Position numbers and translations under genes: made by a program
Shown: one piece after another, positions 1-64,000 of the stretch
How the letters are laid out: the number at the start of each line of letters is the position of its first letter
Position numbering within the stretch: the first letter of the stretch is position 1
DNA from: Acidiphilium iwatense
GTDB taxonomy: Bacteria > Pseudomonadota > Alphaproteobacteria > Acetobacterales > Acetobacteraceae
Assembly (NCBI RefSeq): GCF_021556475.1
Contig: NZ_JAKGBZ010000005.1
Location: forward strand, 62,001 to 126,000
Length of the DNA: 64,000 bases
Reading direction: 5' to 3'
Notes under the pieces: generated by a model
The model's database searches: none
Seen by the model: the letters and a program-made list of their open reading frames with translations, nothing else
What the model was told of the DNA's origin: nothing

Positions 1-664
1 TGCCGGTATCGAGTGGGGTTGCCCGAAGCGCATCAAGTGCGGGGATCAGCCGGTGCAGCGGATTGTCGGCGAGATGCGGATAGGCGACATGGCCCTGAGT
101 GCCGCGCACCAGGATGCGCGCCGAAACCGAACCGCGCCGGCCGATTTTGACCGTATCGCCGAGAGTTGCCCGGCAGGTCGGTTCGCCGACCAGGCAGGCA
201 TCCGGCATCGTGGCGGTTTCGGCAAGTCGATCGAGAATGCGCCGCGTTCCGTCGATCGCATCGCCCTCCTCGTCGCCGGTGATCAGCATGGAGAGCGTAC
301 CGAACCGGCCGCCGCGCTCACGCCGCGCGGCGAGCGCGGCGATGAAGGCGGCGATCGCACCCTTCATATCGACCGCGCCCCGGCCGAACAGCACGCCGGC
401 CTGTACTATCCCGGCGAAGGGGTCGCATCGCCAGCCCTCGCCGGGTGGCACCACGTCGGTATGGCCGGCGAAGGCAAAATGCGGCGCACCGGCGCCGTAT
501 CGCGCGACGAGATTGTCAACCGCGCCGTGCCGCGATGTTTCGATAGCGAAACCGAGACGATCGAGCGCGTCTGCGATCACGCTCTGCGCCCCCGCATCCT
601 CCGGCGTGACCGACGGGCAGCGGATCAGCGCCTGGGCGAGCGGCAGCGGGTCGGTCAGGGTCAC
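1..664 (-). CDS. dapE: Succinyl-diaminopimelate desuccinylase, partial (3' end outside window)
   Basis: Hydrolyses N-succinyl-LL-diaminopimelate to LL-diaminopimelate in lysine and peptidoglycan-precursor synthesis; a cytosolic di-zinc M20 peptidase-family enzyme. About 221 of the usual ~380 residues are visible. Visible M20 motifs are FAGHTDVVP (first metal ligand His), GRGAVDMKG (bridging Asp) and ITGDEEGDA (catalytic Glu-Glu). The start is GTG at 664-662, giving [20 protein letters not shown]. It overlaps the dapD stop as GTGA, so the two are probably translationally coupled. The start was chosen from this overlap and from family length. The gene runs off the left edge. Identity is sure because of the motifs and the dapD neighbour. 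Confidence 0.95.
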
Positions 665-1500
665 GCGCGCAGCAGCTCGTTGATCGCGGTTTTCGACCGG
701 GTCTGGGCATCGACCCGCTTGACGATCACCGCGCAGGCCAGCGACGGGCCGGGCGATCCATCGGGGAGGGGTTTGCCCGGCATGCTGCCCGGCACCACGA
801 CGGAATAGGCCGGAACGCGCCCGTACAGAACCTCGCCGGTCGTGCGATCGACGATCCGGGTCGAGGCGCCGAGAAACACGCCCATCGACAGCACCGCGCC
901 GCGCTCGACGATCACGCCTTCGGCGACCTCGGACCGAGCGCCGATGAAGCAGTCATCCTCGATAATCACCGGATTGGCCTGGAGCGGTTCGAGCACGCCG
1001 CCCAATCCGACGCCGCCGCTGATATGGCAGTTGCGGCCCACCTGCGCGCAGGAGCCGACGGTGGACCAGGTGTCGATCATGGTGTCTTCGCCGATTCGCG
1101 CGCCGACATTGACGAAGCACGGCATCAGCACCACGCCGCGCGCGATATGGGCGGAATGGCGGACAACGGCGCCAGGCACCGCCCGAATCCCTGCTTCGGC
1201 GAAGCGCGCAGCGGTCCAATCAGTGAATTTCATCGCCACCTTGTCGAATACCGGCGCGCCGCCGGGGCCCGGCAGCGCCACGTTTTGCATCAGGCGAAAC
1301 GACAGCAAAATCGCCTGCTTGACCCATTGATGGACCACCCACCCCTGCGGCCCCGGCTCGGCGACCCGAAGATCGCCCCGGTCGAGCAAGGCAAGGGTCT
1401 GATTCACGGCGTCGCGCTCGGGGCCTGCCTGCTCCGGCTTCAGCGCATCGCGGCGCTGCCAGGCTGTCGCAATAGCCGATTCCAGGGAGGCATGATCCAT
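661..1500 (-). CDS. dapD: 2,3,4,5-tetrahydropyridine-2,6-dicarboxylate N-succinyltransferase
   Basis: Transfers succinyl from succinyl-CoA to tetrahydrodipicolinate, the step before DapC/DapE in lysine and meso-DAP synthesis. The 279-residue length fits the family (about 275-285). The C-terminal two thirds shows the left-handed beta-helix hexapeptide pattern (for example [20 protein letters not shown] and [20 protein letters not shown]). The ATG at 1500 ([17 protein letters not shown]) was preferred over the longer open frame to 1611, whose extra residues have no family counterpart and would consume the divergent promoter region. It overlaps dapE by four bases (GTGA). The upstream gene at 1610 is divergent. 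Confidence 0.95.
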
Positions 1501-1609
1501 CGATGGCGGTTCCGTGCTTGTTGATGCGGGCCGGACCATGAGGAGGCGCGCGAGGGCTGTCAACGGTCCGGTAACCAGCCATTTACTTCTCTGTGCCAGA
1601 ACCGAGAGC

Positions 1610-2578
1610 ATGAAGGATCATGAGAGCTCGCTTGGCAGATCCCCCGGTTTTGCTGCCGAATCTTTGGTCGGGGTTGAGGCGCGTTGCGGAACATTGGGCC
1701 GGCTGCTCGACAGTCTGACCGGTTTGCCCGATGCAGTGACGGCAAGTGCCGCCGCCTGTGCCCTGGTGGCGAGCGAACTCGCCGATGCCGGCATGGTTCT
1801 GGCATTTCGTCGGAACAAGGGAGCAAAGCGCCCCGATATCGTTCTCGCCGATTATCCGGCCGGGATCGGACTTGCCGATATCGCCGGCGCGGAAACCATG
1901 TCGGCGGCGGTTCCGCTGCGCGAGCATGATTCGGGAGATGCGGGAACCGCAATCCTGATCGCCTGGCGCAGCCGGGGTGATCGGCGGTTCAGTGCGGAGG
2001 AGCGGGAACTGCTCGTTCATGTCGCGCCGAAATTCGCGCCTCTGTGCGCCCGGCTGGTCGCGGATCGAGGCCAGCCGCGAACCGGCATTCTCGACCCGGA
2101 AACCGGGGTCTGGTCGTTGCCGCCATTTCTCGAACAGGCCGCCCGGCGATTCGACCGGCTCGATGTCGAGGATAGCGTCGGCACCATGTTCGCGTTCGGG
2201 TGGGTACGGTGCGATGGCTTGGCGGCTCCCGAGGCATCCTCCATCGTGGTGCGCAACTCGGTTGCCTGTCTTCAGGAGATGCTGAGGCCGGCCGATCTGA
2301 TCGGCCGCATCGGGCCAACCAGGATCGGCGCATGGTGCGACGGCATCGATCATCTGATCGCCGCCGAACGCGGCGACCGGATCGTGACGAAGCTGGACGC
2401 ACTGCTCTCCGGTTCGAGCCGTCACGCCGCGATTGGGATCGCCACGCGCTGGCCGCAATCGGGAGACGATCCGGCGACATTGCTTGCCCGTGCCCGGATC
2501 GGCCTCGAACAGGCGCGGCTTGCGGCGGCAACCCAGGCAAAGCCCGCCGTCCGCATCTGGCAATCTTCCGATCGTTGA
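1610..2578 (+). CDS. GAF-like / degenerate GGDEF-like protein of unknown function
   Basis: 322 residues from ATG 1610 ([11 protein letters not shown]), chosen because an AGAG stretch lies just upstream and the longer frame to 1514 adds a basic tail without family sense. Residues ~20-155 look like a GAF-type sensor fold ([20 protein letters not shown], then an [14 protein letters not shown] helix). Residues ~160-310 follow the layout of a GGDEF domain: [21 protein letters not shown] replaces the usual D.LTGL.NR..F start. The catalytic loop is GRIGPTRIG where GGDEF should be, so cyclase activity is very unlikely. It could be a c-di-GMP- or partner-sensing pseudo-enzyme. The gene is divergent from dapD and convergent with the K+ channel gene. 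Domain assignment is by eye. Confidence 0.6.
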
Positions 2579-2593
2579 GCCGAAGATGTGATT

Positions 2594-3832
2594 TCAGCCG
2601 CTCGCGGGTCTCACATCGAGGAACCGGCTCAACAGCCAATCGCCGTCGATCTTTTCCTCGGTCAAGGCCATTGCGAGAACCTCGCTGCCGAAAACCGGCG
2701 CCGCTAAAATCATATCGGGGCGCACCCTGCGGACCCGCTCAAGGTTTTTTCGCGTGCTGACGGCGGCGACCTTCTTCGCATCAGTACCCATTTCGTGAAC
2801 CGCGAGAATAACGAAGGCGTTTTCCGAATCGTCGTCGGACAGGGCGAGGATCGCGCGTGCGTGCACGCCGCCCGCTTCGCGCAGCGTGTCGAGTTCGGTG
2901 GGGTCGCCGACGATGGTTTCGGCGTCGCCGAAACTTGCATCTTCATCCTCCACGATAACCAGCACGGCCTCGCCGCGCTGGCGCAGCTCGCGCACCGTGT
3001 TGCGCGCGAGCACGCCGTTGCCGCTGATGATGAAGTGATTGACCCGCTTCATTTTCCGTCTCCGTGGACCGATCGTTCTGTTGATCCGGCTTTGCAGGAC
3101 CGGACCGATGACCGCAGTGAGCGCGGTAGCAAAGACGGTGAGCCCGAGGATGATCAAGGAGATGACGAACAGGCGGGCCTCGCCGCTCTTGGGCAGGATG
3201 TCGCCGTAACCGACGGTGGACATCGTAACGATTGTGAAATAGAATGCGTCCGGCAGATTGGTGATCGGCGGCGCGAAGCCCGCGCCGAGCAGATACGAGC
3301 CCAGCACGCCGTAAATCATCAGCACCAGAACCGAGGTGAGGGCGAACAAGGTGCCGGCCGCGAGCGACGAGCGCCGGAAGGCATCCCGTGCCAGCATCAA
3401 CGCGACGAGCAGGACACAAATGTAGATCGTCTCGTAGGTCAGGATCGACCCTGAGGTATGGGCGATCGTGAGGATGAGCTGGGCGAGGGTGATTCCCAAC
3501 GCCGAAAGCCAGGCAATGCGCGAACGCCCGAGCAGGCCGATGGCAATCAGGATTTGCAGGGCACCGACCAAGACCGTCGGCACGCCGGAGAGGATCAGGC
3601 GCGGAACGTGCCCCGCGATGGGCTGCAGCGCGTGAAACAGATCGCCGAGCTTGAGGTGCAGATATTCGGCCGCGTAACGCCGGATCGTCGGCAGGATGGC
3701 GAATATCCCGGCCCCTCCGACCGCCAGTGCGAGAGGCACCTGGGGAAACCAGAGATCCATTCTGAATCGCCGGTACCAGCGATGGTAGATCAGCCCGATT
3801 CGAGGGAATATCGCCCACAGAGTTTCACCCAT
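2594..3832 (-). CDS. Potassium channel family protein with C-terminal TrkA-N (RCK) domain
   Basis: 412-residue inner-membrane ion channel. Several hydrophobic helices lie between residues ~30 and 185. The selectivity filter is TVGYGD at 206-211, preceded by the pore helix FYFTIVTMS and followed by the last membrane helix (LFVISLIILGLTVFATALTA). Residues ~262-400 form a Rossmann RCK/TrkA-N domain starting HFIISGNGVLARNTV; the third glycine of the usual GxGxxG is Ala. This is the layout of E. coli Kch-type channels, with cytosolic ligand gating of K+ flux. The gene stands alone, convergent with the GGDEF-like gene. Ligand and direction of rectification cannot be read from sequence. Confidence 0.88.
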   Translation of the reverse strand: MGETLWAIFPRIGLIYHRWYRRFRMDLWFPQVPLALAVGGAGIFAILPTIRRYAAEYLHLKLGDLFHALQPIAGHVPRLILSGVPTVLVGALQILIAIGLLGRSRIAWLSALGITLAQLILTIAHTSGSILTYETIYICVLLVALMLARDAFRRSSLAAGTLFALTSVLVLMIYGVLGSYLLGAGFAPPITNLPDAFYFTIVTMSTVGYGDILPKSGEARLFVISLIILGLTVFATALTAVIGPVLQSRINRTIGPRRRKMKRVNHFIISGNGVLARNTVRELRQRGEAVLVIVEDEDASFGDAETIVGDPTELDTLREAGGVHARAILALSDDDSENAFVILAVHEMGTDAKKVAAVSTRKNLERVRRVRPDMILAAPVFGSEVLAMALTEEKIDGDWLLSRFLDVRPASG

Positions 3833-3857
3833 GCGGCGTGACCGTCTGGCGATGCGC

Positions 3858-3875
3858 TCGGCCTGTCATGGCCGA
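3858..3875 (-). terminator. Short hairpin downstream of purS, possible terminator
   Basis: Perfect 6-base arms TCGGCC / GGCCGA around a 6-base loop, 38 bases past the purS stop and before the channel gene. There is no clear T-run on either strand, so an intrinsic terminator is only a possibility. Confidence 0.25.
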
Positions 3876-3912
3876 AACATAAGCATCATCGGACGGAGCG
3901 ACAATCAGGCGG

Positions 3913-4152
3913 TCAGGGCAGGCTGACCTCGAAGCGCTCGATCACGGTATTGGCAAGCAGCCTGCGCGCCATCGCCTCGGCGGTCGCACGTGCGGCAGAC
4001 GCCTCGGTTTCCGCGAGTTCGATCTCGATCACCTTGCCGACGCGCACCTCGCCGACACCGGCAAAGCCGAGCCCTTCGAGCGCGTGGCCGATCGCCTTGC
4101 CCTGTGGGTCCAGAACGCCTTGCTTGAGGGTGACGGTGACGATCGCTTTCAC
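3913..4152 (-). CDS. purS: Phosphoribosylformylglycinamidine synthase, PurS subunit
   Basis: Small structural subunit of the PurLSQ formylglycinamidine ribonucleotide synthase (fourth step of IMP synthesis), thought to help pass ammonia from PurQ to PurL. 79 residues, typical for PurS, beginning [20 protein letters not shown] and containing the family [17 protein letters not shown] core. The start is GTG at 4152, which overlaps the purC stop (GTGA); the longer open frame is simply an out-of-frame reading of purC. purQ and purL are expected downstream in many alphaproteobacteria, but the next gene here is an unrelated channel gene, so they must lie elsewhere. Confidence 0.92.
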
Positions 4153-4913
4153 TGCATGATCTCCGGGCCCTTCATGTCGCGCGTCCCCGCCTCGGGCAGG
4201 ATGCCAAGGCGTTTGGCGACTTCCTGATAGGCTTCCTCGACCCGGCCGAGATCGCGCCGGAAGCGGTCCTTGTCCATCTTCTCGTTGGTCTTGGTGTCCC
4301 AGAGGCGGCAATTGTCGGGGCTGATCTCGTCGGCGAGGACGATTCGCATGTCCTCGTTCTCCCAGAGCCGGCCGAACTCGACCTTGAAATCGACCAGCAT
4401 GATCCCGACGCCGAGGAACAGACCGGTCAGGAAGTCGTTGATTCTCAAAGTCAGATGGACGATGTCGTCCATGTCCTGCGGGCTCGCCCAGCCGAAAGCG
4501 CTGATATGCTCCTCGGCGACCATCGGGTCGTTCAGGGCGTCGTTCTTGTAATAATATTCGATGATGCTGCGGGGCAGGCGGGTGCCTTCGGCGATGCCGA
4601 GCCTCGTGCTCATGCTGCCCGCCGCGACGTTGCGCACCACGACCTCGATCGGGATGATTTCGACCTCGCGGATCAACTGCTCGCGCATGTTGAGGCGGCG
4701 GACGAAATGCGTCGGGATGCCGATTTCGGCGAGGCGCTGCATCAGGAATTCGCTGATCCGGTTGTTGAGTACGCCCTTGCCGGTGATCACGCCTTTCTTC
4801 TGGGCGTTGAACGCGGTTGCGTCATCCTTGAAATACTGCACCAGGGTGCCGGGCTCGGGGCCTTCGAACAGGATTTTTGCTTTGCCTTCGTAGAGCTGTC
4901 GGCGGCGAGCCAT
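4149..4913 (-). CDS. purC: Phosphoribosylaminoimidazole-succinocarboxamide synthase
   Basis: ATP-dependent ligase joining CAIR and aspartate to SAICAR in de novo purine synthesis. 254 residues, full length. The N-terminal signature [20 protein letters not shown] and the internal stretches [20 protein letters not shown] and [19 protein letters not shown] are classical; [12 protein letters not shown] is the conserved C-terminal substrate motif. First gene of a purC-purS pair with a four-base overlap. A promoter would lie in 4914-4990 between it and the atp operon hairpin; no strong promoter was identified there. Confidence 0.97.
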
Positions 4914-4990
4914 GGCTGAACCTCATGCGTCGGCGGAGGAGGATGGGATCGATGGCCTCCGGGCGGTTGGATATATCAATCCGCGCCGGT

Positions 4991-5007
4991 TCGCGCCATG
5001 GGCGCGA
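4991..5007 (-). terminator. Hairpin at the end of the F0 ATP synthase operon
   Basis: Perfect inverted repeat TCGCGCC-ATG-GGCGCGA, starting on the base right after the atpF stop codon (5008-5010). The 7-base G/C stem with a 3-base loop suits a terminator or 3'-end protecting hairpin, but no T-run follows, so Rho assistance or RNA stabilisation is possible. Confidence 0.45.
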
Positions 5008-5529
5008 TCAGGCGGCCTGTTTTCTGAGCGCGGCGGGAAGCTGCGCGATCGCCTGATCGATCAGAGGCGCATCGCGCGATTCGTCGATCGTCTCGCCAAG
5101 CAGCTTTTCCGCGGCCCGGCTGGCGAGCGATGCCGCCGCCTCGCGCACCTCGGCCACCGCGGCGTTTTCGGCGGCGGCGATCCGCTCGAGAGCCATCTGT
5201 TCGCGCCGCTTCGCCGCCGCCGCGGCATCGGCCAGCAACTCCTCCGCGAGCCGCTCGGCTTCGCGGCCGGCGAGGGCAAGCATGTCCTTGGCCTGGGCAA
5301 GTGCCGCTTCACGCCGCGCTTCGGCATCCCTGAGAATCACCTCGGCTTCCCCGCGCAAGCGCGCCGCCTCGTCAAGCTCGCGCCGGATGGCGGCGCTGCG
5401 TTGATCCAGCATGGTGACGACGGCGCCGACGATCTTGCGGCCGAAAAAACCCAGAAAGATCAGAACCGCGATGGTGACCCAGAAGGTTCCCTTGTCCCAG
5501 ACGATACCGTGCAGGGCGGCATATTCCAT
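5008..5529 (-). CDS. atpF: ATP synthase F0 subunit b
   Basis: Peripheral-stalk subunit b linking the membrane a/c part to F1. 173 residues: one N-terminal membrane helix (FWVTIAVLIFLGFFGRKIVG, residues 16-35), then a long Ala/Glu/Arg-rich coiled coil (RRELDEAARLRGEAEVILRD onward) that dimerises with b'. It is the last gene of the F0 operon, 12 bases after b'. As is normal in alphaproteobacteria, the F1 genes are not in this operon. No unusual residue was noticed. A hairpin follows immediately after the stop. Confidence 0.95.
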   Translation of the reverse strand: MEYAALHGIVWDKGTFWVTIAVLIFLGFFGRKIVGAVVTMLDQRSAAIRRELDEAARLRGEAEVILRDAEARREAALAQAKDMLALAGREAERLAEELLADAAAAAKRREQMALERIAAAENAAVAEVREAAASLASRAAEKLLGETIDESRDAPLIDQAIAQLPAALRKQAA

Positions 5530-5541
5530 GGCGTAATTCCT

Positions 5542-6105
5542 CTATCCCTGGGCCGAGGCCAGGGCGCGGTCGAGCCGTTCAGGGTCGGCCGGTTTGCCGG
5601 CGAGGCGAAGGATCAGGCTGGAGGCGACTTCTCGCGCGACGGGGGCGAGGGCTGCCATGGCCTGCTTCCGCGTGGCGTCGATCTCGGCTTCGGCGCGGGC
5701 GAGTTCGGCATCGAGGCGCTGGTTCAGGCGGTCCGACTGCGCGCGTGCGCGTGCCTTGGCGGTGCCGACCGCCTCGGCGATCGCCGCCTGGCTTTCCTCC
5801 CGCGCATTGCGGATCGCGAGATTGAGTTCGGCGACCGCGTGTTCGGCCTCGGCCTTGGCATGGCGGGCAACATCGAGGTCGGATTTGATGCGGTTCTGCC
5901 GATCCTCGATGACGCTGCCGAGTTGCGGCAGCGCCCAGCGCGAGAGCAGAAAATAGAGAACGATCATGATGATCGCCATCCACACCACCTGCGCGCCGGT
6001 CAGCGGGTTGGCGAAGTCCATCTGCGGCATCTGACCGTCGGCCGACGCCAGTGCCGGGGTCGCTGCGAGGGCAAAAGCGGCGAAGATGATCGTCAATCGG
6101 CGCAT
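5542..6105 (-). CDS. atpG: ATP synthase F0 subunit b'
   Basis: Second, diverged peripheral-stalk subunit (b', named atpG or atpF2 in alphaproteobacteria and phototrophs). 187 residues. The N-terminus [20 protein letters not shown] resembles a cleavable signal, as often found in alphaproteobacterial b'. A membrane helix follows at about residues 40-58 ([20 protein letters not shown]). The rest is a charged coiled coil ([20 protein letters not shown]). It sits between atpE and atpF and should form a heterodimer with the AtpF product. The gene symbol follows alphaproteobacterial usage and must not be confused with the gamma subunit. Confidence 0.93.
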
Positions 6106-6133
6106 CGTGCGCTGTATCCTTATCCCGGCCGAA

Positions 6134-6367
6134 TCAGGTGAACAGGATGATCAGCGCGATGACCAGCGCGTAGAGCGCCACCGCTTCGGTTAGCGCGAAG
6201 CCCAGCAGAACATCGCGGAACATCTTGTCGCGCGCTGCGGGGTTGCGGCCGACGGCACCGACGAATGAGCCGAACAGGTTGCCGATACCCACACCGGCGC
6301 CGGCGACTCCGATGGTGGCGAGGCCGGCACCGATGTCACGGGCGAGCAGGATGGAGTTGATAGCCAT
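6134..6367 (-). CDS. atpE: ATP synthase F0 subunit c
   Basis: Proton-carrying rotor-ring subunit. 77 residues, a helical hairpin of two membrane segments. The first helix holds the Gly-rich packing motif [17 protein letters not shown]; the polar loop is [10 protein letters not shown]; the second helix carries the essential carboxylate Glu61 in [13 protein letters not shown]. There is no Na+-type ligand set, so this is a proton-coupled ring. It lies 82 bases after atpB, a wider gap than elsewhere in the operon, with a small GGCCG/CGGCC hairpin at 6402-6414 that may protect or tune the highly translated atpE message. Confidence 0.97.
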
Positions 6368-6449
6368 GAGGCGATTTCCTTTCAGCGTTCAGCGGTATTA
6401 TGGCCGGTTCGGCCGGTAAAGCGCAACGGATCAACCCGACGAAACATCA

Positions 6450-7205
6450 TCAGTGCAGATGGATCGCGTCGTGTAGGTAAAGGCAGGTCAGAACGGCGAA
6501 CACATAGGCCTGCAGGAAGGCGACCAGGAATTCCAGCGCCGTCAGGGCGATATTGAGACCGAGCGGAATGATGGCGGCGACCACGCCCACGGCGCCGAGG
6601 CTCGCCACCAGCATGATCATGAAACCGGCGAACACTTCCCACATCACATGGCCTGCGGTGATGTTCGCGAACAGACGAACCGACAGCGAAATGGGCCGGG
6701 ACAGGAACGAGACGATCTCGATCGGGATGAGCAGGGGCAGAAGCCAGCCCGGTACGCCGGGCGGCGAAAAGAATTTCAGGAACCCGATGCCGTGATACCA
6801 GAACCCGACGAGGGTGGAGAGCAGGAACACGAAAATGGCGAGCGCGCCGGTGATCGCGATATGGCTGGTGAAGGCGAAGAAATATGGAAAAAGACCAAGA
6901 AGATTGCCGACCAGGATGAAGCTGAACAGCATGAAGACGAACGGGAAAAACCTGCGCCCTTCCTCGCCGATCGTGTCGACCACCATCTGATGGACGAATT
7001 CGTAGCTCATCTCGGCCAGGCCCTGCATCCGGCCGGGAACCACGGCGCGGCGGCGCAGCGCCATGAAGCACAGAAGGGTAATGATCGCGGCGGCGAGCAG
7101 CATCATCTGGTTCGAATTGGTGAATTCGATCATCCGGCCGACCGGACCGAATGCGGTGGTGAGCTGGAACTGGCCCAGCGCGTCGATCGCCGATTTTTGC
7201 GTCAT
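6450..7205 (-). CDS. atpB: ATP synthase F0 subunit a
   Basis: Stator subunit forming the two proton half-channels. 251 residues with several hydrophobic helices (for example 37-50, 88-110, 117-138, 155-170 and the C-terminal pair). The essential Arg is R177 within PISLSVRLFANITAGHVMWE. The C-terminal FLVAFLQAYVFAVLTCLYL is conserved in the family. It follows atpI by 14 bases and precedes atpE. Family length and motifs are normal, so function is certain. Confidence 0.97.
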   Translation of the reverse strand: MTQKSAIDALGQFQLTTAFGPVGRMIEFTNSNQMMLLAAAIITLLCFMALRRRAVVPGRMQGLAEMSYEFVHQMVVDTIGEEGRRFFPFVFMLFSFILVGNLLGLFPYFFAFTSHIAITGALAIFVFLLSTLVGFWYHGIGFLKFFSPPGVPGWLLPLLIPIEIVSFLSRPISLSVRLFANITAGHVMWEVFAGFMIMLVASLGAVGVVAAIIPLGLNIALTALEFLVAFLQAYVFAVLTCLYLHDAIHLH

Positions 7206-7219
7206 AGCGTCTCCTCCGG

Positions 7220-7543
7220 TCAGTCCTTCTTGGCCGGTCCCATCACCCGGATCACGTTACGCAGCCCCGCGGCGGCCCCGATGGGAACAAAGCCGATCAT
7301 GAACCAGGGTGAACTATGGAACAGCCGATCGAGCCCATAACCGATCGCCACGGCGACGACCAGGGACGCCACCATTTCGGCACCCAGCCGCATCGCCAGA
7401 CTGAACGGGTTAGGGCCATCCGCCTGCGGTTCCGCCACCGGCTTGGGCTTGTCGAGCCCGGCCCGGTTGCGCGCCGCGGCAAGACGCTGATCGAACGTGG
7501 TCCGATCATCATGTCCCTTAGCCGGATCGTCATCCATCATCAC
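7220..7543 (-). CDS. atpI: ATP synthase assembly protein AtpI
   Basis: First gene of the F0 operon. 107 residues: a charged N-terminus rich in Asp, Arg and Pro, then two membrane helices (AEMVASLVVAVAIGYGLDRL and WFMIGFVPIGAAAGLRNVIR), the alphaproteobacterial AtpI/UncI layout. Members help c-ring assembly or Mg2+ supply but are often dispensable. The start MMMDDDP at 7543 has two further in-frame Met codons just after it, so the exact first codon is uncertain. The operon promoter should lie in 7544-7625, which also contains a 12-base palindrome ACCGGCGCCGGT at 7582-7593. Confidence 0.88.
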   Translation of the reverse strand: MMMDDDPAKGHDDRTTFDQRLAAARNRAGLDKPKPVAEPQADGPNPFSLAMRLGAEMVASLVVAVAIGYGLDRLFHSSPWFMIGFVPIGAAAGLRNVIRVMGPAKKD

Positions 7544-7625
7544 ACCCCAACGCCCGCCTCGAAAGACGGCGAGGGGTTGCTACCGGCGCCGGTGGTTCAA
7601 GTCAACATATCGCGATCCCGGAATT

Positions 7626-10600
7626 CTACTCCGCGGCGAGGACGCGCGGGGGATCGACCATCGCTGCGGCCGCGCCCAGATCGACCGATAGCAGCCGCGA
7701 AACACCCCGCTCCTGCATGGTTACGCCATAGAGTCGGTCCATCCGCGCCATGGTCAGGTGATGATGGGTGACGACCAGAAAGCGCGTGCCGGTATCGCGG
7801 ACCATATCGTCCAGCAAGGTGCAGAATCGGCCCACGTTGGCGTCGTCGAGCGGCGCATCCACCTCGTCGAGCACCGAGATCGGCGCCGGATTGCAGCGGA
7901 ATACGCCGAAAATCAGCGACAGGGCGGTCAGCGCCTGCTCGCCGCCCGACAGAAGCGACAAAGTGGCCAGTTTCTTGCCGGGCGGTTCGGCGAAAATCTC
8001 GAGCCCGGCCTCGAGCGGGTCGTCCGAGCCGGTGAGGGCGAGATGGGCCCGCCCGCCGCCGAACATCCGGGTGAACAATGCCTGGAAATGCCGGTCGATC
8101 TCGGTGAACACGATGGAAAGCCGCTCGCGACCCTCGCGGTTGAGATGCCCGATCGAACCGCGCAGCTTGGCGATGGCGGTAGCGATTTCATCGCGGTCGC
8201 GCTCGATCGCGGCGATCCGGGCCTCGATCTCCGCGACCTCGATTTCGGCGCGCAGATTGACCGGCCCCATCTCGTCGCGCTCTTTGGTCAGGCGTTCGAA
8301 GCGCTTGCGGGCACGCTCGGCCAGTTCCGCCGTCGCCTCGGCGATCGGCGGCAGGGCGGCCTCGACTCCGAGACGTTCGAGAATCCGCTCGGCGACGGTT
8401 CCCCAGGCGTGATTGGCCTCTCTCACGACGGATTCGGCGCCGATCAGGGTTTCGCGCGCACGGGCGAATTGCTGCTCGGCCCGGCGAGCGGCATCGGCGG
8501 ATTGCCGGCTTTGCGCTTCGGCCGAGGCGAGGGCGGACGCAGCCTCGCGATGGACCGCTTCGGCTTGGCGAAGCGATGCCTGGGCGCTATCGCGCGCTTC
8601 CGATCCGCCTGCTTCGAGCGTCAGGATTTCGAGCGCCGTGCGCGCTTCGTGCAAGCGCGCCGCCAGATCGGTGGTGCGAAAACCGGCATCCCTGGCGCGT
8701 TCGGTCCAATCCGCGCGTTCCCGGACGACCACGCCGAGCCGTTTGTCGAGTTGTTCGGCTTCGACGCGGAGGTGCTGGACCTGCTGGCGCGCCGCGGCGT
8801 CCTGCCGGCGGGCCTCGCCGAGTGCCAAACGCGCCTGCTCGACTGCCTGGCGGATCGTCCCGGCGTCGGCCAGACCGGCCAGATCGGCTTCGGCTTCCGC
8901 CAGAGTCTTTCGCGCATCCGCGAGTTCGGCTTCGAGCCGGGTGCGATCCTCCGAGCAAGTGGCTTCGCGTGTCGCCAGACGCTCGGCGTCGGTTGCGAGG
9001 CGGCTCGCAGCCTCGGTGCGGATACGTGCCTCGGTTCGGGCCCGATCCACACGGGACTCGGCTGTCTTGCGCCGCGCCCGAGCGTCGTCCTCAGATTTGC
9101 GGGCAGCCAATTCCGCCTGTTCGGCCGCGATGCGATCGGCCTTGGCGCGTTCCGCCGCGTCGCGCGCGTGATCGACCTCGCGGCGCAGCACCGCCAGCCG
9201 GTTGCGCTGGGCCAGCCGTATCGCCGCTTCGGTCGGAGCGCCGGCACGGGTGACGAAACCGTCCCAGCGCCAGACCGCGCCGTCGCTCGCCACAAGGCTT
9301 TGCCCCGGCGTTAGCTGAGTTTGCAGCGCATCCCCGTCGGCACCTTCGGGCAGAAGAAGAATATGGTCGAGGGCGCGGCGCAGCTCATCCGGCGCCTCGA
9401 TCCGCTCCGACAGGCAATGCAGCGTGCTGGCAGCGTCGATCGCCGGCAGGGAGCGCCAGAACCGTGCTGCCGTGGACTTGGTGCCGGCGGCCAGTTCCTC
9501 GCGCAGCACGGCACCGAGCGCCGTTTCCATCCCTTCGGGAACGTCGATGCTGTCGAGAATCGGGTCGTCGTCCCGGCCGAATTTTTGCGCCAGAATAGCG
9601 GCCAATGCGTCGGCTTCGGCCAGGAGCCGCGAGTGAGCCGCCTCGGTGGCGAGTGCGGTACTGCGCACATCCGCAGTTTTCGCCGATGCGGCCAGCCGGG
9701 CTGCCTCGGCGTGACGGATGGTATTCTGAGCCTCTTCCAGCGATGTTTCGGCGCTTTGGCGTTCGGCCTCGGCCGCCTCGCGTTCGGCTTCGGCGGCGGC
9801 CAGCCGGTCGGGCGGGATCAGGGCGGCGCGGGCGCGTTCGTGAGCCTGTACGGCTTCGGTCGCTCGGTTATGCGCCTGGGTTGCCCGGTTCCGTGCATCC
9901 TTCAGGCGCAGATTGATCGCATCCTGCACCGCGCCAAGGCGGGCGGCCATCTCCGTTGCCTGTTGCGCATTCTGTTCCGCGTGTTCCATCGCCTCGGAGC
10001 CGCGTGCGGCGGCGTCGAGTGCCGCCGCCAGATTACCGGGAGCAGCGGCGCGTTCGGTTTCGAGCCGTTCGCGTTCGTCGGTCAGGCGTGCGATCGCGGC
10101 GGTCGCGTCGGCACCGAGACGTCCGGCGTGATCGTGATCGCGGATCAACGAGGCAAGCCGGCTTTCCGCCTCGGTGCGGGCCGCCTCCGCGCGGACGATT
10201 TCGGCTTCGACCTGTTCGGCCTGGATTCGGGCACGTTCGAGCCCGGTGCGCGCCTCGGCCTCCTGCGCGCGAAGCGCCGGCAAAGCCCCGCTTTGCTCGC
10301 CTTCATCGGCCAGCGCCGAATTGCATTCCGTCTGAGCGGCGGCAACGGCGGCTTCGGCCTCGGTCAAGGCGGTTTGCGCCCGGCTCCGCGCCTGTTCGGC
10401 GATCTGTTTCTCGATGGCAAGATATTCCGCCTCGGCGTCGCGGATCGCTCCCGAAAGATTGCGATAACGATTAGCCTGGCGGGCTTGCTTGCGAAGCTCG
10501 GCGAGGCGGGATTCCTGCTGGCCGCGCAGATCCGCGGCACGGGTGAGGTTTTGTTCCGCCGCGCGCAGTTTCAGTTCGGCCTCATGCCGGCGCGAATGCA

Positions 10601-11123
10601 AGCCGGTGATGCCGGCCGCTTCCTCGAGAACGGCGCGGCGCTCTTCGGGGCGCGCGTTGACCAGGGCGGAGATCTTCCCCTGGCTGATCAGCGCCGAACT
10701 GCGGGCGCCCGAGGCAAGATCGGCGAACAAGGTCGCCACATCGCGCGCCCGTGTCTCGCGCCCGTTCACCCGATAGAGGCTGCCGGAGCCGCGCTCGATC
10801 TTGCGGGAGATTTCGAGCTCCGGTTCGGCTTGAAAGGGCGCTGGGGCAAGACCCGCGGTTTCGGTGAGGATAACCGCGACCTCGGCAAGGCTGCGCGCCG
10901 GCCTCGCCATGGTGCCGGCGAAGATGACGTCGTCCATCTCGCCGCCGCGCAGCGATTTCGCGCTGGCCTCGCCCATCGCCCAGCGCAGCGCATCGACGAC
11001 GTTGGATTTACCGCACCCGTTCGGCCCGACAATTCCGGTCAGGCCGGGGAGAATGTCGATCGTGGTGGCATCGGCGAAGCTCTTGAAACCGGCGATGCGC
11101 AGTCGGGCGAAGCGTGCGGGCAA
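7626..11123 (-). CDS. smc: Chromosome segregation protein SMC
   Basis: Structural-maintenance-of-chromosomes ATPase, which acts with ScpA/ScpB to compact DNA and align chromosome arms, usually loaded by ParB at parS. 1165 residues, full length. Walker A GPNGCGKS is at 33-40; two very long coiled coils rich in Ala, Glu and Arg flank a hinge near the middle. The ABC signature LSLLSGGEQALTALSLIF and Walker B PISVLDEVDAPLDD are near the C-terminus. It follows the dsbA-like gene by 7 bases; in many alphaproteobacteria these two sit behind mutY and a DUF721 gene, both missing here. Large antisense open frames over this gene are composition shadows. Confidence 0.97.
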   Translation of the reverse strand: MPARFARLRIAGFKSFADATTIDILPGLTGIVGPNGCGKSNVVDALRWAMGEASAKSLRGGEMDDVIFAGTMARPARSLAEVAVILTETAGLAPAPFQAEPELEISRKIERGSGSLYRVNGRETRARDVATLFADLASGARSSALISQGKISALVNARPEERRAVLEEAAGITGLHSRRHEAELKLRAAEQNLTRAADLRGQQESRLAELRKQARQANRYRNLSGAIRDAEAEYLAIEKQIAEQARSRAQTALTEAEAAVAAAQTECNSALADEGEQSGALPALRAQEAEARTGLERARIQAEQVEAEIVRAEAARTEAESRLASLIRDHDHAGRLGADATAAIARLTDERERLETERAAAPGNLAAALDAAARGSEAMEHAEQNAQQATEMAARLGAVQDAINLRLKDARNRATQAHNRATEAVQAHERARAALIPPDRLAAAEAEREAAEAERQSAETSLEEAQNTIRHAEAARLAASAKTADVRSTALATEAAHSRLLAEADALAAILAQKFGRDDDPILDSIDVPEGMETALGAVLREELAAGTKSTAARFWRSLPAIDAASTLHCLSERIEAPDELRRALDHILLLPEGADGDALQTQLTPGQSLVASDGAVWRWDGFVTRAGAPTEAAIRLAQRNRLAVLRREVDHARDAAERAKADRIAAEQAELAARKSEDDARARRKTAESRVDRARTEARIRTEAASRLATDAERLATREATCSEDRTRLEAELADARKTLAEAEADLAGLADAGTIRQAVEQARLALGEARRQDAAARQQVQHLRVEAEQLDKRLGVVVRERADWTERARDAGFRTTDLAARLHEARTALEILTLEAGGSEARDSAQASLRQAEAVHREAASALASAEAQSRQSADAARRAEQQFARARETLIGAESVVREANHAWGTVAERILERLGVEAALPPIAEATAELAERARKRFERLTKERDEMGPVNLRAEIEVAEIEARIAAIERDRDEIATAIAKLRGSIGHLNREGRERLSIVFTEIDRHFQALFTRMFGGGRAHLALTGSDDPLEAGLEIFAEPPGKKLATLSLLSGGEQALTALSLIFGVFRCNPAPISVLDEVDAPLDDANVGRFCTLLDDMVRDTGTRFLVVTHHHLTMARMDRLYGVTMQERGVSRLLSVDLGAAAAMVDPPRVLAAE

Positions 11124-11130
11124 ATCCGGC

Positions 11131-11775
11131 CTATGCCTGCTTGATCATTTTCGAGAACTGGCGGAAATCCATGGCTCCCTCGTGTTTGCGGCCATCGACA
11201 ATGAAGCTGGGGGTGGCGTTGACGTGATATTTCGTCTCGGCGCGTTTCTGTTCGTTCAGGATGAACGTTCTGAGCTTGGCATTGGCGATCGCCGCGTCGA
11301 ACGAAGCGCGGTCCATGCCGGCAAGGGCGGCGTAGCGGAACAGCGCGTCCTGATATTGTTTTTTGGTTTTCAGATCGGAATTGAAGGCCCATTGATCCTG
11401 GCTCGCGAACAGCGCCGAGATGAACGGGTAATATTCGTGCGGCGGCAGGCTGCGGGCGACCTGGGCGGCCATCAACGCCACTGCATCAAGGGGAAAGTCT
11501 TTGAAAATATAGTAAAGTTTTCCAGTTTTCACATATACCGAAACAACTTTCGGCAGGACGCGCGTGGCGAAAAAGGCGCAATGCGGACAGGTCAGCGAAA
11601 AATATTCGATTACCGTTGCCGGCGCGGTGGATTTGCCGAGGCTGCGAACCCCGAACGGCTGCTTTGCGGCCGGGGTTTGCGTCGTGTCGGCGGCGAAGGC
11701 AGACATCGGGTCCAGGCCGGTCGCGAGACCCAATCCACCCACTACCCCTAGTAGCGTACGACGGTCGATTTGCAT
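11131..11775 (-). CDS. DsbA-family thiol:disulfide oxidoreductase (exported)
   Basis: Periplasmic thioredoxin-fold protein likely forming or shuffling disulfides. 214 residues from ATG 11775 (MQIDRRTLLGVVGGLGLATG), chosen over the frame to 11880 because GAGG lies upstream and the Tat-like twin-Arg signal then sits at the N-terminus. The active site is C63-P-H-C66 in LTCPHCAFF. The cis-Pro loop is NATPSFIVDG. A helical insertion separates them (DsbA_2/thioredoxin_4 layout). It lies 7 bases before smc, a frequent alphaproteobacterial pairing with no known functional reason. The exact substrate is unknown. Confidence 0.88.
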   Translation of the reverse strand: MQIDRRTLLGVVGGLGLATGLDPMSAFAADTTQTPAAKQPFGVRSLGKSTAPATVIEYFSLTCPHCAFFATRVLPKVVSVYVKTGKLYYIFKDFPLDAVALMAAQVARSLPPHEYYPFISALFASQDQWAFNSDLKTKKQYQDALFRYAALAGMDRASFDAAIANAKLRTFILNEQKRAETKYHVNATPSFIVDGRKHEGAMDFRQFSKMIKQA

Positions 11776-11964
11776 TTTTACCTCTATATATAGTGTAGCC
11801 GAAAGATTCGGCCGCGTCGAGCCAAAACCGTTCGCCGATTCACCCGACTGGTTCGCGGGAATGCCGCATCTCATATCCAACTCCGGGGAACCTGACGAGG
11901 CCGTTTGGCCTGAAGCACCGTCACATCGGCGTATGCGGGCGCATGAAAGCCGAAAAGGATTTGT

Positions 11965-13068
11965 TCATGGCATTGCCGGGGCGGAGAGGGCCGGCGTGAG
12001 CGGTTCAAGCCGTTTGCCGGACTCGGCATCGAAAACGTGGAGATAATGTGCGGGCAGGGAGATTTTGATGGTCTCGGCCGCCGGTGCCGGGCCAGCGACG
12101 CGGAGCATGAACTCCGATCCATCGGCGAGCCGGCCGTGGATCAGGGTCTCGGAACCGAGCGGCTCGATGAGTTCCACGGTCAGGGGCATGGCATCGGCGC
12201 CGGTCGAAAGCAGCGCGTGCTGCGGCCGGATACCGATGGTGATTCGGGTGTCGTCGGCTCCGGCTCTGGCGCCATCGGGGAGATCGACAGTCGGACCGGC
12301 ATCGAGGCGGGCGGCAGTGCCGCCTGCGATCAGGGTCGCGGAACAAAAATTCATCGCGGGCTCACCGATGAAGCTCGCGACGTAACGATCCGCTGGTTTG
12401 TCGAACACTGCAGTAGGAGCGCCGATCTGTGCGGCGCGGCCTTCATGCATCACGATCAGCCGGTCCGCGAGGGTCATCGCCTCGATCTGGTCGTGGGTGA
12501 CATAGAGACTGGTCACTTTGAGGCGTTTTTGCAGCTTGCGGATATCGGCGCGCACCTGGACGCGCAATTTAGCATCGAGATTGGATAACGGCTCGTCGAA
12601 CAGAAACAGTTTGGGTTCGCGCACGATCGCCCGCCCCATCGCGACGCGCTGGCGCTGGCCGCCCGACAACTCGCGCGGCTTGCGCCCGAGCAGCGCGGAA
12701 AGCCCGAGCGTGTCGGCCGCCTCCTCGATCTTCCGGGCGATTTCGGGACGCTTCATGCCCTTGAGCTTCAGCCCATAGGCCATGTTGTCGAACACGCTCA
12801 TATGCGGATAGAGCGCGTAGTTCTGAAACACCATGGCAATGTCGCGGCGCGCGGGATCGCGCCCTGTGATGTCCACGCCGTCGAGCAGGATGCGTCCGGC
12901 GCTGGGTTCCTCCAACCCGGCGACGAGGCGCAGAAGGGTCGATTTGCCGCAGCCGGACGCGCCGACGATGACCAGCATCTCACCGTCGGTCAGCGCGAGA
13001 TCCACGCCGTGAAGCACGGTTGTCTTGCCGAATCGCTTGGCGAGGCCTTGAAGTTCCAGCGTAGCCAT
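11965..13068 (-). CDS. ugpC: sn-Glycerol-3-phosphate ABC transporter ATP-binding protein UgpC
   Basis: ATPase of the glycerol-3-phosphate (and phosphodiester) importer. 367 residues. Walker A GASGCGKST is at 36-44, then the Q-loop VFQNYALYPHMSVFDNMAYG, signature LSGGQRQRVAMGRAI, Walker B LFLFDEPLSNLD and the H-loop TSLYVTHDQIEAMTLADR. The C-terminal ~130 residues form the TOBE/regulatory domain typical of MalK/UgpC. The start at 13068 (MATLELQGLAKRFGK) shares one base with the ugpE stop (TAATG); the longer frame to 13263 runs inside ugpE. Last gene of ugpBAEC; no ugpQ is seen. UgpC is interchangeable with MalK in other bacteria, so the substrate call rests on UgpB and the Pho boxes. Confidence 0.93.
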   Translation of the reverse strand: MATLELQGLAKRFGKTTVLHGVDLALTDGEMLVIVGASGCGKSTLLRLVAGLEEPSAGRILLDGVDITGRDPARRDIAMVFQNYALYPHMSVFDNMAYGLKLKGMKRPEIARKIEEAADTLGLSALLGRKPRELSGGQRQRVAMGRAIVREPKLFLFDEPLSNLDAKLRVQVRADIRKLQKRLKVTSLYVTHDQIEAMTLADRLIVMHEGRAAQIGAPTAVFDKPADRYVASFIGEPAMNFCSATLIAGGTAARLDAGPTVDLPDGARAGADDTRITIGIRPQHALLSTGADAMPLTVELIEPLGSETLIHGRLADGSEFMLRVAGPAPAAETIKISLPAHYLHVFDAESGKRLEPLTPALSAPAMP

Positions 13069-13904
13069 TATTTGTCCGCTTCGGTGAGGCCGCGCACGAA
13101 CCAGCGCTGCATCGCGATCACGACCAGAACCGGCGGGATGAGGGCGAGGATGGTGGCTGCCATGACGAAATTCCATTGCGGCAGGGCTTCGGGGTTGATC
13201 ATCTGCACGATGCCGAGCACGATGGTGTCGAGCCGACCATTGGTCGCGACCAGCAGCGGCCACAGATACTGATTCCAGCCATAGATGAACAGGATCACGA
13301 ACAGGGCGGCGAGATTGGCGCCCGACACCGGAAGCAGAATGTCGAAGAAGAAGCGCATCGGGCCGGCGCCGTCGAGCTTGGCGGCTTCGACCAATTCGTC
13401 GGGGATGGTGAGGAAGACCTGGCGAAACAGCAATGTCGCGGTTGCCGAGGCGATTAGTGGCATGGTCAGGCCGGTGAAGGTGTTGATCAGATGAAAATCC
13501 GACATCACCGAATAGGTCGGAATGATCCGAACCTCGACGGGCAGCATCAGGGTGATGAAGATCAGCCAGAACGCAAGCATGCGGAACGGGAAGCGGAAAA
13601 ACGCGATGGCGAAGGCAGATAGCGCGGAAATCGCGATTTTCCCGATCGCGATGCCCAGCGCCATGCCGAAACTGACCAGCAGCATGTGCCAGACCGGCAC
13701 GCCGCCTTTCGCCGCATTGCCGAGGCCGAGGGCCTGGACGAACACGACCAGGCCGGACAGGCGCGGGATCAGAGAGATGTCACCGCGATTGATCGCCGCC
13801 GCCGATTGGGTGGCGCCCGCGAAGGTGACCCAGATCGGGAAGATGAAGATCAGAACGCCCATCAGCAGGATCGCGTGGGCGAGATAATCGGGCTTGCGAG
13901 TCAC
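13068..13904 (-). CDS. ugpE: sn-Glycerol-3-phosphate ABC transporter permease UgpE
   Basis: One of two membrane channel subunits of the importer. 278 residues, six predicted membrane helices. The cytoplasmic EAA loop that docks on UgpC reads ELVEAAKLDGAGPMRFFFDI. The C-terminal stretch WPLLVATNGRLDTIVLGIVQ resembles UgpE of enterobacteria. It overlaps ugpA by four bases (13901-13904) and ugpC by one, implying translational coupling. Carbohydrate-uptake CUT1 family; assignment to glycerol-3-phosphate comes from the operon. Confidence 0.92.
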   Translation of the reverse strand: MTRKPDYLAHAILLMGVLIFIFPIWVTFAGATQSAAAINRGDISLIPRLSGLVVFVQALGLGNAAKGGVPVWHMLLVSFGMALGIAIGKIAISALSAFAIAFFRFPFRMLAFWLIFITLMLPVEVRIIPTYSVMSDFHLINTFTGLTMPLIASATATLLFRQVFLTIPDELVEAAKLDGAGPMRFFFDILLPVSGANLAALFVILFIYGWNQYLWPLLVATNGRLDTIVLGIVQMINPEALPQWNFVMAATILALIPPVLVVIAMQRWFVRGLTEADK

Positions 13905-14782
13905 GAGACTGCTCGCTTGCCGGTGTAGCGGAACTGGATCGCGGTGAGGCCGACGATGATCGCCATCAGGATCACCGATTGCGCGGCGGAACCGCCGAGG
14001 TCGAGATTGATCACCCCGTCGCGATAGACTTTGACGACGAGCGTTTCGGTCGCGGTGCCGGGACCGCCCGCAGTGAGTGCGAAGATCAATGCGAAAGTGT
14101 CGAACGCCGCGTAAACGAAATTCACGATGATCAGAAAGAACGTCGTCGGTGTCAGGAGCGGCCAGATCATGGTGCGGAACCGGTGGAAACCGCGTGCGCC
14201 GTCCAGCGTCGCGGCCTCGATCACCGAGCGCGGCACCGATTGCAGCCCGGCGACGTAGAAGATGAAGTTATAGCTCACCTGCTTCCACGCGGCGATCAGG
14301 ATGATCAGCAGGAATGCCTGGCCGCCATTGGTCGCGTAGTCGAAATCGATACCGAGACGGCCGAGCAGGTTGGTGATCAGGCCGATCTGCGGCTGGAGCA
14401 GGAAAACGAAAATCACCGAGGCGATTGCCGGCGCGATCGCGTAGGGCCAGATCAGCAGCGTGCGGTAGATCGCCCGGCCCTTGATCGCGCGATCCGCGAA
14501 AACAGCGAGGACGAGCCCGGCCGCCATCGCCAGAACCGTGACCGCGACGCAAAAAACGCCGGTTCGGATCATCGCGTGCTGATAAAGATTCGAGCGTGCG
14601 AGATGGAGGAAATTGGCGAATCCGACGAAACTGGTGTGCAGCCCGAACGCATCGGTCGCGCGCACGCTTTCGGCAAAGGCTTTATAGGCCGGCAGGATGA
14701 AAAACAGGATCGTGATGGCAAGCTGGGGCAGCACGAGAACGGCCGGCAGAAGCCGGCCGTTGAACAAAGTACGCCGTTCCAT
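13901..14782 (-). CDS. ugpA: sn-Glycerol-3-phosphate ABC transporter permease UgpA
   Basis: Partner channel subunit of UgpE. 293 residues with six membrane helices; the N-terminal helix AVLVLPQLAITILFFILPA is followed by the long periplasmic loop common to UgpA. The EAA loop is SVIEAATLDGARGFHRFRTM. It lies 18 bases after ugpB and overlaps ugpE by four bases. Everything fits a CUT1-type importer; no residue is unusual. Confidence 0.92.
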   Translation of the reverse strand: MERRTLFNGRLLPAVLVLPQLAITILFFILPAYKAFAESVRATDAFGLHTSFVGFANFLHLARSNLYQHAMIRTGVFCVAVTVLAMAAGLVLAVFADRAIKGRAIYRTLLIWPYAIAPAIASVIFVFLLQPQIGLITNLLGRLGIDFDYATNGGQAFLLIILIAAWKQVSYNFIFYVAGLQSVPRSVIEAATLDGARGFHRFRTMIWPLLTPTTFFLIIVNFVYAAFDTFALIFALTAGGPGTATETLVVKVYRDGVINLDLGGSAAQSVILMAIIVGLTAIQFRYTGKRAVS

Positions 14783-14800
14783 TGCCGATCCTGGCGACGA

Positions 14801-16129
14801 TCAGGCGTGGGCGGTCCGGGCGAACCGATCGACCATCGCCTGAGCGCGGCGCTGCGCCCGCGCCAGGGCGGTATGCGCCGAAGCGCCGTTCTGGATCGCC
14901 CGCTCCCATTCCTCTTCGATGATCACACGGATTTCCGGCATGCCGCCGAGCCTGATACCGCGCGAATATTTGGTCACCTGGCTACGGGTCAGCTGTTTGA
15001 CTGCGATATCGGTGCCCGGATTCGCCGCATAAAAGCCTTGCTTGGTGATCAGCGCATTGCCCGCTTCGGTGACCGGCACATAGCCGGTCGCCTCGGCCCA
15101 GCCGGCATCGTTCTTCGGCGTGCTGATGAAGCGGAAGAATTCAGCGACGGCGTGGTATTCGGTCTTGCTGCGATGCGGCGCGGTCATCGCCCAGAAGGCG
15201 GCGCCCCCGATGATCGAGTTGATCGGTTTCTTGATGACGGAAGGATGGTAGGGAAGATAGGTATCGGAGAATTTGAATTTCGCGCTCTGCTTGAGCTGGC
15301 CGTAGATCGAGGATGAATCGAAGGTGATGGCGGCCTTGCCGGCATAGAAGATCGGGCTCGGTGCGCCGTCGCGGCCTTCGTATTTGAACAGGCCTTCCTT
15401 TTGCATCGAGAGCAGCGTGCCGAGATTCTTCACGAAGGGCGCGGAATCGATCATCAGTTTCGGCTTAGGACCGCCGAACCCGTCGTTCAGGGTCGCGTAT
15501 TCGACGTTATGGATCGCGGCGAACTGCTCGAAATGCACCCAGGTCGGCCAGGAGGTCATGACCGGGATTTCCGCCGCTCCCCTGGCCTTGACCGCGCGCG
15601 CGGCCTTGATCACGTCGCCCCAGGTGGCGAGCGGGGTTTTCGGATCGAGCCCGGCTTTTTCGAAAGCGTCTTCGTTGATCCACATCACCGCGGTCGAGGA
15701 ATTGAACGGGGCGGCGCCCATCCGGCCATCGTTCAGACTGTAATAGCCGCGAACGGCGGGGATATAGGTCGCGGGCTCGATGGCGACGCCGGTCATCTCG
15801 GCCAGCTTCCATACATCGACCACGGCGCGGCCGGCGGCGAGCATGTCGGCGGTGCCGACATCGAACACCTGAGCGATCGAGGGCGCCTTGCCGGCACGCC
15901 ACGCGGCGATGGTCGCGGTCAGCACCTCGGGGTAGGAACCTTTATAGACCGCCTCGACCTGTGCCGCCGACTGGCTTTTGTTGAAAGCATCGACGATGGA
16001 TTGCAGCTTCTGGCCAAGCGCGCCACTCATTGCGTGCCAGAGGGTGATTGTGGTGGGTGCTGTGGCGCGGGCCGTGGCGGCGACCATGGCGGTCGCGGGT
16101 GCGGCGGCGATCAATGTGCGGCGTTTCAT
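14801..16129 (-). CDS. ugpB: sn-Glycerol-3-phosphate-binding periplasmic protein UgpB
   Basis: Periplasmic solute-binding protein that delivers glycerol-3-phosphate or glycerophosphodiesters to UgpAE. 442 residues from ATG 16129 (MKRRTLIAAAPATAMVAATA), a signal peptide with a twin-Arg flavour. GAGGGG lies nine bases upstream, and the open frame to 16360 runs through the control region. The mature start TTITLWHAMSGALGQKLQSI, the YKGSYPEVL stretch and the IAQVFDVGTADMLAAGRAV stretch all parallel E. coli UgpB. First gene of ugpBAEC. Two perfect and one further PhoB half-site lie 49-88 bases upstream, so phosphate starvation control is likely. Confidence 0.93.
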   Translation of the reverse strand: MKRRTLIAAAPATAMVAATARATAPTTITLWHAMSGALGQKLQSIVDAFNKSQSAAQVEAVYKGSYPEVLTATIAAWRAGKAPSIAQVFDVGTADMLAAGRAVVDVWKLAEMTGVAIEPATYIPAVRGYYSLNDGRMGAAPFNSSTAVMWINEDAFEKAGLDPKTPLATWGDVIKAARAVKARGAAEIPVMTSWPTWVHFEQFAAIHNVEYATLNDGFGGPKPKLMIDSAPFVKNLGTLLSMQKEGLFKYEGRDGAPSPIFYAGKAAITFDSSSIYGQLKQSAKFKFSDTYLPYHPSVIKKPINSIIGGAAFWAMTAPHRSKTEYHAVAEFFRFISTPKNDAGWAEATGYVPVTEAGNALITKQGFYAANPGTDIAVKQLTRSQVTKYSRGIRLGGMPEIRVIIEEEWERAIQNGASAHTALARAQRRAQAMVDRFARTAHA

Positions 16130-16177
16130 TGTGAATTCCCCTCGATTCGTTTGAGATGCGCCGCTTAGCGCGGCTTG

Positions 16178-16217
16178 ATGACACACGGATGACATATCAG
16201 TTAAGGAGGCATGACAA
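16178..16217 (-). promoter_or_regulatory. Pho box repeats upstream of ugpB
   Basis: On the minus strand the bases read ATGTCAT-CCGT-GTGTCAT (16195-16178), the two 7-base PhoB half-sites at the canonical 11-base spacing (consensus CTGTCAT N4 CTGTCAT). A further half-site TTGTCAT occupies 16217-16211, again in the 11-base register but skipping one unit. The location 49-88 bases before the ugpB start is right for PhoB activation, and ugp is a classical Pho-regulon operon. The divergent apt gene shares the region. Confidence 0.65.
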
Positions 16218-16284
16218 TAGGGGGTTCGGCGGTCGTATGCCGCCGCTGGTTTGCCACCCGCGCCGGCTCGGCTATACGAGCCCG

Positions 16285-16800
16285 ATGAATCTGAAAGACC
16301 ATATACGCGGCGTCCCGGATTTTCCGAAGCCCGGAATCCTGTTCTACGACATCTCGACATTGTTGCGGAACGCCGATGCGTGGCAGGTCGCGATGGGGCG
16401 GCTGGCCAAGCTGGTGCGCGCCCATCATCCCGATATTCTCGCCGGGGTCGAAAGCCGAGGGTTTCTGCTGGCCGCGCCGCTTGCGCTCAAGCTCGGATGC
16501 GGGTTCATTATGCTGCGCAAGCGCGGCAAGCTGCCGGGACCGATCGTCGCGCTCGACTATGATCTCGAATACGGCACAGATCGGATCGAGATTCAGGCGG
16601 ACGCGATTCAGCCGGGCCAGCGCGCGGTCGTGGTCGATGATCTGCTCGCGACCGGCGGCACCATGGCGGCCGGGATAGCATTGCTGAGAAAGGTTGGCGC
16701 CGAAGTGCCGGCGGCGGCCGCGCTGATCGAACTTGAATTCCTCAAGGGACGAGACAGGCTCGATGTGCCGTTCGAAGTGCTGGTCACCTACGATAAATAG
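16285..16800 (+). CDS. apt: Adenine phosphoribosyltransferase
   Basis: Salvages adenine plus PRPP to AMP in the cytosol. 171 residues from ATG 16285 ([20 protein letters not shown]), the usual family length; the longer frame to 16156 lies in the ugp control region. Landmarks are the N-terminal [32 protein letters not shown], and the PRPP-binding loop [17 protein letters not shown]. Divergent from ugpB. The next gene starts on the base after its stop codon, so the two are probably cotranscribed. Confidence 0.96.
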
Positions 16801-17895
16801 ATGTCCGCCGGGTCTGGCCTGATGCGGCGGCGGGCGCTTCTGCGGGTGATCGGCGCGGGCCTCGCCGGGTCGGCGATGGTTCGGCCGGGCTTTGCCGGAA
16901 GCCCGGCCATCATCGCCGACCAGGATGGCGGATCGAGAGCCCGATATAACATCCTGGTTGGCGGCCCGCACGGCGGCCGGATGGATCGCTGGGCCAGGGC
17001 GTCGGCGCTGGGGATGCGGACGGCTCTGTCGGCGCACGCGCCGATCCAGTTGCGTACGGTCGGCGGCCAGGACGGTGTGACCGGAGCGAACCGGCTGCAA
17101 ACGCTGGTAGTGCCGAACGGGCAGACTGCCGCGATATTGCCGGGGGAGGCGTCCATCGCCTTTTTGGCTGGCGATCCGCGCGTGCATTTCCAGCCGGGCG
17201 ACTGGATACAAGTGATGGCCGGATTGAGCGCGGCCCTGCTGATCCTGCGCGGCGGGCTGGGTCGTCTGTCCGAATCGGCGCCGATCCGGCTTGCCGCCGC
17301 CTCGCCCGAAAGCCCCGATCTCGCGGCACTCCTGGCCTTCCAGCGCCTTGGTGCCAGCGTAGTGCCCATCTTCGGTCTGCGGGGTGCCGCCGCCGTTGCG
17401 CGTGCCTTTGCGGCGGGCGAGGCCGATGCGGTCCTGCTGACCGGCGAAGAGATTCCCGCCGATGCGGCGCCGTTGGCCGCTGAAGGCGGCATCCCGGTCG
17501 GCACGCTGGGGATTGCCGGCGAATCGGGCGATATCGTGCGCGATCCTCTGTTTCCACATTTGCCGACGATTCATGAGATCGCCGATAATCGCGGCGCGCC
17601 CGGCTTGTCGCAACCGTTGGATCAAGCCTATCGCGCCGTTGCCGCCGCCAGCCGGATCGATTTCATGCTTGTCCTGCCGCATCTGACGACATCGGCCAAA
17701 GTGGCGATCTGGCGCCAGGCCGCCGTCGCGGCGGTTGCCTCGCCGGCCTTGCAGTCGGCGGCGGCGGCAAGCGCAATCAGCCTCACGGCCGATGGCGGTG
17801 CAGCGTCGGCGCTTGCCCCGCTCGATCTGCCATCGGGCGCGCTGCTCGCCTTGCGCGAATTCATGTTCCAGCGCCTCGGATGGCGCCCGTCGTGA
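16801..17895 (+). CDS. Exported protein of unknown function, solute-binding-like
   Basis: 364 residues starting on the base after the apt stop; an alternative start is the Met at 16822, which would put the twin-Arg-like signal MRRRALLRVIGAGLAGSAM right at the N-terminus. The mature part has the alternating pattern of a two-lobed periplasmic binding protein (NILVGGPHGGRMDRWARASA, AAAVARAFAAGEADAVLLTG, LFPHLPTIHEIADNRGAPGL). The phrase about low-energy target lists seen in tricarboxylate (Bug/TctC) receptors, P-L-F-P-H-L-P-T, is suggestive but weak. No transporter genes are adjacent; neighbours are apt and radA. Function not known. Confidence 0.5.
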   Translation: MSAGSGLMRRRALLRVIGAGLAGSAMVRPGFAGSPAIIADQDGGSRARYNILVGGPHGGRMDRWARASALGMRTALSAHAPIQLRTVGGQDGVTGANRLQTLVVPNGQTAAILPGEASIAFLAGDPRVHFQPGDWIQVMAGLSAALLILRGGLGRLSESAPIRLAAASPESPDLAALLAFQRLGASVVPIFGLRGAAAVARAFAAGEADAVLLTGEEIPADAAPLAAEGGIPVGTLGIAGESGDIVRDPLFPHLPTIHEIADNRGAPGLSQPLDQAYRAVAAASRIDFMLVLPHLTTSAKVAIWRQAAVAAVASPALQSAAAASAISLTADGGAASALAPLDLPSGALLALREFMFQRLGWRPS

Positions 17896-17930
17896 TGCGT
17901 GAGCGTCAGCCTGTCTTGGCGGAGCGCTGA

Positions 17931-19334
17931 TTGGCCCGCGCCGCTCTACGTTTCGTCTGCTCCTCATGCGGTGCGGCGGTTCCGAAATGGACCGGCCGCT
18001 GCGAGGCATGCGGCGAATGGAACACGCTCGAGCCGGAAACGCCGGCGCCCGGAGTGACATCCCGCCGGGCCGGACGTTCGGCCGGACGCGGAGTCGATTT
18101 CGTCGGCCTGGCGGGAGAAACGCCGCTTCCTGAACGGGTTCCGCTTGGAATCGCCGAATTCGACCGGGTGTTGGGCGGCGGCATGGTGCCGGCTTCGGCG
18201 ATCCTGGTCGGCGGCGACCCCGGCATCGGCAAATCGACATTGCTGCTTCAGGCCGCCGCGAGGCTGGCGGGTGCGGGAAAGCGGGTTCTTTATATCTCGG
18301 GCGAGGAATCGGTCGCGCAGATCCGGCTGCGCGCCGAACGGCTGGGGTTGCGCGGTGCCCCTGTCAACCTCGCCTCGGCAACCGTCCTTGCCGATATCCT
18401 GGCGGCCCTCGATGCGGAACGGGACGTGGCGATGGTCGTGATCGACAGTATCCAGACGATCTGGGACGAGACGGTCGAATCAGCTCCCGGCACCGTCACC
18501 CAGGTGCGCGCCAACGCGTTCGCCCTGATCCGTGCGGCCAAAACGCAAGGTTTCGCATTGATGCTGGTGGGGCACGTCACCAAGGAGGGAGCGCTCGCCG
18601 GACCGCGCGTGATGGAGCACATGGTCGATGTCGTGCTGCATTTCGAAGGCGATCGCGGGCATCAGTTCAGGATTTTGCGTGGTGCGAAGAATCGCTTCGG
18701 TGCGACCGACGAGATCGGCGTTTTCGAGATGACCGGGCGCGGCCTTGCGGAAGTCGCCAATCCGTCGGCGCTGTTTCTTGCCGAGCGGCACGGGAATGTC
18801 GCCGGCAGCGCGGTCTTTGCCGGGTTGGAGGGATCACGTCCGGTTCTGATGGAGGTTCAGGCGCTGCTCGCCGCCAATCCCGGCGGATCGGCGCGGCGTT
18901 CGGTGATCGGCTGGGATCAGGGCAGGCTGTCGATGCTGCTCGCCGTGCTGGACGCGCGCTGCGGTGTGAAACTCTCGGCGCAGGATGTTTATTTAAATAT
19001 CGCGGGCGGATTGCGCGTTTCCGAACCGGCGGCGGATCTTGCGGTGGCGGCGGCGCTGGTTTCGGCGGCGACCGGAGTGCCGACCGATCCCGAGACGGTC
19101 TTTTTCGGCGAGATCGGGTTGTCCGGCGAGTTGCGTCAGGTCGCACAGGCCGAATTGCGGCTCAAGGAAGCGGCAAAGCTCGGTTTCGCGCGCGCGGCTT
19201 TGCCTCGGCGGGTTGCGGGAGGGACGCGCCGCATCGCGGCACCCGACGGGATTGCGCTTGCGGAATACGGCCATCTCAGCGACCTGGTCGCGGCGACGGC
19301 AGGTCGGGTGCCGATGGAGGAGGATGAACGATGA
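17931..19334 (+). CDS. radA: DNA repair protein RadA
   Basis: RecA-like, DnaB-type branch-migration ATPase in homologous recombination and repair. 467 residues from TTG 17931; GGAG ends eight bases upstream and family alignment supports this start. The C4 zinc finger is C10, C13, C24 and C27. Walker A GGDPGIGKST is at 94-103. The RadA-specific KNRFG motif is at 253-257, followed by ATDEIGVFEM. The C-terminal third is the Lon-protease-like domain (DLAVAAALVSAATGVP). It overlaps cvpA by four bases. Full length with all motifs intact. Confidence 0.96.
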   Translation: MARAALRFVCSSCGAAVPKWTGRCEACGEWNTLEPETPAPGVTSRRAGRSAGRGVDFVGLAGETPLPERVPLGIAEFDRVLGGGMVPASAILVGGDPGIGKSTLLLQAAARLAGAGKRVLYISGEESVAQIRLRAERLGLRGAPVNLASATVLADILAALDAERDVAMVVIDSIQTIWDETVESAPGTVTQVRANAFALIRAAKTQGFALMLVGHVTKEGALAGPRVMEHMVDVVLHFEGDRGHQFRILRGAKNRFGATDEIGVFEMTGRGLAEVANPSALFLAERHGNVAGSAVFAGLEGSRPVLMEVQALLAANPGGSARRSVIGWDQGRLSMLLAVLDARCGVKLSAQDVYLNIAGGLRVSEPAADLAVAAALVSAATGVPTDPETVFFGEIGLSGELRQVAQAELRLKEAAKLGFARAALPRRVAGGTRRIAAPDGIALAEYGHLSDLVAATAGRVPMEEDER

Positions 19335-19897
19335 CCTGGGTGGACATTGCCGCGCTCGGCATCATTCTGCTATCCGGCCTTCTTGCCTTGGCGCGCGGGT
19401 TCGTGCGGGAGGTTCTCGGCATATTGGCATGGATCGGTGCGGGGATGGCCGCGTTAGAATTCTATCCCGATATCGAGCCGCAACTGGCGGGCTTCATCCA
19501 TCAGCCGAAGCTGATCCTGCCGTTGTCGATCGGGCTTGTGTTCATCGTCGTGCTGATCGTTCTGTCGATCATCAGTACCTGGCTCGGCTCGATGGTGCGG
19601 GACTCCGTTCTGTCGGGCCTCGATCGCACGCTCGGGCTTGCGTTCGGGCTGGTGCGCGGGGCGGTGATCGTCTGCCTCTGCTATATCGGCCTGTCGATCT
19701 TCCTCCAGCCATCGGAATGGCCGGCGGGCATTACCAAGGCGAAATTGCTACCTTATGCCGCGGGTGGTTCGGTATGGCTCGTCGATTTTCTGCCACCGGC
19801 CTATCGTCCGCATATCGACAGGCGGCCCAAGGCTGCGTCGTTGCCGCCACCCGCAACGCCGCCTGCTTCCCAGGGGGCGGCCAATGGCTCGCAGTAG
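19331..19897 (+). CDS. cvpA: CvpA family membrane protein
   Basis: 188-residue inner-membrane protein with about four hydrophobic helices (LGIILLSGLLALARGFVREV, LILPLSIGLVFIVVLIVLSI, LGLAFGLVRGAVIVCLCYIG). The family is named after colicin V production in E. coli, where it also lies next to purF; its molecular role is not settled. The start overlaps the radA stop (ATGA) and the purF leader follows. The C-terminal tail is Pro/Ala-rich and may be disordered. Confidence 0.9.
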   Translation: MTWVDIAALGIILLSGLLALARGFVREVLGILAWIGAGMAALEFYPDIEPQLAGFIHQPKLILPLSIGLVFIVVLIVLSIISTWLGSMVRDSVLSGLDRTLGLAFGLVRGAVIVCLCYIGLSIFLQPSEWPAGITKAKLLPYAAGGSVWLVDFLPPAYRPHIDRRPKAASLPPPATPPASQGAANGSQ

Positions 19898-19903
19898 GTC
19901 CTG

Positions 19904-19974
19904 CCATGTCCGCATATCCTCGACAGGACAGGGGCGGCGCATTAGATCAAAGTCTCCTGTCGTAAAGGACATGG
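19904..19974 (+). promoter_or_regulatory. Nested inverted repeats in the purF leader, candidate cis-regulatory RNA
   Basis: The cvpA-purF intergenic region contains two nested, perfect 8-base inverted repeats: outer CCATGTCC (19904-19911) with GGACATGG (19967-19974), inner CGACAGGA (19921-19928) with TCCTGTCG (19955-19962). The right outer arm covers the only purine-rich ribosome-binding candidate in front of the GTG start at 19979, so the folded form should reduce purF translation. No known purine riboswitch motif is recognised. Confidence 0.45.
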
Positions 19975-19978
19975 TGGC

Positions 19979-21460
19979 GTGACCCAGCCTGATATTTCGC
20001 CGATCGCTTTCGATGACGACAAGTTCCACGAGGAATGCGGCGTCATCGGCGTGTGGAACGTGACCGATGCCGCGGCGATCACGGCGCTCGGGTTGCACGC
20101 GCTTCAGCATCGCGGCCAGGAAGCGACCGGGATCGTCACCCATGACGGGGTCCGGTTTCATGCCCATAAAGGGCTCGGCCTGGTGGGCGATAATTACAGC
20201 GACGCCAAGGTCATGGCCGGGCTGCCGGGCACCAGGGCGATCGGGCACAACCGCTACGCGACCACGGGAGCGACGCTGCTTCGCAACGTCCAGCCACTCT
20301 TCGCCGATTTCGAATTCGGCGGGCTTGCGGTCGGGCATAACGGCAACCTGACCAATGCACACACGCTGAAGCAGGCGCTGGTGCGGCGCGGCTGCCTGTT
20401 CCAGTCCACGACCGATTCGGAAGTCTTCGTTCATCTTATCGCGATCAGCCTGTATGCGACTGTGCTCGACCGGCTGATCGACGCGCTGAAGCAGGTCACC
20501 GGCGCCTATTCCCTGGTCGCATTGACCAACGACATGCTGATCGGCGTGCGTGATCCGCTCGGTGTGCGGCCGCTCATCCTGGGCCGGATCAACGGTGCGG
20601 ACGGGGCCAATCCCGGCTGGGTGCTCGCGTCTGAAAGCTGCGCGCTCGACATGGTCGGCGCCGAATTCGTGCGCGATATCGAGCCCGGCGAAATTGTCGC
20701 GATCGATCGGGCCGGAATTCGCAGCCTCAAGCCCTTCGCGCCGCAGAAGCCGCGCTTTTGTGTGTTCGAATATATCTATTTCGCCCGCCCGGATTCCATG
20801 ATGGAGGGCAGTTCGGTCTATGCGGCGCGCAAGCGGATTGGTCGTGAACTGGCTCGTGAATCGCCGATCGAGGCCGACCTGATCGTGCCGGTGCCGGATT
20901 CGGGCGTGCCCGCCGCGATGGGATTCGCCGAGCAAAGCGGCGTGCCGTTCGAACTCGGCATCATCCGCAACCATTATGTCGGGCGCACCTTCATCGAACC
21001 GACCGACCAGATCCGGCATCTTGGGGTCCGGCTCAAGCATTCGGCAAATCGAGCCATTCTGGAAGGCAAACGGGTCGTGCTGGTCGATGATTCGATCGTG
21101 CGCGGCACGACATCGCAGAAAATCGTGGAGATGGTGCGCGGGGCCGGCGCGCACGAGGTGCATCTCAGAATCTCGTCGCCTCCCACCACCCATTCCTGCT
21201 TTTACGGCATCGATACGCCCGAGCGGGGCAAGCTGCTCGCCGCGCGCAACAGCGTCGCGGAGATGGCCAAGCTGATCGGCGCCGACAGCCTCGCTTTCGT
21301 ATCGATGGAGGGCCTCTATCGCGCGCTTGGGCGCCCAGGGCGCGATCCCAAATCGCCGGCCTATTGCGATGCATGCTTCAGCGGCGACTATCCGATTCCC
21401 CTGACCGATCATGCCGAACCGCGCGAGACGCAGCTATCGCTGCTGGCCGAACTGGCGTAG
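19979..21460 (+). CDS. purF: Amidophosphoribosyltransferase
   Basis: First committed step of purine synthesis: glutamine plus PRPP to phosphoribosylamine. 493 residues from GTG 19979; the ATG at 19971 is out of frame. The nucleophilic Cys is C20 ([11 protein letters not shown]), implying a 19-residue propeptide that must be removed. The PRPP loop is [20 protein letters not shown]. Cysteines in [14 protein letters not shown] and [11 protein letters not shown] match the Fe-S-containing, B. subtilis-type enzyme. It sits downstream of cvpA as in many proteobacteria and behind a leader that can fold over its start region. Confidence 0.97.
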
Positions 21461-21512
21461 CGGTGCTCGGGAGAGCCCTGCAAAATCGTTCCTGCCGCGC
21501 TATATCCCGGTG

Positions 21513-22160
<648 letters not shown>

Positions 22161-22188
22161 GACGACGAGCCGTCGCAGGCTCGTCGTC
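22161..22188. terminator. Bidirectional terminator hairpin between msrA and DUF1150
   Basis: Perfect 11-base arms GACGACGAGCC / GGCTCGTCGTC with a 6-base loop, beginning on the base after the msrA stop and ending ten bases before the DUF1150 stop. Position between convergent genes and stem strength make a shared terminator likely, although no clear T-run flanks it. Confidence 0.6.
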
Positions 22189-22197
22189 GATGGTCGG

Positions 22198-22455
22198 TCA
22201 ATGCACCGAAACTGGCGCCATTTCGTTCTGGACGATTGCCGCCCGCGCCAGATTGCCGTCGCTGGCGATGGCGATCGGCGTTCCGTTTGCCGCGAAAACC
22301 CCAAAGGCGGGGCCGTTCTGGGTCATGATCGGGCGGACATAGGCAATCTGCTCAAGGCCGAGTTCGGCCAGTTGAGCTTCGGTCATGTTGTGAGGATCGA
22401 AAAACGCCCTGAACGGAAACGCTTCGGTCGAGCCGTCATGGGTCTTGATGTTCAT
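22198..22455 (-). CDS. DUF1150 family protein
   Basis: 85-residue cytosolic protein, MNIKTHDGSTEAFPFRAFFD onward, containing the family core LEQIAYVRPIMTQNG and AFGVFAANGTPIAIASDGN. DUF1150 genes sit behind hsp20 in many alphaproteobacteria, as here (5 bases from hsp20), so a link with the heat-shock response is assumed, but no biochemical role is known. It should be cotranscribed with hsp20 and ends at the shared hairpin with msrA. Confidence 0.85.
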   Translation of the reverse strand: MNIKTHDGSTEAFPFRAFFDPHNMTEAQLAELGLEQIAYVRPIMTQNGPAFGVFAANGTPIAIASDGNLARAAIVQNEMAPVSVH

Positions 22456-22460
22456 CGTCG

Positions 22461-22961
22461 TTACTCCTGTTCTCCGTCACGCTCGAACATCCGCGTCTTC
22501 AGCGTGTCGCCGTCCAGCGACCGCGCGGGACCGAACCCGCCTTGCGCGTTGGCGCCTTTCTTGATGGCAATGGTGCGAATTTTCGCCTCGGGCAGCGGTC
22601 GGACGAGATCGATGTGAAGCAGCCCATTATCGAGCCATGCCCCTTTAACCTCGATTCCCTCGGCCAGAACGAAAGCGCGCTGGAATTGCCGCGCCGCGAT
22701 ACCCCGGTGAAGAAAAATCCGTCCCTGAATGTCGTCGCTTTGTCGGCCCCGGATGACAAGCTGATTGTCTTCCTGGGTGATTTGCAGGTCGTCCATGGTG
22801 AATCCGGCGACGGCGACGGTGATTCGCAGGCTGGTCGTGCTGAGCTGTTCGATATTGTAGGGCGGATAGCCTTCCGATGATGTCTTGGCGGCACGCTCGA
22901 TCACCTGTTCGAGATGATCGAACCCGAGAAACAGTGGCGATGTAAAAACCCGTGTTGTCAT
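22461..22961 (-). CDS. Small heat shock protein, Hsp20/IbpA family
   Basis: ATP-independent holdase that binds unfolding proteins as an oligomer. 166 residues from ATG 22961 (MTTRVFTSPLFLGFDHLEQV), set by the very strong AAAGGAGGAGG just before it; the frame to 22997 would start inside the leader. The alpha-crystallin domain covers about 30-125: YPPYNIEQLSTTSLRITVAV, VIRGRQSDD and FLHRGIAARQFQRAFVLAEG. A C-terminal extension of ~30 residues follows. Operon with DUF1150. Its leader carries a ROSE-like element and an RpoH-like promoter. Confidence 0.95.
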   Translation of the reverse strand: MTTRVFTSPLFLGFDHLEQVIERAAKTSSEGYPPYNIEQLSTTSLRITVAVAGFTMDDLQITQEDNQLVIRGRQSDDIQGRIFLHRGIAARQFQRAFVLAEGIEVKGAWLDNGLLHIDLVRPLPEAKIRTIAIKKGANAQGGFGPARSLDGDTLKTRMFERDGEQE

Positions 22962-23011
22962 AGCCTCCTCCTTTCGAGCGAGACAAACGAAGCCCATAAG
23001 GCACTCCGGTA
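22962..23011 (-). promoter_or_regulatory. ROSE-like RNA thermometer in the hsp20 leader (candidate)
   Basis: The transcript reads UCGCU-CGAA-AGGA at 22981-22969. UCGCU is the U(U/C)GCU motif of ROSE thermometers, and AGGA is the first part of the AGGAGGAGG ribosome binding site. Pairing gives four base pairs with the middle G bulged and a 4-base loop, exactly the ROSE geometry. Two more pairs (C-G, U-G) extend the stem. GCCC/GGGC arms at about 23023 and 22994 could form an upstream hairpin. ROSE elements control small heat-shock genes in alphaproteobacteria, which fits. Confidence 0.5.
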
Positions 23012-23017
23012 ATCAGG

Positions 23018-23046
23018 ATTTGGGCATAAATATCCGATTTTGCAAG
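23018..23046 (-). promoter_or_regulatory. Possible RpoH-type promoter for hsp20
   Basis: On the minus strand CTTGCA (23046-23041) is followed after 16 bases by CCCAAAT (23024-23018), resembling the heat-shock sigma factor pattern CTTG...CCCCAT. It would give a leader of about 50 bases to the hsp20 start. The -10 match is partial. Confidence 0.3.
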
Positions 23047-23087
23047 CGCCGATTGATCGTGTGGCGGGGCAGGGGTAAATCGCGCGC

Positions 23088-23648
23088 ATGAGTGAACGCA
23101 ACGAACCGCGGAGCGATGATATTCCGCCGATCCTGATCGTCCCCGACAAGAGGCTGCGGATGAAGGCACGGAAGATCGTCCCGGCCGACCGCGCCGAGGC
23201 GGCCCGGATCATCCCCGGCATGTTCGCGGCCATGTATAAGGCTCCCGGCATTGGGCTTGCGGCAACCCAGATCGGCGTTCCGCTCAGGCTCGTGGTGCTC
23301 GACCTTGGACCGGACGGGGAGCCGGTGCCGCTGGTGCTGATCAACCCGGAAATTACCCATGAAAGCGTCGAACAGGTTACGCGCGAGGAAGGCTGTCTGT
23401 CATTGCCGGGCCAATACGCCGATGTGACACGCCCGGCACGGATCACCGCCAGTTTCGAGGATCTGGAGGGCAAGCGTCATACGATCGACGCCGACGGATT
23501 GCTCGCCGCCTGCATCCAACACGAGATCGACCATCTCGACGGTATCCTGTTCGTCGATCATCTCTCCGCACTCAAACGCAATATCCTGCTCCGCAAGCTC
23601 GCGAAGGAGCAGCGCGAAAAAGCCGATACCGGCAAGCGCGCTCTCTGA
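23088..23648 (+). CDS. def: Peptide deformylase
   Basis: Removes the N-formyl group from nascent proteins. 186 residues. All three metal/active-site motifs are present: GIGLAATQ (54-61), EGCLS with Cys103, and QHEIDH with His145, Glu146 and His149. Start ATG 23088 (MSERNEPRSDDIPPILIVPD). It shares one base with fmt (TGATG) in the common def-fmt unit, and truA follows. The gene is divergent from hsp20; its own promoter would lie in 23019-23087. Confidence 0.96.
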   Translation: MSERNEPRSDDIPPILIVPDKRLRMKARKIVPADRAEAARIIPGMFAAMYKAPGIGLAATQIGVPLRLVVLDLGPDGEPVPLVLINPEITHESVEQVTREEGCLSLPGQYADVTRPARITASFEDLEGKRHTIDADGLLAACIQHEIDHLDGILFVDHLSALKRNILLRKLAKEQREKADTGKRAL

Positions 23649-24550
23649 TGAGGCTCGCGTTCATGGGCTCGCCGGATTTCGCCGTCCCGGCGCTGGAGGC
23701 GTTGCACGGCGCGGGCTATGACTTGGTTGCAGCCTATTGCCAGCCACCAAGGCCGGCCGGGCGCGGCCATCGGCTTGCCAAGTGCGCCGTTCATGTCGCG
23801 GCGGAGCGGTTCGGCATTCCGGTGCGCAACCCGACGCGGTTGCGCCACAATGCGGACGAACTAGCCTATTTTCAATCGCTTGGCCTGGATGTCGCGGTGG
23901 TCGCCGCCTATGGCCTGATCCTGCCTGCGGATTTTCTCGACACGCCGAAGCGTGGCTGCCTCAACATTCACGCAAGTCTGCTGCCGCACTGGCGCGGCGC
24001 GGCACCGATCCATGCGGCGATCCTCGCGGGCGAAGCCGAGACCGGCATCACCATCATGCAAATGGATCAAGGTCTGGATACTGGCCCGATCCTGCTCACC
24101 GAATCCGTGACAATCGGCTCGGCGGAAACGACAGCCACATTGCACGATCGTCTGGCCGCACTTGGCGCACGGCTGATCCTGCGCGCACTTGCCGAAACAC
24201 CGGCACCGCGGCCGCAGCCCGAACCGGCGACCTATGCGCCCAAATTATCCCGCATGGATGCGCTGATCGATTGGGCAGCACCGGCGGATGCCATCGAACG
24301 GCGAGTTCGTGCCTTTACGCCCTGGCCGGGGACCGAGACGCGCCTGGAGGGCAAAACCCTCAAGATTCTGGCAGTCGAACCTGCAGAGGGGTGCGGCGAT
24401 CCGGGGACGGTGCTCGATGACCGGCTGACCGTTGCCTGCGGGAGGGGTACGTTGCGACCCACCATGGTTCAGCGAGCGGGCCGCGCCGCGATGCCGACGG
24501 AGGCATTCCTCCGCGGCTATAAAGTACCGCCGGGAACTAAGCTGGGATGA
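23648..24550 (+). CDS. fmt: Methionyl-tRNA formyltransferase
   Basis: Formylates initiator Met-tRNA using 10-formyl-tetrahydrofolate. 300 residues. The N-terminal fold starts RLAFMGSPDFAVPALEALHG. The catalytic region is LNIHASLLPHWRGAAPIHAA, with the Asn and His of the active site and the SLLPHWRG loop; GITIMQMDQGLDTGPIL holds the third catalytic Asp. The C-terminal domain (MDALIDWAAPADAIERRVRA) binds tRNA. It overlaps def by one base and truA by four, so the three genes form one translationally coupled operon. Confidence 0.96.
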   Translation: MRLAFMGSPDFAVPALEALHGAGYDLVAAYCQPPRPAGRGHRLAKCAVHVAAERFGIPVRNPTRLRHNADELAYFQSLGLDVAVVAAYGLILPADFLDTPKRGCLNIHASLLPHWRGAAPIHAAILAGEAETGITIMQMDQGLDTGPILLTESVTIGSAETTATLHDRLAALGARLILRALAETPAPRPQPEPATYAPKLSRMDALIDWAAPADAIERRVRAFTPWPGTETRLEGKTLKILAVEPAEGCGDPGTVLDDRLTVACGRGTLRPTMVQRAGRAAMPTEAFLRGYKVPPGTKLG

Positions 24551-25317
24551 CCCTCTGGGCGTTGAAGCTGGAATATGACGGCAGGGGATTCGTCGGTTGG
24601 CAACGGCAGGTCAATGGATTGTCGGTGCAGGAAGTACTCGAACAGGCGGCATCCCGCCTATGTAATGGAGTCGTGCCGGCGAGCGTGATAGCGGGACGAA
24701 CCGATGCCGGGGTTCATGCCGCCGCACAGGTCGCCCGGATCGACCTGCCCGACGGGCTGACCGCAAGGGCGGTGCGCGAGGCGCTGAATTTCCACATGAA
24801 GCCGCATCCGATCGTCGTGCTCGCGGTGGCCCCGCCGCCGAATGCCGATTGGAACCCGCGATTTTCCGCGATCGGCCGGGATTATCGCTACCTGATCCTG
24901 AACCGAGCCGCGCGTCCGGCGCTGGAGGCCGGTTTGGTATGGCACGTGAAGCAGGTACTCGATGCCGATGCCATGCATCGTGCCGCCCAGTCGCTGCTGG
25001 GCCGGCATGATTTTACCAGTTTTCGCGCGGCCGCGTGCCAAGCCCCATCGCCATTGCGCACTCTCGACCGGCTCGATGTGCAGCGGGTCGGTAATCGCGT
25101 CATCATCGATGCGTCGGCGCGCAGCTTCCTGCATCACCAGGTTCGCAATATGGTTGGCACGTTGAAACTGGTGGGCGAGGGGCGTTGGCCGGAAACCAGG
25201 GTTGCGGCCGCGCTTGCCGCATGCGACCGCTCCGCCGCGGGCCCCACTGCGCCGCCGGACGGCCTGACCTTGATGGAAGTTCGTTACCCGCGAGACCCGT
25301 TCGGTACCCAGCAATGA
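24547..25317 (+). CDS. truA: tRNA pseudouridine synthase A
   Basis: Makes pseudouridine at positions 38-40 of the tRNA anticodon stem. 256 residues. The catalytic Asp is D53 in AGRTDAGVHAAAQVARID. The N-terminus LWALKLEYDGRGFVGWQRQ and the C-terminal SFLHHQVRNMVGTLKLVGEG are typical. ATG overlaps the fmt stop (ATGA). Last gene of def-fmt-truA before infC; the 93 bases to the infC start contain no clear hairpin. Confidence 0.96.
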   Translation: MTLWALKLEYDGRGFVGWQRQVNGLSVQEVLEQAASRLCNGVVPASVIAGRTDAGVHAAAQVARIDLPDGLTARAVREALNFHMKPHPIVVLAVAPPPNADWNPRFSAIGRDYRYLILNRAARPALEAGLVWHVKQVLDADAMHRAAQSLLGRHDFTSFRAAACQAPSPLRTLDRLDVQRVGNRVIIDASARSFLHHQVRNMVGTLKLVGEGRWPETRVAAALAACDRSAAGPTAPPDGLTLMEVRYPRDPFGTQQ

Positions 25318-25410
25318 GGCCGGGTGGGCTTGTTCTGTTGCTTCCGCTCGCCGATATCGTCTAGAGCTTCCAACATAAAATTGATTCCGAAACCACCACA
25401 GGAGAGCGAC

Positions 25411-25950
25411 ATAGCCAGACTACCTGCTCCGCCGACCCCGCCTAGCCGCGAAGGGCCGCGCGTCAATGAGGATATTCGTGTGCCGCAGGTCCGATTGATC
25501 GACCAGGACGGCGAAATGATGGGTGTTTTGAGCACCAGGGAAGCGCAACGCCGCGCCACCGAGGTTGGTCTCGACCTCGTCGAAATCAGCCCGAACGCCG
25601 ACCCGCCGGTCTGCAAGCTGCTCGATTACGGCAAGTTCAAATACGAGCAGCAGAAAAAGAAGAACGAAGCGCGCAAAAAGCAGAAAGTGATCGAGATCAA
25701 GGAGATCAAGGTTCGCCCGAATATCGACGAGAACGATTATCAGGTGAAGCTGCGTGCCATGAAGAGCTTCATCGGCGAGGGCGACAAGGTCAAGGTGACG
25801 CTTCGGTTCCGCGGCCGGGAAATGGCGCATCAGGAGCTTGGCGTGAAGGTTCTCGAACGGATTCGCGTCGATATGGAAATCGATACCAAGGTCGAGCAGA
25901 TGCCGAAAATGGAGAACCGGCAGATGGTCATGGTGCTCAGCCCTCGCTGA
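25411..25950 (+). CDS. infC: Translation initiation factor IF-3 (probable ATA start)
   Basis: Binds the 30S subunit, prevents 70S formation and checks the start codon. No ATG, GTG or TTG in frame gives a sensible N-terminus. ATA at 25411 stands six bases after CAGGAG and yields 179 residues, [20 protein letters not shown], the usual IF-3 length. The longer frame from GTG 25324 adds 29 unrelated residues. Rare AUU/AUA starts are used in infC so that IF-3 represses its own translation. IF3_N covers ~13-85 ([20 protein letters not shown]), followed by a Lys-rich linker helix and IF3_C. The usual rpmI-rplT partners do not follow. Confidence 0.93.
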
Positions 25951-25963
25951 GCATTTCCGTCAG

Positions 25964-26605
25964 GTGACGATCGGGTTTGTCACGGGATTGGCTGCCGAGG
26001 CGCGCCTGCTTGCAGGCGTGTCGCGGTTTGTCGGCATTGGTGGCGGCACGCCGGAAGGTGCTGCCACGGAAGCGGAACGCCTGATCGGTCTGGGAGCGGC
26101 CGGGCTGATCAGTTTCGGTCTGGCGGGCGGCCTTGATCCTGCTTTGCCGCCGGGGTTTCTTCTGGTTCCGCAACGGATCGTCGAGCAGGACTCCACGTAC
26201 GAATGCGACCCGAGATTGATCGAAAAGATCGGCGGAGTCACGGTGGGATTGCTCCTGGGCGGCGATGCCGTCGCGGCGACGATCGCCGCAAAGGCGGCAT
26301 TGTTCGGCGGAACAGGGGCTTCGGCAATCGACCTTGAATCCGGTGCCATCGCTCGGGTAGCTCGGGCGCACGGCGTTCCGTTCGCCGTGCTGCGCGCCGT
26401 CGCCGATCCGGCATGGCGCGATCTGCCCGCAGCGGCGATCATTGCCCTTGACCATGCGGGACGGATTGCCATCGGCCGGATTGCCTTGAGCATCGCGCGA
26501 CAACCAGGCCAGTTGCCGGCTCTCATGACCTTGGCGCGCGACGCGGCAAAAGCGCGCAGCACCTTGCTCGAGCGGGTCAGGGTCAGATTTTCAACGTCAC
26601 CGTGA
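25964..26605 (+). CDS. hpnG: Phosphorylase-superfamily nucleosidase, probable adenosylhopane nucleosidase
   Basis: 213 residues from GTG 25964 (MTIGFVTGLAAEARLLAGVS), 13 bases after infC. The nucleoside phosphorylase fold is visible: GAAGLISFGLAGGLDPALPP and the purine-site segment ASAIDLESGAIARVARAHGV with the D-L-E-S-G-A signature. Length and the FVTGLAAEARLL start resemble HpnG, which removes adenine from adenosylhopane to give ribosylhopane in bacteriohopanepolyol synthesis. 5'-methylthioadenosine/SAH nucleosidase is the alternative. No other hopanoid gene is within the window. The 3' end overlaps the convergent xth gene by 23 bases. Confidence 0.75.
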   Translation: MTIGFVTGLAAEARLLAGVSRFVGIGGGTPEGAATEAERLIGLGAAGLISFGLAGGLDPALPPGFLLVPQRIVEQDSTYECDPRLIEKIGGVTVGLLLGGDAVAATIAAKAALFGGTGASAIDLESGAIARVARAHGVPFAVLRAVADPAWRDLPAAAIIALDHAGRIAIGRIALSIARQPGQLPALMTLARDAAKARSTLLERVRVRFSTSP

Positions 26606-27389
26606 CGGGGACGTGATCGGACCCGCGGGGCCAATCGCGCGCATCCTTATGGATGGTGTAGCTCTGCAACGCGGATTCGAGGTCTTGGGAAACCCAGACG
26701 TGATCGAGCCGCCGTCCGCGGTCGGAGGCCCGCCAGTCGCGGTTCCGGTAGGACCACCACGTATAGAGTTTCCGGTCGGGTGGGACGAAGTGCCGGACGG
26801 CGTCGACGAATCCCTGGGCGCGCCAGGCATTCAGCCCCTCGGTTTCGGGCGGGGTGTGGCTGACGACATCGAGTAACTGCTTATGACTCCAGACGTCGTT
26901 TTCCAAGGGCGCGATGTTCAGATCGCCGACTAGGATGGAGCGGCTGGGCGGCGCTTCCGCGAAATGAGCGCGCGCTTCGGCAATGAAGTCCAGCTTGTGG
27001 CCGTATTTCGGATTGGCGTCGCGATCCGGGATGTCGCCGCCGGCCGGGACATAGAAATTATGCAGCAGGATCGGCACCTTGCCGGTTTCGACATAGGCAG
27101 CAAGATGCCGGCAATCGGATTTCAGGCACCAGTCCGGGGTATCCTCGACCGGCGACAGCTTCAGGCGGGAAAAGACCGCGACGCCGTTATAGCCCTTCAT
27201 GCCCCGATGCAGCACATGGGGCAGGCCCAGCCGTTCGCCCAGATCAGCGGGAAACAACGGATCTGGGACCTTGGTTTCCTGCAGACAGATGATGTCCGGC
27301 TTGGCGTCGTTTACCAGAAGAGGCAGCAGATCCTGGCGCAGGCGAACGGAATTGATGTTCCACGTGGAGATTGTGAGCGTGGCGTTCAT
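26583..27389 (-). CDS. xthA: Exodeoxyribonuclease III (AP endonuclease)
   Basis: Endonuclease/exonuclease/phosphatase-fold DNA repair enzyme cutting at abasic sites. 268 residues from ATG 27389 (MNATLTISTWNINSVRLRQD), which overlaps the stop of the FAH gene (ATGA); the frame to 27551 is a reading inside that gene. Metal ligand Glu38 is in IICLQETK. Further motifs are LVGDLNIAPLENDVW, RRLDHVWVSQDL and the terminal GSDHVPVTVTL with the catalytic His. Function as ExoIII is clear; which member of the family cannot be told. Confidence 0.93.
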   Translation of the reverse strand: MNATLTISTWNINSVRLRQDLLPLLVNDAKPDIICLQETKVPDPLFPADLGERLGLPHVLHRGMKGYNGVAVFSRLKLSPVEDTPDWCLKSDCRHLAAYVETGKVPILLHNFYVPAGGDIPDRDANPKYGHKLDFIAEARAHFAEAPPSRSILVGDLNIAPLENDVWSHKQLLDVVSHTPPETEGLNAWRAQGFVDAVRHFVPPDRKLYTWWSYRNRDWRASDRGRRLDHVWVSQDLESALQSYTIHKDARDWPRGSDHVPVTVTLKI

Positions 27390-28069
27390 TCCACCCGAAA
27401 GGCGAAGCCGCCAATTCCCTCGATATCGGCCGCGAGGGAATCGCCGCGCTCCACGGCACCGACGCCCTCGGGCGTTCCGGTAAAAATCAGATCGCCCGGC
27501 TTCAGGATGACCAGATTGGAGAGGAATGCGATGATATCGGGCACCGGCCATATCATGTCGGCAAGGTTGCCGTCCTGGCGCAGCTTCCCGTTTATGGTGA
27601 GCGAGATGCGGCCGGAAGCCGGATGCCCGATTCGTGCCGCCGGGGTGATCGTGCCGATTGGAGCCGATTCGTCGAAACCCTTGCTCATGTCCCAGGGTCG
27701 GCGCAAGGATTTAGCTTCGTCCTGCATATCGCGCCGGGTCAGATCGACGCCGGCGGCATACCCGTAGACATGATCGAGTGCGCTGGCCACGGGAATGGCC
27801 GCGCCGCCGTGGCTGATCGCGATGACCAGTTCGACCTCGTGGTGCAGCGATCGCGTCGCGGGGGGGAAGGCGACCATTGCCTGTGTCACCAGCGCGTCGG
27901 CCGGTTTGGTGAAGAAGAACGGCGGCTCGCGATCGGGATCGGCGCCCATTTCCCTGGCATGGACCGCATAGTTGCGTCCGACGCAAAACACCCGGCGGAC
28001 CGGAAATAATCCTCCGCCCGCCACGGGAACGGTCGAAACCGGCGGCGGTTCGATTACGAAATCAGCCAT
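27386..28069 (-). CDS. Fumarylacetoacetate hydrolase family protein
   Basis: 227 residues, the short FAH fold. GRNYAVHAREMG (31-42) and the Mg2+ ligands Glu78, Glu80 and Asp109 (HHEVELVIAIS; AAGVDLTRRD) are present, as is SKGFDESAPIGTIT. Size and motifs resemble fumarylpyruvate hydrolase / acylpyruvase (FAHD1-like), enzymes that cleave acylpyruvates or decarboxylate oxaloacetate. It is coupled to xthA by a four-base overlap and lies 16 bases after the amidotransferase gene. The exact substrate is unknown. Confidence 0.88.
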   Translation of the reverse strand: MADFVIEPPPVSTVPVAGGGLFPVRRVFCVGRNYAVHAREMGADPDREPPFFFTKPADALVTQAMVAFPPATRSLHHEVELVIAISHGGAAIPVASALDHVYGYAAGVDLTRRDMQDEAKSLRRPWDMSKGFDESAPIGTITPAARIGHPASGRISLTINGKLRQDGNLADMIWPVPDIIAFLSNLVILKPGDLIFTGTPEGVGAVERGDSLAADIEGIGGFAFRVE

Positions 28070-28085
28070 TCATCCCCCAAACATT

Positions 28086-28859
28086 CTATGCGGCCGCGAC
28101 TTTTCGTTCCAGGTTGCGAACCGCCTCGCCGAAACTTTTAAAAATACGATGTGACGCGACATCCTTATCGAAATCGTATTCGGGATGCCACTGCACGCCG
28201 AGCAGATAACCGGCTCCGGTCCCGCTGACCGCTTCGATCGTACCGTCGATTGCCCGAGCTTCGACCAACAGGCCGGAAGCAAGGCGATCGATGCCTTGAT
28301 TATGAAGGGAATTCACCGGGAGCGAGTCTGTCACGACCAATCGTTCGAGTGCGCCGCCGGGAACGAGGATGACGCGATGCGCTTTTCCCGTGCGAACCGG
28401 CGCATGGGGCTGCATCGGCGTCGAGTGGTCGATTCGGCCGGGAAGATCCTGGAGTCTCTGGTGCAGCGTGCCGCCCAGCGCGACGTTCAACTCCTGCAAC
28501 CCGCGACAGATCGCGAGAACCGGCATCCCGCGTTCGATCGCCCCGCGCACCAAAGGCAGCGTGACATGGTCCCGTTCGGGGTCTTCGGGTGCGTCCTCCG
28601 GCGGCTGCGGCGGTCCGCCATAAAAGACGGCGGCGACATTGCTGCGGCTGCCGGTGAGAATCAGCCCATCGAGACGATCGAGCAACGTCGCGACATCCGC
28701 ATGCGCGCCATTCGCCGGGATCAGCAAGGGAATTCCGCCAACCACCTCATCGACCGCCCGAACATAGGTGTCGGATGCCGCATGATTGATCATGCCGAAG
28801 ACGCCAAACAGTTTTCGGCAACAGGAAATGCCGATCAACCGCGACGATCTGATTGTCAT
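28086..28859 (-). CDS. Class I glutamine amidotransferase-like hydrolase (PuuD type)
   Basis: 257 residues of the peptidase C26 family, likely a gamma-glutamyl-gamma-aminobutyrate hydrolase or related gamma-glutamyl amide hydrolase. The catalytic triad is visible: Cys118 in LAICRGLQELNVALGG, His225 and Glu227 in GVQWHPEYDFD. LDGLILTGSRSNVAAVFYGG is the family oxyanion strand. No synthetase partner is encoded next to it, as expected for stand-alone hydrolases. It heads the minus-strand run 28859-26583. Substrate not certain. Confidence 0.82.
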   Translation of the reverse strand: MTIRSSRLIGISCCRKLFGVFGMINHAASDTYVRAVDEVVGGIPLLIPANGAHADVATLLDRLDGLILTGSRSNVAAVFYGGPPQPPEDAPEDPERDHVTLPLVRGAIERGMPVLAICRGLQELNVALGGTLHQRLQDLPGRIDHSTPMQPHAPVRTGKAHRVILVPGGALERLVVTDSLPVNSLHNQGIDRLASGLLVEARAIDGTIEAVSGTGAGYLLGVQWHPEYDFDKDVASHRIFKSFGEAVRNLERKVAAA

Positions 28860-28947
28860 GATGGTTTCGTCGCAAATCCCGCCGATTTTGTCAGCCCTTT
28901 TTGATGTCGCGGCTGTGTTGCGGCAGGTGGGGAGGACGGGATTTCAA

Positions 28948-29586
28948 TCAATTATGCGAGAATCCCTGGACATATTCGAAATCCTTGTCGGGAAACGGCT
29001 TGGTGGCGTGAAGATCGTACAGGCTGACCTGGGTGATCTGCCCCTGAGCGTCGGTAACCCGCCACTGGCGGAGTTCGAGAGGATCGGTGGAGAAAACCAG
29101 CGTTATATGACCTTGTGCCGCCTTGCCGGTGCGGATCAGCGTTACCTGAATTTCGCCGGGCGGCTGGGCAACCCGTGTCACGGTCACGGGCCCGGACAGT
29201 TGCACGGTCTTGGCGAGCAGAATTCCCAGAGGTGTCGATGACAGCGGAATATTGGTCGTCTGATTCAATTGCGGGTCATGATAGACGAGCAAGCCGAATC
29301 CCGCGACCAGCAGTTGCGGGTTCGGTTTGTCATATTGGAACCGCATCTTTCCGGGGCGTTGGACGATGGCCTTCCCCGTCCTTACCGATCCGTCGGGGCC
29401 GACCTGCATGAAGCGAGCTGTGATCGTTTTCAATCCGTTGAGATAAGCGGAAACCTGGGCCAACAGGGCCTGTGATCCGGTCACCGCCGGAGTGGCGCTG
29501 ACACCATCCTGCATAGTCCCGATCAGACAAAGTCCGGCGATCATCATGCCGGCGGCGAATCGCCGGGCGGCCGATTTAAGGATCAC
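28948..29586 (-). CDS. lolA: Outer-membrane lipoprotein carrier LolA-like protein
   Basis: 212 residues. The N-terminal signal (FAAGMMIAGLCLIGTMQDGV) is followed by a mature LolA fold: QVSAYLNGLKTITARFMQ is the family start, then GKAIVQRPGKMRFQYDKPNP, QLLVAGFGLLVYHDPQLNQT and STPLGILLAKTV. The protein should shuttle lipoproteins across the periplasm from LolCDE to the outer membrane. It starts four bases after the marR stop, so the two form an operon. A second, housekeeping lolA may exist elsewhere. Confidence 0.88.
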   Translation of the reverse strand: MILKSAARRFAAGMMIAGLCLIGTMQDGVSATPAVTGSQALLAQVSAYLNGLKTITARFMQVGPDGSVRTGKAIVQRPGKMRFQYDKPNPQLLVAGFGLLVYHDPQLNQTTNIPLSSTPLGILLAKTVQLSGPVTVTRVAQPPGEIQVTLIRTGKAAQGHITLVFSTDPLELRQWRVTDAQGQITQVSLYDLHATKPFPDKDFEYVQGFSHN

Positions 29587-29589
29587 GCT

Positions 29590-29979
29590 TCAGCCCGCGG
29601 CCGCCGGCCGGCGAGCGGAGATATCCCCATGCTGCTTCCCGTTGGCCACCAGTTCATTCATGACCGTCCTGATCTCGCGAAGAAACGCCGTGCCTTTGGT
29701 GGTGCGCTGTACCAGGACGCTGCGGCGGTCCGACGGATCCACTTTTCTCCGCGCAAGATCGAGATCGGACAATCGATCGAGCGCGCGCGTGATCGCCGGC
29801 TTCGAGACGTTCAATTGACCGGCCAAGCCCCGGACCGTGTGGGCGCCGTCATTCAAATAGCAGGTCAGGAACACGCCCAGTTGCCGGGCGGACAGATCAA
29901 CCCCGTCCCGGCGCACCAGAGCGACAATGGTATCGCGAAGGATGCCGACCAGTTCGTCCGAAGTCATTTGCGTCGCCAT
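29590..29979 (-). CDS. MarR family transcriptional regulator
   Basis: 129-residue winged-helix regulator. The helix-turn-helix is HTVRGLAGQLNVSKPAITRA, followed by the wing LDLARRKVDPSDRRSVLVQR, a strong MarR signature. It probably represses its own operon with lolA; a 17-base palindrome of MarR-operator type lies about 170 bases upstream (30151-30167). No ligand can be inferred. Linkage of a MarR regulator to lolA suggests an envelope-stress or drug response. Confidence 0.88.
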   Translation of the reverse strand: MATQMTSDELVGILRDTIVALVRRDGVDLSARQLGVFLTCYLNDGAHTVRGLAGQLNVSKPAITRALDRLSDLDLARRKVDPSDRRSVLVQRTTKGTAFLREIRTVMNELVANGKQHGDISARRPAAAG

Positions 29980-30150
29980 AAAACACTCCTCTGTGATCCG
30001 TAGGCCGCCGATTTCATCGAAATGACCGGCGGATTTCCGAACTTCCGCGTGGGTGCGATCGTGGTCGCCTCATTGCCGCTTCGGAGCGACCGCCCCTCCA
30101 TCAGGTATGAGACTTTGAAGGGGCGAACAAGACATTAAAACATGAAAACA

Positions 30151-30167
30151 TTGCAACTCCGTTGCAA
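30151..30167. promoter_or_regulatory. 17-base palindrome, MarR operator candidate or aminopeptidase terminator
   Basis: TTGCAAC-TCC-GTTGCAA, perfect 7-base arms around 3 bases, in the 215-base gap between marR and the aminopeptidase gene. TTGC...GCAA symmetry is usual for MarR operators. On the minus strand it also lies 28 bases past the aminopeptidase stop and is followed by a T-rich run (TGTTTTCATGTTTT), so a weak terminator is the alternative. Confidence 0.4.
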
Positions 30168-30194
30168 GACCCTCGGCCCCAATTTTGGCACAAT

Positions 30195-31583
30195 CTAATC
30201 ATTGCGAAGAGTGCAAAATGTTTCGATTGCCGTGAAGGCCGCGCGCAAACCTTGCGCCTCGCCGCCTTCGGGCCGGCCTGGCCGCGTTTGGTCGTTCCAG
30301 GCGTAAGTGTCGATATGCGCCCAAGGGATGGATTGTGGCACGAAACGTTCGAGAAAAAGCGCTGCGACAATCGCGCCGGCGAAGGGCTTCTGACTTACCG
30401 TGTTCAGGTCGGCGACGTTGCTGTCGAGCCAGGGCGCGTAATCCGCCCAGAGCGGCAGGCGCCAGAGCGGATCGCGAGCGCCGGTACCGGCGGCGATCAG
30501 CGCATTGGCGATCCCGTCGTCATTGGCGAACAACGCCGGAAGCTCGGGTCCGAGAGCGACGCGCGCGGCTCCGGTCAAGGTGGCGAAGTCGATCAGCCAG
30601 TCAGGTTTATCAGCGGCGGCATCGGCCAGGAGATCGGCCAGCACCAACCGGCCTTCCGCGTCGGTATTGCCGACTTCCACGGTCAAACCGGCCCGTGTAT
30701 GCAGCACGTCGAGCGGCCGCATGGCTTGGCCCGATATACTGTTCTCGACGCAGCCGATCCGAACGTCGAGCCGAACCGGCAGATTTCTCGTCATGATCGC
30801 CTGTGCGAGGCCGAGCGCGATTGCCGCACCGCCCATGTCCTTTTTCATGCGGAGCATCGCAGCACTTGGCTTGATGTCGTAACCGCCGGTATCGAAGCAG
30901 ACTCCTTTGCCGCAGAGCGAAATCAGCGGCAGGGCAGCGTTGTCCCGCCAGGAGAAGCGAAGCATCTGCGCCGCTCTCGACGAACCTGCCCCGACCGCGG
31001 CGAGGGCGGGATAACCCGCCTGCAAATCCGTTCCGGTCACGCGCTGAATGCGTCCGCCACATCGCGCAGCCAAGTCGGCAGCCGTATCGGCGAGTTCCGC
31101 CGGCCCAAGCAGGTTGGCCGGTGTGTTGATGAGGTCGCGGGCAAAGCAGATTGCTTCGGCAAGCGCTATCGATCGTCCCTCCGAGGGCGGCGTCACGATC
31201 CGCGCCGGGGTTTCCGTTCGGGGTTTCAGGCGGTCGAACCGGTAGGCTCCCATCGCCGCGCCAAGAATGGCCAAGTCGAGATCGTAATCGCCCGGCATCA
31301 GGCGCCAGATTGTCGCGGGGGGCAGTTGCGTCGCCAAACCGCCGAACGCCGCGGGCGAGCGATCTTCTCCAAGGCCGAGAATGGCACAAGCCAAGCCGTT
31401 TGCACCCGGAAGAATTACAACACTTTGTGCTTCGGCCTTGAAATGCTGTGCGCGGATGAACGCGACGGCGGAAGGATCATGGCTTGCCAGGAATGCATCG
31501 AGCCCCGCCGGGCGAACCGGATAGAGGGGTAAGGCGTCGTCGTCGGTTACGTCGAGTCCTGCCAGATGTGTCGCATGAGCCAT
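30195..31583 (-). CDS. Leucyl aminopeptidase family protein (M17)
   Basis: Cytosolic di-metal aminopeptidase. 462 residues from ATG 31583 (MAHATHLAGLDVTDDDALPL). The M17 catalytic domain is complete: Lys226 and Asp231 in LCGKGVCFDTGGYDIKPS, Asp249 in MKKDMGGAA, and the signature NTDAEGRL at 306-313. The N-terminal ~130 residues are shorter and diverged from E. coli PepA, which fits the PepB-like subgroup common in alphaproteobacteria. Whether it also binds DNA like PepA cannot be told. The gene is divergent from the DUF1223 gene. Confidence 0.92.
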   Translation of the reverse strand: MAHATHLAGLDVTDDDALPLYPVRPAGLDAFLASHDPSAVAFIRAQHFKAEAQSVVILPGANGLACAILGLGEDRSPAAFGGLATQLPPATIWRLMPGDYDLDLAILGAAMGAYRFDRLKPRTETPARIVTPPSEGRSIALAEAICFARDLINTPANLLGPAELADTAADLAARCGGRIQRVTGTDLQAGYPALAAVGAGSSRAAQMLRFSWRDNAALPLISLCGKGVCFDTGGYDIKPSAAMLRMKKDMGGAAIALGLAQAIMTRNLPVRLDVRIGCVENSISGQAMRPLDVLHTRAGLTVEVGNTDAEGRLVLADLLADAAADKPDWLIDFATLTGAARVALGPELPALFANDDGIANALIAAGTGARDPLWRLPLWADYAPWLDSNVADLNTVSQKPFAGAIVAALFLERFVPQSIPWAHIDTYAWNDQTRPGRPEGGEAQGLRAAFTAIETFCTLRND

Positions 31584-31703
31584 TGATCGGTCCTTCGTCG
31601 GTATGGCTGCCAGGATTGTCCGTCGGCGCTCATGGCGCAAGCGTGATCGCGCGTCCCTGCTTTGTGTCTTGTGTTTACCCCGAACCCGCCGTTTCTTCGC
31701 GGC

Positions 31704-32447
31704 ATGAGGCGCGCGTCAATCCTGGTTGCCGGATATGTTTGCCTGGCTGTCGCGCCGTGGCCGGCGTTTACGGCTATCGCCGCGGCACGGCCTGCTGCGA
31801 AGACCGTCCATTTCGTCGAATTCTATACCAGCGATGCATGTTCCAACTGCCTGCCGGCGGATAAGGCGGTTGCGGCCTCGGCCGGACGGCCCGGCCTTGT
31901 TCTCCTGAGTTTTCACGTGCCTTATTGGAACTATCTGGGCTGGGACGACAGGCTCGGCCTGCAGGCCGCTGTGGCGCGCCAGGAAGCCTATGCCCATCAT
32001 TGGCGCTGGTCCGACATCTTTACCCCGCAGGTCATCGTCAATGGCCGGATCAGCGGAACCGGAAAATCGCCGGCCGACCTCGATCAGTTGATTGCCTCGG
32101 CGCAACCAATTCGCCGGCTCAGCATCAGGCCGGGCAAAAACAGTCTCAAGGTTGCTTTGCCCAAACTGTCCGGTGCGAACGGCTCCACCGTCTGGATCGC
32201 GGTTTTCGATCCCATGCGCATCGTCGCCGTGAGCCGTGGCGAGAATGCCGGCCATAGACTCGATGAGGTCGATGTCGTCCGCGACATCATGCCGATCGCC
32301 CATGTCGGCAAAATGCCCGATACTCTGTCAGTGGCGAGCGATGTGCTCGAACGCCATCGAGGGATCGCGGTTTTCCTGGAGCGGGGGCGAGGCGGCCCGG
32401 TGATCGCCGCGGGTGCGCTTGTATTGCCGTCCCGGCGTGTTCCGTAG
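31704..32447 (+). CDS. DUF1223 thioredoxin-like exported protein
   Basis: 247 residues from ATG 31704 (MRRASILVAGYVCLAVAPWP), giving a clear signal peptide; the frame to 31662 adds residues before it. The mature start is the family hallmark VEFYTSDACSNCLPADKA, with a CxxC pair at Cys46 and Cys49 in a thioredoxin-like fold, followed by LSFHVPYWNYLGWDDR and TPQVIVNGR (cis-Pro). It is a periplasmic, possibly redox-active protein of unknown role. Convergent with the TetR gene. Confidence 0.85.
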   Translation: MRRASILVAGYVCLAVAPWPAFTAIAAARPAAKTVHFVEFYTSDACSNCLPADKAVAASAGRPGLVLLSFHVPYWNYLGWDDRLGLQAAVARQEAYAHHWRWSDIFTPQVIVNGRISGTGKSPADLDQLIASAQPIRRLSIRPGKNSLKVALPKLSGANGSTVWIAVFDPMRIVAVSRGENAGHRLDEVDVVRDIMPIAHVGKMPDTLSVASDVLERHRGIAVFLERGRGGPVIAAGALVLPSRRVP

Positions 32448-32458
32448 GTCGCTGAGGT

Positions 32459-33121
32459 CTAATCGGGCAGGTCGGATGGAAGAGCGTCGATCATGCTCGC
32501 CTGGAGATAGAATTGGATGTTGCGCGCAAGCCATGCCTTGAAGTGGTTGAGTTGCGCCGTATGGTTTGCCGGGCTGGTCGTGCCCAGCAACTGAGCGCCG
32601 AAGATCGCATTGCCCATTGCGATCGTCGTCACCATGAAGGCAAGCATGCGGGAATCCTCGGGATCGGGTAATGCGCCGCCGACCCGCTCGGCATAGATCA
32701 GACGGCCGCCATGGATGAGATCGACGATATCCGACAACGCGCGGCTCATGGAACCCGGCGGATTATCGGCGTCCGCTCCGAGCCACGCGACGCGTTGCGC
32801 CAACCCGCCGTCGAAGGCGCTGAAGACATTGTCGAGAACCTGATCGATAAGTTCCCGGCGCGGCGACGTCGCCTGATCCAGCACGGCATGCATCGCCGAT
32901 TTAAGCTGGCTGATGGTTCTGGCGTTCAATGCGTTGAGCAGGCCTTCGCGGCTGCCGAAATGGTGGAGGATGACCGGATGCGACAAACCGATATCGGCTG
33001 CGATGTCCTGCAGCCGGAGACCGCCTGGGCCGGAGCGTGCCAGCCTTGCTTCGGCCGCGTCCAGGATGACCCGTTTTGCGTCGTCCGCGTTGCGGCGCGT
33101 CCGTTTTCTGGTAGCTGTCAT
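32459..33121 (-). CDS. TetR family transcriptional regulator
   Basis: 220 residues. The DNA-binding domain is at 15-62: RVILDAAEARLARSGPGGLR, LQDIAADIGLSHPVILHHFG, SREGLLNAL. The C-terminal half is a helical ligand-binding domain without recognisable specificity (LAFMVTTIAMGNAIFGAQLL). It stands alone, divergent from uvrC across a 368-base gap that may hold its operator. Targets unknown. Confidence 0.88.
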   Translation of the reverse strand: MTATRKRTRRNADDAKRVILDAAEARLARSGPGGLRLQDIAADIGLSHPVILHHFGSREGLLNALNARTISQLKSAMHAVLDQATSPRRELIDQVLDNVFSAFDGGLAQRVAWLGADADNPPGSMSRALSDIVDLIHGGRLIYAERVGGALPDPEDSRMLAFMVTTIAMGNAIFGAQLLGTTSPANHTAQLNHFKAWLARNIQFYLQASMIDALPSDLPD

Positions 33122-33492
33122 GTCCTTGAACAGACGTAATCGTGATCCGAAGTCAATCGAAATGTGTATATGTCACAACGACCGCATGATTGCTTCCCGG
33201 TTCCCGAACTTCCGTCTGACGCACCGGGGGAGACAGGATGGTTTGGCGGCAAAGTTGTCCACCTGCCAGAATATCGCGCTAAAACAGGCCGCTAGGTAAC
33301 GGATCTGTCATGATAATGACATATTCTCATTTAGACAAATCAAGAATATCAACGACTTATTGTGTATTTTCAAAATTTCGAGCTATTTGAAAAGGTTGCG
33401 ATGGACAGACGCAAATTTTCCGTTTCCAGAAGGTTACGCACAGAATTATCCACAACCCGCCGAAATGACCGTTTTGCCAAGTTCCTGCCGTG
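33122..33492. other. AT-rich divergent promoter region between tetR and uvrC
   Basis: No gene is seen in this 371-base stretch, which is clearly richer in A/T than its surroundings, mainly at 33290-33420. It contains the inverted repeat TGTCAT-GATA-ATGACA (33306-33321) and a TGTG-N7-CACA dyad (33163-33177) 42 bases before the TetR start; either could be a regulator site. I find no alphaproteobacterial LexA box (GTTC N7 GTTC), so SOS control of uvrC is not supported. Confidence 0.5.
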
Positions 33493-35367
33493 ATGTCTGA
33501 CCTGGATTCCATTGGCCCTGGCGTGATCGAGGCGGCGTTGACGACGCTGCCCTCCGGTCCGGGCGTGTATCGGATGCTCGATGCGGCCGGGGAAGCTCTC
33601 TATGTCGGTAAGGCGCGCAGCCTGAAAAAGCGGGTGGCCGCTTATACCCAGCCGGCGCGGCTTCCCGAGCGCTTGCGCCGCATGGTCGCCGAGACCGCGA
33701 GTCTCGAGGTGGTCACCACCCACACCGAGCCCGAGGCGCTTCTGCTCGAAGCCAATCTAATCAAGCGGCTGAAGCCGCGATATAATATTCTGCTTCGCGA
33801 CGACAAATCATACCCCTGGCTTCTGCTGACCGAGGATCATCCGTTTCCCCAGATCACCAAGCACCGCGGCGCGCAGACCCGCAAGGGCAGCTATTGGGGT
33901 CCGTTCGCCTCGGCATGGTCGGTCAACCAGACGATCCAGGCTCTACAGCGCGTGTTCCTGTTGCGCACCTGCGCGGATACCGTATTCGCCACCCGGACTC
34001 GCCCCTGCCTGTTGCACCAGATCAAGCGTTGTTCCGCGCCCTGTGTCGGCCGGATTTCGCCCGAGGACTATGCCTCTCTGGTTGGTCAGGCGCGTGCGTT
34101 TCTCTCCGGCCGCTCGGGAACGGTGCAACGCGACCTTGCGGCCGAGATGGAAACTGCCTCCGCCGCACTGGAGTTCGAGCGCGCAGCCGCGATCCGCGAT
34201 CGCATCCGGGGGCTGACCCACATCCAGGGTTCCGATGTGATCAATCCGGGAAGCATCGCGGATGCCGATATCATCGCGATCCATCAGGCGGCAGGCCAGT
34301 CCTGCGTTCAGGTGTTCTTCATTCGCGGTGGACGCAACAACGGCAATCGCAGCTTTTTCCCGGCACAGGCACGCGGGGAGCAGGCCGCCGACGTGCTGGG
34401 TGCGTTCATCAGCCAGTTCTACGATGACAAGACGCCACCCCCGTCGATTTTGTTGAGTCATAGTGTGACTGAATCGTCCCTGATCGGCGAGGCTCTCTCG
34501 TTGAAAGCTGGCCGGAAGGTCGAATTGGCGGTGCCCGCGCGCGGCGAGAAGCATGATGTCGTGCTTCACGCCGAAATCAATGCTCGAGAGGCGCTGGAAC
34601 GGAAACTGGCCGAATCGGCGGGTCAAGCGAAACTGCTGACGGCGACGGCCGAGATATTCGGTCTGGATCAATCTCCCATGCGAATCGAGGTGTACGACAA
34701 CTCCCACATCATGGGGACGAGCGCCTATGGCGTGATGATCGTGGCCGGTCCCGACGGGCTGGCCAAATCGGCCTACCGGAAATTCACGATCAAGGGATCA
34801 CTCACGCCCGGCGACGATTTCGCGATGATGCGCGAAGTGCTAACCCGGCGCTTCTCCCGCGCAATCGCCGAAGACCCTGACCGCAGCGAAGGCACATGGC
34901 CCGATCTGGTGCTGATCGATGGCGGTGCCGGCCAGTTATCGGCGGCGCAGTCGGTGCTCGACGATCTCGGCGTTCAAAATATTCCGCTGGTGGCGATCGC
35001 CAAAGGGCCGGATCGGGATGCCGGGCGAGAATGGTTTCATCTTGCCGGACGTTTGCCCTTCCAGTTGCCGGAGCGCGATCCGGTGCTCTATTTCCTGCAG
35101 CGCCTGCGCGACGAGGCGCATCGCTTCGCGATCGCGACCCATCGATCCGGGCGCAGCAAGAAAATCACCAGAAGCGAACTTGACGAAATTCCGGGGATCG
35201 GTGCCTCCCGCAAGCGTGCCTTGCTCAATCATTTCGGTTCAGTGCGCGGCGTGAAACAAGCCGGATTGCGGGACCTGGAGGCGGTTATCGGTATTAATCG
35301 GGCCGTAGCACGGATGATTTATGCTCATTTCAACCCAGGCACCCACATTGATCAGCCATCCTTATGA
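33493..35367 (+). CDS. uvrC: Excinuclease ABC subunit C
   Basis: Nuclease that makes both cuts in nucleotide excision repair after UvrAB loading. 624 residues from ATG 33493 (GTG at 33490 is also possible; neither has a good ribosome site). Domains in order: GIY-YIG nuclease ([20 protein letters not shown], residues ~22-41), UVR domain around 200-235 ([18 protein letters not shown]), RNase H-like nuclease ([20 protein letters not shown] near 400; [14 protein letters not shown]) and a tandem helix-hairpin-helix ([20 protein letters not shown]). Complete and normal. Confidence 0.96.
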
Positions 35368-35391
35368 TCGGGAAAATTCATGAGACATGAA

Positions 35392-35407
35392 AATTTCACG
35401 TGACACA
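35392..35407. other. Degenerate parS-like sequence
   Basis: AATTTCACGTGACACA in the uvrC-Hint gap matches 13 of 16 positions of TGTTTCACGTGAAACA, including the full CACGTG core. It might be a weak ParB site or chance; the perfect copy is at 59362-59381. Confidence 0.2.
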
Positions 35408-35477
35408 ACTTAAGATTTAATTAAAATACATCCTCTGGTTGTTGGTTTGCATAACCCAGCCGATTTGAGGAGCCGTC

Positions 35478-37766
35478 ATGTCCAGCACGATCAGTGGAAC
35501 CCTCCGAAACGGGGTGATTCTAGAAGCACCGAGCTACGCCAGTCCGACAACGATCATCGGGACGATCGACGCGTCCGGCGGAAACGCCGTTTCGGCCCTC
35601 TCGGACTGGGATATTGCAATCACCGGCAGCATAACCGCATCGACCGGTGATGGCATTTTTCTCAAGGACGGCGGCTTCATCGATAATTCGGGGGTGATCG
35701 ACGCCGCATCCTCATATGCGGTCTTTGCCGCGGCACAGACGGACAGTCTGATAAACAGCGGTTCGATCTATGGCGGCAGAGCCGGCGTGCTGATGGTGAA
35801 TGCCACGGTCAATCTCGACAACCGTGTCTCGGGCACGATCGATGGCGGGACGCTGGGAGTCAAATTCACCGGGGCCGGTACGGTGAACAGCACGTTGCTC
35901 AATGCGGGACTGATCGAAAGCGCGGCGGGCACGGGCGTCAGGTTGACGGAAGCTTCTGGCGTTAATTCCACGGGAGGCGTCGTCAGCGGAAGTTCCGTCG
36001 GGATTTATGTCGGCGCTCTATCGACCGTCATGAATGCTGGTACTGTTGCCGGCGGCACAGGTATTCTGGTTGGCGGGACGGGAGTCACGGTTGTGGACTC
36101 CGGGACGATTTCCGCATCCGTCGGCAATGCGATTTCATTTGCCTCCAATGCAGCTTCGCCTGCCGCTCCCGATTTTCTCACATTGCTGCCGGGCGCGGTC
36201 CTCATCGGAACCGCGAGCGGCGGCGGCGTCGCCGATGTGGTGTTCTCCGGCACGACACCCGGAACCTTTGCGAATGTCGGTCGAGAATTGACGGGATTTC
36301 CGACGATTTCGATTGCGCCCGGAGCTGAGTGGGCATTTTCCGGGATGTCCACCATGCTCGGCAACGTGACGTTCGAGAATGACGGCACGCTGATTCAAAG
36401 CGCAGGCGATATCCTCACGATCGATTCCACGATCAATGGCACCGGAACGATCGAACTGGACGCAACGACCCTCGCGACCGGCAATACGGTCGGCTCCGGC
36501 GAGGTTTTCGATTTCCTGACCGGATTCTCGATGCTTTTGCTGTCCGGGAGTCATGTTTTTTCCGGCACCATCGTCGGTTTCCAGGCTGGCGATACGATCG
36601 AATTGACCGGCTTCGGGGTTGATGCATCAATTACCGGCACCTTGATCGGCGATGTCATGACTTTGTCGGGCGGGATCGATCCGGCGATGATCACCTTCGC
36701 ATCGAATCCTGGTTCGCTCGATGTCGTGCCGATTCTGGGTGGGGGGGCAACGAAATCCTATGAAATCGTCGCACCCTGTTTTCGGGCCGGCACAAGATTG
36801 TTGACCCCGGACGGGCAGCGTCCGGTGGAGAGTCTGCGGAAGGGCGACCTACTTGTGACCCATGGCGGTGCTGTCCGGCCAATCATCTGGCATGGACAGC
36901 GCCGGATCGATTGTCGCAAACATCCCAGGCCGGAAACGGTCTGGCCGATCCTGATCGAACTCGATGCCTTCGGGCCCGGTTTTCCTTCGCGCGATCTCCA
37001 TCTTTCGCCCGATCACGCGCTCTATTGCGACGGCGCTTTGATTCCGGTGCAATTCCTGATCAACGGAGTCTCGATTCGTCAGATCGCCGTGCCGAACGTA
37101 ACCTATCATCATGTCGAGTTGGCGGATCATGACGTGGTCTGGGCGGAGACGCTGCCGGCCGAGACCTATCTCGATTGCGGCAATCGCCATAACTTCGTCC
37201 GCCAGGGCAAAGCCATCACGCTGTTCCCGGAATTCGAGCAACCCGAATGGGATGTGAAACGGGCTTTTGCGCCCTTGGTAACGCAAGGTCCCACGCTGGC
37301 CATGGTGCGGGCGCGCCTTCACGATCGGCTGGAAGCGCGGGGCTTCAGATGTGTTGCAAGCCAATTCCAGGTTTTTGCCGATCAGCAGCCATTATCGTCA
37401 GCAAACTCAGGGAGCGGCCGACACGTCGTGCGCCTGCCAACGGGCGCTACGAATCTCGTCATCGGTTCGGCTGCGTCCAGCCCGGCGGAAACCGACCCGG
37501 CGGCGCAGGACCGGAGACGCCTCGGCATCGCCATCACTGGTGTTCTCGTCGACGGTCTTCCGGTTCACGAGGCAGATCCGCGCTTCGGTACCGGATTTTA
37601 TCCGCCCGAGCGGTCAGGCCGGCGATGGTTTCGCTGGACTGACGGTTCCGCGTCTTTCGGTGTTAGCGGGGTTCGGGAATTGTCGTTCACGGTTCAGGCC
37701 GCATCGATGATTTGGCAAGCGTCGCCGGATGAGAATCGGAGGCGATCCGTTTCGGGATTGCGTTGA
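35478..37766 (+). CDS. Hint-domain (Hedgehog/intein-like) protein with beta-helix-type repeats
   Basis: 762 residues, ATG 35478 behind GAGGAG. Residues ~1-420 are low-charge and rich in Gly, Ser, Thr, Val and Asn, with repeated G-T-I / N-S-G / I-N-G-T turns, as in beta-helical adhesins or autotransporter passengers; no signal peptide is seen. Residues ~431-570 are a Hint_2 domain: APCFRAGTRLLTPDGQRPVE with Cys434 as the splice-type nucleophile, RDLHLSPDHALY, and VELADHDVVWAETLPAETYL. The last ~190 residues follow the pattern seen behind Hint_2 in related proteins. Self-cleavage or ester/cholesterol-like transfer at Ala433/Cys434 is inference. Its 3' end overlaps the convergent lipoprotein gene by 80 bases. 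Confidence 0.8.
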   Translation: MSSTISGTLRNGVILEAPSYASPTTIIGTIDASGGNAVSALSDWDIAITGSITASTGDGIFLKDGGFIDNSGVIDAASSYAVFAAAQTDSLINSGSIYGGRAGVLMVNATVNLDNRVSGTIDGGTLGVKFTGAGTVNSTLLNAGLIESAAGTGVRLTEASGVNSTGGVVSGSSVGIYVGALSTVMNAGTVAGGTGILVGGTGVTVVDSGTISASVGNAISFASNAASPAAPDFLTLLPGAVLIGTASGGGVADVVFSGTTPGTFANVGRELTGFPTISIAPGAEWAFSGMSTMLGNVTFENDGTLIQSAGDILTIDSTINGTGTIELDATTLATGNTVGSGEVFDFLTGFSMLLLSGSHVFSGTIVGFQAGDTIELTGFGVDASITGTLIGDVMTLSGGIDPAMITFASNPGSLDVVPILGGGATKSYEIVAPCFRAGTRLLTPDGQRPVESLRKGDLLVTHGGAVRPIIWHGQRRIDCRKHPRPETVWPILIELDAFGPGFPSRDLHLSPDHALYCDGALIPVQFLINGVSIRQIAVPNVTYHHVELADHDVVWAETLPAETYLDCGNRHNFVRQGKAITLFPEFEQPEWDVKRAFAPLVTQGPTLAMVRARLHDRLEARGFRCVASQFQVFADQQPLSSANSGSGRHVVRLPTGATNLVIGSAASSPAETDPAAQDRRRLGIAITGVLVDGLPVHEADPRFGTGFYPPERSGRRWFRWTDGSASFGVSGVRELSFTVQAASMIWQASPDENRRRSVSGLR

Positions 37767-38619
37767 CGATCACCTGCTTCAAACCAAGGGCCGCCTGCTG
37801 AGCTGCTGCCATCGCAACGTCGCCCCAATAAGGTGTCATCTGCGATGGCTTCAGATCGTGCAATTGGCTGACCTTGCCAATGAATTCGCCGCTTTGGCCG
37901 CGAACGATCCAGTCGAGTTCGACGATATCGACTCCGCCTCTTTCTTGCGAATGCGTGCTGGGAGACGCCTTGACGGTGCCGTTGACGATGAAATCGGCGT
38001 CATGTTTGTTGGCAACCATAACAATGCCGAGTTGCGGCAGATCGCGCTGAAGATTGATCGCCAGTGCGTGATCGCCATCCCCCGGCGCGCCGCTGACGCC
38101 GGCGAACAGCACGCGCGGCGGCCGGTTCTCGAGCGATAGCGGGTTGCTCTGCTGCACGCTCGCGTTGATCGCGCTGAGTTGCGTGGCGAGTTCCGGCGCG
38201 GCGGATTCGGCGGCGGCCTTCAAAACGGCGGGATCGCCATTGGCCCAGGCCTGCTCCGCCACGGGCGCGCTGGTTGCGTGTCCATAGATTTTGCCGGTGG
38301 GGCCGACGATCGAGAAAGCCGGGACGACCTGGCTTTGAACGATCCTTGCCTGCGCGATCAAACGCCAGTCGGCCTTGCCGGCTGGACGGGCAAGGCTGGG
38401 CACGTCCCGTTTTACCAAGGCTTGCGCGAGGTCGGTTGCATAAAGCCGTGCCGCGTTGTCGCCCAGCAACGCATCGCGCGGCGGCGGAACGATCAGAACC
38501 GGCGGCGGCGGCACCGAGAGCAGAGCTCCTTCCGGGCCGGGCCTGCCGAGAAACGGCTGGGGCAAGGTGCCGCAACCGGCGAGCAGAAGAGGGATGAACA
38601 GGATAACGCGATGTTTCAT
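37687..38619 (-). CDS. Probable lipoprotein of unknown function
   Basis: 310 residues. Lipobox LLLAGC with the lipidated Cys16 predicts a lipoprotein anchored by its N-terminus. The mature part begins with a Pro-rich segment (SVPPPPVLIVPPPRDALLGD). It ends in a domain (VDIVELDWIVRGQSGEFIGK, MTPYWGDVAMAAAQQAALGL) with regular helices and strands that I cannot assign. Last gene of the hldD-lgt-midA-pgeF chain (four-base overlap with pgeF). Its last 26 codons lie on the strand opposite the Hint gene's 3' end, an unusually long tail-to-tail overlap. Confidence 0.7.
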   Translation of the reverse strand: MKHRVILFIPLLLAGCGTLPQPFLGRPGPEGALLSVPPPPVLIVPPPRDALLGDNAARLYATDLAQALVKRDVPSLARPAGKADWRLIAQARIVQSQVVPAFSIVGPTGKIYGHATSAPVAEQAWANGDPAVLKAAAESAAPELATQLSAINASVQQSNPLSLENRPPRVLFAGVSGAPGDGDHALAINLQRDLPQLGIVMVANKHDADFIVNGTVKASPSTHSQERGGVDIVELDWIVRGQSGEFIGKVSQLHDLKPSQMTPYWGDVAMAAAQQAALGLKQVIVNAIPKRIASDSHPATLAKSSMRPEP

Positions 38620-39365
38620 GGAGCTCTCATGATGATCGAGATCTGGAGCCCGCCCGGACCTTCCGCGCGGAGGGTCCGGCGCCGATGGGAGAAGAAACGT
38701 GCCTCATCGGCATAGGTGTCGTGCGGCAGAATACTGGTCTCGACCCTGGCCGCGGCGAGTCGCTCGGCGCAGTAGCCGGGAAGATCGAAAAACCAATGGT
38801 TAGGGCGGCCGGAGACAAAGAATTTTCGATCAGACTTATCCCGTCCGACCACCGCGTCGCGCAAATCCTCGCCGACTTCGTAGCTTGCCTGATGGATGCA
38901 CGGGCCGATGACGGCGGTGATATCGTTGGCGCCCAGGGCGCGCATCGCATCGGCAGTGGCTTCCAGCACGCCGGCAACCGCCCCGCGCCAGCCGGCATGA
39001 GCGGCTCCCACGATATGCGATCTGGCATCCGCGAACAGCACCGGCGCGCAATCGCCCGTGATGATGCCCAGCGCGATGCCCAGCCGGTCCGTCACCATGG
39101 CGTCCGCTTCGACCCCGTCGCCCGATGTCCATGGCGTGCGTGCGGTCACGACGCGGGGGCCGTGAACCTGTTTGAGGCCAAGCAGATTCGAAGGCATGGC
39201 GCCGATCGCCAGGGCGGCGCGGGAGCGGTTTTCAGCCACGTGTGCGGCATCGTCCTGGCCGAAAAGTCCGCAATTCAGGCTGGAATAGACGCCCTGCGAT
39301 ACGCCGCCCTCGCGGGTGAAGAATCCATGCGGCGCGGCAAGCGCGCCTCGGAAATAGGGGGTCAT
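38616..39365 (-). CDS. pgeF: Peptidoglycan-editing / polyphenol oxidase family protein PgeF (YfiH)
   Basis: 249 residues of the DUF152 (multicopper-laccase-named, zinc-binding) family. In E. coli the homologue hydrolyses mis-incorporated L-Ser from UDP-MurNAc; others act on nucleosides. The metal site is seen in VGAAHAGWRGAVAGVLEATA (His) and AVIGPCIHQASYEVG (Cys, His). The N-terminus GFFTREGGVSQGVYSSLNCG is diagnostic. It overlaps midA by four bases and the lipoprotein gene by four bases. lgt-midA-pgeF is a recurring alphaproteobacterial arrangement. Confidence 0.92.
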   Translation of the reverse strand: MTPYFRGALAAPHGFFTREGGVSQGVYSSLNCGLFGQDDAAHVAENRSRAALAIGAMPSNLLGLKQVHGPRVVTARTPWTSGDGVEADAMVTDRLGIALGIITGDCAPVLFADARSHIVGAAHAGWRGAVAGVLEATADAMRALGANDITAVIGPCIHQASYEVGEDLRDAVVGRDKSDRKFFVSGRPNHWFFDLPGYCAERLAAARVETSILPHDTYADEARFFSHRRRTLRAEGPGGLQISIIMRAP

Positions 39366-40336
39366 GCTGAAAAACCAGGTGGAATTCGCATACTGGGGTG
39401 GCGGATCGCGAGCGTCTTGAACAGGCTGCCCATCGCCTCGGCGGAAGTTAGGCGACGGGTCGCCGCGAGGAGCCGCACCGCCATTTCCGGCGATGCGGCG
39501 CGTCCGAGCTGCGCCGTGCGCTCATGAATGCCAAGGGCGGCCAGGAAAGCGCCCTGCGCAATCGGTCCCGACACGGAGCAACCCGCTTCTGTGGCAGCAA
39601 TGGCGAGCCGGGCGAAATCGACATGGGCGGTCAGGTCGGCGGTGCCCGGTTCGGCAAGTGGATCGACCGGAACGCCGGCACGAATCGCCTGCAAGCTTTC
39701 GCCCGGCCCTCCCTGTGCCGATCCGTAATCGACGATCAGCGCAACACCGCCCATCCGCGCGATCCGCGCGGCGAGAGCGGCGACGAATTCTTCGGCAGCT
39801 TCGCCATATTCATGAACCACGCCGCATTCATTGGCAGGAAAGCTGGCATCGGCCGGGACTTCGATGAACCGGCCGTTTTCGATATGGCGCTCGGTCCAGC
39901 CGGTCTCCCGCCGAACGAACTGGCGAATCGGCAGGGCATCGAGGAATTCATTAGCAATCAGAATGATCGGGCCGTCCGGCAGGCCGGACAGATCGGAATG
40001 GATCGTGGCATCGGGCAGGGCGGTCGCCAATTCCCCGATCAGGCGCGGCGATGTCTCGATCAGATGCGGCGACATGGCCTCGGCGAAATCGGGCAGGGCG
40101 CGGCGGATCGCGCGCAGCGCATCCCGCATCAAGGTTCCGCGGCCGGGGCCTGCTTCGGCGAGAACGATCCGCCCCGGCGATCCCATCATCTGCCAGACCA
40201 GCCCCGCCCACAGGCCGAGCAATTCACCGAATATCTGCGATATCTCGGGTGATGTGGCGAAATCGGCGAACGGATCACGCGTTGCGTAATAGGCGGCATT
40301 GGCTCGCGCCATGAAGCGATCCAGCCGTTCGATCAC
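39362..40336 (-). CDS. SAM-dependent methyltransferase, MidA/NDUFAF7 family
   Basis: 324 residues from GTG 40336, chosen because it overlaps the lgt stop (GTGA) and yields the family N-terminus ARANAAYYATRDPFADFATS. The SAM-binding glycine loop is VLAEAGPGRGTLMRDALRA. ILIANEFLDALPIRQFV and ALIVDYGSAQGGPGESLQAI are conserved. The mitochondrial homologue methylates an Arg of the complex I subunit NDUFS2; a similar role for the bacterial enzyme is inference. The longer frame to 40792 runs inside lgt. It is coupled to lgt and pgeF. Confidence 0.9.
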   Translation of the reverse strand: MIERLDRFMARANAAYYATRDPFADFATSPEISQIFGELLGLWAGLVWQMMGSPGRIVLAEAGPGRGTLMRDALRAIRRALPDFAEAMSPHLIETSPRLIGELATALPDATIHSDLSGLPDGPIILIANEFLDALPIRQFVRRETGWTERHIENGRFIEVPADASFPANECGVVHEYGEAAEEFVAALAARIARMGGVALIVDYGSAQGGPGESLQAIRAGVPVDPLAEPGTADLTAHVDFARLAIAATEAGCSVSGPIAQGAFLAALGIHERTAQLGRAASPEMAVRLLAATRRLTSAEAMGSLFKTLAIRHPSMRIPPGFSA

Positions 40337-41160
40337 GCGGCGAGAACGGTCTGACGGCGCGAGACGCGTTTGGCGCGCCAGATCATGACGGCGCCGAGCG
40401 CGATCATGGGAATCGACAATAACTGTCCCATCGTCAGTCCGAACATCAGATAGCCAAGGAACCAGTCGGGCTGGCGGAAACATTCCGCCGTGGTTCGCGC
40501 AATTCCATAGCCGAGCACGAAAATTCCGGCGAGGTAGCCCGGCTGGCTTCTGACCCGCTCGCTCCGCGAAGCGGCGAACAGCACGATGAATAAAACGAGC
40601 CCTTCCAGACTCGCCTCGATCAGCTCCGACGGGTAGCGCGGCACGTCCGAACCGGATTGAGGATAGATCATGCGGAATGGGAACCAGGTGGGTGCCGGCC
40701 GGCCCCACAACTCGCCATTGATGAAATTGGCGATGCGGCCGAGAAACAGGCCGATCGGCACCGGTACGGCGACACGATCGGCGAAGCGCCATGGATCAAG
40801 CCCCTGGCGATGGCAGTAGATTAGAATCGCAACCGCGACGCCGATCATCCCGCCATGGAAACTCATTCCGCCATCCCAGACCGCGTAGGTGCGGTTCAGG
40901 TGATCGAGGAAATACACCGGCTGATAAAACAGGATGTAGCCGAGCCGGCCGCCGAGAACGACCCCGAGCGTCGCCCAGGACAGGAAATCATCCACCTGCT
41001 CATGGGTTGCGACGGCCGGTCTTTCCCGCACCAGGCGGCGCATCAGCCGCCAGCCAAGGACCAGCGCCGTGATATAGGCGAGGGCGTAATAATGAATAGC
41101 GAACGGCCCGAATTTCACCAGGATCGGATCAAAATGCGGCCAAGTATAGACATGATTCAT
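40333..41160 (-). CDS. lgt: Prolipoprotein diacylglyceryl transferase
   Basis: Transfers diacylglyceryl from phosphatidylglycerol to the lipobox Cys of prolipoproteins; first step of lipoprotein maturation in the inner membrane. 275 residues from ATG 41160 (MNHVYTWPHFDPILVKFGPF), overlapping the hldD stop (ATGA). Seven membrane helices. Essential motifs are YALAYITALVLGWRL, GGMSFHGGMIG and the Lgt signature GRIANFINGELWGRP. The window itself encodes two likely substrates (lipoproteins at 37687 and 45378) and a LolA-like carrier. Confidence 0.96.
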   Translation of the reverse strand: MNHVYTWPHFDPILVKFGPFAIHYYALAYITALVLGWRLMRRLVRERPAVATHEQVDDFLSWATLGVVLGGRLGYILFYQPVYFLDHLNRTYAVWDGGMSFHGGMIGVAVAILIYCHRQGLDPWRFADRVAVPVPIGLFLGRIANFINGELWGRPAPTWFPFRMIYPQSGSDVPRYPSELIEASLEGLVLFIVLFAASRSERVRSQPGYLAGIFVLGYGIARTTAECFRQPDWFLGYLMFGLTMGQLLSIPMIALGAVMIWRAKRVSRRQTVLAA

Positions 41161-42137
41161 CGATATGGGTCCGATTGCTTCAGAAATTCCGTGACATAGC
41201 GGGTAACGCCGTCTTCCAGCGTGGTGAAGCGATGTTCGAAGCCGGCGTCGCGCAACCTGTCCATATTCGCCTGGGTGAAAGATTGGTATTGACCGGCGAG
41301 GCGTTCCGGCATCGGCACGAACTCGATCCGCTCGGGCACGCCATTGGCGGCACACACCGCGCGGGCGAGATCGGCATAGCTGCGCGCCGTGCCGGTACCG
41401 AGGTTGAACAGCCCCGAAACGCCCGGATGGTCAAGCAGAAACAGCAGTGCCGCGACCACGTCGTCGACCCAGATGAAATCCCGCGCCTGGGCGCCATCGG
41501 CCAGATCGGGCCGATCGGACCGGAACAGGGTCGCGGGACGGCCAGCGGCGATTTCGTCGTGCTTGACCTTCACGACCGAGATCATCGCGCCCTTGTGATA
41601 TTCGTTCGGGCCATAGACGTTGAAGAACTTGAGGCCCGCCCATTGCGGCGGGCGCGGCCGGCTGGAAGCGCATTCCCCGGCAACCCACAGGTCGAAGGCA
41701 TGTTTCGACCACCCATAGAGGTTCAGAGGGCGCAGCCGGCGCAAGGCGGCGTGGTCGAACGCATCGTCGAAGCCCGCAGAGCCATCGCCGTAAGTCGAGG
41801 CCGACGACGCATAGATCAGCGGCACGTTGTGCACAGCACACCAATGCCAGAGATGCTGGCTCAGCGTCACATTGCTGTGCCAGACCAGATCGCCGTCGGT
41901 TGCGGTGGTTTCGCTGATCGCGCCGAGATGCACGATCGCCTGCAGCGGCGGATCGGACCCGAGATAATCGGCGATGCGATCGGGCCCGATCAGCCGAGCG
42001 GGGGGATGCTTGCGGAGGTTGCGCCACTTCCCTGTTTCGCGCAGGCGATCGGCGATCGTGACCTCCACCATCCGCTCATGCAGCGCCGCATGCAGATTCG
42101 ACCCGATGAAACCGGCTCCGCCCGTGACCAATATCAT
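41157..42137 (-). CDS. hldD: ADP-L-glycero-D-manno-heptose-6-epimerase
   Basis: Epimerises ADP-D-glycero-D-manno-heptose to the L,D form for the LPS inner core; NAD(P)-bound extended short-chain dehydrogenase. 326 residues from ATG 42137 (MILVTGGAGFIGSNL, with the GGAGFIG nucleotide motif). The catalytic Tyr-Lys is in NLYGWSKHAFDLWV, preceded by the Ser of YASSASTYGDG. GLKFFNVYGPNEYHKGAM and the ARDFIWVDDVV segment are HldD-specific. First gene of a five-gene chain with four-base overlaps. The frame beyond 42137 is spurious. Confidence 0.93.
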   Translation of the reverse strand: MILVTGGAGFIGSNLHAALHERMVEVTIADRLRETGKWRNLRKHPPARLIGPDRIADYLGSDPPLQAIVHLGAISETTATDGDLVWHSNVTLSQHLWHWCAVHNVPLIYASSASTYGDGSAGFDDAFDHAALRRLRPLNLYGWSKHAFDLWVAGECASSRPRPPQWAGLKFFNVYGPNEYHKGAMISVVKVKHDEIAAGRPATLFRSDRPDLADGAQARDFIWVDDVVAALLFLLDHPGVSGLFNLGTGTARSYADLARAVCAANGVPERIEFVPMPERLAGQYQSFTQANMDRLRDAGFEHRFTTLEDGVTRYVTEFLKQSDPYR

Positions 42138-42191
42138 GCCGGGGCTTATAGTCAGGGACCGCCGATCCGTCATCACTGGGAGAGATTCATC

Positions 42192-42518
42192 ATGACCGAA
42201 CGACCGAGATTTTTCGACGATCTGGCGGGGGTGGCGGGCGGTGCATTGTCCGCATTCAGCGGTTTGCGCGACGAGATGGCCGCACTGATCCGCGCTCGGA
42301 TCGACGAGGCAATCCGTAAGCTCGATGTCGTGCGCCGCGAGGAATTCGAGGCGATGGCCGAATTGGCCGCCAAGGCGCGGGCCGAGACCGAATTGCTGGC
42401 CGCCCGCGTTGCCGCATTGGAGGCGATGATGGTTCCAGCAGCGCCGCGGGGTGTCGAACCGCTTCCGCCACAATCGAATCCGGCCCCGGAATTACCGCCG
42501 GAGACCGATCACGGTTGA
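42192..42518 (+). CDS. UbiK/BMFP-domain (YqiC-like) accessory protein
   Basis: 108 residues from ATG 42192 (MTERPRFFDDLAGVAGGALS). It has the YqiC/UbiK build: an amphipathic helix, then a coiled coil with the family motif VVRREEFEAMAELAAKARAE, then a Pro-rich acidic tail. In gammaproteobacteria UbiK binds UbiJ and helps aerobic ubiquinone synthesis; BMFP proteins also promote membrane fusion in vitro. The gene is divergent from hldD and its last 10 bases overlap the convergent maf gene. The long open frame to 41175 is antisense to hldD. Confidence 0.85.
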   Translation: MTERPRFFDDLAGVAGGALSAFSGLRDEMAALIRARIDEAIRKLDVVRREEFEAMAELAAKARAETELLAARVAALEAMMVPAAPRGVEPLPPQSNPAPELPPETDHG

Positions 42519-43099
42519 ATTTCGCCCGCTTGTCGTAAAAAGCCGAGCAGGGGCAACAGCGGCAGGCCGAGAATCGTGAAGAAATCCCCCTCGATCCGGT
42601 CGAACAACTGAATACCGAGCCCTTCCAGCCGATAGGCTCCGACCGAGCCGAGCAGGGCTTCGCCTTCACTGGCCAGATAATCGGCGATGAACGCATCCGA
42701 AACCGCTCGCATCGAAAGGCGCGGCGCTTCCGCGTGATGCCAGATTACCGCGCCGCCTCGCATGCAGACCACGGCGGTTTCCAGGCGATGCGACCGGCCG
42801 CGCAGGCGGTGGATATGAGCACCGGCTTGCGCAACGTCGCGTGGCTTGTCGAACCACTCACCCTCGCAATCCAGAACCTGGTCTGCGCCGATGACCAGGG
42901 CCTCGGGCCGGCGGGCGGACATGCGCGAGGCCTTCGTCTCGGCGAGCATCAGGGCCAGTTCGCCTGCTTTCAGCCTGTCCGCCTTGGCCGATTCCTTCAT
43001 GCCGGCCTCGTCGATCATTGCCGGCGCGGTCTCGATCGGCACGCCTGCGCGCAGAAGCATGTCGCGCCGCGTTGCCGAGGCGCTGGCCAGCACGATCAC
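42509..43099 (-). CDS. maf: Maf family nucleoside triphosphate pyrophosphatase
   Basis: House-cleaning enzyme hydrolysing non-canonical or modified nucleoside triphosphates, also linked to septum inhibition. 196 residues from GTG 43099 (VIVLASASATRRDMLLRAGV), which follows the oxidoreductase stop by four bases. The Maf signature SASATRRDML, the catalytic GADQVLDCEG, and YLASEGEALLGSVGAYRLEG with FDRIEGDFFTILGLPLLPLL at the end are all present. Which Maf subfamily (dTTP/UTP or m7GTP) is not clear. Confidence 0.93.
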   Translation of the reverse strand: MIVLASASATRRDMLLRAGVPIETAPAMIDEAGMKESAKADRLKAGELALMLAETKASRMSARRPEALVIGADQVLDCEGEWFDKPRDVAQAGAHIHRLRGRSHRLETAVVCMRGGAVIWHHAEAPRLSMRAVSDAFIADYLASEGEALLGSVGAYRLEGLGIQLFDRIEGDFFTILGLPLLPLLGFLRQAGEIQP

Positions 43100-43103
43100 G
43101 AAA

Positions 43104-44111
43104 TCAGAACCCCTCCAGCACGATCTTTCCATGGGTGTGGCCGGATTCGATCGCCGCATGGGCGCGGCGCAGATTTGCCGCGTTGATCGACCCGTAATTC
43201 TCAGTCAGTGTGGTGCGCAGAACGCCTTGATCGATCAGCCGGCTGACCGCCTGAAGGATTTGGTGCTGCTCGTTCATCCGCGGCGTCTGGTGCAGGGACC
43301 GCGCAAACATCGATTCGGTGTGGATCGAGGCGGATTTGTTGAACAGTTCATGAAGATCGAGCGGCGGTGTGGTCTCGATCAGACCGATATGACCTTCGGG
43401 AGCCAAGGTCCGGCAAAGGGCGCGCCAATGGCTTTCGACATGGTTGGTACAGAAAATATACGCCGGCGGCGCGACCTCGCAGGCCAGGATCTGGGCGGCG
43501 ATGTCGCGATGATGATCGATGACGTGGTGCGCACCGAGCGCGGAACACCATGCCCGAGTCTCCGGCCGGGACGCCGTGGCGACCACCGTAAGCCCGGTCA
43601 GATGGGCAGCGAGCTGGATCGCCATCGACCCCACGCCGCCGCCGCCGCCAACGATGAGAAGCGTGTCGCCACGGGTCCGGTCGCGCGGGATGGCAAACCG
43701 ATCGAACAGCATCTCCCATGATGTCAGCGTGGTCAGCGGCAGTGCCGCCGCCTCGGCGAAGGAGAGGGATCTCGGTTTGCGGGCGATGAGACGTTCGTCG
43801 ACGATCTGGTATTGTGCATTGCTCCCGGAACGATCGACCGCGCCGGCGTAATAGACCTCGTCCCCGACGCCGAACTGGGTCACGCTCGAGCCGACCTGAC
43901 GCACGATTCCGGCCGCGTCGAAGCCGAGAATCCGGGGTTCGCCCAGGGGTTCGTTGCGGCGCCTGATCTTGGTATCGACCGGGTTGACCGCAACCGCGCG
44001 CACTTCGACGAGAACGTCGTGGCGCCGCGGGGTCGGCTCGGGCAGATCGACGTCCACCAGAGACTCTTCTGCCGTGATCGGAAGGGAATGGGTAAAGGCG
44101 ACCGCTTTCAT
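43104..44111 (-). CDS. Zinc-type alcohol dehydrogenase-like NADPH oxidoreductase
   Basis: 335-residue medium-chain dehydrogenase/reductase of the quinone-oxidoreductase branch. The N-terminal GroES-like domain reads AVNPVDTKIRRRNEPLGEPRI, and the Rossmann motif TLLIVGGGGGVGSMAIQLAA. The usual catalytic zinc ligands (Cys, GHE motif) are absent, so the product is probably a zinc-free NADPH-dependent quinone or enal reductase like YogA/ZADH. It lies four bases before maf and 50 bases after the YgjP-like gene. Confidence 0.87.
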   Translation of the reverse strand: MKAVAFTHSLPITAEESLVDVDLPEPTPRRHDVLVEVRAVAVNPVDTKIRRRNEPLGEPRILGFDAAGIVRQVGSSVTQFGVGDEVYYAGAVDRSGSNAQYQIVDERLIARKPRSLSFAEAAALPLTTLTSWEMLFDRFAIPRDRTRGDTLLIVGGGGGVGSMAIQLAAHLTGLTVVATASRPETRAWCSALGAHHVIDHHRDIAAQILACEVAPPAYIFCTNHVESHWRALCRTLAPEGHIGLIETTPPLDLHELFNKSASIHTESMFARSLHQTPRMNEQHQILQAVSRLIDQGVLRTTLTENYGSINAANLRRAHAAIESGHTHGKIVLEGF

Positions 44112-44161
44112 GAGGGGATTTTTTTCTCGCTATTTCAGGGTGGGACGGATGTGGGCCGGGT

Positions 44162-44872
44162 TCAGGAAATTCGCAACAAACCGGGGCCGTGGGTACTGAG
44201 CCAACTGGTCGCGGCGGCGCGATACGGCGTGAGGCGATTGGTCAAGTCCCAGAAGGCGGACCCGTGGTTCAAATAGCGAAGATGCGCGACCTCATGAGCG
44301 ATCACATAATCCTGAACGAAATCCGGGGCCATGATCAATCGCCACGAGAACATCAGCGTGCCATCCGGCGCGCAACTTCCCCAGCGGGATGTCGTATCCT
44401 TCACCCGGACCCGGCGGGGCCGAACTCCGATCTTCGCGGCCGTCTCGTGGGCACGCTGGGAAAACCGCTCATGGGCGAATTCGCGCAGCGCATCGCGCAC
44501 GCGGCGGGCCAGGAACTCCTTCTGCCCGGTGACCCGGATGATCGACGCCGCGATAACCGTCCCGCCACGCATGACAGGATCATGGATGATGGTCCGGGGC
44601 GTCCCGCAAACCGGGATCATTTCTCCGTCGGCAAGCCGCATCGGCGCGGGCAGTGCGGCGAGCTTGGCCGCCACCCAGTCCTCATACCCCCGCAGAAGTG
44701 CCAGTCCGGCACGTCTCGAGCCGCGCGGCGGGAGAGTGATCACGATTTCGCCACCCTGAGGATCGATTTTCAGGGCGACGCGCCGGGCGCGCTGGCTGCG
44801 CCGCCATCGCACCGAGGCGGCGCGTCCACCAATGATGACCGATTCTTCGTGGAGGTCGAAATTCGGGCTCAT
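44162..44872 (-). CDS. YgjP-like (DUF45) metallopeptidase-type hydrolase
   Basis: 236 residues from ATG 44872 (MSPNFDLHEESVIIGGRAAS), which overlaps the YcgN-like stop as ATGA; the Met at 44905 is the alternative. The zinc motif is VIAHEVAHLRYLNHG (HExxH with a third His), preceded by the family segment VKDTTSRWGSCAPDGTLMFS. DUF45 proteins are predicted metal-dependent hydrolases related to WLM and SprT peptidases; the substrate is not known. Confidence 0.9.
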   Translation of the reverse strand: MSPNFDLHEESVIIGGRAASVRWRRSQRARRVALKIDPQGGEIVITLPPRGSRRAGLALLRGYEDWVAAKLAALPAPMRLADGEMIPVCGTPRTIIHDPVMRGGTVIAASIIRVTGQKEFLARRVRDALREFAHERFSQRAHETAAKIGVRPRRVRVKDTTSRWGSCAPDGTLMFSWRLIMAPDFVQDYVIAHEVAHLRYLNHGSAFWDLTNRLTPYRAAATSWLSTHGPGLLRIS

Positions 44873-45339
44873 CGAGTTCGCCGCCGGGGCCAGCGCGAGG
44901 GCCATTCCACCACATGGTGCTCCAGCGGCCCCGCGTCGCGTTCGCTCACCGCGCGGCCGGCGATCGAGGCCCCGGCCCGGTGCGTGCTCCGGCGATCGCC
45001 GGTGACGAGGGGATGCCAGTCGGGCAGGTCGCGCCCCTCCGCGATCAGGCGATAGGCGCAGGAGGGCGGCAGCCAGTCGATTTCGGCGAGGGAACCAGGC
45101 GTGAGGGCGACGCAGTCGGGAACCTCACGCCTGCGATTCGGATAGTCGCGGCACCGGCACGATGCCAGGTCGAGCATCCGGCAGGCGACATTGGTGAATT
45201 CGAGGCTGCCGGTATCCTCGTCGCGCAATTTGTGCAGGCAGCAGCGCCCGCACCCGTCGCATAAGGACTCCCATTCAGCCTCGTTCATCTCATCGAGACG
45301 CTTCTTTTGCCAGAACGGTGCGTCGACAGATTGCGGCAT
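44869..45339 (-). CDS. YcgN family (UPF0260) cysteine-cluster protein
   Basis: 156 residues. The N-terminal FWQKKRLDEMNEAEWESLCD leads into the clustered cysteines 27, 30, 33 and 34 (LCDGCGRCCLHKL), with further Cys in VACRMLDLASCRCRDYPNR. This zinc- or iron-sulfur-chelating pattern (CxxCxxCC) defines the family. Conserved ALTPGSLAEIDWLPPSCAYR follows. Biochemical role unknown. It sits 38 bases after the SYLF lipoprotein gene and is coupled to the YgjP-like gene by a four-base overlap. Confidence 0.9.
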   Translation of the reverse strand: MPQSVDAPFWQKKRLDEMNEAEWESLCDGCGRCCLHKLRDEDTGSLEFTNVACRMLDLASCRCRDYPNRRREVPDCVALTPGSLAEIDWLPPSCAYRLIAEGRDLPDWHPLVTGDRRSTHRAGASIAGRAVSERDAGPLEHHVVEWPSRWPRRRTR

Positions 45340-45377
45340 GAACGCAATCTATCGCGCCGGTTCAAGCTCGCAAAGAA

Positions 45378-46106
45378 CTATCCGCCAAATTTGGCCAGCA
45401 TCGCCCGCAACGGATTCGCACCTGCATTATTGACAGACATGTTTACAACAATTTGCCTGGGGTCGATGAGCTGGCCATAATATTGCTGATCCAGCGCTGC
45501 ATCGTTCGAGAACACTGATCCGGACAACGAAATGCCGCCATAAAGCCCGCGCGCCTTGGAAAAGGTGACAATATCCGCGCCCAGCGCGGTGCCGGTCGAA
45601 CCGCCGACGCCCGCACCGATCGTCGCCACCGAAATTCCCGCATCGGCGCCAACCTTGAACTGGCTGTTCAGGAAGGCGTTGAGCGCGGTATCGTTCATCA
45701 GCAACATCACGACCTCGGCGTCCTGCACGCCGATCTGCAGTCCGAAGCTGCCGCTGCCCATGCTGTAGAAGGCCGGGTCGGACCACGAACCGCTGGCCGC
45801 GCGGGATACCAGGACGCAATCGCCGCCTTCGCCGCCGATGAAGAAGCCGGCCTTAAAGATCCGTGGGCAGACCACGACCGCCTTGGCCCGGCGAAGGAAT
45901 TGCGTGGCTTGGTTGGCCTGGGCCGAGCCGTTGCCAAGCATGGTCTCGACGGTCAGGGTGGAGCGATCCACCAATTCCTGGGCGCCGTTCGAACTATTGC
46001 CATTGTTGGCGCACGCCGCCAACGGAGCCGCAAGCAAAATGGCGGCGATGCCCAGATTCCTGATTTTCAATGCCGAATGATTCCTTCGCCCATTCTTTTC
46101 AGCCAT
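45378..46106 (-). CDS. SYLF-domain lipoprotein (lipid-binding)
   Basis: 242 residues from ATG 46106 (MAEKNGRRNHSALKIRNLGI), set by GGAGG upstream. The lipobox APLAAC at about residues 27-32 predicts a lipoprotein. The rest is the SYLF/Ysc84 domain: AKAVVVCPRIFKAGFFIGGE, GSWSDPAFYSMGSGSFGLQI, VGADAGISVATIGAGVGGST and KARGLYGGISLSGSVF. SYLF domains bind phosphoinositides in eukaryotes; in bacteria the role is unknown, probably at the envelope. It follows the histidine phosphatase gene by 56 bases. Confidence 0.9.
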   Translation of the reverse strand: MAEKNGRRNHSALKIRNLGIAAILLAAPLAACANNGNSSNGAQELVDRSTLTVETMLGNGSAQANQATQFLRRAKAVVVCPRIFKAGFFIGGEGGDCVLVSRAASGSWSDPAFYSMGSGSFGLQIGVQDAEVVMLLMNDTALNAFLNSQFKVGADAGISVATIGAGVGGSTGTALGADIVTFSKARGLYGGISLSGSVFSNDAALDQQYYGQLIDPRQIVVNMSVNNAGANPLRAMLAKFGG

Positions 46107-46162
46107 CGAGAACCTCCGCTTTGTTGCTTGCACAATTTATTTGGTCCATGAATTCAATTGAT

Positions 46163-46789
46163 TCAAATGGATATTTGTTCATTCAGCGACACGAATCGCC
46201 AGGCGTGACGGTGGCGCTCGATCCGGGTGATCGACAGATTATCCACTGCCAGGCTGAGCGCCTGGTGTGCGCTCAAATCGAGCGCATGGGCAATCGCTGC
46301 GCGAATCGCTCCGCCATGGGAAATCGCAATGATGTTCCGTCCGGCGTGAACCTTGGCCAGACGTTCCAGGGCATCGCCGACCCGATCGCGCATGGCGGCG
46401 AATGTTTCGCCGTCCGGTGGTTCTTCGTCGCCGCCCACCGGCCAGAACGGATGCTGGCTCGGCCGATTGACGAAATCGCGCATCGGCAGTCCCTGCCACG
46501 CGCCGAAATCCTGCTCGATCAGTGCCGGTTCGACATCGGTGCTGATCGCGCCGTATCCGGCCTCCATGATGGAATCGGCGGTCAGGCGCGTGCGCGAGAG
46601 CGGCGTGACCAGCCAGACGGCATCGCGCGGCAACCGGGCTGCGATCGCAGCATAACGCGGTGCGTCGGCTGCCCTGGTCGCGGCACAAAGCGGCACGTCC
46701 AGCGTGCCGTAGAGGATCGAGAGGGATTCAGGAGCAACTAAGGCGTGGCGGATGAGCCAGAACCGCGTCGTCGTATCGGGATCGTACAT
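46163..46789 (-). CDS. Histidine phosphatase family protein
   Basis: 208 residues. The phosphoglycerate-mutase-like catalytic motif is WLIRHALVAPES, with Arg14 and the phospho-accepting His15; the Gly of the usual RHG is Ala. The second half provides the Glu-containing IEQDFGAWQGLPMRDFVNR and the second catalytic His in NIIAISHGGAIRAAIAHALD. This matches CobC/GpmB-type phosphatases; whether it acts in cobalamin synthesis is open because no cobalamin gene is near. It starts 15 bases after the ABC permease gene and may share its transcript. Confidence 0.85.
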   Translation of the reverse strand: MYDPDTTTRFWLIRHALVAPESLSILYGTLDVPLCAATRAADAPRYAAIAARLPRDAVWLVTPLSRTRLTADSIMEAGYGAISTDVEPALIEQDFGAWQGLPMRDFVNRPSQHPFWPVGGDEEPPDGETFAAMRDRVGDALERLAKVHAGRNIIAISHGGAIRAAIAHALDLSAHQALSLAVDNLSITRIERHRHAWRFVSLNEQISI

Positions 46790-46804
46790 GGATTACAGAA
46801 ATCC

Positions 46805-47608
46805 CTATTCGCCGATGGAAATCAATGCGCCGTTGACCCGCGCGGCGCGGAACTGCGCTGCAAAAACCAGGGTCGCTCCGACCATCCAGATGAGGTTGAG
46901 GCAAAAGGCAGCCGCGAGCTGCGGCCAGTTCATGGCGTTATGGTATAAAACCGAGCGCATTCCGCCAAATATATGTGATGCAGGCAATATCTGGGCGACT
47001 GGCCGCAGCCAGACCGGAAGCACCGAAACGGGGTAGAACACGCAGGCAATCGGCGTGACGCCGAAAGCCAGCGTCCATGCCAGGGCCTCCGCCGAAGCGC
47101 CATAGCGGAACAGCAGGGCGATGACGCCCAGCGACATCCACCATCCCATCAGTAAAAGATTGAGAAAAAATAGCAGTAGAGCGGGGCCGAGCGCGAACAG
47201 GTTGAAGGCATAGAGCAGAAAGGCGATCGCGGTCGCCGGCGCAAGGCCGATCACCGTGCGCATGACCGAGACCCCCAACAGGGCAAAGATCAGCTCCCGT
47301 GGGCGCAGCGGGCTGACGAACACGTGACCGAGATTGCGCGACCAGATTTCCTCCAGGAACGAAATCGTGACCCCCATCTGCGCGCGCAGTGCAACTTCCC
47401 AGAGCAGCACGCCGCCGATCAGCGCGCCTCCCGCCTTCACCGGCATGCTGGTCTGGCCATGGATCACGAATTGCGCGGTAAAGCCCCAGATCAGCAATTC
47501 CAGGGTCGGCCAATAGGCGAGTTCCAGCAGCCGTGGCCAGGATCGGCGATACAGGCAGAGATGCCGGTATATCAGCCCCCAGACCCGGCGGAGTCCGGGC
47601 GCGCTCAC
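46805..47608 (-). CDS. ABC-2 type transporter permease
   Basis: 267 residues from GTG 47608, overlapping the ATPase stop (GTGA); the longer frame to 47740 reads inside the ATPase. Six hydrophobic helices are visible (LELLIWGFTAQFVIHGQ, VIGLAPATAIAFLLYAFNLF, ALLLFFLNLLLMGWWMSLGV, ALAWTLAFGVTPIACVFYPV, FCLNLIWMVGATLVFAAQF). The sequence is of the ABC-2 exporter type, used for drugs or polymers. The partner ATPase gene just upstream carries a frameshift, so the system may be inactive. Confidence 0.85.
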   Translation of the reverse strand: MSAPGLRRVWGLIYRHLCLYRRSWPRLLELAYWPTLELLIWGFTAQFVIHGQTSMPVKAGGALIGGVLLWEVALRAQMGVTISFLEEIWSRNLGHVFVSPLRPRELIFALLGVSVMRTVIGLAPATAIAFLLYAFNLFALGPALLLFFLNLLLMGWWMSLGVIALLFRYGASAEALAWTLAFGVTPIACVFYPVSVLPVWLRPVAQILPASHIFGGMRSVLYHNAMNWPQLAAAFCLNLIWMVGATLVFAAQFRAARVNGALISIGE

Positions 47609-48337
47609 GCCGCTTTCCCGGCACGGGCGATGGCGAGAAACACCTGTTCCAGATCGTCCCGTCCATAGCGGGCGATCAACGCATCCGGCGCGCCGCGATC
47701 GACGATTTTTCCCTGCTTCATCATCAGCACGTCCGAACACAGTCGTTCGACCTCGGCCATGTTGTGCGAGGCGAGCAGGATCGCCGCGCCGCTTTCCGCG
47801 CGATAGGCTTCGAGCCGGCCGCGCACGTAATCCGCGGTATCGGGATCGAGGCTTGCGGTTGGTTCGTCAAGCAGCAGAAGCTCGGGCCGGTTGATGAGTG
47901 CCTTGGCCAGGGCGACACGGGTTTTCTGGCCGGCCGAAAGGGCACCAGCGCGGCGCTTGAGCAGGGTTTCGAGATCGAACTCATGCGCGAGTTCGGCGAT
48001 CCGGTGCCTGAGCTTCGGCACATTATAGAGATGACCGTAAACGGCGAGGTTTTCCGCAACCGTCAGGCGCATCGGCAGCGCCACATAGGGCGACGAATAG
48101 TTCATGCGCGCCAGCGCCGCGAACCGATCGCGCGCCATGTCGTGCCCAAGCGCTTCGATATCTACCGGAATCGGGCACCAAAATGCCGAGAAGCATGGAA
48201 ATCGTGGTGGTTTTGCCGGCGCCGTTGCCGCCCAGCAGACCCACGGTCGCCCCGCGCGGAACCGTGAAGCCGATTCCGTCCACCGCCGTGACCGTTCCGA
48301 ACCGCTTGGTTAATCGCTCGACCTTGATGGCACTCAT
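47605..48337 (-). pseudogene. ABC-2 exporter ATP-binding protein, frameshifted
   Basis: Two overlapping frames together make one ABC ATPase. The first (from 48337) has MSAIKVERLTKRFGTVTAVD, Walker A GLLGGNGAGKTTTISML and GILVPDSG, then loses homology. The second continues from DIEALGHDMARDRFAALARM with the signature LSAGQKTRVALAKAL, Walker B LLLLDEPTASLD and the His of ILLASHNMAEV. Removing one base near 48163 (the T paired to the extra A in GGT-A-GAT on the coding strand) joins them without loss. The result would be a normal ~243-residue protein. Either a real inactivation or a sequencing error; the permease downstream is intact. Confidence 0.85.
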
Positions 48338-48428
48338 GGCTTGCGCATAGCTTCCTGTGCGCCTTATGCCAATCTGACCCGTGAGGCAGCGCTTGTCCGC
48401 GAGGTGCGCGCTGTGGCAAGTCTTTCCG

Positions 48429-51400
48429 ATGACCCAGACGGATAATGCTCGATCGGTGATGGTAGAATCAGGGACTCTGGCCGACCGGACCGCGCTGGTC
48501 CAGCTTGATCGTGACTTCGTGAAACGGCTGGAAATCGCCGATCCTTCGCTTCACGCCGCGCTGATGAGCGCGCGGGCCATTCCCGACCACCTCGAACGCA
48601 AGGCCGAGGCGGAACTGGTCATTGCGCTCGCGCCGCACCTTGAAGCCATGCTGGGCGAAATGTTCGGCATCGAGGACGAAATCGCGACGATCCGGGCGGT
48701 CACGGAGGCACGCGCGCCGGTTCATACGGTCAAGCGCAATTTCGTCCAGCGTCAGGCGGTGAAGTCCTATCCCGATCCCGCCGGGTTCGACGGTCCCGGC
48801 TTGCAGGCGGCGCTACAGGCTCACGGAATCACGCCATTTACCGAAACCAATTTCGCCAGGGCCGTGCTCGATTGGGAAGCGGCGGGCGATGCCGACGCGC
48901 TCGATCTCGCCAGGCGCTATGCCGCATGGGCGACTCTGACCGGGGATGGGCGTGCCGCCCACGCGGATGACGTGCTGTTCCGCACCCCGCATCGGATCGA
49001 TCCGGCGCATCTGGTGCCAGTCGAAACAATCGAGCGGGACGGGGTGACCATGCTTCGCCTGCCCGAAGCCGGATGGCGCGCACGCGACGGATTCACCCTC
49101 ACCGACGCCGGCATGACCACCGCGCAGGCGCTCGATCAGATGAATTACTGCATCTGGTGCCATGCCCAGGGCAAGGATAGCTGCTCGCAGGGGCTGAAGG
49201 ATCGCAAGACCGGCGCATTCCAGTCCTCGCCGTTCGGCGTTTCGCTCGCCGGCTGCCCGCTGGAAGAGCGGATCAGCGAAATGCACCAGTTGCGTGCCGA
49301 AGGCATGCTGCTCGGCGCCTTCGCGACCATCATCATCGACAATCCGATGGTCGCGGCCACCGGTCACCGGATTTGCAACGACTGCATGAAGGCGTGCATC
49401 TATCAGAAACAGGAACCGGTCGATATCCCGCAGGCCGAAAGCAACATTCTGCGCGATGTGCTGGCTTTGTCCTGGGGTTTCGAGATCTACGCGCTGCTGA
49501 CCCGGTGGAATCCGCTCGATATTCGTCGGCCGGTCGAGAAACCCGACACCGGCCGCTCGGCCCTGATCGTCGGACTCGGGCCGGCCGGATTTACCCTCGC
49601 GCATCATCTGCTCAACGACGGCCATCGCGTCGTCGCGGTAGATGGTCTGAAGATTGAGCCTCTGCCGTTCGATCCGGCAACGCCGATCCGCGATGCCGCC
49701 ACGCTGTTCGAAAACCTGGACGACCGGGTGATGGCCGGATTCGGCGGCGTGGCGGAATACGGCATCACCGTGCGCTGGGACAAGAACTACCTGAAACTGA
49801 TCCGCATCCTGTTGGAACGCCGCCAGCGTTTCGCCGCGTTCGGCGGCGTGCGGTTCGGCGGCGGCGGCACGCTGTCGCTCGACGATGCCTGGGCGATGGG
49901 CTTCGACCACATCGCGTTGAGCATGGGCGCCGGTCGACCGACCGTGCTCGACATTCCGAATGGCCTGGCGCGCGGCGTGCGCCAGGCATCCGACTTCCTG
50001 ATGGCGCTGCAACTGACCGGGGCCGCGAAACCCTCCTCGATCGCCAATCTGCAATTGCGCCTGCCGGTCGTCGTGGTGGGCGGCGGCCTCACGGCAATCG
50101 ATACAGCGACCGAAAGCCTCGCCTATTACGTCCGTCAGGTCGAGAAATTCGCGCTGCGGTACCGAATCCTCGCCGCCGAACGCGGTGCGGAACGCGTGCG
50201 CGCCGGCTGGTCCGCCGAGGATACCGAAATCGCCGAGGAATTCCTCGCACACGCCGACGCGCTGGCCGAAGAGCGTGCTGCGGCGGAACGCGAGGGCCGC
50301 GCGCCGCGTTTCGCGCCGATGCTCGACGGTTGGGGCGGTGCGACCATCGCCTATCGCCGCCGGTTGACCGATGCGCCGAGCTACACGCTCAACCACGAGG
50401 AAGTCGCGAAGGCGATGGAAGAGGGTGTGCGGTTCGCCGAAGGGCTGGCGCCGGTTGCCGTCGAGACCGACGATTTCGGCCACGCCACGGGATTGCGGCT
50501 GCGCGGGGCGGCGGGCGAAACCGTGCTGCCGGCACGCGCCATCCTGGTCGCGGCCGGCACCCAGCCCAACACGGTGCTCGCGCGCGAGGACGGCCGGATC
50601 AAGCTGGAAGGGCGTTATTTCCAGGCGATCGATGCGGCGGGCAATCCGGTGATTCCCGAACGCGCCGCGGCCAAGCCACATGAGACGCATGTGCTGATCC
50701 ATCGCGCGCCGGATGGCCGGATGATCAGTTTTTTCGGCGATCTTCACCCGTCGTTTTTCGGCAATGTCGTGCGGGCGATGGGCAGTGCCAAGCGCGGCTA
50801 CCCGATCGTCTCGGCGCTGATGAACGCACGGGCTCCCGCTACCGACGAGGATATTCTTGCCGTCGCGCGCGATGGGTTGCGGGCCACGGTCCATGCGGTG
50901 AACCGCCTGACCCCGATGATCGTCGAAGTCGTCGTGCGCGCGCCGGCGGCTTCTCGCGCGTTCCGGCCCGGCCAGTTCTTCCGGTTGCAGAATTTCGAAA
51001 CCCTTGCTCCCACGCTGGACGAACCGGGTCTCCGTACCGTTCTGGCGATGGAAGGCTTGGCGATGACCGGCGCCGGCGCCGATCCCGCCGCCGGACTCGT
51101 CTCGATCATCGCGTTGGAAATGGGCGGATCGTCCGATCTCTGTGCGCAGCTCAGTCCGGGCGAACCCGTCGTGCTGATGGGACCGACCGGAACGCCCACC
51201 GAGATCCTGCCGGATTCCACTGTCGCCCTGGTGGGCGGCGGGCTCGGCAATGCGGTGCTGTTTTCGATCGGCGCTGCCTTGCGCGCAGCCGGATCGCGCG
51301 TGCTGTATTTCGCCGGCTACAAGAAACTTGCCGATCGCTATCGGGTCGAGGAGATCGAGCGTGCGGCCGATACGATCGTCTGGTGCTGCGACGAGGCACC

Positions 51401-51875
51401 GGGATTTATTCCAAACCGGAAGCAGGATCGCGCTTTCGTCGGCAACATCGTTCAGGCGATGGTCGCATACGGAAGCGACGCCCTCGGCGAGCAGGGTGTT
51501 CCACTCGCCGACTGCCACCATGTCATCGCGATCGGCTCGGACCGGATGATGCAAGCCGTCGGTGCGGCCCGGCACGGGATTCTGGCACCCTACCTCGCGC
51601 CGCATCATTCGGCGATCGGTTCGATCAACTCGCCGATGCAGTGCATGATGAAGGAAGTCTGCGCCCAGTGCCTGCAACTCCAGGCCGATCCGGTCACCGG
51701 CGCGCGCCGCGTCGTATTTTCCTGCTTCAATCAGGATCAGGCGCTGGATTCGGTCGATTTCGGCGTTCTCGCCGACCGGCTCGGGCAAAATCGGCTTGCG
51801 GAAAAACTCACCGCCCAGTGGATCGACCGCGCATTGCGCCGCCTTCAGGCGAGACCGGCCATCGCCGCCGAGTAG
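48429..51875 (+). CDS. Fused NfnL/GltD-like and NfnS/PyrK-like flavo-iron-sulfur oxidoreductase
   Basis: 1148 residues from ATG 48429 (MTQTDNARSV; an ATG at 48459 is possible). Order of parts: an N-terminal helical region of ~250 residues without clear relatives; a DPYD/GltD-type Cys-rich domain (NYCIWCHAQGKDSC, ICNDCMKACIYQ) that could bind two [4Fe-4S] clusters; a GltD-like FAD domain (ALIVGLGPAGFTLAHHLLND) and a pyridine-nucleotide Rossmann fold (VVVVGGGLTAIDTATE); then a PyrK/ferredoxin-reductase half with the FAD motif FRPGQFFRLQN, the NAD segment VALVGGGLGNAVLFSIGAAL and a C-terminal [2Fe-2S] Cys set (QCMMKEVCAQC ... SCFNQ). Both halves together equal NfnL plus NfnS of electron-bifurcating transhydrogenase, here joined as one chain. 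Its substrates are inference. It converges on the beta-oxidation operon. Confidence 0.8.
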   Translation: MTQTDNARSVMVESGTLADRTALVQLDRDFVKRLEIADPSLHAALMSARAIPDHLERKAEAELVIALAPHLEAMLGEMFGIEDEIATIRAVTEARAPVHTVKRNFVQRQAVKSYPDPAGFDGPGLQAALQAHGITPFTETNFARAVLDWEAAGDADALDLARRYAAWATLTGDGRAAHADDVLFRTPHRIDPAHLVPVETIERDGVTMLRLPEAGWRARDGFTLTDAGMTTAQALDQMNYCIWCHAQGKDSCSQGLKDRKTGAFQSSPFGVSLAGCPLEERISEMHQLRAEGMLLGAFATIIIDNPMVAATGHRICNDCMKACIYQKQEPVDIPQAESNILRDVLALSWGFEIYALLTRWNPLDIRRPVEKPDTGRSALIVGLGPAGFTLAHHLLNDGHRVVAVDGLKIEPLPFDPATPIRDAATLFENLDDRVMAGFGGVAEYGITVRWDKNYLKLIRILLERRQRFAAFGGVRFGGGGTLSLDDAWAMGFDHIALSMGAGRPTVLDIPNGLARGVRQASDFLMALQLTGAAKPSSIANLQLRLPVVVVGGGLTAIDTATESLAYYVRQVEKFALRYRILAAERGAERVRAGWSAEDTEIAEEFLAHADALAEERAAAEREGRAPRFAPMLDGWGGATIAYRRRLTDAPSYTLNHEEVAKAMEEGVRFAEGLAPVAVETDDFGHATGLRLRGAAGETVLPARAILVAAGTQPNTVLAREDGRIKLEGRYFQAIDAAGNPVIPERAAAKPHETHVLIHRAPDGRMISFFGDLHPSFFGNVVRAMGSAKRGYPIVSALMNARAPATDEDILAVARDGLRATVHAVNRLTPMIVEVVVRAPAASRAFRPGQFFRLQNFETLAPTLDEPGLRTVLAMEGLAMTGAGADPAAGLVSIIALEMGGSSDLCAQLSPGEPVVLMGPTGTPTEILPDSTVALVGGGLGNAVLFSIGAALRAAGSRVLYFAGYKKLADRYRVEEIERAADTIVWCCDEAPGFIPNRKQDRAFVGNIVQAMVAYGSDALGEQGVPLADCHHVIAIGSDRMMQAVGAARHGILAPYLAPHHSAIGSINSPMQCMMKEVCAQCLQLQADPVTGARRVVFSCFNQDQALDSVDFGVLADRLGQNRLAEKLTAQWIDRALRRLQARPAIAAE

Positions 51876-51898
51876 GCGCAAGATGGCCGAGGTGCCTG

Positions 51899-53017
51899 TT
51901 AAGCCGCAAGCCGCCGCAAATGATGATCCGCGTCGCCGAATTGCAGGTCGATCATGGTCAACCGCTTGAACAAATGCCCCGCCTTGTATTCCATGGTCAT
52001 GCCGATGCCGCCATGGAGCTGGATCGCCTGCTGGCCGACGAAACGCGCGGCTTTGCCGATGGCGGATTTCGCCATCGCCATGGCTTCGCCACGTTCTTTC
52101 GCATCATCGCTCGCCGCCGACAACGCCGCGAAAATCGCCATGCTGCGCGCCTGTTCGGCGGCGACATACATATCCACCGCACGGTGCTGCAACGCCTGAA
52201 ACACCGAAATCGCCACGCCGAACTGCTTGCGGGTTTTCATGTAATCGACGGTCATCGCGATCAGCGCTTCCATCACTCCCACCGCCTCGGCACAAACGGC
52301 GGCGATCGCCTCATCCGCCGCGCGTTCCAGTACCGGGAGATTGCCCACCCGCCTTGAGGCCGGTACCCGCACATTGGCAAGCGACACTTCCGCGCCGTGC
52401 AGCCCATCCTGCATCGCATAGCCGCGCCGCGACACCCCTTCCGCCTTGGCGTCGACCAGAAACAGCGCGATACCGTCACGGTCCCGCCGTGCGCCCGACA
52501 TCCGCGCACTGACGATCAGATAATCCGCCGAATTCCCGCCGATCACCACGGTCTTATCGCCTTCGATCACGTAACCGTCGCCGTCGCGCCGCGCGGTGGT
52601 GGTGACATCGTTCAGATCATAGCGTGATTGCCGCTCGGTATGTGCAACCGCGATTATCGCCTCGCCGGCGGCGATTTTCGGAATGATCTCATCCTTGACC
52701 GCATCGGAAGCGCCATGGCGCAGAATTGCCCCGGCAAACACCACGCTCGGCAGATAGGGCTCCAGCGCAAGGTTTTTGCCGATTTCCTCCATGACAATCA
52801 TGGTCTCGACCGGCCCGCCGCCAAACCCGCCGTGTTTTTCGTCGAACGGCAGCGCCAGCAATCCCACCTCGGCATATTCCGTCCAGATCGCGCGGTCGAA
52901 TCCATCGGGCTGCTTCGCGTAGCCGTTGCGCTTCTCGAAATCGCCGTAGCGATTGGCGAAAAGTTTTGCAACGCTGTCGCGCAGCAGGCGCTGTTCGTCG
53001 GTGAAATCGAAATCCAT
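51899..53017 (-). CDS. Acyl-CoA dehydrogenase, smaller paralogue
   Basis: 372-residue FAD enzyme oxidising acyl-CoA to enoyl-CoA. It starts MDFDFTDEQRLLRDSVAKLF. The middle beta domain has the substrate-binding stretches VIEGDKTVVIGGNSADYLIV and VSRRGYAMQDGLHGAEVSL. The C-terminal domain ends QAIQLHGGIGMTMEYKAGHLFKR, with HGGIGMT the conserved FAD-contact motif. Last gene of the fad operon, 11 bases after its paralogue. Two adjacent, unequal acyl-CoA dehydrogenases suggest a heteromeric enzyme, as in steroid and branched-acid catabolism. Confidence 0.92.
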   Translation of the reverse strand: MDFDFTDEQRLLRDSVAKLFANRYGDFEKRNGYAKQPDGFDRAIWTEYAEVGLLALPFDEKHGGFGGGPVETMIVMEEIGKNLALEPYLPSVVFAGAILRHGASDAVKDEIIPKIAAGEAIIAVAHTERQSRYDLNDVTTTARRDGDGYVIEGDKTVVIGGNSADYLIVSARMSGARRDRDGIALFLVDAKAEGVSRRGYAMQDGLHGAEVSLANVRVPASRRVGNLPVLERAADEAIAAVCAEAVGVMEALIAMTVDYMKTRKQFGVAISVFQALQHRAVDMYVAAEQARSMAIFAALSAASDDAKERGEAMAMAKSAIGKAARFVGQQAIQLHGGIGMTMEYKAGHLFKRLTMIDLQFGDADHHLRRLAA

Positions 53018-53028
53018 TTTCTAGCTCC

Positions 53029-54240
53029 TCAAAATCCAAGTATCGCTTTTGCAATGATATTCCGCTGAATCTCGTTCGATCCGCCATAGATCGAAATTTT
53101 CCGCCAGTTGAAATAGGTCGGCGCCGCGTAGGCCGCGTCGTCTGGCCCGATCGGGGTGGCATTGCCGTCATCCTCCGCATCGGTCGAACGCTGATACGGC
53201 ATCGCCAGCGGTCCCACCACATCCATCAGCAGTTCTGTCGTTGCCTGCTGAATTTCCGACCCCTTGATTTTCAGGATCGACGATTTGGGATCGGGCGCGC
53301 CATGCTTGCCGCTCTTGCGCGCCTCGGCCAGGACGCGCAACTGGGTGATTTCCAGCGCCTTCAGATCGATCTCGATTCCAGCCAGCTTTTCGCGAAACCA
53401 CGGCGCGTCGAGCAGGCGCGCATCGCCCGCGCGCTCCTTTGCTGCCAGCTCCCGCACACGCCGCAGGCGCTGCTTGGAAACGCCCACCCGCGCGATGCTG
53501 GTCCGTTCGTTGCCGAGCAGGAACTTGGCATAATCCCACCCCTTGTTTTCCTCGCCGACCAGATTCTCTGCCGGCACCTTCACCTCGTCGAACCAGACTT
53601 CGTTGACCTCATGCCCGCCATCGATCAACTGGATCGGCCGCACGGTAATCCCCGGCGTTTTCATATCGACAAGAATGAAGGAAATTCCTTCCTGCTTCTT
53701 CGCCGCCTGCGGATTGGTGCGTGCGAGCACGAAAATCCAATCGGCATATTGCGCGAGCGTGGTCCAGGTTTTCTGGCCGTTGATGACGTAGAAATCGCCC
53801 TCGCGCCGGGCCGTGGTTTTCAGTCCCGCCAGATCGGAACCAGCACCCGGCTCGGAAAATCCCTGGCACCACCAGATATCCAGATTGGCGGTTCCCGGCA
53901 AAAACGTCTTTTTCTGTTCATCGCTGCCGAAGGTGGCGATCACCGGCCCGACCATGGAGACGTTGAACGGCAAAGGCTGGGGCGCCGGTGCCGATTGCAA
54001 CTCGTCGATCAGGATATATTCATGCACCGGGCTCCAATTCTGCCCGCCCCAGGCACGCGGCCAATGCGGCACCGCCCAGCCTTTCGCGTTCAGCTTGCGT
54101 TGCCAGTCGACGATATCCTGCTTGCCAATCTCGCGGCCTTCGATCATCCGCTGCTGCACGTCGCGCGGCAGATTATCGCGAATGAACGCGCGAACCTCGT
54201 CGCGAAAGGCGAGTTCTTCAGATGAAAAACTGAGTTCCAT
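53029..54240 (-). CDS. Acyl-CoA dehydrogenase, larger paralogue
   Basis: 403 residues from ATG 54240 (MELSFSSEELAFRDEVRAFI); the frame to 54288 is longer but starts inside the intergenic part. Motifs: WWCQGFSEPGAGSDLAGLKT (FAD/substrate loop), FYVINGQKTWTTLAQYADWI, the helix LLGNERTSIARVGVSKQRLR and C-terminal KISIYGGSNEIQRNIIAKAI. It lies 10 bases after the thiolase gene and 11 before the smaller paralogue. The chain length of the substrate cannot be deduced; a heteromer with the neighbour is plausible. Confidence 0.93.
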   Translation of the reverse strand: MELSFSSEELAFRDEVRAFIRDNLPRDVQQRMIEGREIGKQDIVDWQRKLNAKGWAVPHWPRAWGGQNWSPVHEYILIDELQSAPAPQPLPFNVSMVGPVIATFGSDEQKKTFLPGTANLDIWWCQGFSEPGAGSDLAGLKTTARREGDFYVINGQKTWTTLAQYADWIFVLARTNPQAAKKQEGISFILVDMKTPGITVRPIQLIDGGHEVNEVWFDEVKVPAENLVGEENKGWDYAKFLLGNERTSIARVGVSKQRLRRVRELAAKERAGDARLLDAPWFREKLAGIEIDLKALEITQLRVLAEARKSGKHGAPDPKSSILKIKGSEIQQATTELLMDVVGPLAMPYQRSTDAEDDGNATPIGPDDAAYAAPTYFNWRKISIYGGSNEIQRNIIAKAILGF

Positions 54241-54250
54241 GATCTGATCC

Positions 54251-55432
54251 TCAAACGATCTCGAACAACCCGGCAGCGCCCTGACCACCGCCGATGCACA
54301 TTGTGACCACCACGTATTTCGCGCCCCGGCGCTTGCCTTCGATCAATGCATGGCCGGTCATCCGCGCTCCGCTCATGCCATAGGGATGACCGATCGAAAT
54401 TGATCCGCCGTCGACATTCAACTTTTCGTGCGGAATCCCCAAGCGGTCCCGGCAATAAACCACCTGGCTGGCGAAAGCCTCGTTCAGCTCCCACAGATCG
54501 ATATCTTCGATCTTCAAGCCTTGGCGTTTGAGCAAACGCGGGATTGCAAACACCGGCCCGATACCCATTTCATCGGGCTCGCAGCCGGCAACCGCAAAAC
54601 CGCGAAACACGCCCAGCAGCGGCAGCCCACGTTTCCCCGCTTCCTTGTCCGACATGACGACGCAGGCCGAGGCGCCATCGGACAATTGGCTCGCGTTGCC
54701 GGCTGTGATGAACTTGTCCTCGCCACGGACCGGCTTGAGTTTGGCGAGCCCTTCGAGAGTCGTGTCGGGCCGGTTGCCCTCATCCTGACGAAGCGTTACT
54801 TCCTCGTGGGTGATCGCCTTGGTCTCCTTGTTCTCCACAGCTTTCGTCGTGGTCACCGGCACGATCTCGGCGTCGAACCGTCCCGCCTGCTGGCCGGCGG
54901 CGGTGCGGCGCTGGCTTTCCAGCGCATATTCGTCCTGCATCGCGCGGGTCACGTCGTAGCGTGCGGCGACGATGTCGGCGGTTTCGATCATCGGCATGTA
55001 GATGTCGGGCTTGTGCTCGCGCAGCCAGGGATCGATGCTGCGCTCGCCGCCGATCGGGTTCGATGTCTGGCTGATACATTCAAGACCGCCAGCAAGGACC
55101 ACCGGCACGCCTTCGACGACGATTTCATGCGCCGCGATCGCGATCGCCTGCAGACCCGACGAGCAGAACCGATTGACCGTCATTGCCGCCGCATCGACCG
55201 AAATTCCCGCGCGCACGGCGGCAAGGCGTGCGATATTGCCGCCGGTGGTGCCTTCGGGTGTCGCACAGCCCATGACCACGTCCTCGATTTCGCGCGGGTC
55301 GAGCTGCGCGCGCTCCATCGCGTGGCGCATCGCGTGGGCACCGAGGGTCGGGCCCGGCGTGATGTTGAACGCGCCGCGAAACGCCTTGCCGATCGGCGTG
55401 CGGGCGGTTGAGACGATGACGGCTTCGACCAT
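54251..55432 (-). CDS. fadA: Acetyl-CoA acyltransferase (thiolase)
   Basis: Cleaves 3-ketoacyl-CoA with CoA to acetyl-CoA and a shortened acyl-CoA. 393 residues, start [20 protein letters not shown]. The nucleophilic Cys is in [20 protein letters not shown]. The second active-site part is [14 protein letters not shown] (His), and the last Cys is in [26 protein letters not shown] is conserved. Part of the five-gene beta-oxidation operon; a partner to the FadB-type protein at 57130. Confidence 0.95.
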
Positions 55433-55441
55433 GGGATTTTC

Positions 55442-57133
55442 CTAACTGACGGCGCGTTTATAGGTGCTCTTCGCGGCCTCCTCGGCGGCAAGCTCCTTGC
55501 GTGAGAATTTGCCCACCGAGGTTTTCGGGAGCGCGTCGCGGAATTCCAGCGCGGCCGGCATTTCGTGCTTGCCAAGCTTGTCGGCGAGAAAATCGCGGAG
55601 CGATTCAAAAGTGAATTCAGGGGCATCAGGCTTCAAGCTCACGAAAGCTTTGGCCGACTGCCCGCGATAATCATCGGGGATGCCGACCACGATGACCTCC
55701 GCGACATCCGGGTGTTCATAGATCGCGGATTCGATGACGGTCGGATAGACGTTGAACCCGCCGGACAGGATCATGTCTTTCTTGCGATCGACCAGGAACA
55801 CCATGCCATCGTCGTCGATCCAGCCGATATCGCCGGTCAGGAAATGCCCGTCGGCGAAACTGCGCGCGGTTTCCTCGGGATTGTTCCAGTAGCCCTTGAA
55901 CACGTTGGGCGCTTTGATGCGGATTTCGCCGGTTTCGCCATAGGGCAGAATGCGGGAGGGATCGTCGAGCGAAACCACATCCAGCTCGATCCCCGGCAGC
56001 GGCATTCCCGCCGAGCCGAGCTTGAAAATACCGTCGAGCAGATTGCCGGTTCCGGCCGAGGCGGTCTCGGTCATGCCCCAGCCGCCGCCGAGCCGCATTC
56101 CCGTCAAACGCTCAAAACGCTGGCCGATTTCCACCGGCAGGGGGGCGCCGCCGGAACCCACCAGTTTCAACGACGAGAGGTCGCGTCTATCGAGATCGGC
56201 GATATTGGCGAGCGCGATCCACATCGTCGGCACGCCGGGGAAATAGCTCGCCTTGTTGACTTCGATGTCGCGCAAAGTGGTCTCGGGGTCGAATTTCAGC
56301 CGAAGCAGCAATTCGCTGCCGCGCGAAAGCTGCAACAACAACAGCACGACCAGCGCATAGATGTGAAACAGCGGCAGCATGCAGATCGCGCGCAGTCTTT
56401 CGCCCGGCACGAAGCGTCCCTGGCCGTCGATGAACGCCTGATAGATCGCGACCGAGGCACGCAAGGTCGCGTGCGTATGCATCGCCCCTTTCGGAAGTCC
56501 CGTGGTGCCGCCGGTATATTGCAGAAGCGCCAGATCATCGGAATCGATGTCTGGAAGTAATGTATCCGAAATGCGCCCGGCTTCCCGCAGCGCCTGTATC
56601 GTGATGATGCGTGAATCATTCGTAGGAATCGGCGGATGCGGCATGCCCGGAATCGGCCCGAATTGTGCATCGTCGCCGACGATGATCCGGTCGATATGGC
56701 CGGTGTCGAGCAGTTTCCGCGCCATGCCGAGCATCGGTCCGATATTGGTACAAACCAGGGTGCGGGCGCCGGAATCATGCAGCTTATGGACAAGTTCGCG
56801 TTCGGCATCGAGTGGCGAGAGATGCACCACGACCAGCCCCGCCGTGAGTGCGCCAAAAAAACTGAACGGATGCCCCGGCGAGTTCGGCAGATAGAGCGCG
56901 ATACGGTCACCGCGCCGCAACCCGAGCGTGATCAACCCTTTGGCAACTTCATCGATCGCAACGCCAAGGAGCGAAAAGCTGATCTTGTGGCCGCGATAGT
57001 CCAGCGCCGGCTCCGGGCCGTAGGTTTCAATGGTCCGCGCGATCATCGCCGGAATGGTCTCGCGCGGAATCGTAACGTCCCAGGCAAGATCCGGAGGATA
57101 GTTCCGCTCCCAGGGGAACGGACGCCGGCTCAT
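55442..57133 (-). CDS. fadD: Long-chain fatty-acid--CoA ligase
   Basis: 563-residue AMP-forming ligase that activates fatty acids as CoA esters. P-loop LQYTGGTTGLPKGAMHTHAT, A5 motif LGGGWGMTETASAG, and the hinge region GDIGWIDDDGMVFLVDRKKDM followed by SGGFNVYPTVIESAIYEHPD; the catalytic Lys of the C-terminal domain is in LPKTSVGKFSRKEL. The start at 57133 overlaps the fadB stop (ATGA). Substrate range is not certain, but the operon context points to fatty acids. Confidence 0.93.
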   Translation of the reverse strand: MSRRPFPWERNYPPDLAWDVTIPRETIPAMIARTIETYGPEPALDYRGHKISFSLLGVAIDEVAKGLITLGLRRGDRIALYLPNSPGHPFSFFGALTAGLVVVHLSPLDAERELVHKLHDSGARTLVCTNIGPMLGMARKLLDTGHIDRIIVGDDAQFGPIPGMPHPPIPTNDSRIITIQALREAGRISDTLLPDIDSDDLALLQYTGGTTGLPKGAMHTHATLRASVAIYQAFIDGQGRFVPGERLRAICMLPLFHIYALVVLLLLQLSRGSELLLRLKFDPETTLRDIEVNKASYFPGVPTMWIALANIADLDRRDLSSLKLVGSGGAPLPVEIGQRFERLTGMRLGGGWGMTETASAGTGNLLDGIFKLGSAGMPLPGIELDVVSLDDPSRILPYGETGEIRIKAPNVFKGYWNNPEETARSFADGHFLTGDIGWIDDDGMVFLVDRKKDMILSGGFNVYPTVIESAIYEHPDVAEVIVVGIPDDYRGQSAKAFVSLKPDAPEFTFESLRDFLADKLGKHEMPAALEFRDALPKTSVGKFSRKELAAEEAAKSTYKRAVS

Positions 57134-59235
57134 TCGGCCGCTACCTTCGCCGCCTTGCCGAAATCGGCAAATCCCTTGCTTTCGCCGGCAAGCTGCCGCA
57201 GCAATGCGGACGGTGCGAGTCCGGCATCGCCGGTGGCCTTGGCATAATGGTCAAGCCGTTCGGCGATCTTGCTCAATCCCACAAGATCGGCGTGGAAACA
57301 TGGCCCGCCGCGCCACACCGGCCAGCCATAGCCATAGACCCAGACGACATCGATATCGGAGGGACGGATCGCGATGCCTTCCTCCAGGATGCGCGCGGCT
57401 TCGTTGATCATCGGATAGGTCATGCGTTCGAGAATTTCATCGTCGTCGATCTGACGCCGCATTATCCCAAGCCGAGCGGCGGTCTCGACGATGAGGGTTT
57501 CGACCTCGGGGTCCGGCGCCGGCGTGCGGCTACCGTTTTCATAAATATAGTAGCCGCGCCCGGTCTTCTGGCCGAAGCGGCCCTGTTCGCACAACGCATC
57601 CGAGATCGGCGCGGTGACGCCGCGATGCTTGCGGATGCGCCAGCCGACATCGAGTCCGGCCAGGTCGCCCATCGCGAACGGTCCCATCGGGAAGCCGAAC
57701 CTGGTCACCACGGCATCGATTTGCTGCGGCAACGCGCCCTCCAGCATCAGCCGCTCGCATTCGGTGGTGCGGCGCGCCAGCATCCGGTTGCCGACGAAGC
57801 CGTCGCAATTGCCGACCACCACGGGCACCTTGCCCATGGTCTTGCCGATGCCGATGGCCGTCGCGATCGCCTGATGCGAGGTGGCCTTGCCGCGCACGAT
57901 TTCCAGCAATTTCATCACATTGGCGGGCGAAAAGAAATGCATCCCCAGCACGTCGGCGGGCCGCTTTGTCGATTGCGCGATCGCATCGACATCGAGGGTA
58001 GAGGTGTTGGTGGCAAGCAGTGCACCTTGCCGGGCATGGGCATCGAGTTTCGCGAAAATCCGTTTTTTCAGGTCCATATCCTCGAATACCGCCTCGATGA
58101 CGATATCCGCCTCGGCGATGCGTGCCCAATCGGTCGTGCCGGAAAACAGCGCCATGCGCGTTTCGGTGGCGCCTTCCGGCAGTGCGCCGCGCTTGACCGA
58201 CACGTCATAGGTCTGGCGCACCCGGTCGAGCCCGCGGGTGAGAGCCTGCTCGTCGGTTTCGATGATGGTGACGGGAATGCCGGCATTGGCGAAATTCATC
58301 GCGATGCCGCCGCCCATGGTGCCGCCGCCGATCACCACGGCGCGGGAGATTTTCGCGGCTTTCACTTCGGGGAGCATTCCGGGGATTTTCTGCGCCTCGC
58401 GTTCGGCGAAGAAAACGTGGCGCTGCGCGCGCGACTGGTCACCCATCACCAGTTTCATGAACATGCCGCGTTCGGCGGCCAGCCCGTCCTCGAACGGAAG
58501 GGTGAAAGCGTTGCGCACCGATTGCACGCAGGCGGCGGGCGCCTCGACGCCCGCAAGACGTTTGGTGGCCTCGCTCGCGGCCTTGTCGAAGCTGGACGGA
58601 TCGGCCTTCGCGGCGGTGATTTTTTCGCTCCGGTCGCGGACTCGGACCAGTTTGCGGCCATCCGCCAGCATGGTTTTTGCGAAGTCGATGGCGCCAGGAA
58701 TCGGGTCGGCGACGATCGCGTCGATCAGCCCGTCGGCATGGGCGGCTTTGGCGCCGATCATTTTGCCTGAAACGATGGCGGCGACGGCTTTTTCCGGGCC
58801 GATCAGGCGCGGCAGGCGCTGGGTGCCCCCGGCGCCGGGGAGCAGGCCGAGCTTGACTTCGGGCAGACCCATTTTCGCATCCGCCGTCGCGACCCGGAAA
58901 TGACAGCCGAGCGAGAGTTCCAGCCCGCCGCCGAGCGTCGTGCCGAACAGGGCGGCGACGATGGGTTTGGTGGAATTGTCGAACCGCTCGATCACCTCGT
59001 GAAGGCCGGGATCGCGCGGCGGTTTGCCGAATTCGGTGATGTCCGCGCCGGCCGAGAAGGTGCGGCCCTTGCAGCCGAGAACGATGGCTTTGACCGCGCT
59101 GTCGGCTTCGGCGCGATCGAGGGCGGCGATCAGGCCATGGCGGACCGCATGGCCGAGTGCGTTGACCGGGGGATTGTCGATCGCGATTACCGCGATACCA
59201 TCGATTACATCATAATGAACCGCCGGATTGCTCAT
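57130..59235 (-). CDS. fadB: Bifunctional enoyl-CoA hydratase / 3-hydroxyacyl-CoA dehydrogenase
   Basis: 701-residue multifunctional enzyme of beta-oxidation. The N-terminal ~190 residues are crotonase-like (AIVLGCKGRTFSAGADITEF; LPEVKLGLLPGAGGTQRLPR with the catalytic Glu). From ~300 comes the NAD domain (VVIGGGTMGGGIAMNFANAG) and the dehydrogenase catalytic His in VLGMHFFSPANVMKLLEIVR, then the C-terminal helical domains (VWVYGYGWPVWRGGPCFHAD). First gene of the operon; promoter and parS lie upstream in 59236-59431. Confidence 0.95.
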   Translation of the reverse strand: MSNPAVHYDVIDGIAVIAIDNPPVNALGHAVRHGLIAALDRAEADSAVKAIVLGCKGRTFSAGADITEFGKPPRDPGLHEVIERFDNSTKPIVAALFGTTLGGGLELSLGCHFRVATADAKMGLPEVKLGLLPGAGGTQRLPRLIGPEKAVAAIVSGKMIGAKAAHADGLIDAIVADPIPGAIDFAKTMLADGRKLVRVRDRSEKITAAKADPSSFDKAASEATKRLAGVEAPAACVQSVRNAFTLPFEDGLAAERGMFMKLVMGDQSRAQRHVFFAEREAQKIPGMLPEVKAAKISRAVVIGGGTMGGGIAMNFANAGIPVTIIETDEQALTRGLDRVRQTYDVSVKRGALPEGATETRMALFSGTTDWARIAEADIVIEAVFEDMDLKKRIFAKLDAHARQGALLATNTSTLDVDAIAQSTKRPADVLGMHFFSPANVMKLLEIVRGKATSHQAIATAIGIGKTMGKVPVVVGNCDGFVGNRMLARRTTECERLMLEGALPQQIDAVVTRFGFPMGPFAMGDLAGLDVGWRIRKHRGVTAPISDALCEQGRFGQKTGRGYYIYENGSRTPAPDPEVETLIVETAARLGIMRRQIDDDEILERMTYPMINEAARILEEGIAIRPSDIDVVWVYGYGWPVWRGGPCFHADLVGLSKIAERLDHYAKATGDAGLAPSALLRQLAGESKGFADFGKAAKVAAE

Positions 59236-59343
59236 GTTTCCTCCTCGCGCGCCGGGCCAGGAGCCGGCACCATTCGTTAATCCTTTATCGCTTGCGACCG
59301 ATTGGGGCGCAAGCCCCCACGGCAGGCAGCATAAACTAAATAT

Positions 59344-59362
59344 ACGTTAATAATTTTAACGT
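59344..59362. repeat. Inverted repeat upstream of the beta-oxidation operon
   Basis: ACGTTAA-TAATT-TTAACGT: perfect 7-base arms around a 5-base loop, about 110 bases before the fadB start and touching the parS palindrome. Size and symmetry suit a TetR- or GntR-type operator for fatty-acid control; no FadR consensus is recognised. Confidence 0.35.
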
Positions 59363-59381
59363 TTGTTTCACGTGAAACAAA
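59362..59381. other. parS centromere site (ParB binding)
   Basis: TTTGTTTCACGTGAAACAAA is a perfect 20-base palindrome whose central 16 bases, TGTTTCACGTGAAACA (59364-59379), equal the bacterial parS consensus exactly. It lies in an intergenic, AT-rich block. ParB bound here loads SMC and spreads along DNA. parS sites cluster near oriC, so the window should be origin-proximal; smc is encoded about 50 kb away. parAB is not in the window. Confidence 0.85.
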
Positions 59382-59405
59382 AAATCTGTTTCGAGACTAT
59401 CCATG

Positions 59406-59432
59406 TTGATATTATATCGAAATTGATATTAT
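59406..59432. repeat. Direct repeat TTGATATTAT
   Basis: Two identical 10-base copies, 59406-59415 and 59423-59432, 17 bases apart in an A/T-rich stretch beside parS. The second reaches the stop region of the solute-binding gene. Iteron-like spacing is near 1.6 helical turns; the role is unknown and chance in A/T-rich DNA is possible. Confidence 0.3.
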
Positions 59433-60232
59433 TATGATTGCGGCCCCGATCCCATGATGGTTTTGACAAACCACGCAGCGATTGCGGGTCGGCGGGTGGG
59501 GGTTGATGTTATGAGAGGCTTGGAGGGCGCGGCGGAATTGACATAGGCAATCAATTTTTCGGCGGCCGCGCGGTGCTGGCCGGTCAGGGTTTTGGCCATG
59601 ACGATCGTGGTCTGGATAGCGTAGGCCGGTCGCGGAACAATCACGCGGAGAGATTTGTCGATTGTCCCGGCATAGATGGCTGCCGCGTCGGGTCGAACGA
59701 TGGCGAGCTGGATCGCACCGCTGCGCAGGGCGGCGAGGGTCGCGCGATCGGTGGCGTAGATGTGCAGGCCGTTCCGTTGCAGGGTTGCGATGAATCCCTT
59801 GCCTGCGGGCCAGCCGCCTGCACTGTCCAGCATGGCGGCGAGCACCGGATAATCGCTGACCGAGACAGAAGGGTCCGCCATGCCGATCGTGCCGCGATAG
59901 GCAGGTGCCGAGAGATCGGCCCAGCGCGCGGGCGGCGGGAAGGTTGTCGTGCCCGGCACGACGAAGACGGCGGCGGGTTGACCGGCGAACTGAGGCGAGA
60001 TCGGTCTGCCGGCGGTATTGACCCAGGCGAGGGACCAGCGCGGGTGACCCCGCTCGGCCGTGACGAGACGGACCGGAATCCCGGTCTTGCGGGTGAAGGA
60101 TTTTACGATGGCGGGTGCGCCGCGAAGCGGGGAATAAAAAACGAGGCCGGACTTGGTGGTGCCTGGCAGGAGCAAAAATATCGCGAACGCCACGACGACC
60201 AGCCCGACAGCCAGGGCGATAAGCTTGCGCAT
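59432..60232 (-). CDS. Extracellular solute-binding protein
   Basis: 266 residues. It has an N-terminal membrane anchor or signal (LIALAVGLVVVAFAIFLLLP) followed by a type II periplasmic binding fold: LVFYSPLRGAPAIVKSFTRK, TGIPVRLVTAERGHPRWSLA, ARWADLSAPAYRGTIGMADP and AIQLAIVRPDAAAIYAG. The pattern resembles iron(III)- or 2-aminoethylphosphonate-binding proteins (SBP_bac type), but no Tyr ligand set can be assigned. No permease or ATPase genes are adjacent; the next gene follows within 2 bases. Substrate unknown. Confidence 0.75.
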   Translation of the reverse strand: MRKLIALAVGLVVVAFAIFLLLPGTTKSGLVFYSPLRGAPAIVKSFTRKTGIPVRLVTAERGHPRWSLAWVNTAGRPISPQFAGQPAAVFVVPGTTTFPPPARWADLSAPAYRGTIGMADPSVSVSDYPVLAAMLDSAGGWPAGKGFIATLQRNGLHIYATDRATLAALRSGAIQLAIVRPDAAAIYAGTIDKSLRVIVPRPAYAIQTTIVMAKTLTGQHRAAAEKLIAYVNSAAPSKPLITSTPTRRPAIAAWFVKTIMGSGPQS

Positions 60233-60234
60233 GG

Positions 60235-60609
60235 TCAGAAAGCCTTTGAACGCAGGGTCATCGATTTATCGTCGGTACTGGGTCGCCACGGAACCCGGCT
60301 CGCGGCGTCGCCGATGAAGCAATGGGTCATGCAACGGCGACTGCCGATCGCAACCCGGATCAGGATAAGCCGGTAGCGCACGCTTTCATAGGCTTTGAGA
60401 TGGGCGAGCATCGCGGCATCCACCTCGATCACGACGCCGTCGATCACCGCGCCGCGCGCCCGGCGCAGCGTGGGGTAGGACGCAAGGCGCAGTCGGACCC
60501 GCGCACGGCCTTCGAGCCGCGCGGCTTGCGGCACGATTTTCAGGGGTTTGCCCGCGCAAGGACCGAGTGCGGCCGGATCGGTCAATGTGCCATAGAAAAA
60601 CAGGCGCAT
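60235..60609 (-). CDS. Gamma-glutamylcyclotransferase-like (AIG2) protein
   Basis: 124 residues. The family signature FYGTLTDPAALGP begins at residue 5, forming the substrate loop, and the catalytic Glu is expected in AHLKAYESVRYRLI. The C-terminus (STDDKSMTLRSKAF) is short. Members convert gamma-glutamyl amino acids to 5-oxoproline or open related amides. It lies two bases upstream of the solute-binding gene and 9 bases after the TPR gene, so all are probably cotranscribed. Confidence 0.8.
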   Translation of the reverse strand: MRLFFYGTLTDPAALGPCAGKPLKIVPQAARLEGRARVRLRLASYPTLRRARGAVIDGVVIEVDAAMLAHLKAYESVRYRLILIRVAIGSRRCMTHCFIGDAASRVPWRPSTDDKSMTLRSKAF

Positions 60610-60618
60610 CGGGCGGAT

Positions 60619-61986
60619 CTAGATATCCGCGACGAGACGTTCCACCACGCCGGACCAGTCATAGGCGCGCTGCTGGCGATATAACCTGATCGATGGGTAC
60701 CAGGGCGTGTCGTCGCGCCCGAGCAGCCAGCGCCAGTCCGGCGCATGCGGCAGGATGAGCGAGGTCGGGCGCCCCGACGCGCCAGCCAGATGAGCGACCG
60801 AGGTATCGATGGTGACCAGCAGGTCAAGACTTTGCAGGATCGCCAGCGTATCGGTGAAATCGACGATGCTGGGGCCGAGATTGACCAGCGGGGCCGGGCC
60901 GAAATAGCCGCCGACCTCGTCGATCCGGTCGCCTTTCTGCACGGTGACGATGGCGAGATCGGGCCGGGCGAACAAAGGCGCGAACTGGCTGAGCTTGACG
61001 GTCCGTTTGCGGTCGTTCTTGTGGGTCGGCCTGCCGGCCCAGACCAGACCGACGCGGCGTTTGCCGCGCGGGGTGAGAGCGTCGAGCCGCTGCTTCCAGC
61101 CGGCGATCTTGGCCGGATCGGGGTGCAGATAGGGGATCGGCGTCGGGATCGTGTCGAGGGTCGTGCCGGCCAGGCGCGGCAGGCCGGAAAGCGGGATATA
61201 GGCATCGAACTCGCCGGTCGCTTCCCAGCGCGTCACGATGCGGCCGATTCCCGGAATTTGCCGCAGGATCGGCACCAGATCGCCGCTGCAGGCGAGCACG
61301 GGCTTGGGCGCGCGTTCGGCGACCCAGGGAATATAGCGGCCGAACTGGATACAGTCGCCGAAACCCTGATCGGCGACCAGCAGCAGACGGCCTCCGGGCA
61401 CGGGCGATCCGTCCCACTGCGGCTTGTCGGTCTTGGGCAACATGCCCTCGGCCTGTTTGAGCTTGAAGCGCCATTCGTAGCTTTCCCAGCCCTCGGCCAG
61501 CCGGCCGCCGAGGAGAAGCACTTCCGCGCGCTCGAAATGCGCTTCGGGAAATTCGGCATCGAGTTCGAGCGCCCGGTCGGCGGCGGCCAGCGCGTCGTCC
61601 AGCTCAAGCCGTTCGTAACGGATCAGCGCGTGATTGAAATGCGCGCGGCTATCCTCCGGGGCGAGTTCCACGGCGCGCTGGGCCATGCGCAGTGCATCGT
61701 CCAGCCTGCCGGCGCCGCGATAAATCTCGCACATGTTGCGCGGATAGATCGCGACGGTGGGCGATAGCGCGAGGGATTTTTCCATCCGCTCGATCGCTAC
61801 AGGAATCCGGCCGCGCCGATAGGCGACGATGCCCGACAGATGCAGGACGTGCGGGTGCTCGGGTGCGGCGCGCAGCACCCGTTCGGCGAGATCCTCGGCT
61901 TCCTCGAGCTTGCCGTCCCGCTCGAAGGCGCTGATTTCGCTCAGCACCTCGCCGAGCGTGACCTTGACGCCCTGAACGCCGCTCAT
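60619..61986 (-). CDS. TPR protein with glycosyltransferase-9-like C-terminal domain
   Basis: 455 residues. About six tetratricopeptide repeats cover 15-190 (VAIERMEKSLALSPTVAIYP, DALRMAQRAVELAPEDSRAH, DDALAAADRALELDAEFPEA). A Rossmann-like half of GT9/heptosyltransferase type follows: GRLLLVADQGFGDCIQFGRY, KRRVGLVWAGRPTHKNDRKR and DLLVTIDTSVAHLAGASGRP. This pairing is common in alphaproteobacteria; the glycosyl acceptor, if any, is unknown. Its start overlaps the stop of the next TPR gene by four bases. Confidence 0.82.
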   Translation of the reverse strand: MSGVQGVKVTLGEVLSEISAFERDGKLEEAEDLAERVLRAAPEHPHVLHLSGIVAYRRGRIPVAIERMEKSLALSPTVAIYPRNMCEIYRGAGRLDDALRMAQRAVELAPEDSRAHFNHALIRYERLELDDALAAADRALELDAEFPEAHFERAEVLLLGGRLAEGWESYEWRFKLKQAEGMLPKTDKPQWDGSPVPGGRLLLVADQGFGDCIQFGRYIPWVAERAPKPVLACSGDLVPILRQIPGIGRIVTRWEATGEFDAYIPLSGLPRLAGTTLDTIPTPIPYLHPDPAKIAGWKQRLDALTPRGKRRVGLVWAGRPTHKNDRKRTVKLSQFAPLFARPDLAIVTVQKGDRIDEVGGYFGPAPLVNLGPSIVDFTDTLAILQSLDLLVTIDTSVAHLAGASGRPTSLILPHAPDWRWLLGRDDTPWYPSIRLYRQQRAYDWSGVVERLVADI

Positions 61987-63692
61987 GCCGCGATCCTCTC
62001 GGGGGCGGCGAGCAGCGTCGCCGGATCGGCGGCGACGGCGAGGAAATCCAGCACCTGACCGAGGGCCGCCGCCGGGTCGCGCACCATGTCTTCGTAGCGG
62101 ATCGGCAGGTAGCGCAGGGTGGTCTGGCCGCGCACCTGGGCGATCGCTTGCATCTGGGCGTCGTAGAGCCGGGCGAGGCTGGCCAGCGTGACCCCGGCAT
62201 TGCCCTCGTACAGCTTGTCCTGCGCGAAGCCGGACAGCACGACATCGAGCGGATGGCGCAGCACATGGATCACCGGCGCGTCGGGGAACAGGGCGGCGGC
62301 GAAGCCGATCAGCCAGGGCAGCTCGGCGCCGCGATCGGTGACGAACCGCGAGTCAGCGCCGATCGTGGCGCTGCCGCGCAGCGTGGCGAGGTAGCGCTGC
62401 GCGAGCATGGGCAGGGCGTCGCGCTGTTCGCCCGCCGTGGTTTCGACCAGGGCCTCGGGAAATTTCTTCTCCGGGCCGCCGAGGCCAGCGATCAGGGCGG
62501 GCAGCAGCCGGGCGAGATCGGGCAGCGGGCCGCGCGTATCGGCGGGATCAATTCCCGGCATCTGGATCAGCATCTGTTCCAGCAGCGAGGTTCCCGAACG
62601 CGGTGTGCCGAGCAGAAAAACGGGTGCCGGCGCACCGGCGATCGGCGCCGGACGCGGCAGGGCGGAAAGCCGATCGGAGATGAAGGTGGTTTTGACCTGG
62701 GCGAGTCGGGCTTCGATCGGGGCCGGATCGAACTGCCGGCCGGCGCGCTCGCGCTGGAAGGTTCTGGCGGCCTGATAGGCGGCGAAGGCGTCGTCGAACC
62801 GGCCGAGCCGCTCCAGCGCCTGACCCTTGGCGGCGAACTCGGTGGCGACCAGGCTCTGCGGCGCGATCGACGCCGCGACGGCCTCGATCCGAGCCAGGGC
62901 ATCGGCCGGATCGTCGCGATGCAGCCGGACCAGGACACCGAGCAGGGCGATCATCCGGTCCGCCGGCGCGAGCGCCGCCGCCTCGGCCAGCAGGGCTTCC
63001 GCCTCGTCGAGGCGCAGGCGCGCCGCCTGGACCTGGGCGTACCCCGCCAGACCGCGCGGATTGTCCCGCTTGAGGGCGAAGGCCGCTTCGTAGAGCGAGG
63101 CGGCTTCGTCGAGCCGGCCTTGCTGTTTCATGTTCCAGGCAAGGTTGCCGATCAGCGCCGGGTCGCGCTGATCGGCGAAGCCGAGCGCCATGCGGTAATG
63201 CCGTTCGCCTGCTTGGAGTTTGCCGGTCTCGGTGAAGATGATGCCGAGCAAATGGTTCACCGTCGGATCGCGCGGCGCGAGCTGTAAGGCAAGGCGGGCC
63301 GGCGTCTCCGCTTCGGCGTGGCGGCCCTGATTGACCAGGAGTTGCGCGTGCTGGACATGCGCGAGCACCGCCGGCGGATCGAGCGAGGCGATGCGCTTGA
63401 TCAGCGCCTCGGCCGCGGCGAGGCGGCCTTCCGCGCGGCGGAGTTCGAAGAGCAGGCGCAGCGCGTCGCGATGATGTGGCGCGAGATCGAGGATTTGCAG
63501 GACATGGCGCTCGGCTTCCCGGTTGCGGCCCTCGGTGCGGGCGGTGCGCGCCTTTTCCATCAAGGGATCGAGCACCGCGTGGTTCGCGGGGTCGGGTAGG
63601 CCAGCGGGATCGAGGCCACAGCAGCGCACCCGCCTCAATCCCGAAAAGCAGGGGCACGATGTCTTGTCGAACAGGGGCATTGTTGCGCTCAT
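61983..63692 (-). CDS. SEC-C / TPR / sulfotransferase-family protein
   Basis: 569 residues. The N-terminus has a SEC-C-like zinc motif, CPCFSGLRRVRCC (13-25). TPR-like helices run from ~40 to 320 (ALRLLFELRRAEGRLAAAEA, YRMALGFADQRDPALIGNLA). The C-terminal ~200 residues are a sulfotransferase domain with the PAPS loop VFLLGTPRSGTSLLEQMLIQ and the RH motif HVLRHPLDVVLSGFAQD. SEC-C plus TPR plus sulfotransferase is a rare order; substrate sulfation is inferred. It overlaps the next TPR gene by four bases and is divergent from mbfA. Confidence 0.8.
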   Translation of the reverse strand: MSATMPLFDKTSCPCFSGLRRVRCCGLDPAGLPDPANHAVLDPLMEKARTARTEGRNREAERHVLQILDLAPHHRDALRLLFELRRAEGRLAAAEALIKRIASLDPPAVLAHVQHAQLLVNQGRHAEAETPARLALQLAPRDPTVNHLLGIIFTETGKLQAGERHYRMALGFADQRDPALIGNLAWNMKQQGRLDEAASLYEAAFALKRDNPRGLAGYAQVQAARLRLDEAEALLAEAAALAPADRMIALLGVLVRLHRDDPADALARIEAVAASIAPQSLVATEFAAKGQALERLGRFDDAFAAYQAARTFQRERAGRQFDPAPIEARLAQVKTTFISDRLSALPRPAPIAGAPAPVFLLGTPRSGTSLLEQMLIQMPGIDPADTRGPLPDLARLLPALIAGLGGPEKKFPEALVETTAGEQRDALPMLAQRYLATLRGSATIGADSRFVTDRGAELPWLIGFAAALFPDAPVIHVLRHPLDVVLSGFAQDKLYEGNAGVTLASLARLYDAQMQAIAQVRGQTTLRYLPIRYEDMVRDPAAALGQVLDFLAVAADPATLLAAPERIAA

Positions 63693-63792
63693 GACGCGGA
63701 ATCATGCAGGGTTTACGAGTTGGTGCAAGTGCAGGGATTGTCCGGGTTGTGCGACGATGGATCGCGCCCGCGGGTGACGTGCGAATGCACGC

Positions 63793-63816
63793 CGTCGCGC
63801 GACTCTCCGCGCGACG
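63793..63816. repeat. 9-base stem hairpin in the sulfotransferase-mbfA divergent region
   Basis: CGTCGCGCG-ACTCTC-CGCGCGACG, perfect 9-base arms with a 6-base loop. No T-run follows on either strand and both neighbours point away, so it is not a normal terminator. It may be an operator or a leader hairpin. Confidence 0.4.
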
Positions 63817-63843
63817 ACAGCGTCTTGTCGGGGCACCTAATTG

Positions 63844-63862
63844 CAAATAAATATCAAATAAA
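63844..63862. promoter_or_regulatory. In-phase direct repeat CAAATAAA upstream of mbfA
   Basis: CAAATAAA at 63844-63851 and again at 63855-63862, exactly 11 bases apart (one helical turn), 45-63 bases upstream of the mbfA start. Tandem in-phase repeats suggest a dimeric regulator; iron (Irr/Fur-type) control would fit the gene, but no standard ICE or Fur box is seen. Confidence 0.35.
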
Positions 63863-63906
63863 ACCAAAATCTTGACCAATGCCGGCCGCCGCGCCATTTC
63901 GGGGCC

Positions 63907-64000
63907 ATGCGCAATTTCTCGGAACTTTCGGAACGCGAAATCCTGGCCCTCGCGATCGGCGCGGAGGAGGAGGATGGCCGCATCTATACCGACATCGCGG
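63907..64000 (+). CDS. MbfA-like membrane ferritin / rubrerythrin family protein, partial
   Basis: Only the first 31 codons are inside the window: MRNFSELSEREILALAIGAE, then EEDGRIYTDIA. This start, with the first Glu ligand of a ferritin-like di-iron centre in the helix ILALAIGAEEEDGRIY, matches the N-terminus of MbfA (erythrin-vacuolar iron transport) proteins, iron exporters at the inner membrane. In rhizobia the gene is controlled by Irr. The gene runs off the right edge, so the membrane part cannot be checked. Confidence 0.7.
   Translation, partial: MRNFSELSEREILALAIGAEEEDGRIYTDIA

What the first reader, a model, noticed from the sequence alone, without database searches (positions are those of the whole stretch)
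59362..59381. Perfect parS site in the beta-oxidation promoter region
The 20-base palindrome TTTGTTTCACGTGAAACAAA contains the exact 16-base parS consensus TGTTTCACGTGAAACA. It is intergenic and flanked by unusual A/T-rich repeats. A perfect 16-base match is very unlikely by chance in 64 kb of high-GC DNA. It implies this region is close to oriC and that the fad operon lies under ParB spreading.
Basis: partly seen in the sequence, partly recalled or inferred. Interest (0 to 1): 0.75.

Follow-up and report, generated by a model that had tools for sequence, protein, structure and literature searches.

The report
Centromere site in a scattered repeat
The palindrome is a genuine-looking bacterial centromere (parS) site, but it is one of 14 perfect copies strewn over an Acidiphilium-like genome inside a roughly 70-base repeat, instead of marking the replication origin as such sites normally do.

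Summary
In detail: window 59364-59379 is a perfect parS, far beyond chance. The inference "close to oriC" is not supported. The genome (Acidiphilium-like, 156 contigs) holds 14 perfect parS on 11 contigs plus one 1-mismatch copy; even with contigs packed optimally the 14 span 987 kb. In two relatives the fad genes lie about 1.07 and 1.31 Mb from the parS beside parAB. Of 297 Acetobacteraceae genomes the next highest count is 6.

The copies form a dispersed element of about 70 bp. The 16-bp core carries 1 mismatch in 240 positions, the arms 216 in 750. A core-masked search found no convincing copy with arms kept and core lost. Of 13 intergenic copies, 9 lie between convergent genes (background 23 of 139). 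Some positions are shared with other species. A likely source is the canonical parS inside rsmG.

A similar pattern occurs elsewhere: one 2.75-Mb alphaproteobacterial contig has 18 perfect parS, 8 in a cluster and 10 scattered up to 1.29 Mb away.

Best reading: dispersed ParB-loading sites kept by purifying selection. Binding, loading and any effect on fad are untested. It sits badly with reports that extra parS is tolerated mainly near the native locus.

The parts
59364..59379 (.). parS, TGTTTCACGTGAAACA, perfect
59362..59381 (.). 20-bp perfect palindrome around parS
59338..59363 (+). left ('B'-type) arm of the dispersed element, diverged
   Evidence: alignment A1
59380..59403 (+). right arm of the dispersed element, diverged; looks most like the canonical rsmG-side arm (by eye)
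59398..59431 (+). two imperfect 17-nt A/T-rich direct repeats beside the element
59266..59299 (-). block upstream of fadJ conserved in relatives that lack the parS element there
57130..59235 (-). fadJ-like gene (enoyl-CoA hydratase / 3-hydroxyacyl-CoA dehydrogenase), first gene of a minus-strand beta-oxidation cluster
59432..60232 (-). solute-binding-protein-like gene on the other side of the element

Best explanation
The site is a genuine parS, bound by the chromosomal ParB encoded on contig C146. It belongs to a family of 15 dispersed copies (14 perfect, 1 with one mismatch), each a roughly 70-bp element with parS at its centre, probably descended from the canonical parS inside the 5' end of rsmG. 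The copies lie far from one another, mostly in short gaps between convergent genes, and their 16-bp core is kept intact by selection while the arms drift. Inferred working: each copy is a separate loading gate where ParB closes into a CTP clamp, slides over neighbouring DNA and can recruit SMC, so that ParB acts at many chromosomal positions. Placement between convergent genes would spare promoters and shield the clamp from transcription. At the window copy, which lies upstream of fadJ, ParB may also damp fadJ transcription. Shown: sequence, copy number, dispersion over contigs, arm family, core conservation, context bias, shared positions. Inferred: ParB binding, SMC loading, benefit, effect on fad, origin from rsmG.
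For: 14 perfect copies on 11 contigs plus one 1-mismatch copy, about 1.5e-4 expected genome-wide by composition. A chromosomal ParB with ParB_N, HTH_ParB and ParB_C domains, best solved match 6t1f, a chromosome-partitioning ParB. Core 1 mismatch of 240, arms 105 of 390 and 111 of 360. A core-masked model finds in this genome its 12 training copies and one 12.3-bit hit. 9 of 13 intergenic copies convergent against 23 of 139 background gaps, P 3e-5 binomial, 1e-4 Fisher (one search gave 25 of 165 with part of the window counted twice). Shared positions: C80b in three relatives; C102a, C24 and the window copy in one each. A separate case on one long contig, G439.
Against: No ParB binding data. 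Copies were found by their core, so conservation is partly ascertained; the core-masked search lessens but does not remove this: it scored 150 of 276 first-look candidates and did not itself recover the window, C24 or C46 copies. Contig order is unknown and relatives are rearranged, so distance to the origin is indirect. The 12 other genomes of the genus have 0-3 perfect copies, and G012 carries a decayed copy at the window position, so the sites are dispensable in related species.
Confidence: 0.66

Rival explanations
1. Selfish or neutral dispersed repeat (MITE-like) that happens to carry parS; the perfect cores reflect recent spread or ascertainment, not function.
For: Discrete element with sharp borders, consistent arm polarity, C1, C131, C102a and C57 copies 89-96% alike, one copy in frame inside pdxA.
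Against: Arms differ from consensus at 27-31% of positions while the core has 1 change in 240; positions shared across species show age. No autonomous partner was seen, but transposases were not searched for.
Confidence: 0.18
2. The palindrome is used by another factor or as a shared bidirectional terminator between convergent genes; likeness to parS is inherited but irrelevant.
For: Position just after stop codons of convergent genes, A- and T-rich ends, and 4 of 12 folds (of 10 copies) have z-scores below -3.
Against: The 12 folding z-scores run from -0.19 to -6.46; left-right pairing within a copy is no better overall than between copies; no terminator-like site at the window copy, the only copy scanned; a terminator does not need an exact 16-bp core; the C46 and C146 copies are inside genes.
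Confidence: 0.09
3. One reading: an ordinary origin-proximal parS cluster, with the window near oriC.
For: True contig order is unknown; the minimum span is 24% of the genome, close to the 20% ori domain quoted in PMC7022226.
Against: It would need all 11 contigs to abut. Flanking genes of 12 copies map 0 to 1541 kb from parS in G003, 9 of them beyond 300 kb (positions); fad genes 1.07 and 1.31 Mb away in two relatives.
Confidence: 0.07

Closest known systems
Chromosomal parS of the ParABS system (Caulobacter, Bacillus, Pseudomonas)
   Same: Identical 16-bp consensus; canonical copy in rsmG beside parAB; cognate ParB present.
   Different: Copies spread over at least 987 kb inside a repeat with related arms. 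[quoted passage not shown]
Ten parS sites of P. aeruginosa PAO1, four close to oriC (PMC4368675, start of abstract in a search listing)
   Same: More than one group of parS, some outside the main cluster.
   Different: Not described there, in what I saw, as a dispersed repeat; distances of the other six not checked here.
[quoted passage not shown] PMC7333895, passages read)
   Same: High number of parS.
   Different: Those sites are reported as near the origin.
P. [quoted passage not shown]
   Same: ParB contacts dispersed over a chromosome.
   Different: Half sites are heptamers bound without need of spreading; here full palindromes inside an element.
Noc binding sites of Firmicutes (sequence recalled)
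   Same: Dispersed sites of a ParB-family protein.
   Different: Different sequence; the only family hit over the ParB cut-off is the parAB-linked ParB, which scores 202.9 against the nucleoid_noc cut-off of 315.
Short palindromic repeats / MITEs (recalled class)
   Same: Short, dispersed, defined borders, loosely inverted ends (by eye).
   Different: Core is a perfect centromere site; no transposase or target duplication shown.

Membership tests
chromosomal parS site | 16-bp consensus TGTTTCACGTGAAACA | tested here: met
chromosomal parS site | cognate chromosomal ParB in the genome | tested here: met
   C146, 202.6 bits; all three ParB domains
chromosomal parS site | location in the origin domain, near parAB | tested here: inconclusive
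   met for the C146 copy; for the window copy the evidence leans against, from contigs and relatives, not from a closed genome
chromosomal parS site | bound by ParB in vivo or in vitro | not testable with these tools
   needs ChIP-seq or a binding assay
MITE / transposable repeat | discrete element with sharp borders, many copies | tested here: met
   mean pairwise identity is 0.45-0.99 within the element and 0.25-0.29 outside it, with 0.36 in a 10-bp border zone
MITE / transposable repeat | terminal inverted repeats, target duplication, transposase | tested here: inconclusive
   ends loosely inverted by eye; no target duplication established; transposases not searched
intrinsic bidirectional terminator | stable hairpin with T tract, pairing conserved | tested here: inconclusive
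   no covariation of arms, variable folding, none found at the window copy, others not scanned
Noc binding site | Noc consensus (recalled) and Noc protein | tested here: not met
   sequence is parS; only one ParB-family hit over cut-off, below the Noc cut-off

The most novel reading that the evidence does not exclude
A polycentric bacterial chromosome: parS has spread as a small element to about 15 insulated positions around the chromosome, each a working ParB (and SMC) loading gate, so that partition and folding start at many loci. Comparable states arose in other Alphaproteobacteria (18 perfect sites in G439, 35 in G658, 52 in G623).
Probability: 0.3. Interest if true: 0.88.

Novelty: new variant of a known kind. 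Interest (0 to 1): 0.63.

Why it matters
A review states that an extra parS is tolerable only in a region of about 600 kb around the native locus or origin in P. aeruginosa and Caulobacter, and asks what drives parS number and clustering (PMC7333895, passages read). The Caulobacter study behind it also saw some preference for ter and disfavour of mid-arms (PMC5815017, passages read). Genomes where perfect parS sits far from the canonical locus are natural exceptions in which that question can be tested, and they call for caution in using a parS hit as an origin marker. The element also suggests how centromere sites multiply: copying of the rsmG-internal parS with its flanks.

Tried and rejected
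Origin marker: not supported, from copy number and spread. Chance: rejected. A larger mobile element around each parS: similarity centred on the sites does not exceed about 80 bp in the flanks compared, of up to 20 kb. Copies with intact arms and lost core: sought with a core-masked model, none convincing in this genome, with 150 of 276 candidates scored. Terminator or hairpin: not well supported. Rearrangement breakpoints at parS: looked suggestive, but synteny with G003 is broken all along the window, so dropped. GC skew to place an origin: used only on the sampled G003 chromosome, where the minimum is near 3.0 Mb, at its parS, on a noisy curve. Dropped rows: C76 (2 mismatches, no arms) from all counts of copies; C46 and C146 (inside genes) from the convergent count; C24 and the window copy from the core-masked model.

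Literature: ten searches. In the titles and abstract starts listed I saw no paper on dispersed parS repeats, but several lists were capped (25 of 26, 12 of 17 and 12 of 82), and the main survey, Livny 2007, is not held, so earlier mention cannot be excluded.

Full report
OBSERVATION. The 20-bp palindrome and the 16-bp parS are exactly where reported. A perfect match is expected about 3e-6 times in 64 kb by base composition. The site is 128 bp from the fadJ start and 52 bp from the stop of a solute-binding-protein-like gene, both on the minus strand, so it lies in a tandem gap on the promoter side of fadJ.

ORGANISM. The nearest named fadJ relatives are Acidiphilium (81-83% identity). The window is C102:62001-126000 of a 4.16-Mb draft in 156 contigs. 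Relative G003 has a chromosome of 3,749,411 bp; from recall this is the length of A. multivorum AIU301.

COPY NUMBER AND SPREAD. The genome has 14 perfect parS on 11 contigs, one copy with 1 mismatch (C57) and one with 2 (C76). The 12 other genomes of the genus hold 0-3 perfect copies. Among 297 family genomes of at least 90% completeness this one has 14 and the next, G265, has 6 (read from the table). None of the 80 fadJ loci fetched from named genomes holds a parS in the stretch held. If all 11 contigs are chromosomal, packing them as tightly as possible still gives a span of 987 kb and a farthest site at least 494 kb from the canonical one. On the sampled G003 chromosome I placed 12 of the 15 copies by their nearest matching flank, often on one side only and for some (C73a, C79) with the other side matching elsewhere: 0 to 1541 kb from parS. 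The other 3 (window, C24, C135) had no firm anchor there. A whole-genome search then placed the window site: both sides are colinear at 321-332 kb in G003, 1.07 Mb from its parS. In G002 the fad side is at 2.17-2.18 Mb (1.31 Mb away) and the other side at 2.69 Mb (0.80 Mb away). These are proxies: the genomes are rearranged and the origin of this genome was not located.

THE CANONICAL COPY. The C146 copy lies inside the 5' end of rsmG, between mnmG and parA-parB. The ParB is a standard one. In the related species whose parAB locus was fetched the site beside it is single or a doublet 36-40 bp apart; G006 has two sites 2.3 kb apart. G008 and G011, both under 90% complete, show no perfect parS.

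THE ELEMENT. Aligned copies share about 26 bp on one side ('B' arm) and 24 bp on the other ('A' arm); outside about 70 bp similarity drops to background. Across 15 copies the core shows 1 mismatch in 240 positions; the arms show 105 in 390 and 111 in 360. Because the copies were found through the core, I built a model with the core masked: in this genome it returned 12 copies, all used to build it, and one marginal 12.3-bit hit (150 of 276 first-look candidates scored). It did not recover the window, C24 or C46 copies, which were not in its training set and have diverged arms. The full model adds only a weak degenerate hit on C92, 18 bits (150 of 289 candidates scored). The A arm resembles the DNA next to the canonical parS in rsmG of several species, which suggests origin by copying from there (judged by eye).

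CONTEXT. With gene calls from a simple codon model of my own, 13 intergenic copies fall 9 convergent, 3 tandem (window included) and 1 divergent. Other gaps of 20 bp or more in the same loci are 23 convergent of 139 (binomial 3e-5, Fisher 1e-4); one search gave 25 of 165, with part of the window counted twice. A few gene calls are weak (L017, L027, L031). C146 and C46 lie inside genes; C46 is in pdxA, in frame.

AGE. Positions are shared: C80b with G010 and G004 (perfect core) and G005 (symmetric variant TATTTCACGTGAAATA); C102a with G012 (1 mismatch); C24 with G010 (arm likeness and left neighbour gene); the window copy with G012, where a decayed core lies between the matching neighbours and fadJ is missing from that place. 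G003, G002 and four of the five closest named fadJ loci (L033, L034, L036, L037) show fadJ upstream sequence without the element in alignment; the fifth, L035, was not aligned but gave no match above chance. In G002 a weak 11.2-bit model match lies roughly 0.4 kb upstream of fadJ (L304:543-589, E 0.009) and may be a remnant; not resolved. In a tree of mnmG, parA and parB from 11 genomes of the genus this genome branches deep, but the two nodes that matter have 54% and 73% support. So dispersal is old in the genus; gain against loss at each place is not resolved.

OTHER LINEAGES. Of 388 class genomes of at least 97% completeness, 6 have 10 or more perfect copies: this one 14, G431 13, G439 18, G538 18, G658 35, G623 52 (read from the table). 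G439 has all 18 on a contig of 2,753,527 bp: 8 at 1812-1817 kb, one of them in an rsmG-like start (by eye), and 10 scattered. Taking the contig as a circle they lie 367 to 1290 kb from the cluster, and the largest empty stretch is 521 kb. Of the 10 scattered sites 5 carry the same flank TTTGTTCACGAAA (either side), 3 more resemble it, and 2 do not (by eye). G623 and G658 have many doublets 37 bp apart. Four of 52 G623 sites were read; they score 27-31 bits with the window-genome model, against about 14 for a bare parS, but L286 of G439 reaches 26.9 from bases next to the core, so likeness of arms between families is only a lead.

MECHANISM. Established for ParB (reviews, passages read): it loads at parS, spreads and recruits SMC. 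From this, each copy should load ParB. That the core alone is preserved argues that this is selected. In P. aeruginosa, ParB at two intergenic parS represses the gene downstream (PMC7022226, passage read), so damping of fadJ is possible. None of this was measured.

COMPARISON. Function: works like parS. Membership: consensus and ParB are met; origin location is inconclusive and leans against; binding is untestable here. Noc sites are not met; terminator is inconclusive. Novelty: a dispersed parS-centred repeat is a new variant of a known kind; ten searches of an open-access library, seen as listings, showed no description, and the main survey is not held. On rechecking, confidence was lowered slightly (0.68 to 0.66) for the capped candidate scoring and the split mapping in G002.

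Noticed in passing
L030:10551-10706 and similar stretches in L018, L020, L022, L027: A second dispersed repeat of about 160 bp; at L030 it lies at the rsmG-parA junction and the flanking matches to several relatives abut without it, so it looks like an insertion.
   Followed up: partly
G623 and G658 (unnamed, same class), e.g. L299-L302: 52 and 35 perfect parS per genome, many as doublets 37 bp apart on many contigs.
   Followed up: partly
G538 and its congeners (g206): Perfect parS counts from 2 to 18 within one genus, another possible recent spread.
   Followed up: no
L148:9950 (G004:C33) and L149:4213 (G005:C81): Symmetric variant TATTTCACGTGAAATA in two element copies of different species: both halves changed together, as if a two-fold binding site is kept.
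   Followed up: no
L012-L016: Five large open frames (681-805 aa) with a ParB-like domain below the family cut-off, on other contigs.
   Followed up: no
window 59266-59299: Block upstream of fadJ conserved in the seven sequences aligned, possibly a fad control site.
   Followed up: no
window 35392-35407: A 3-mismatch parS-like sequence, probably chance.
   Followed up: no
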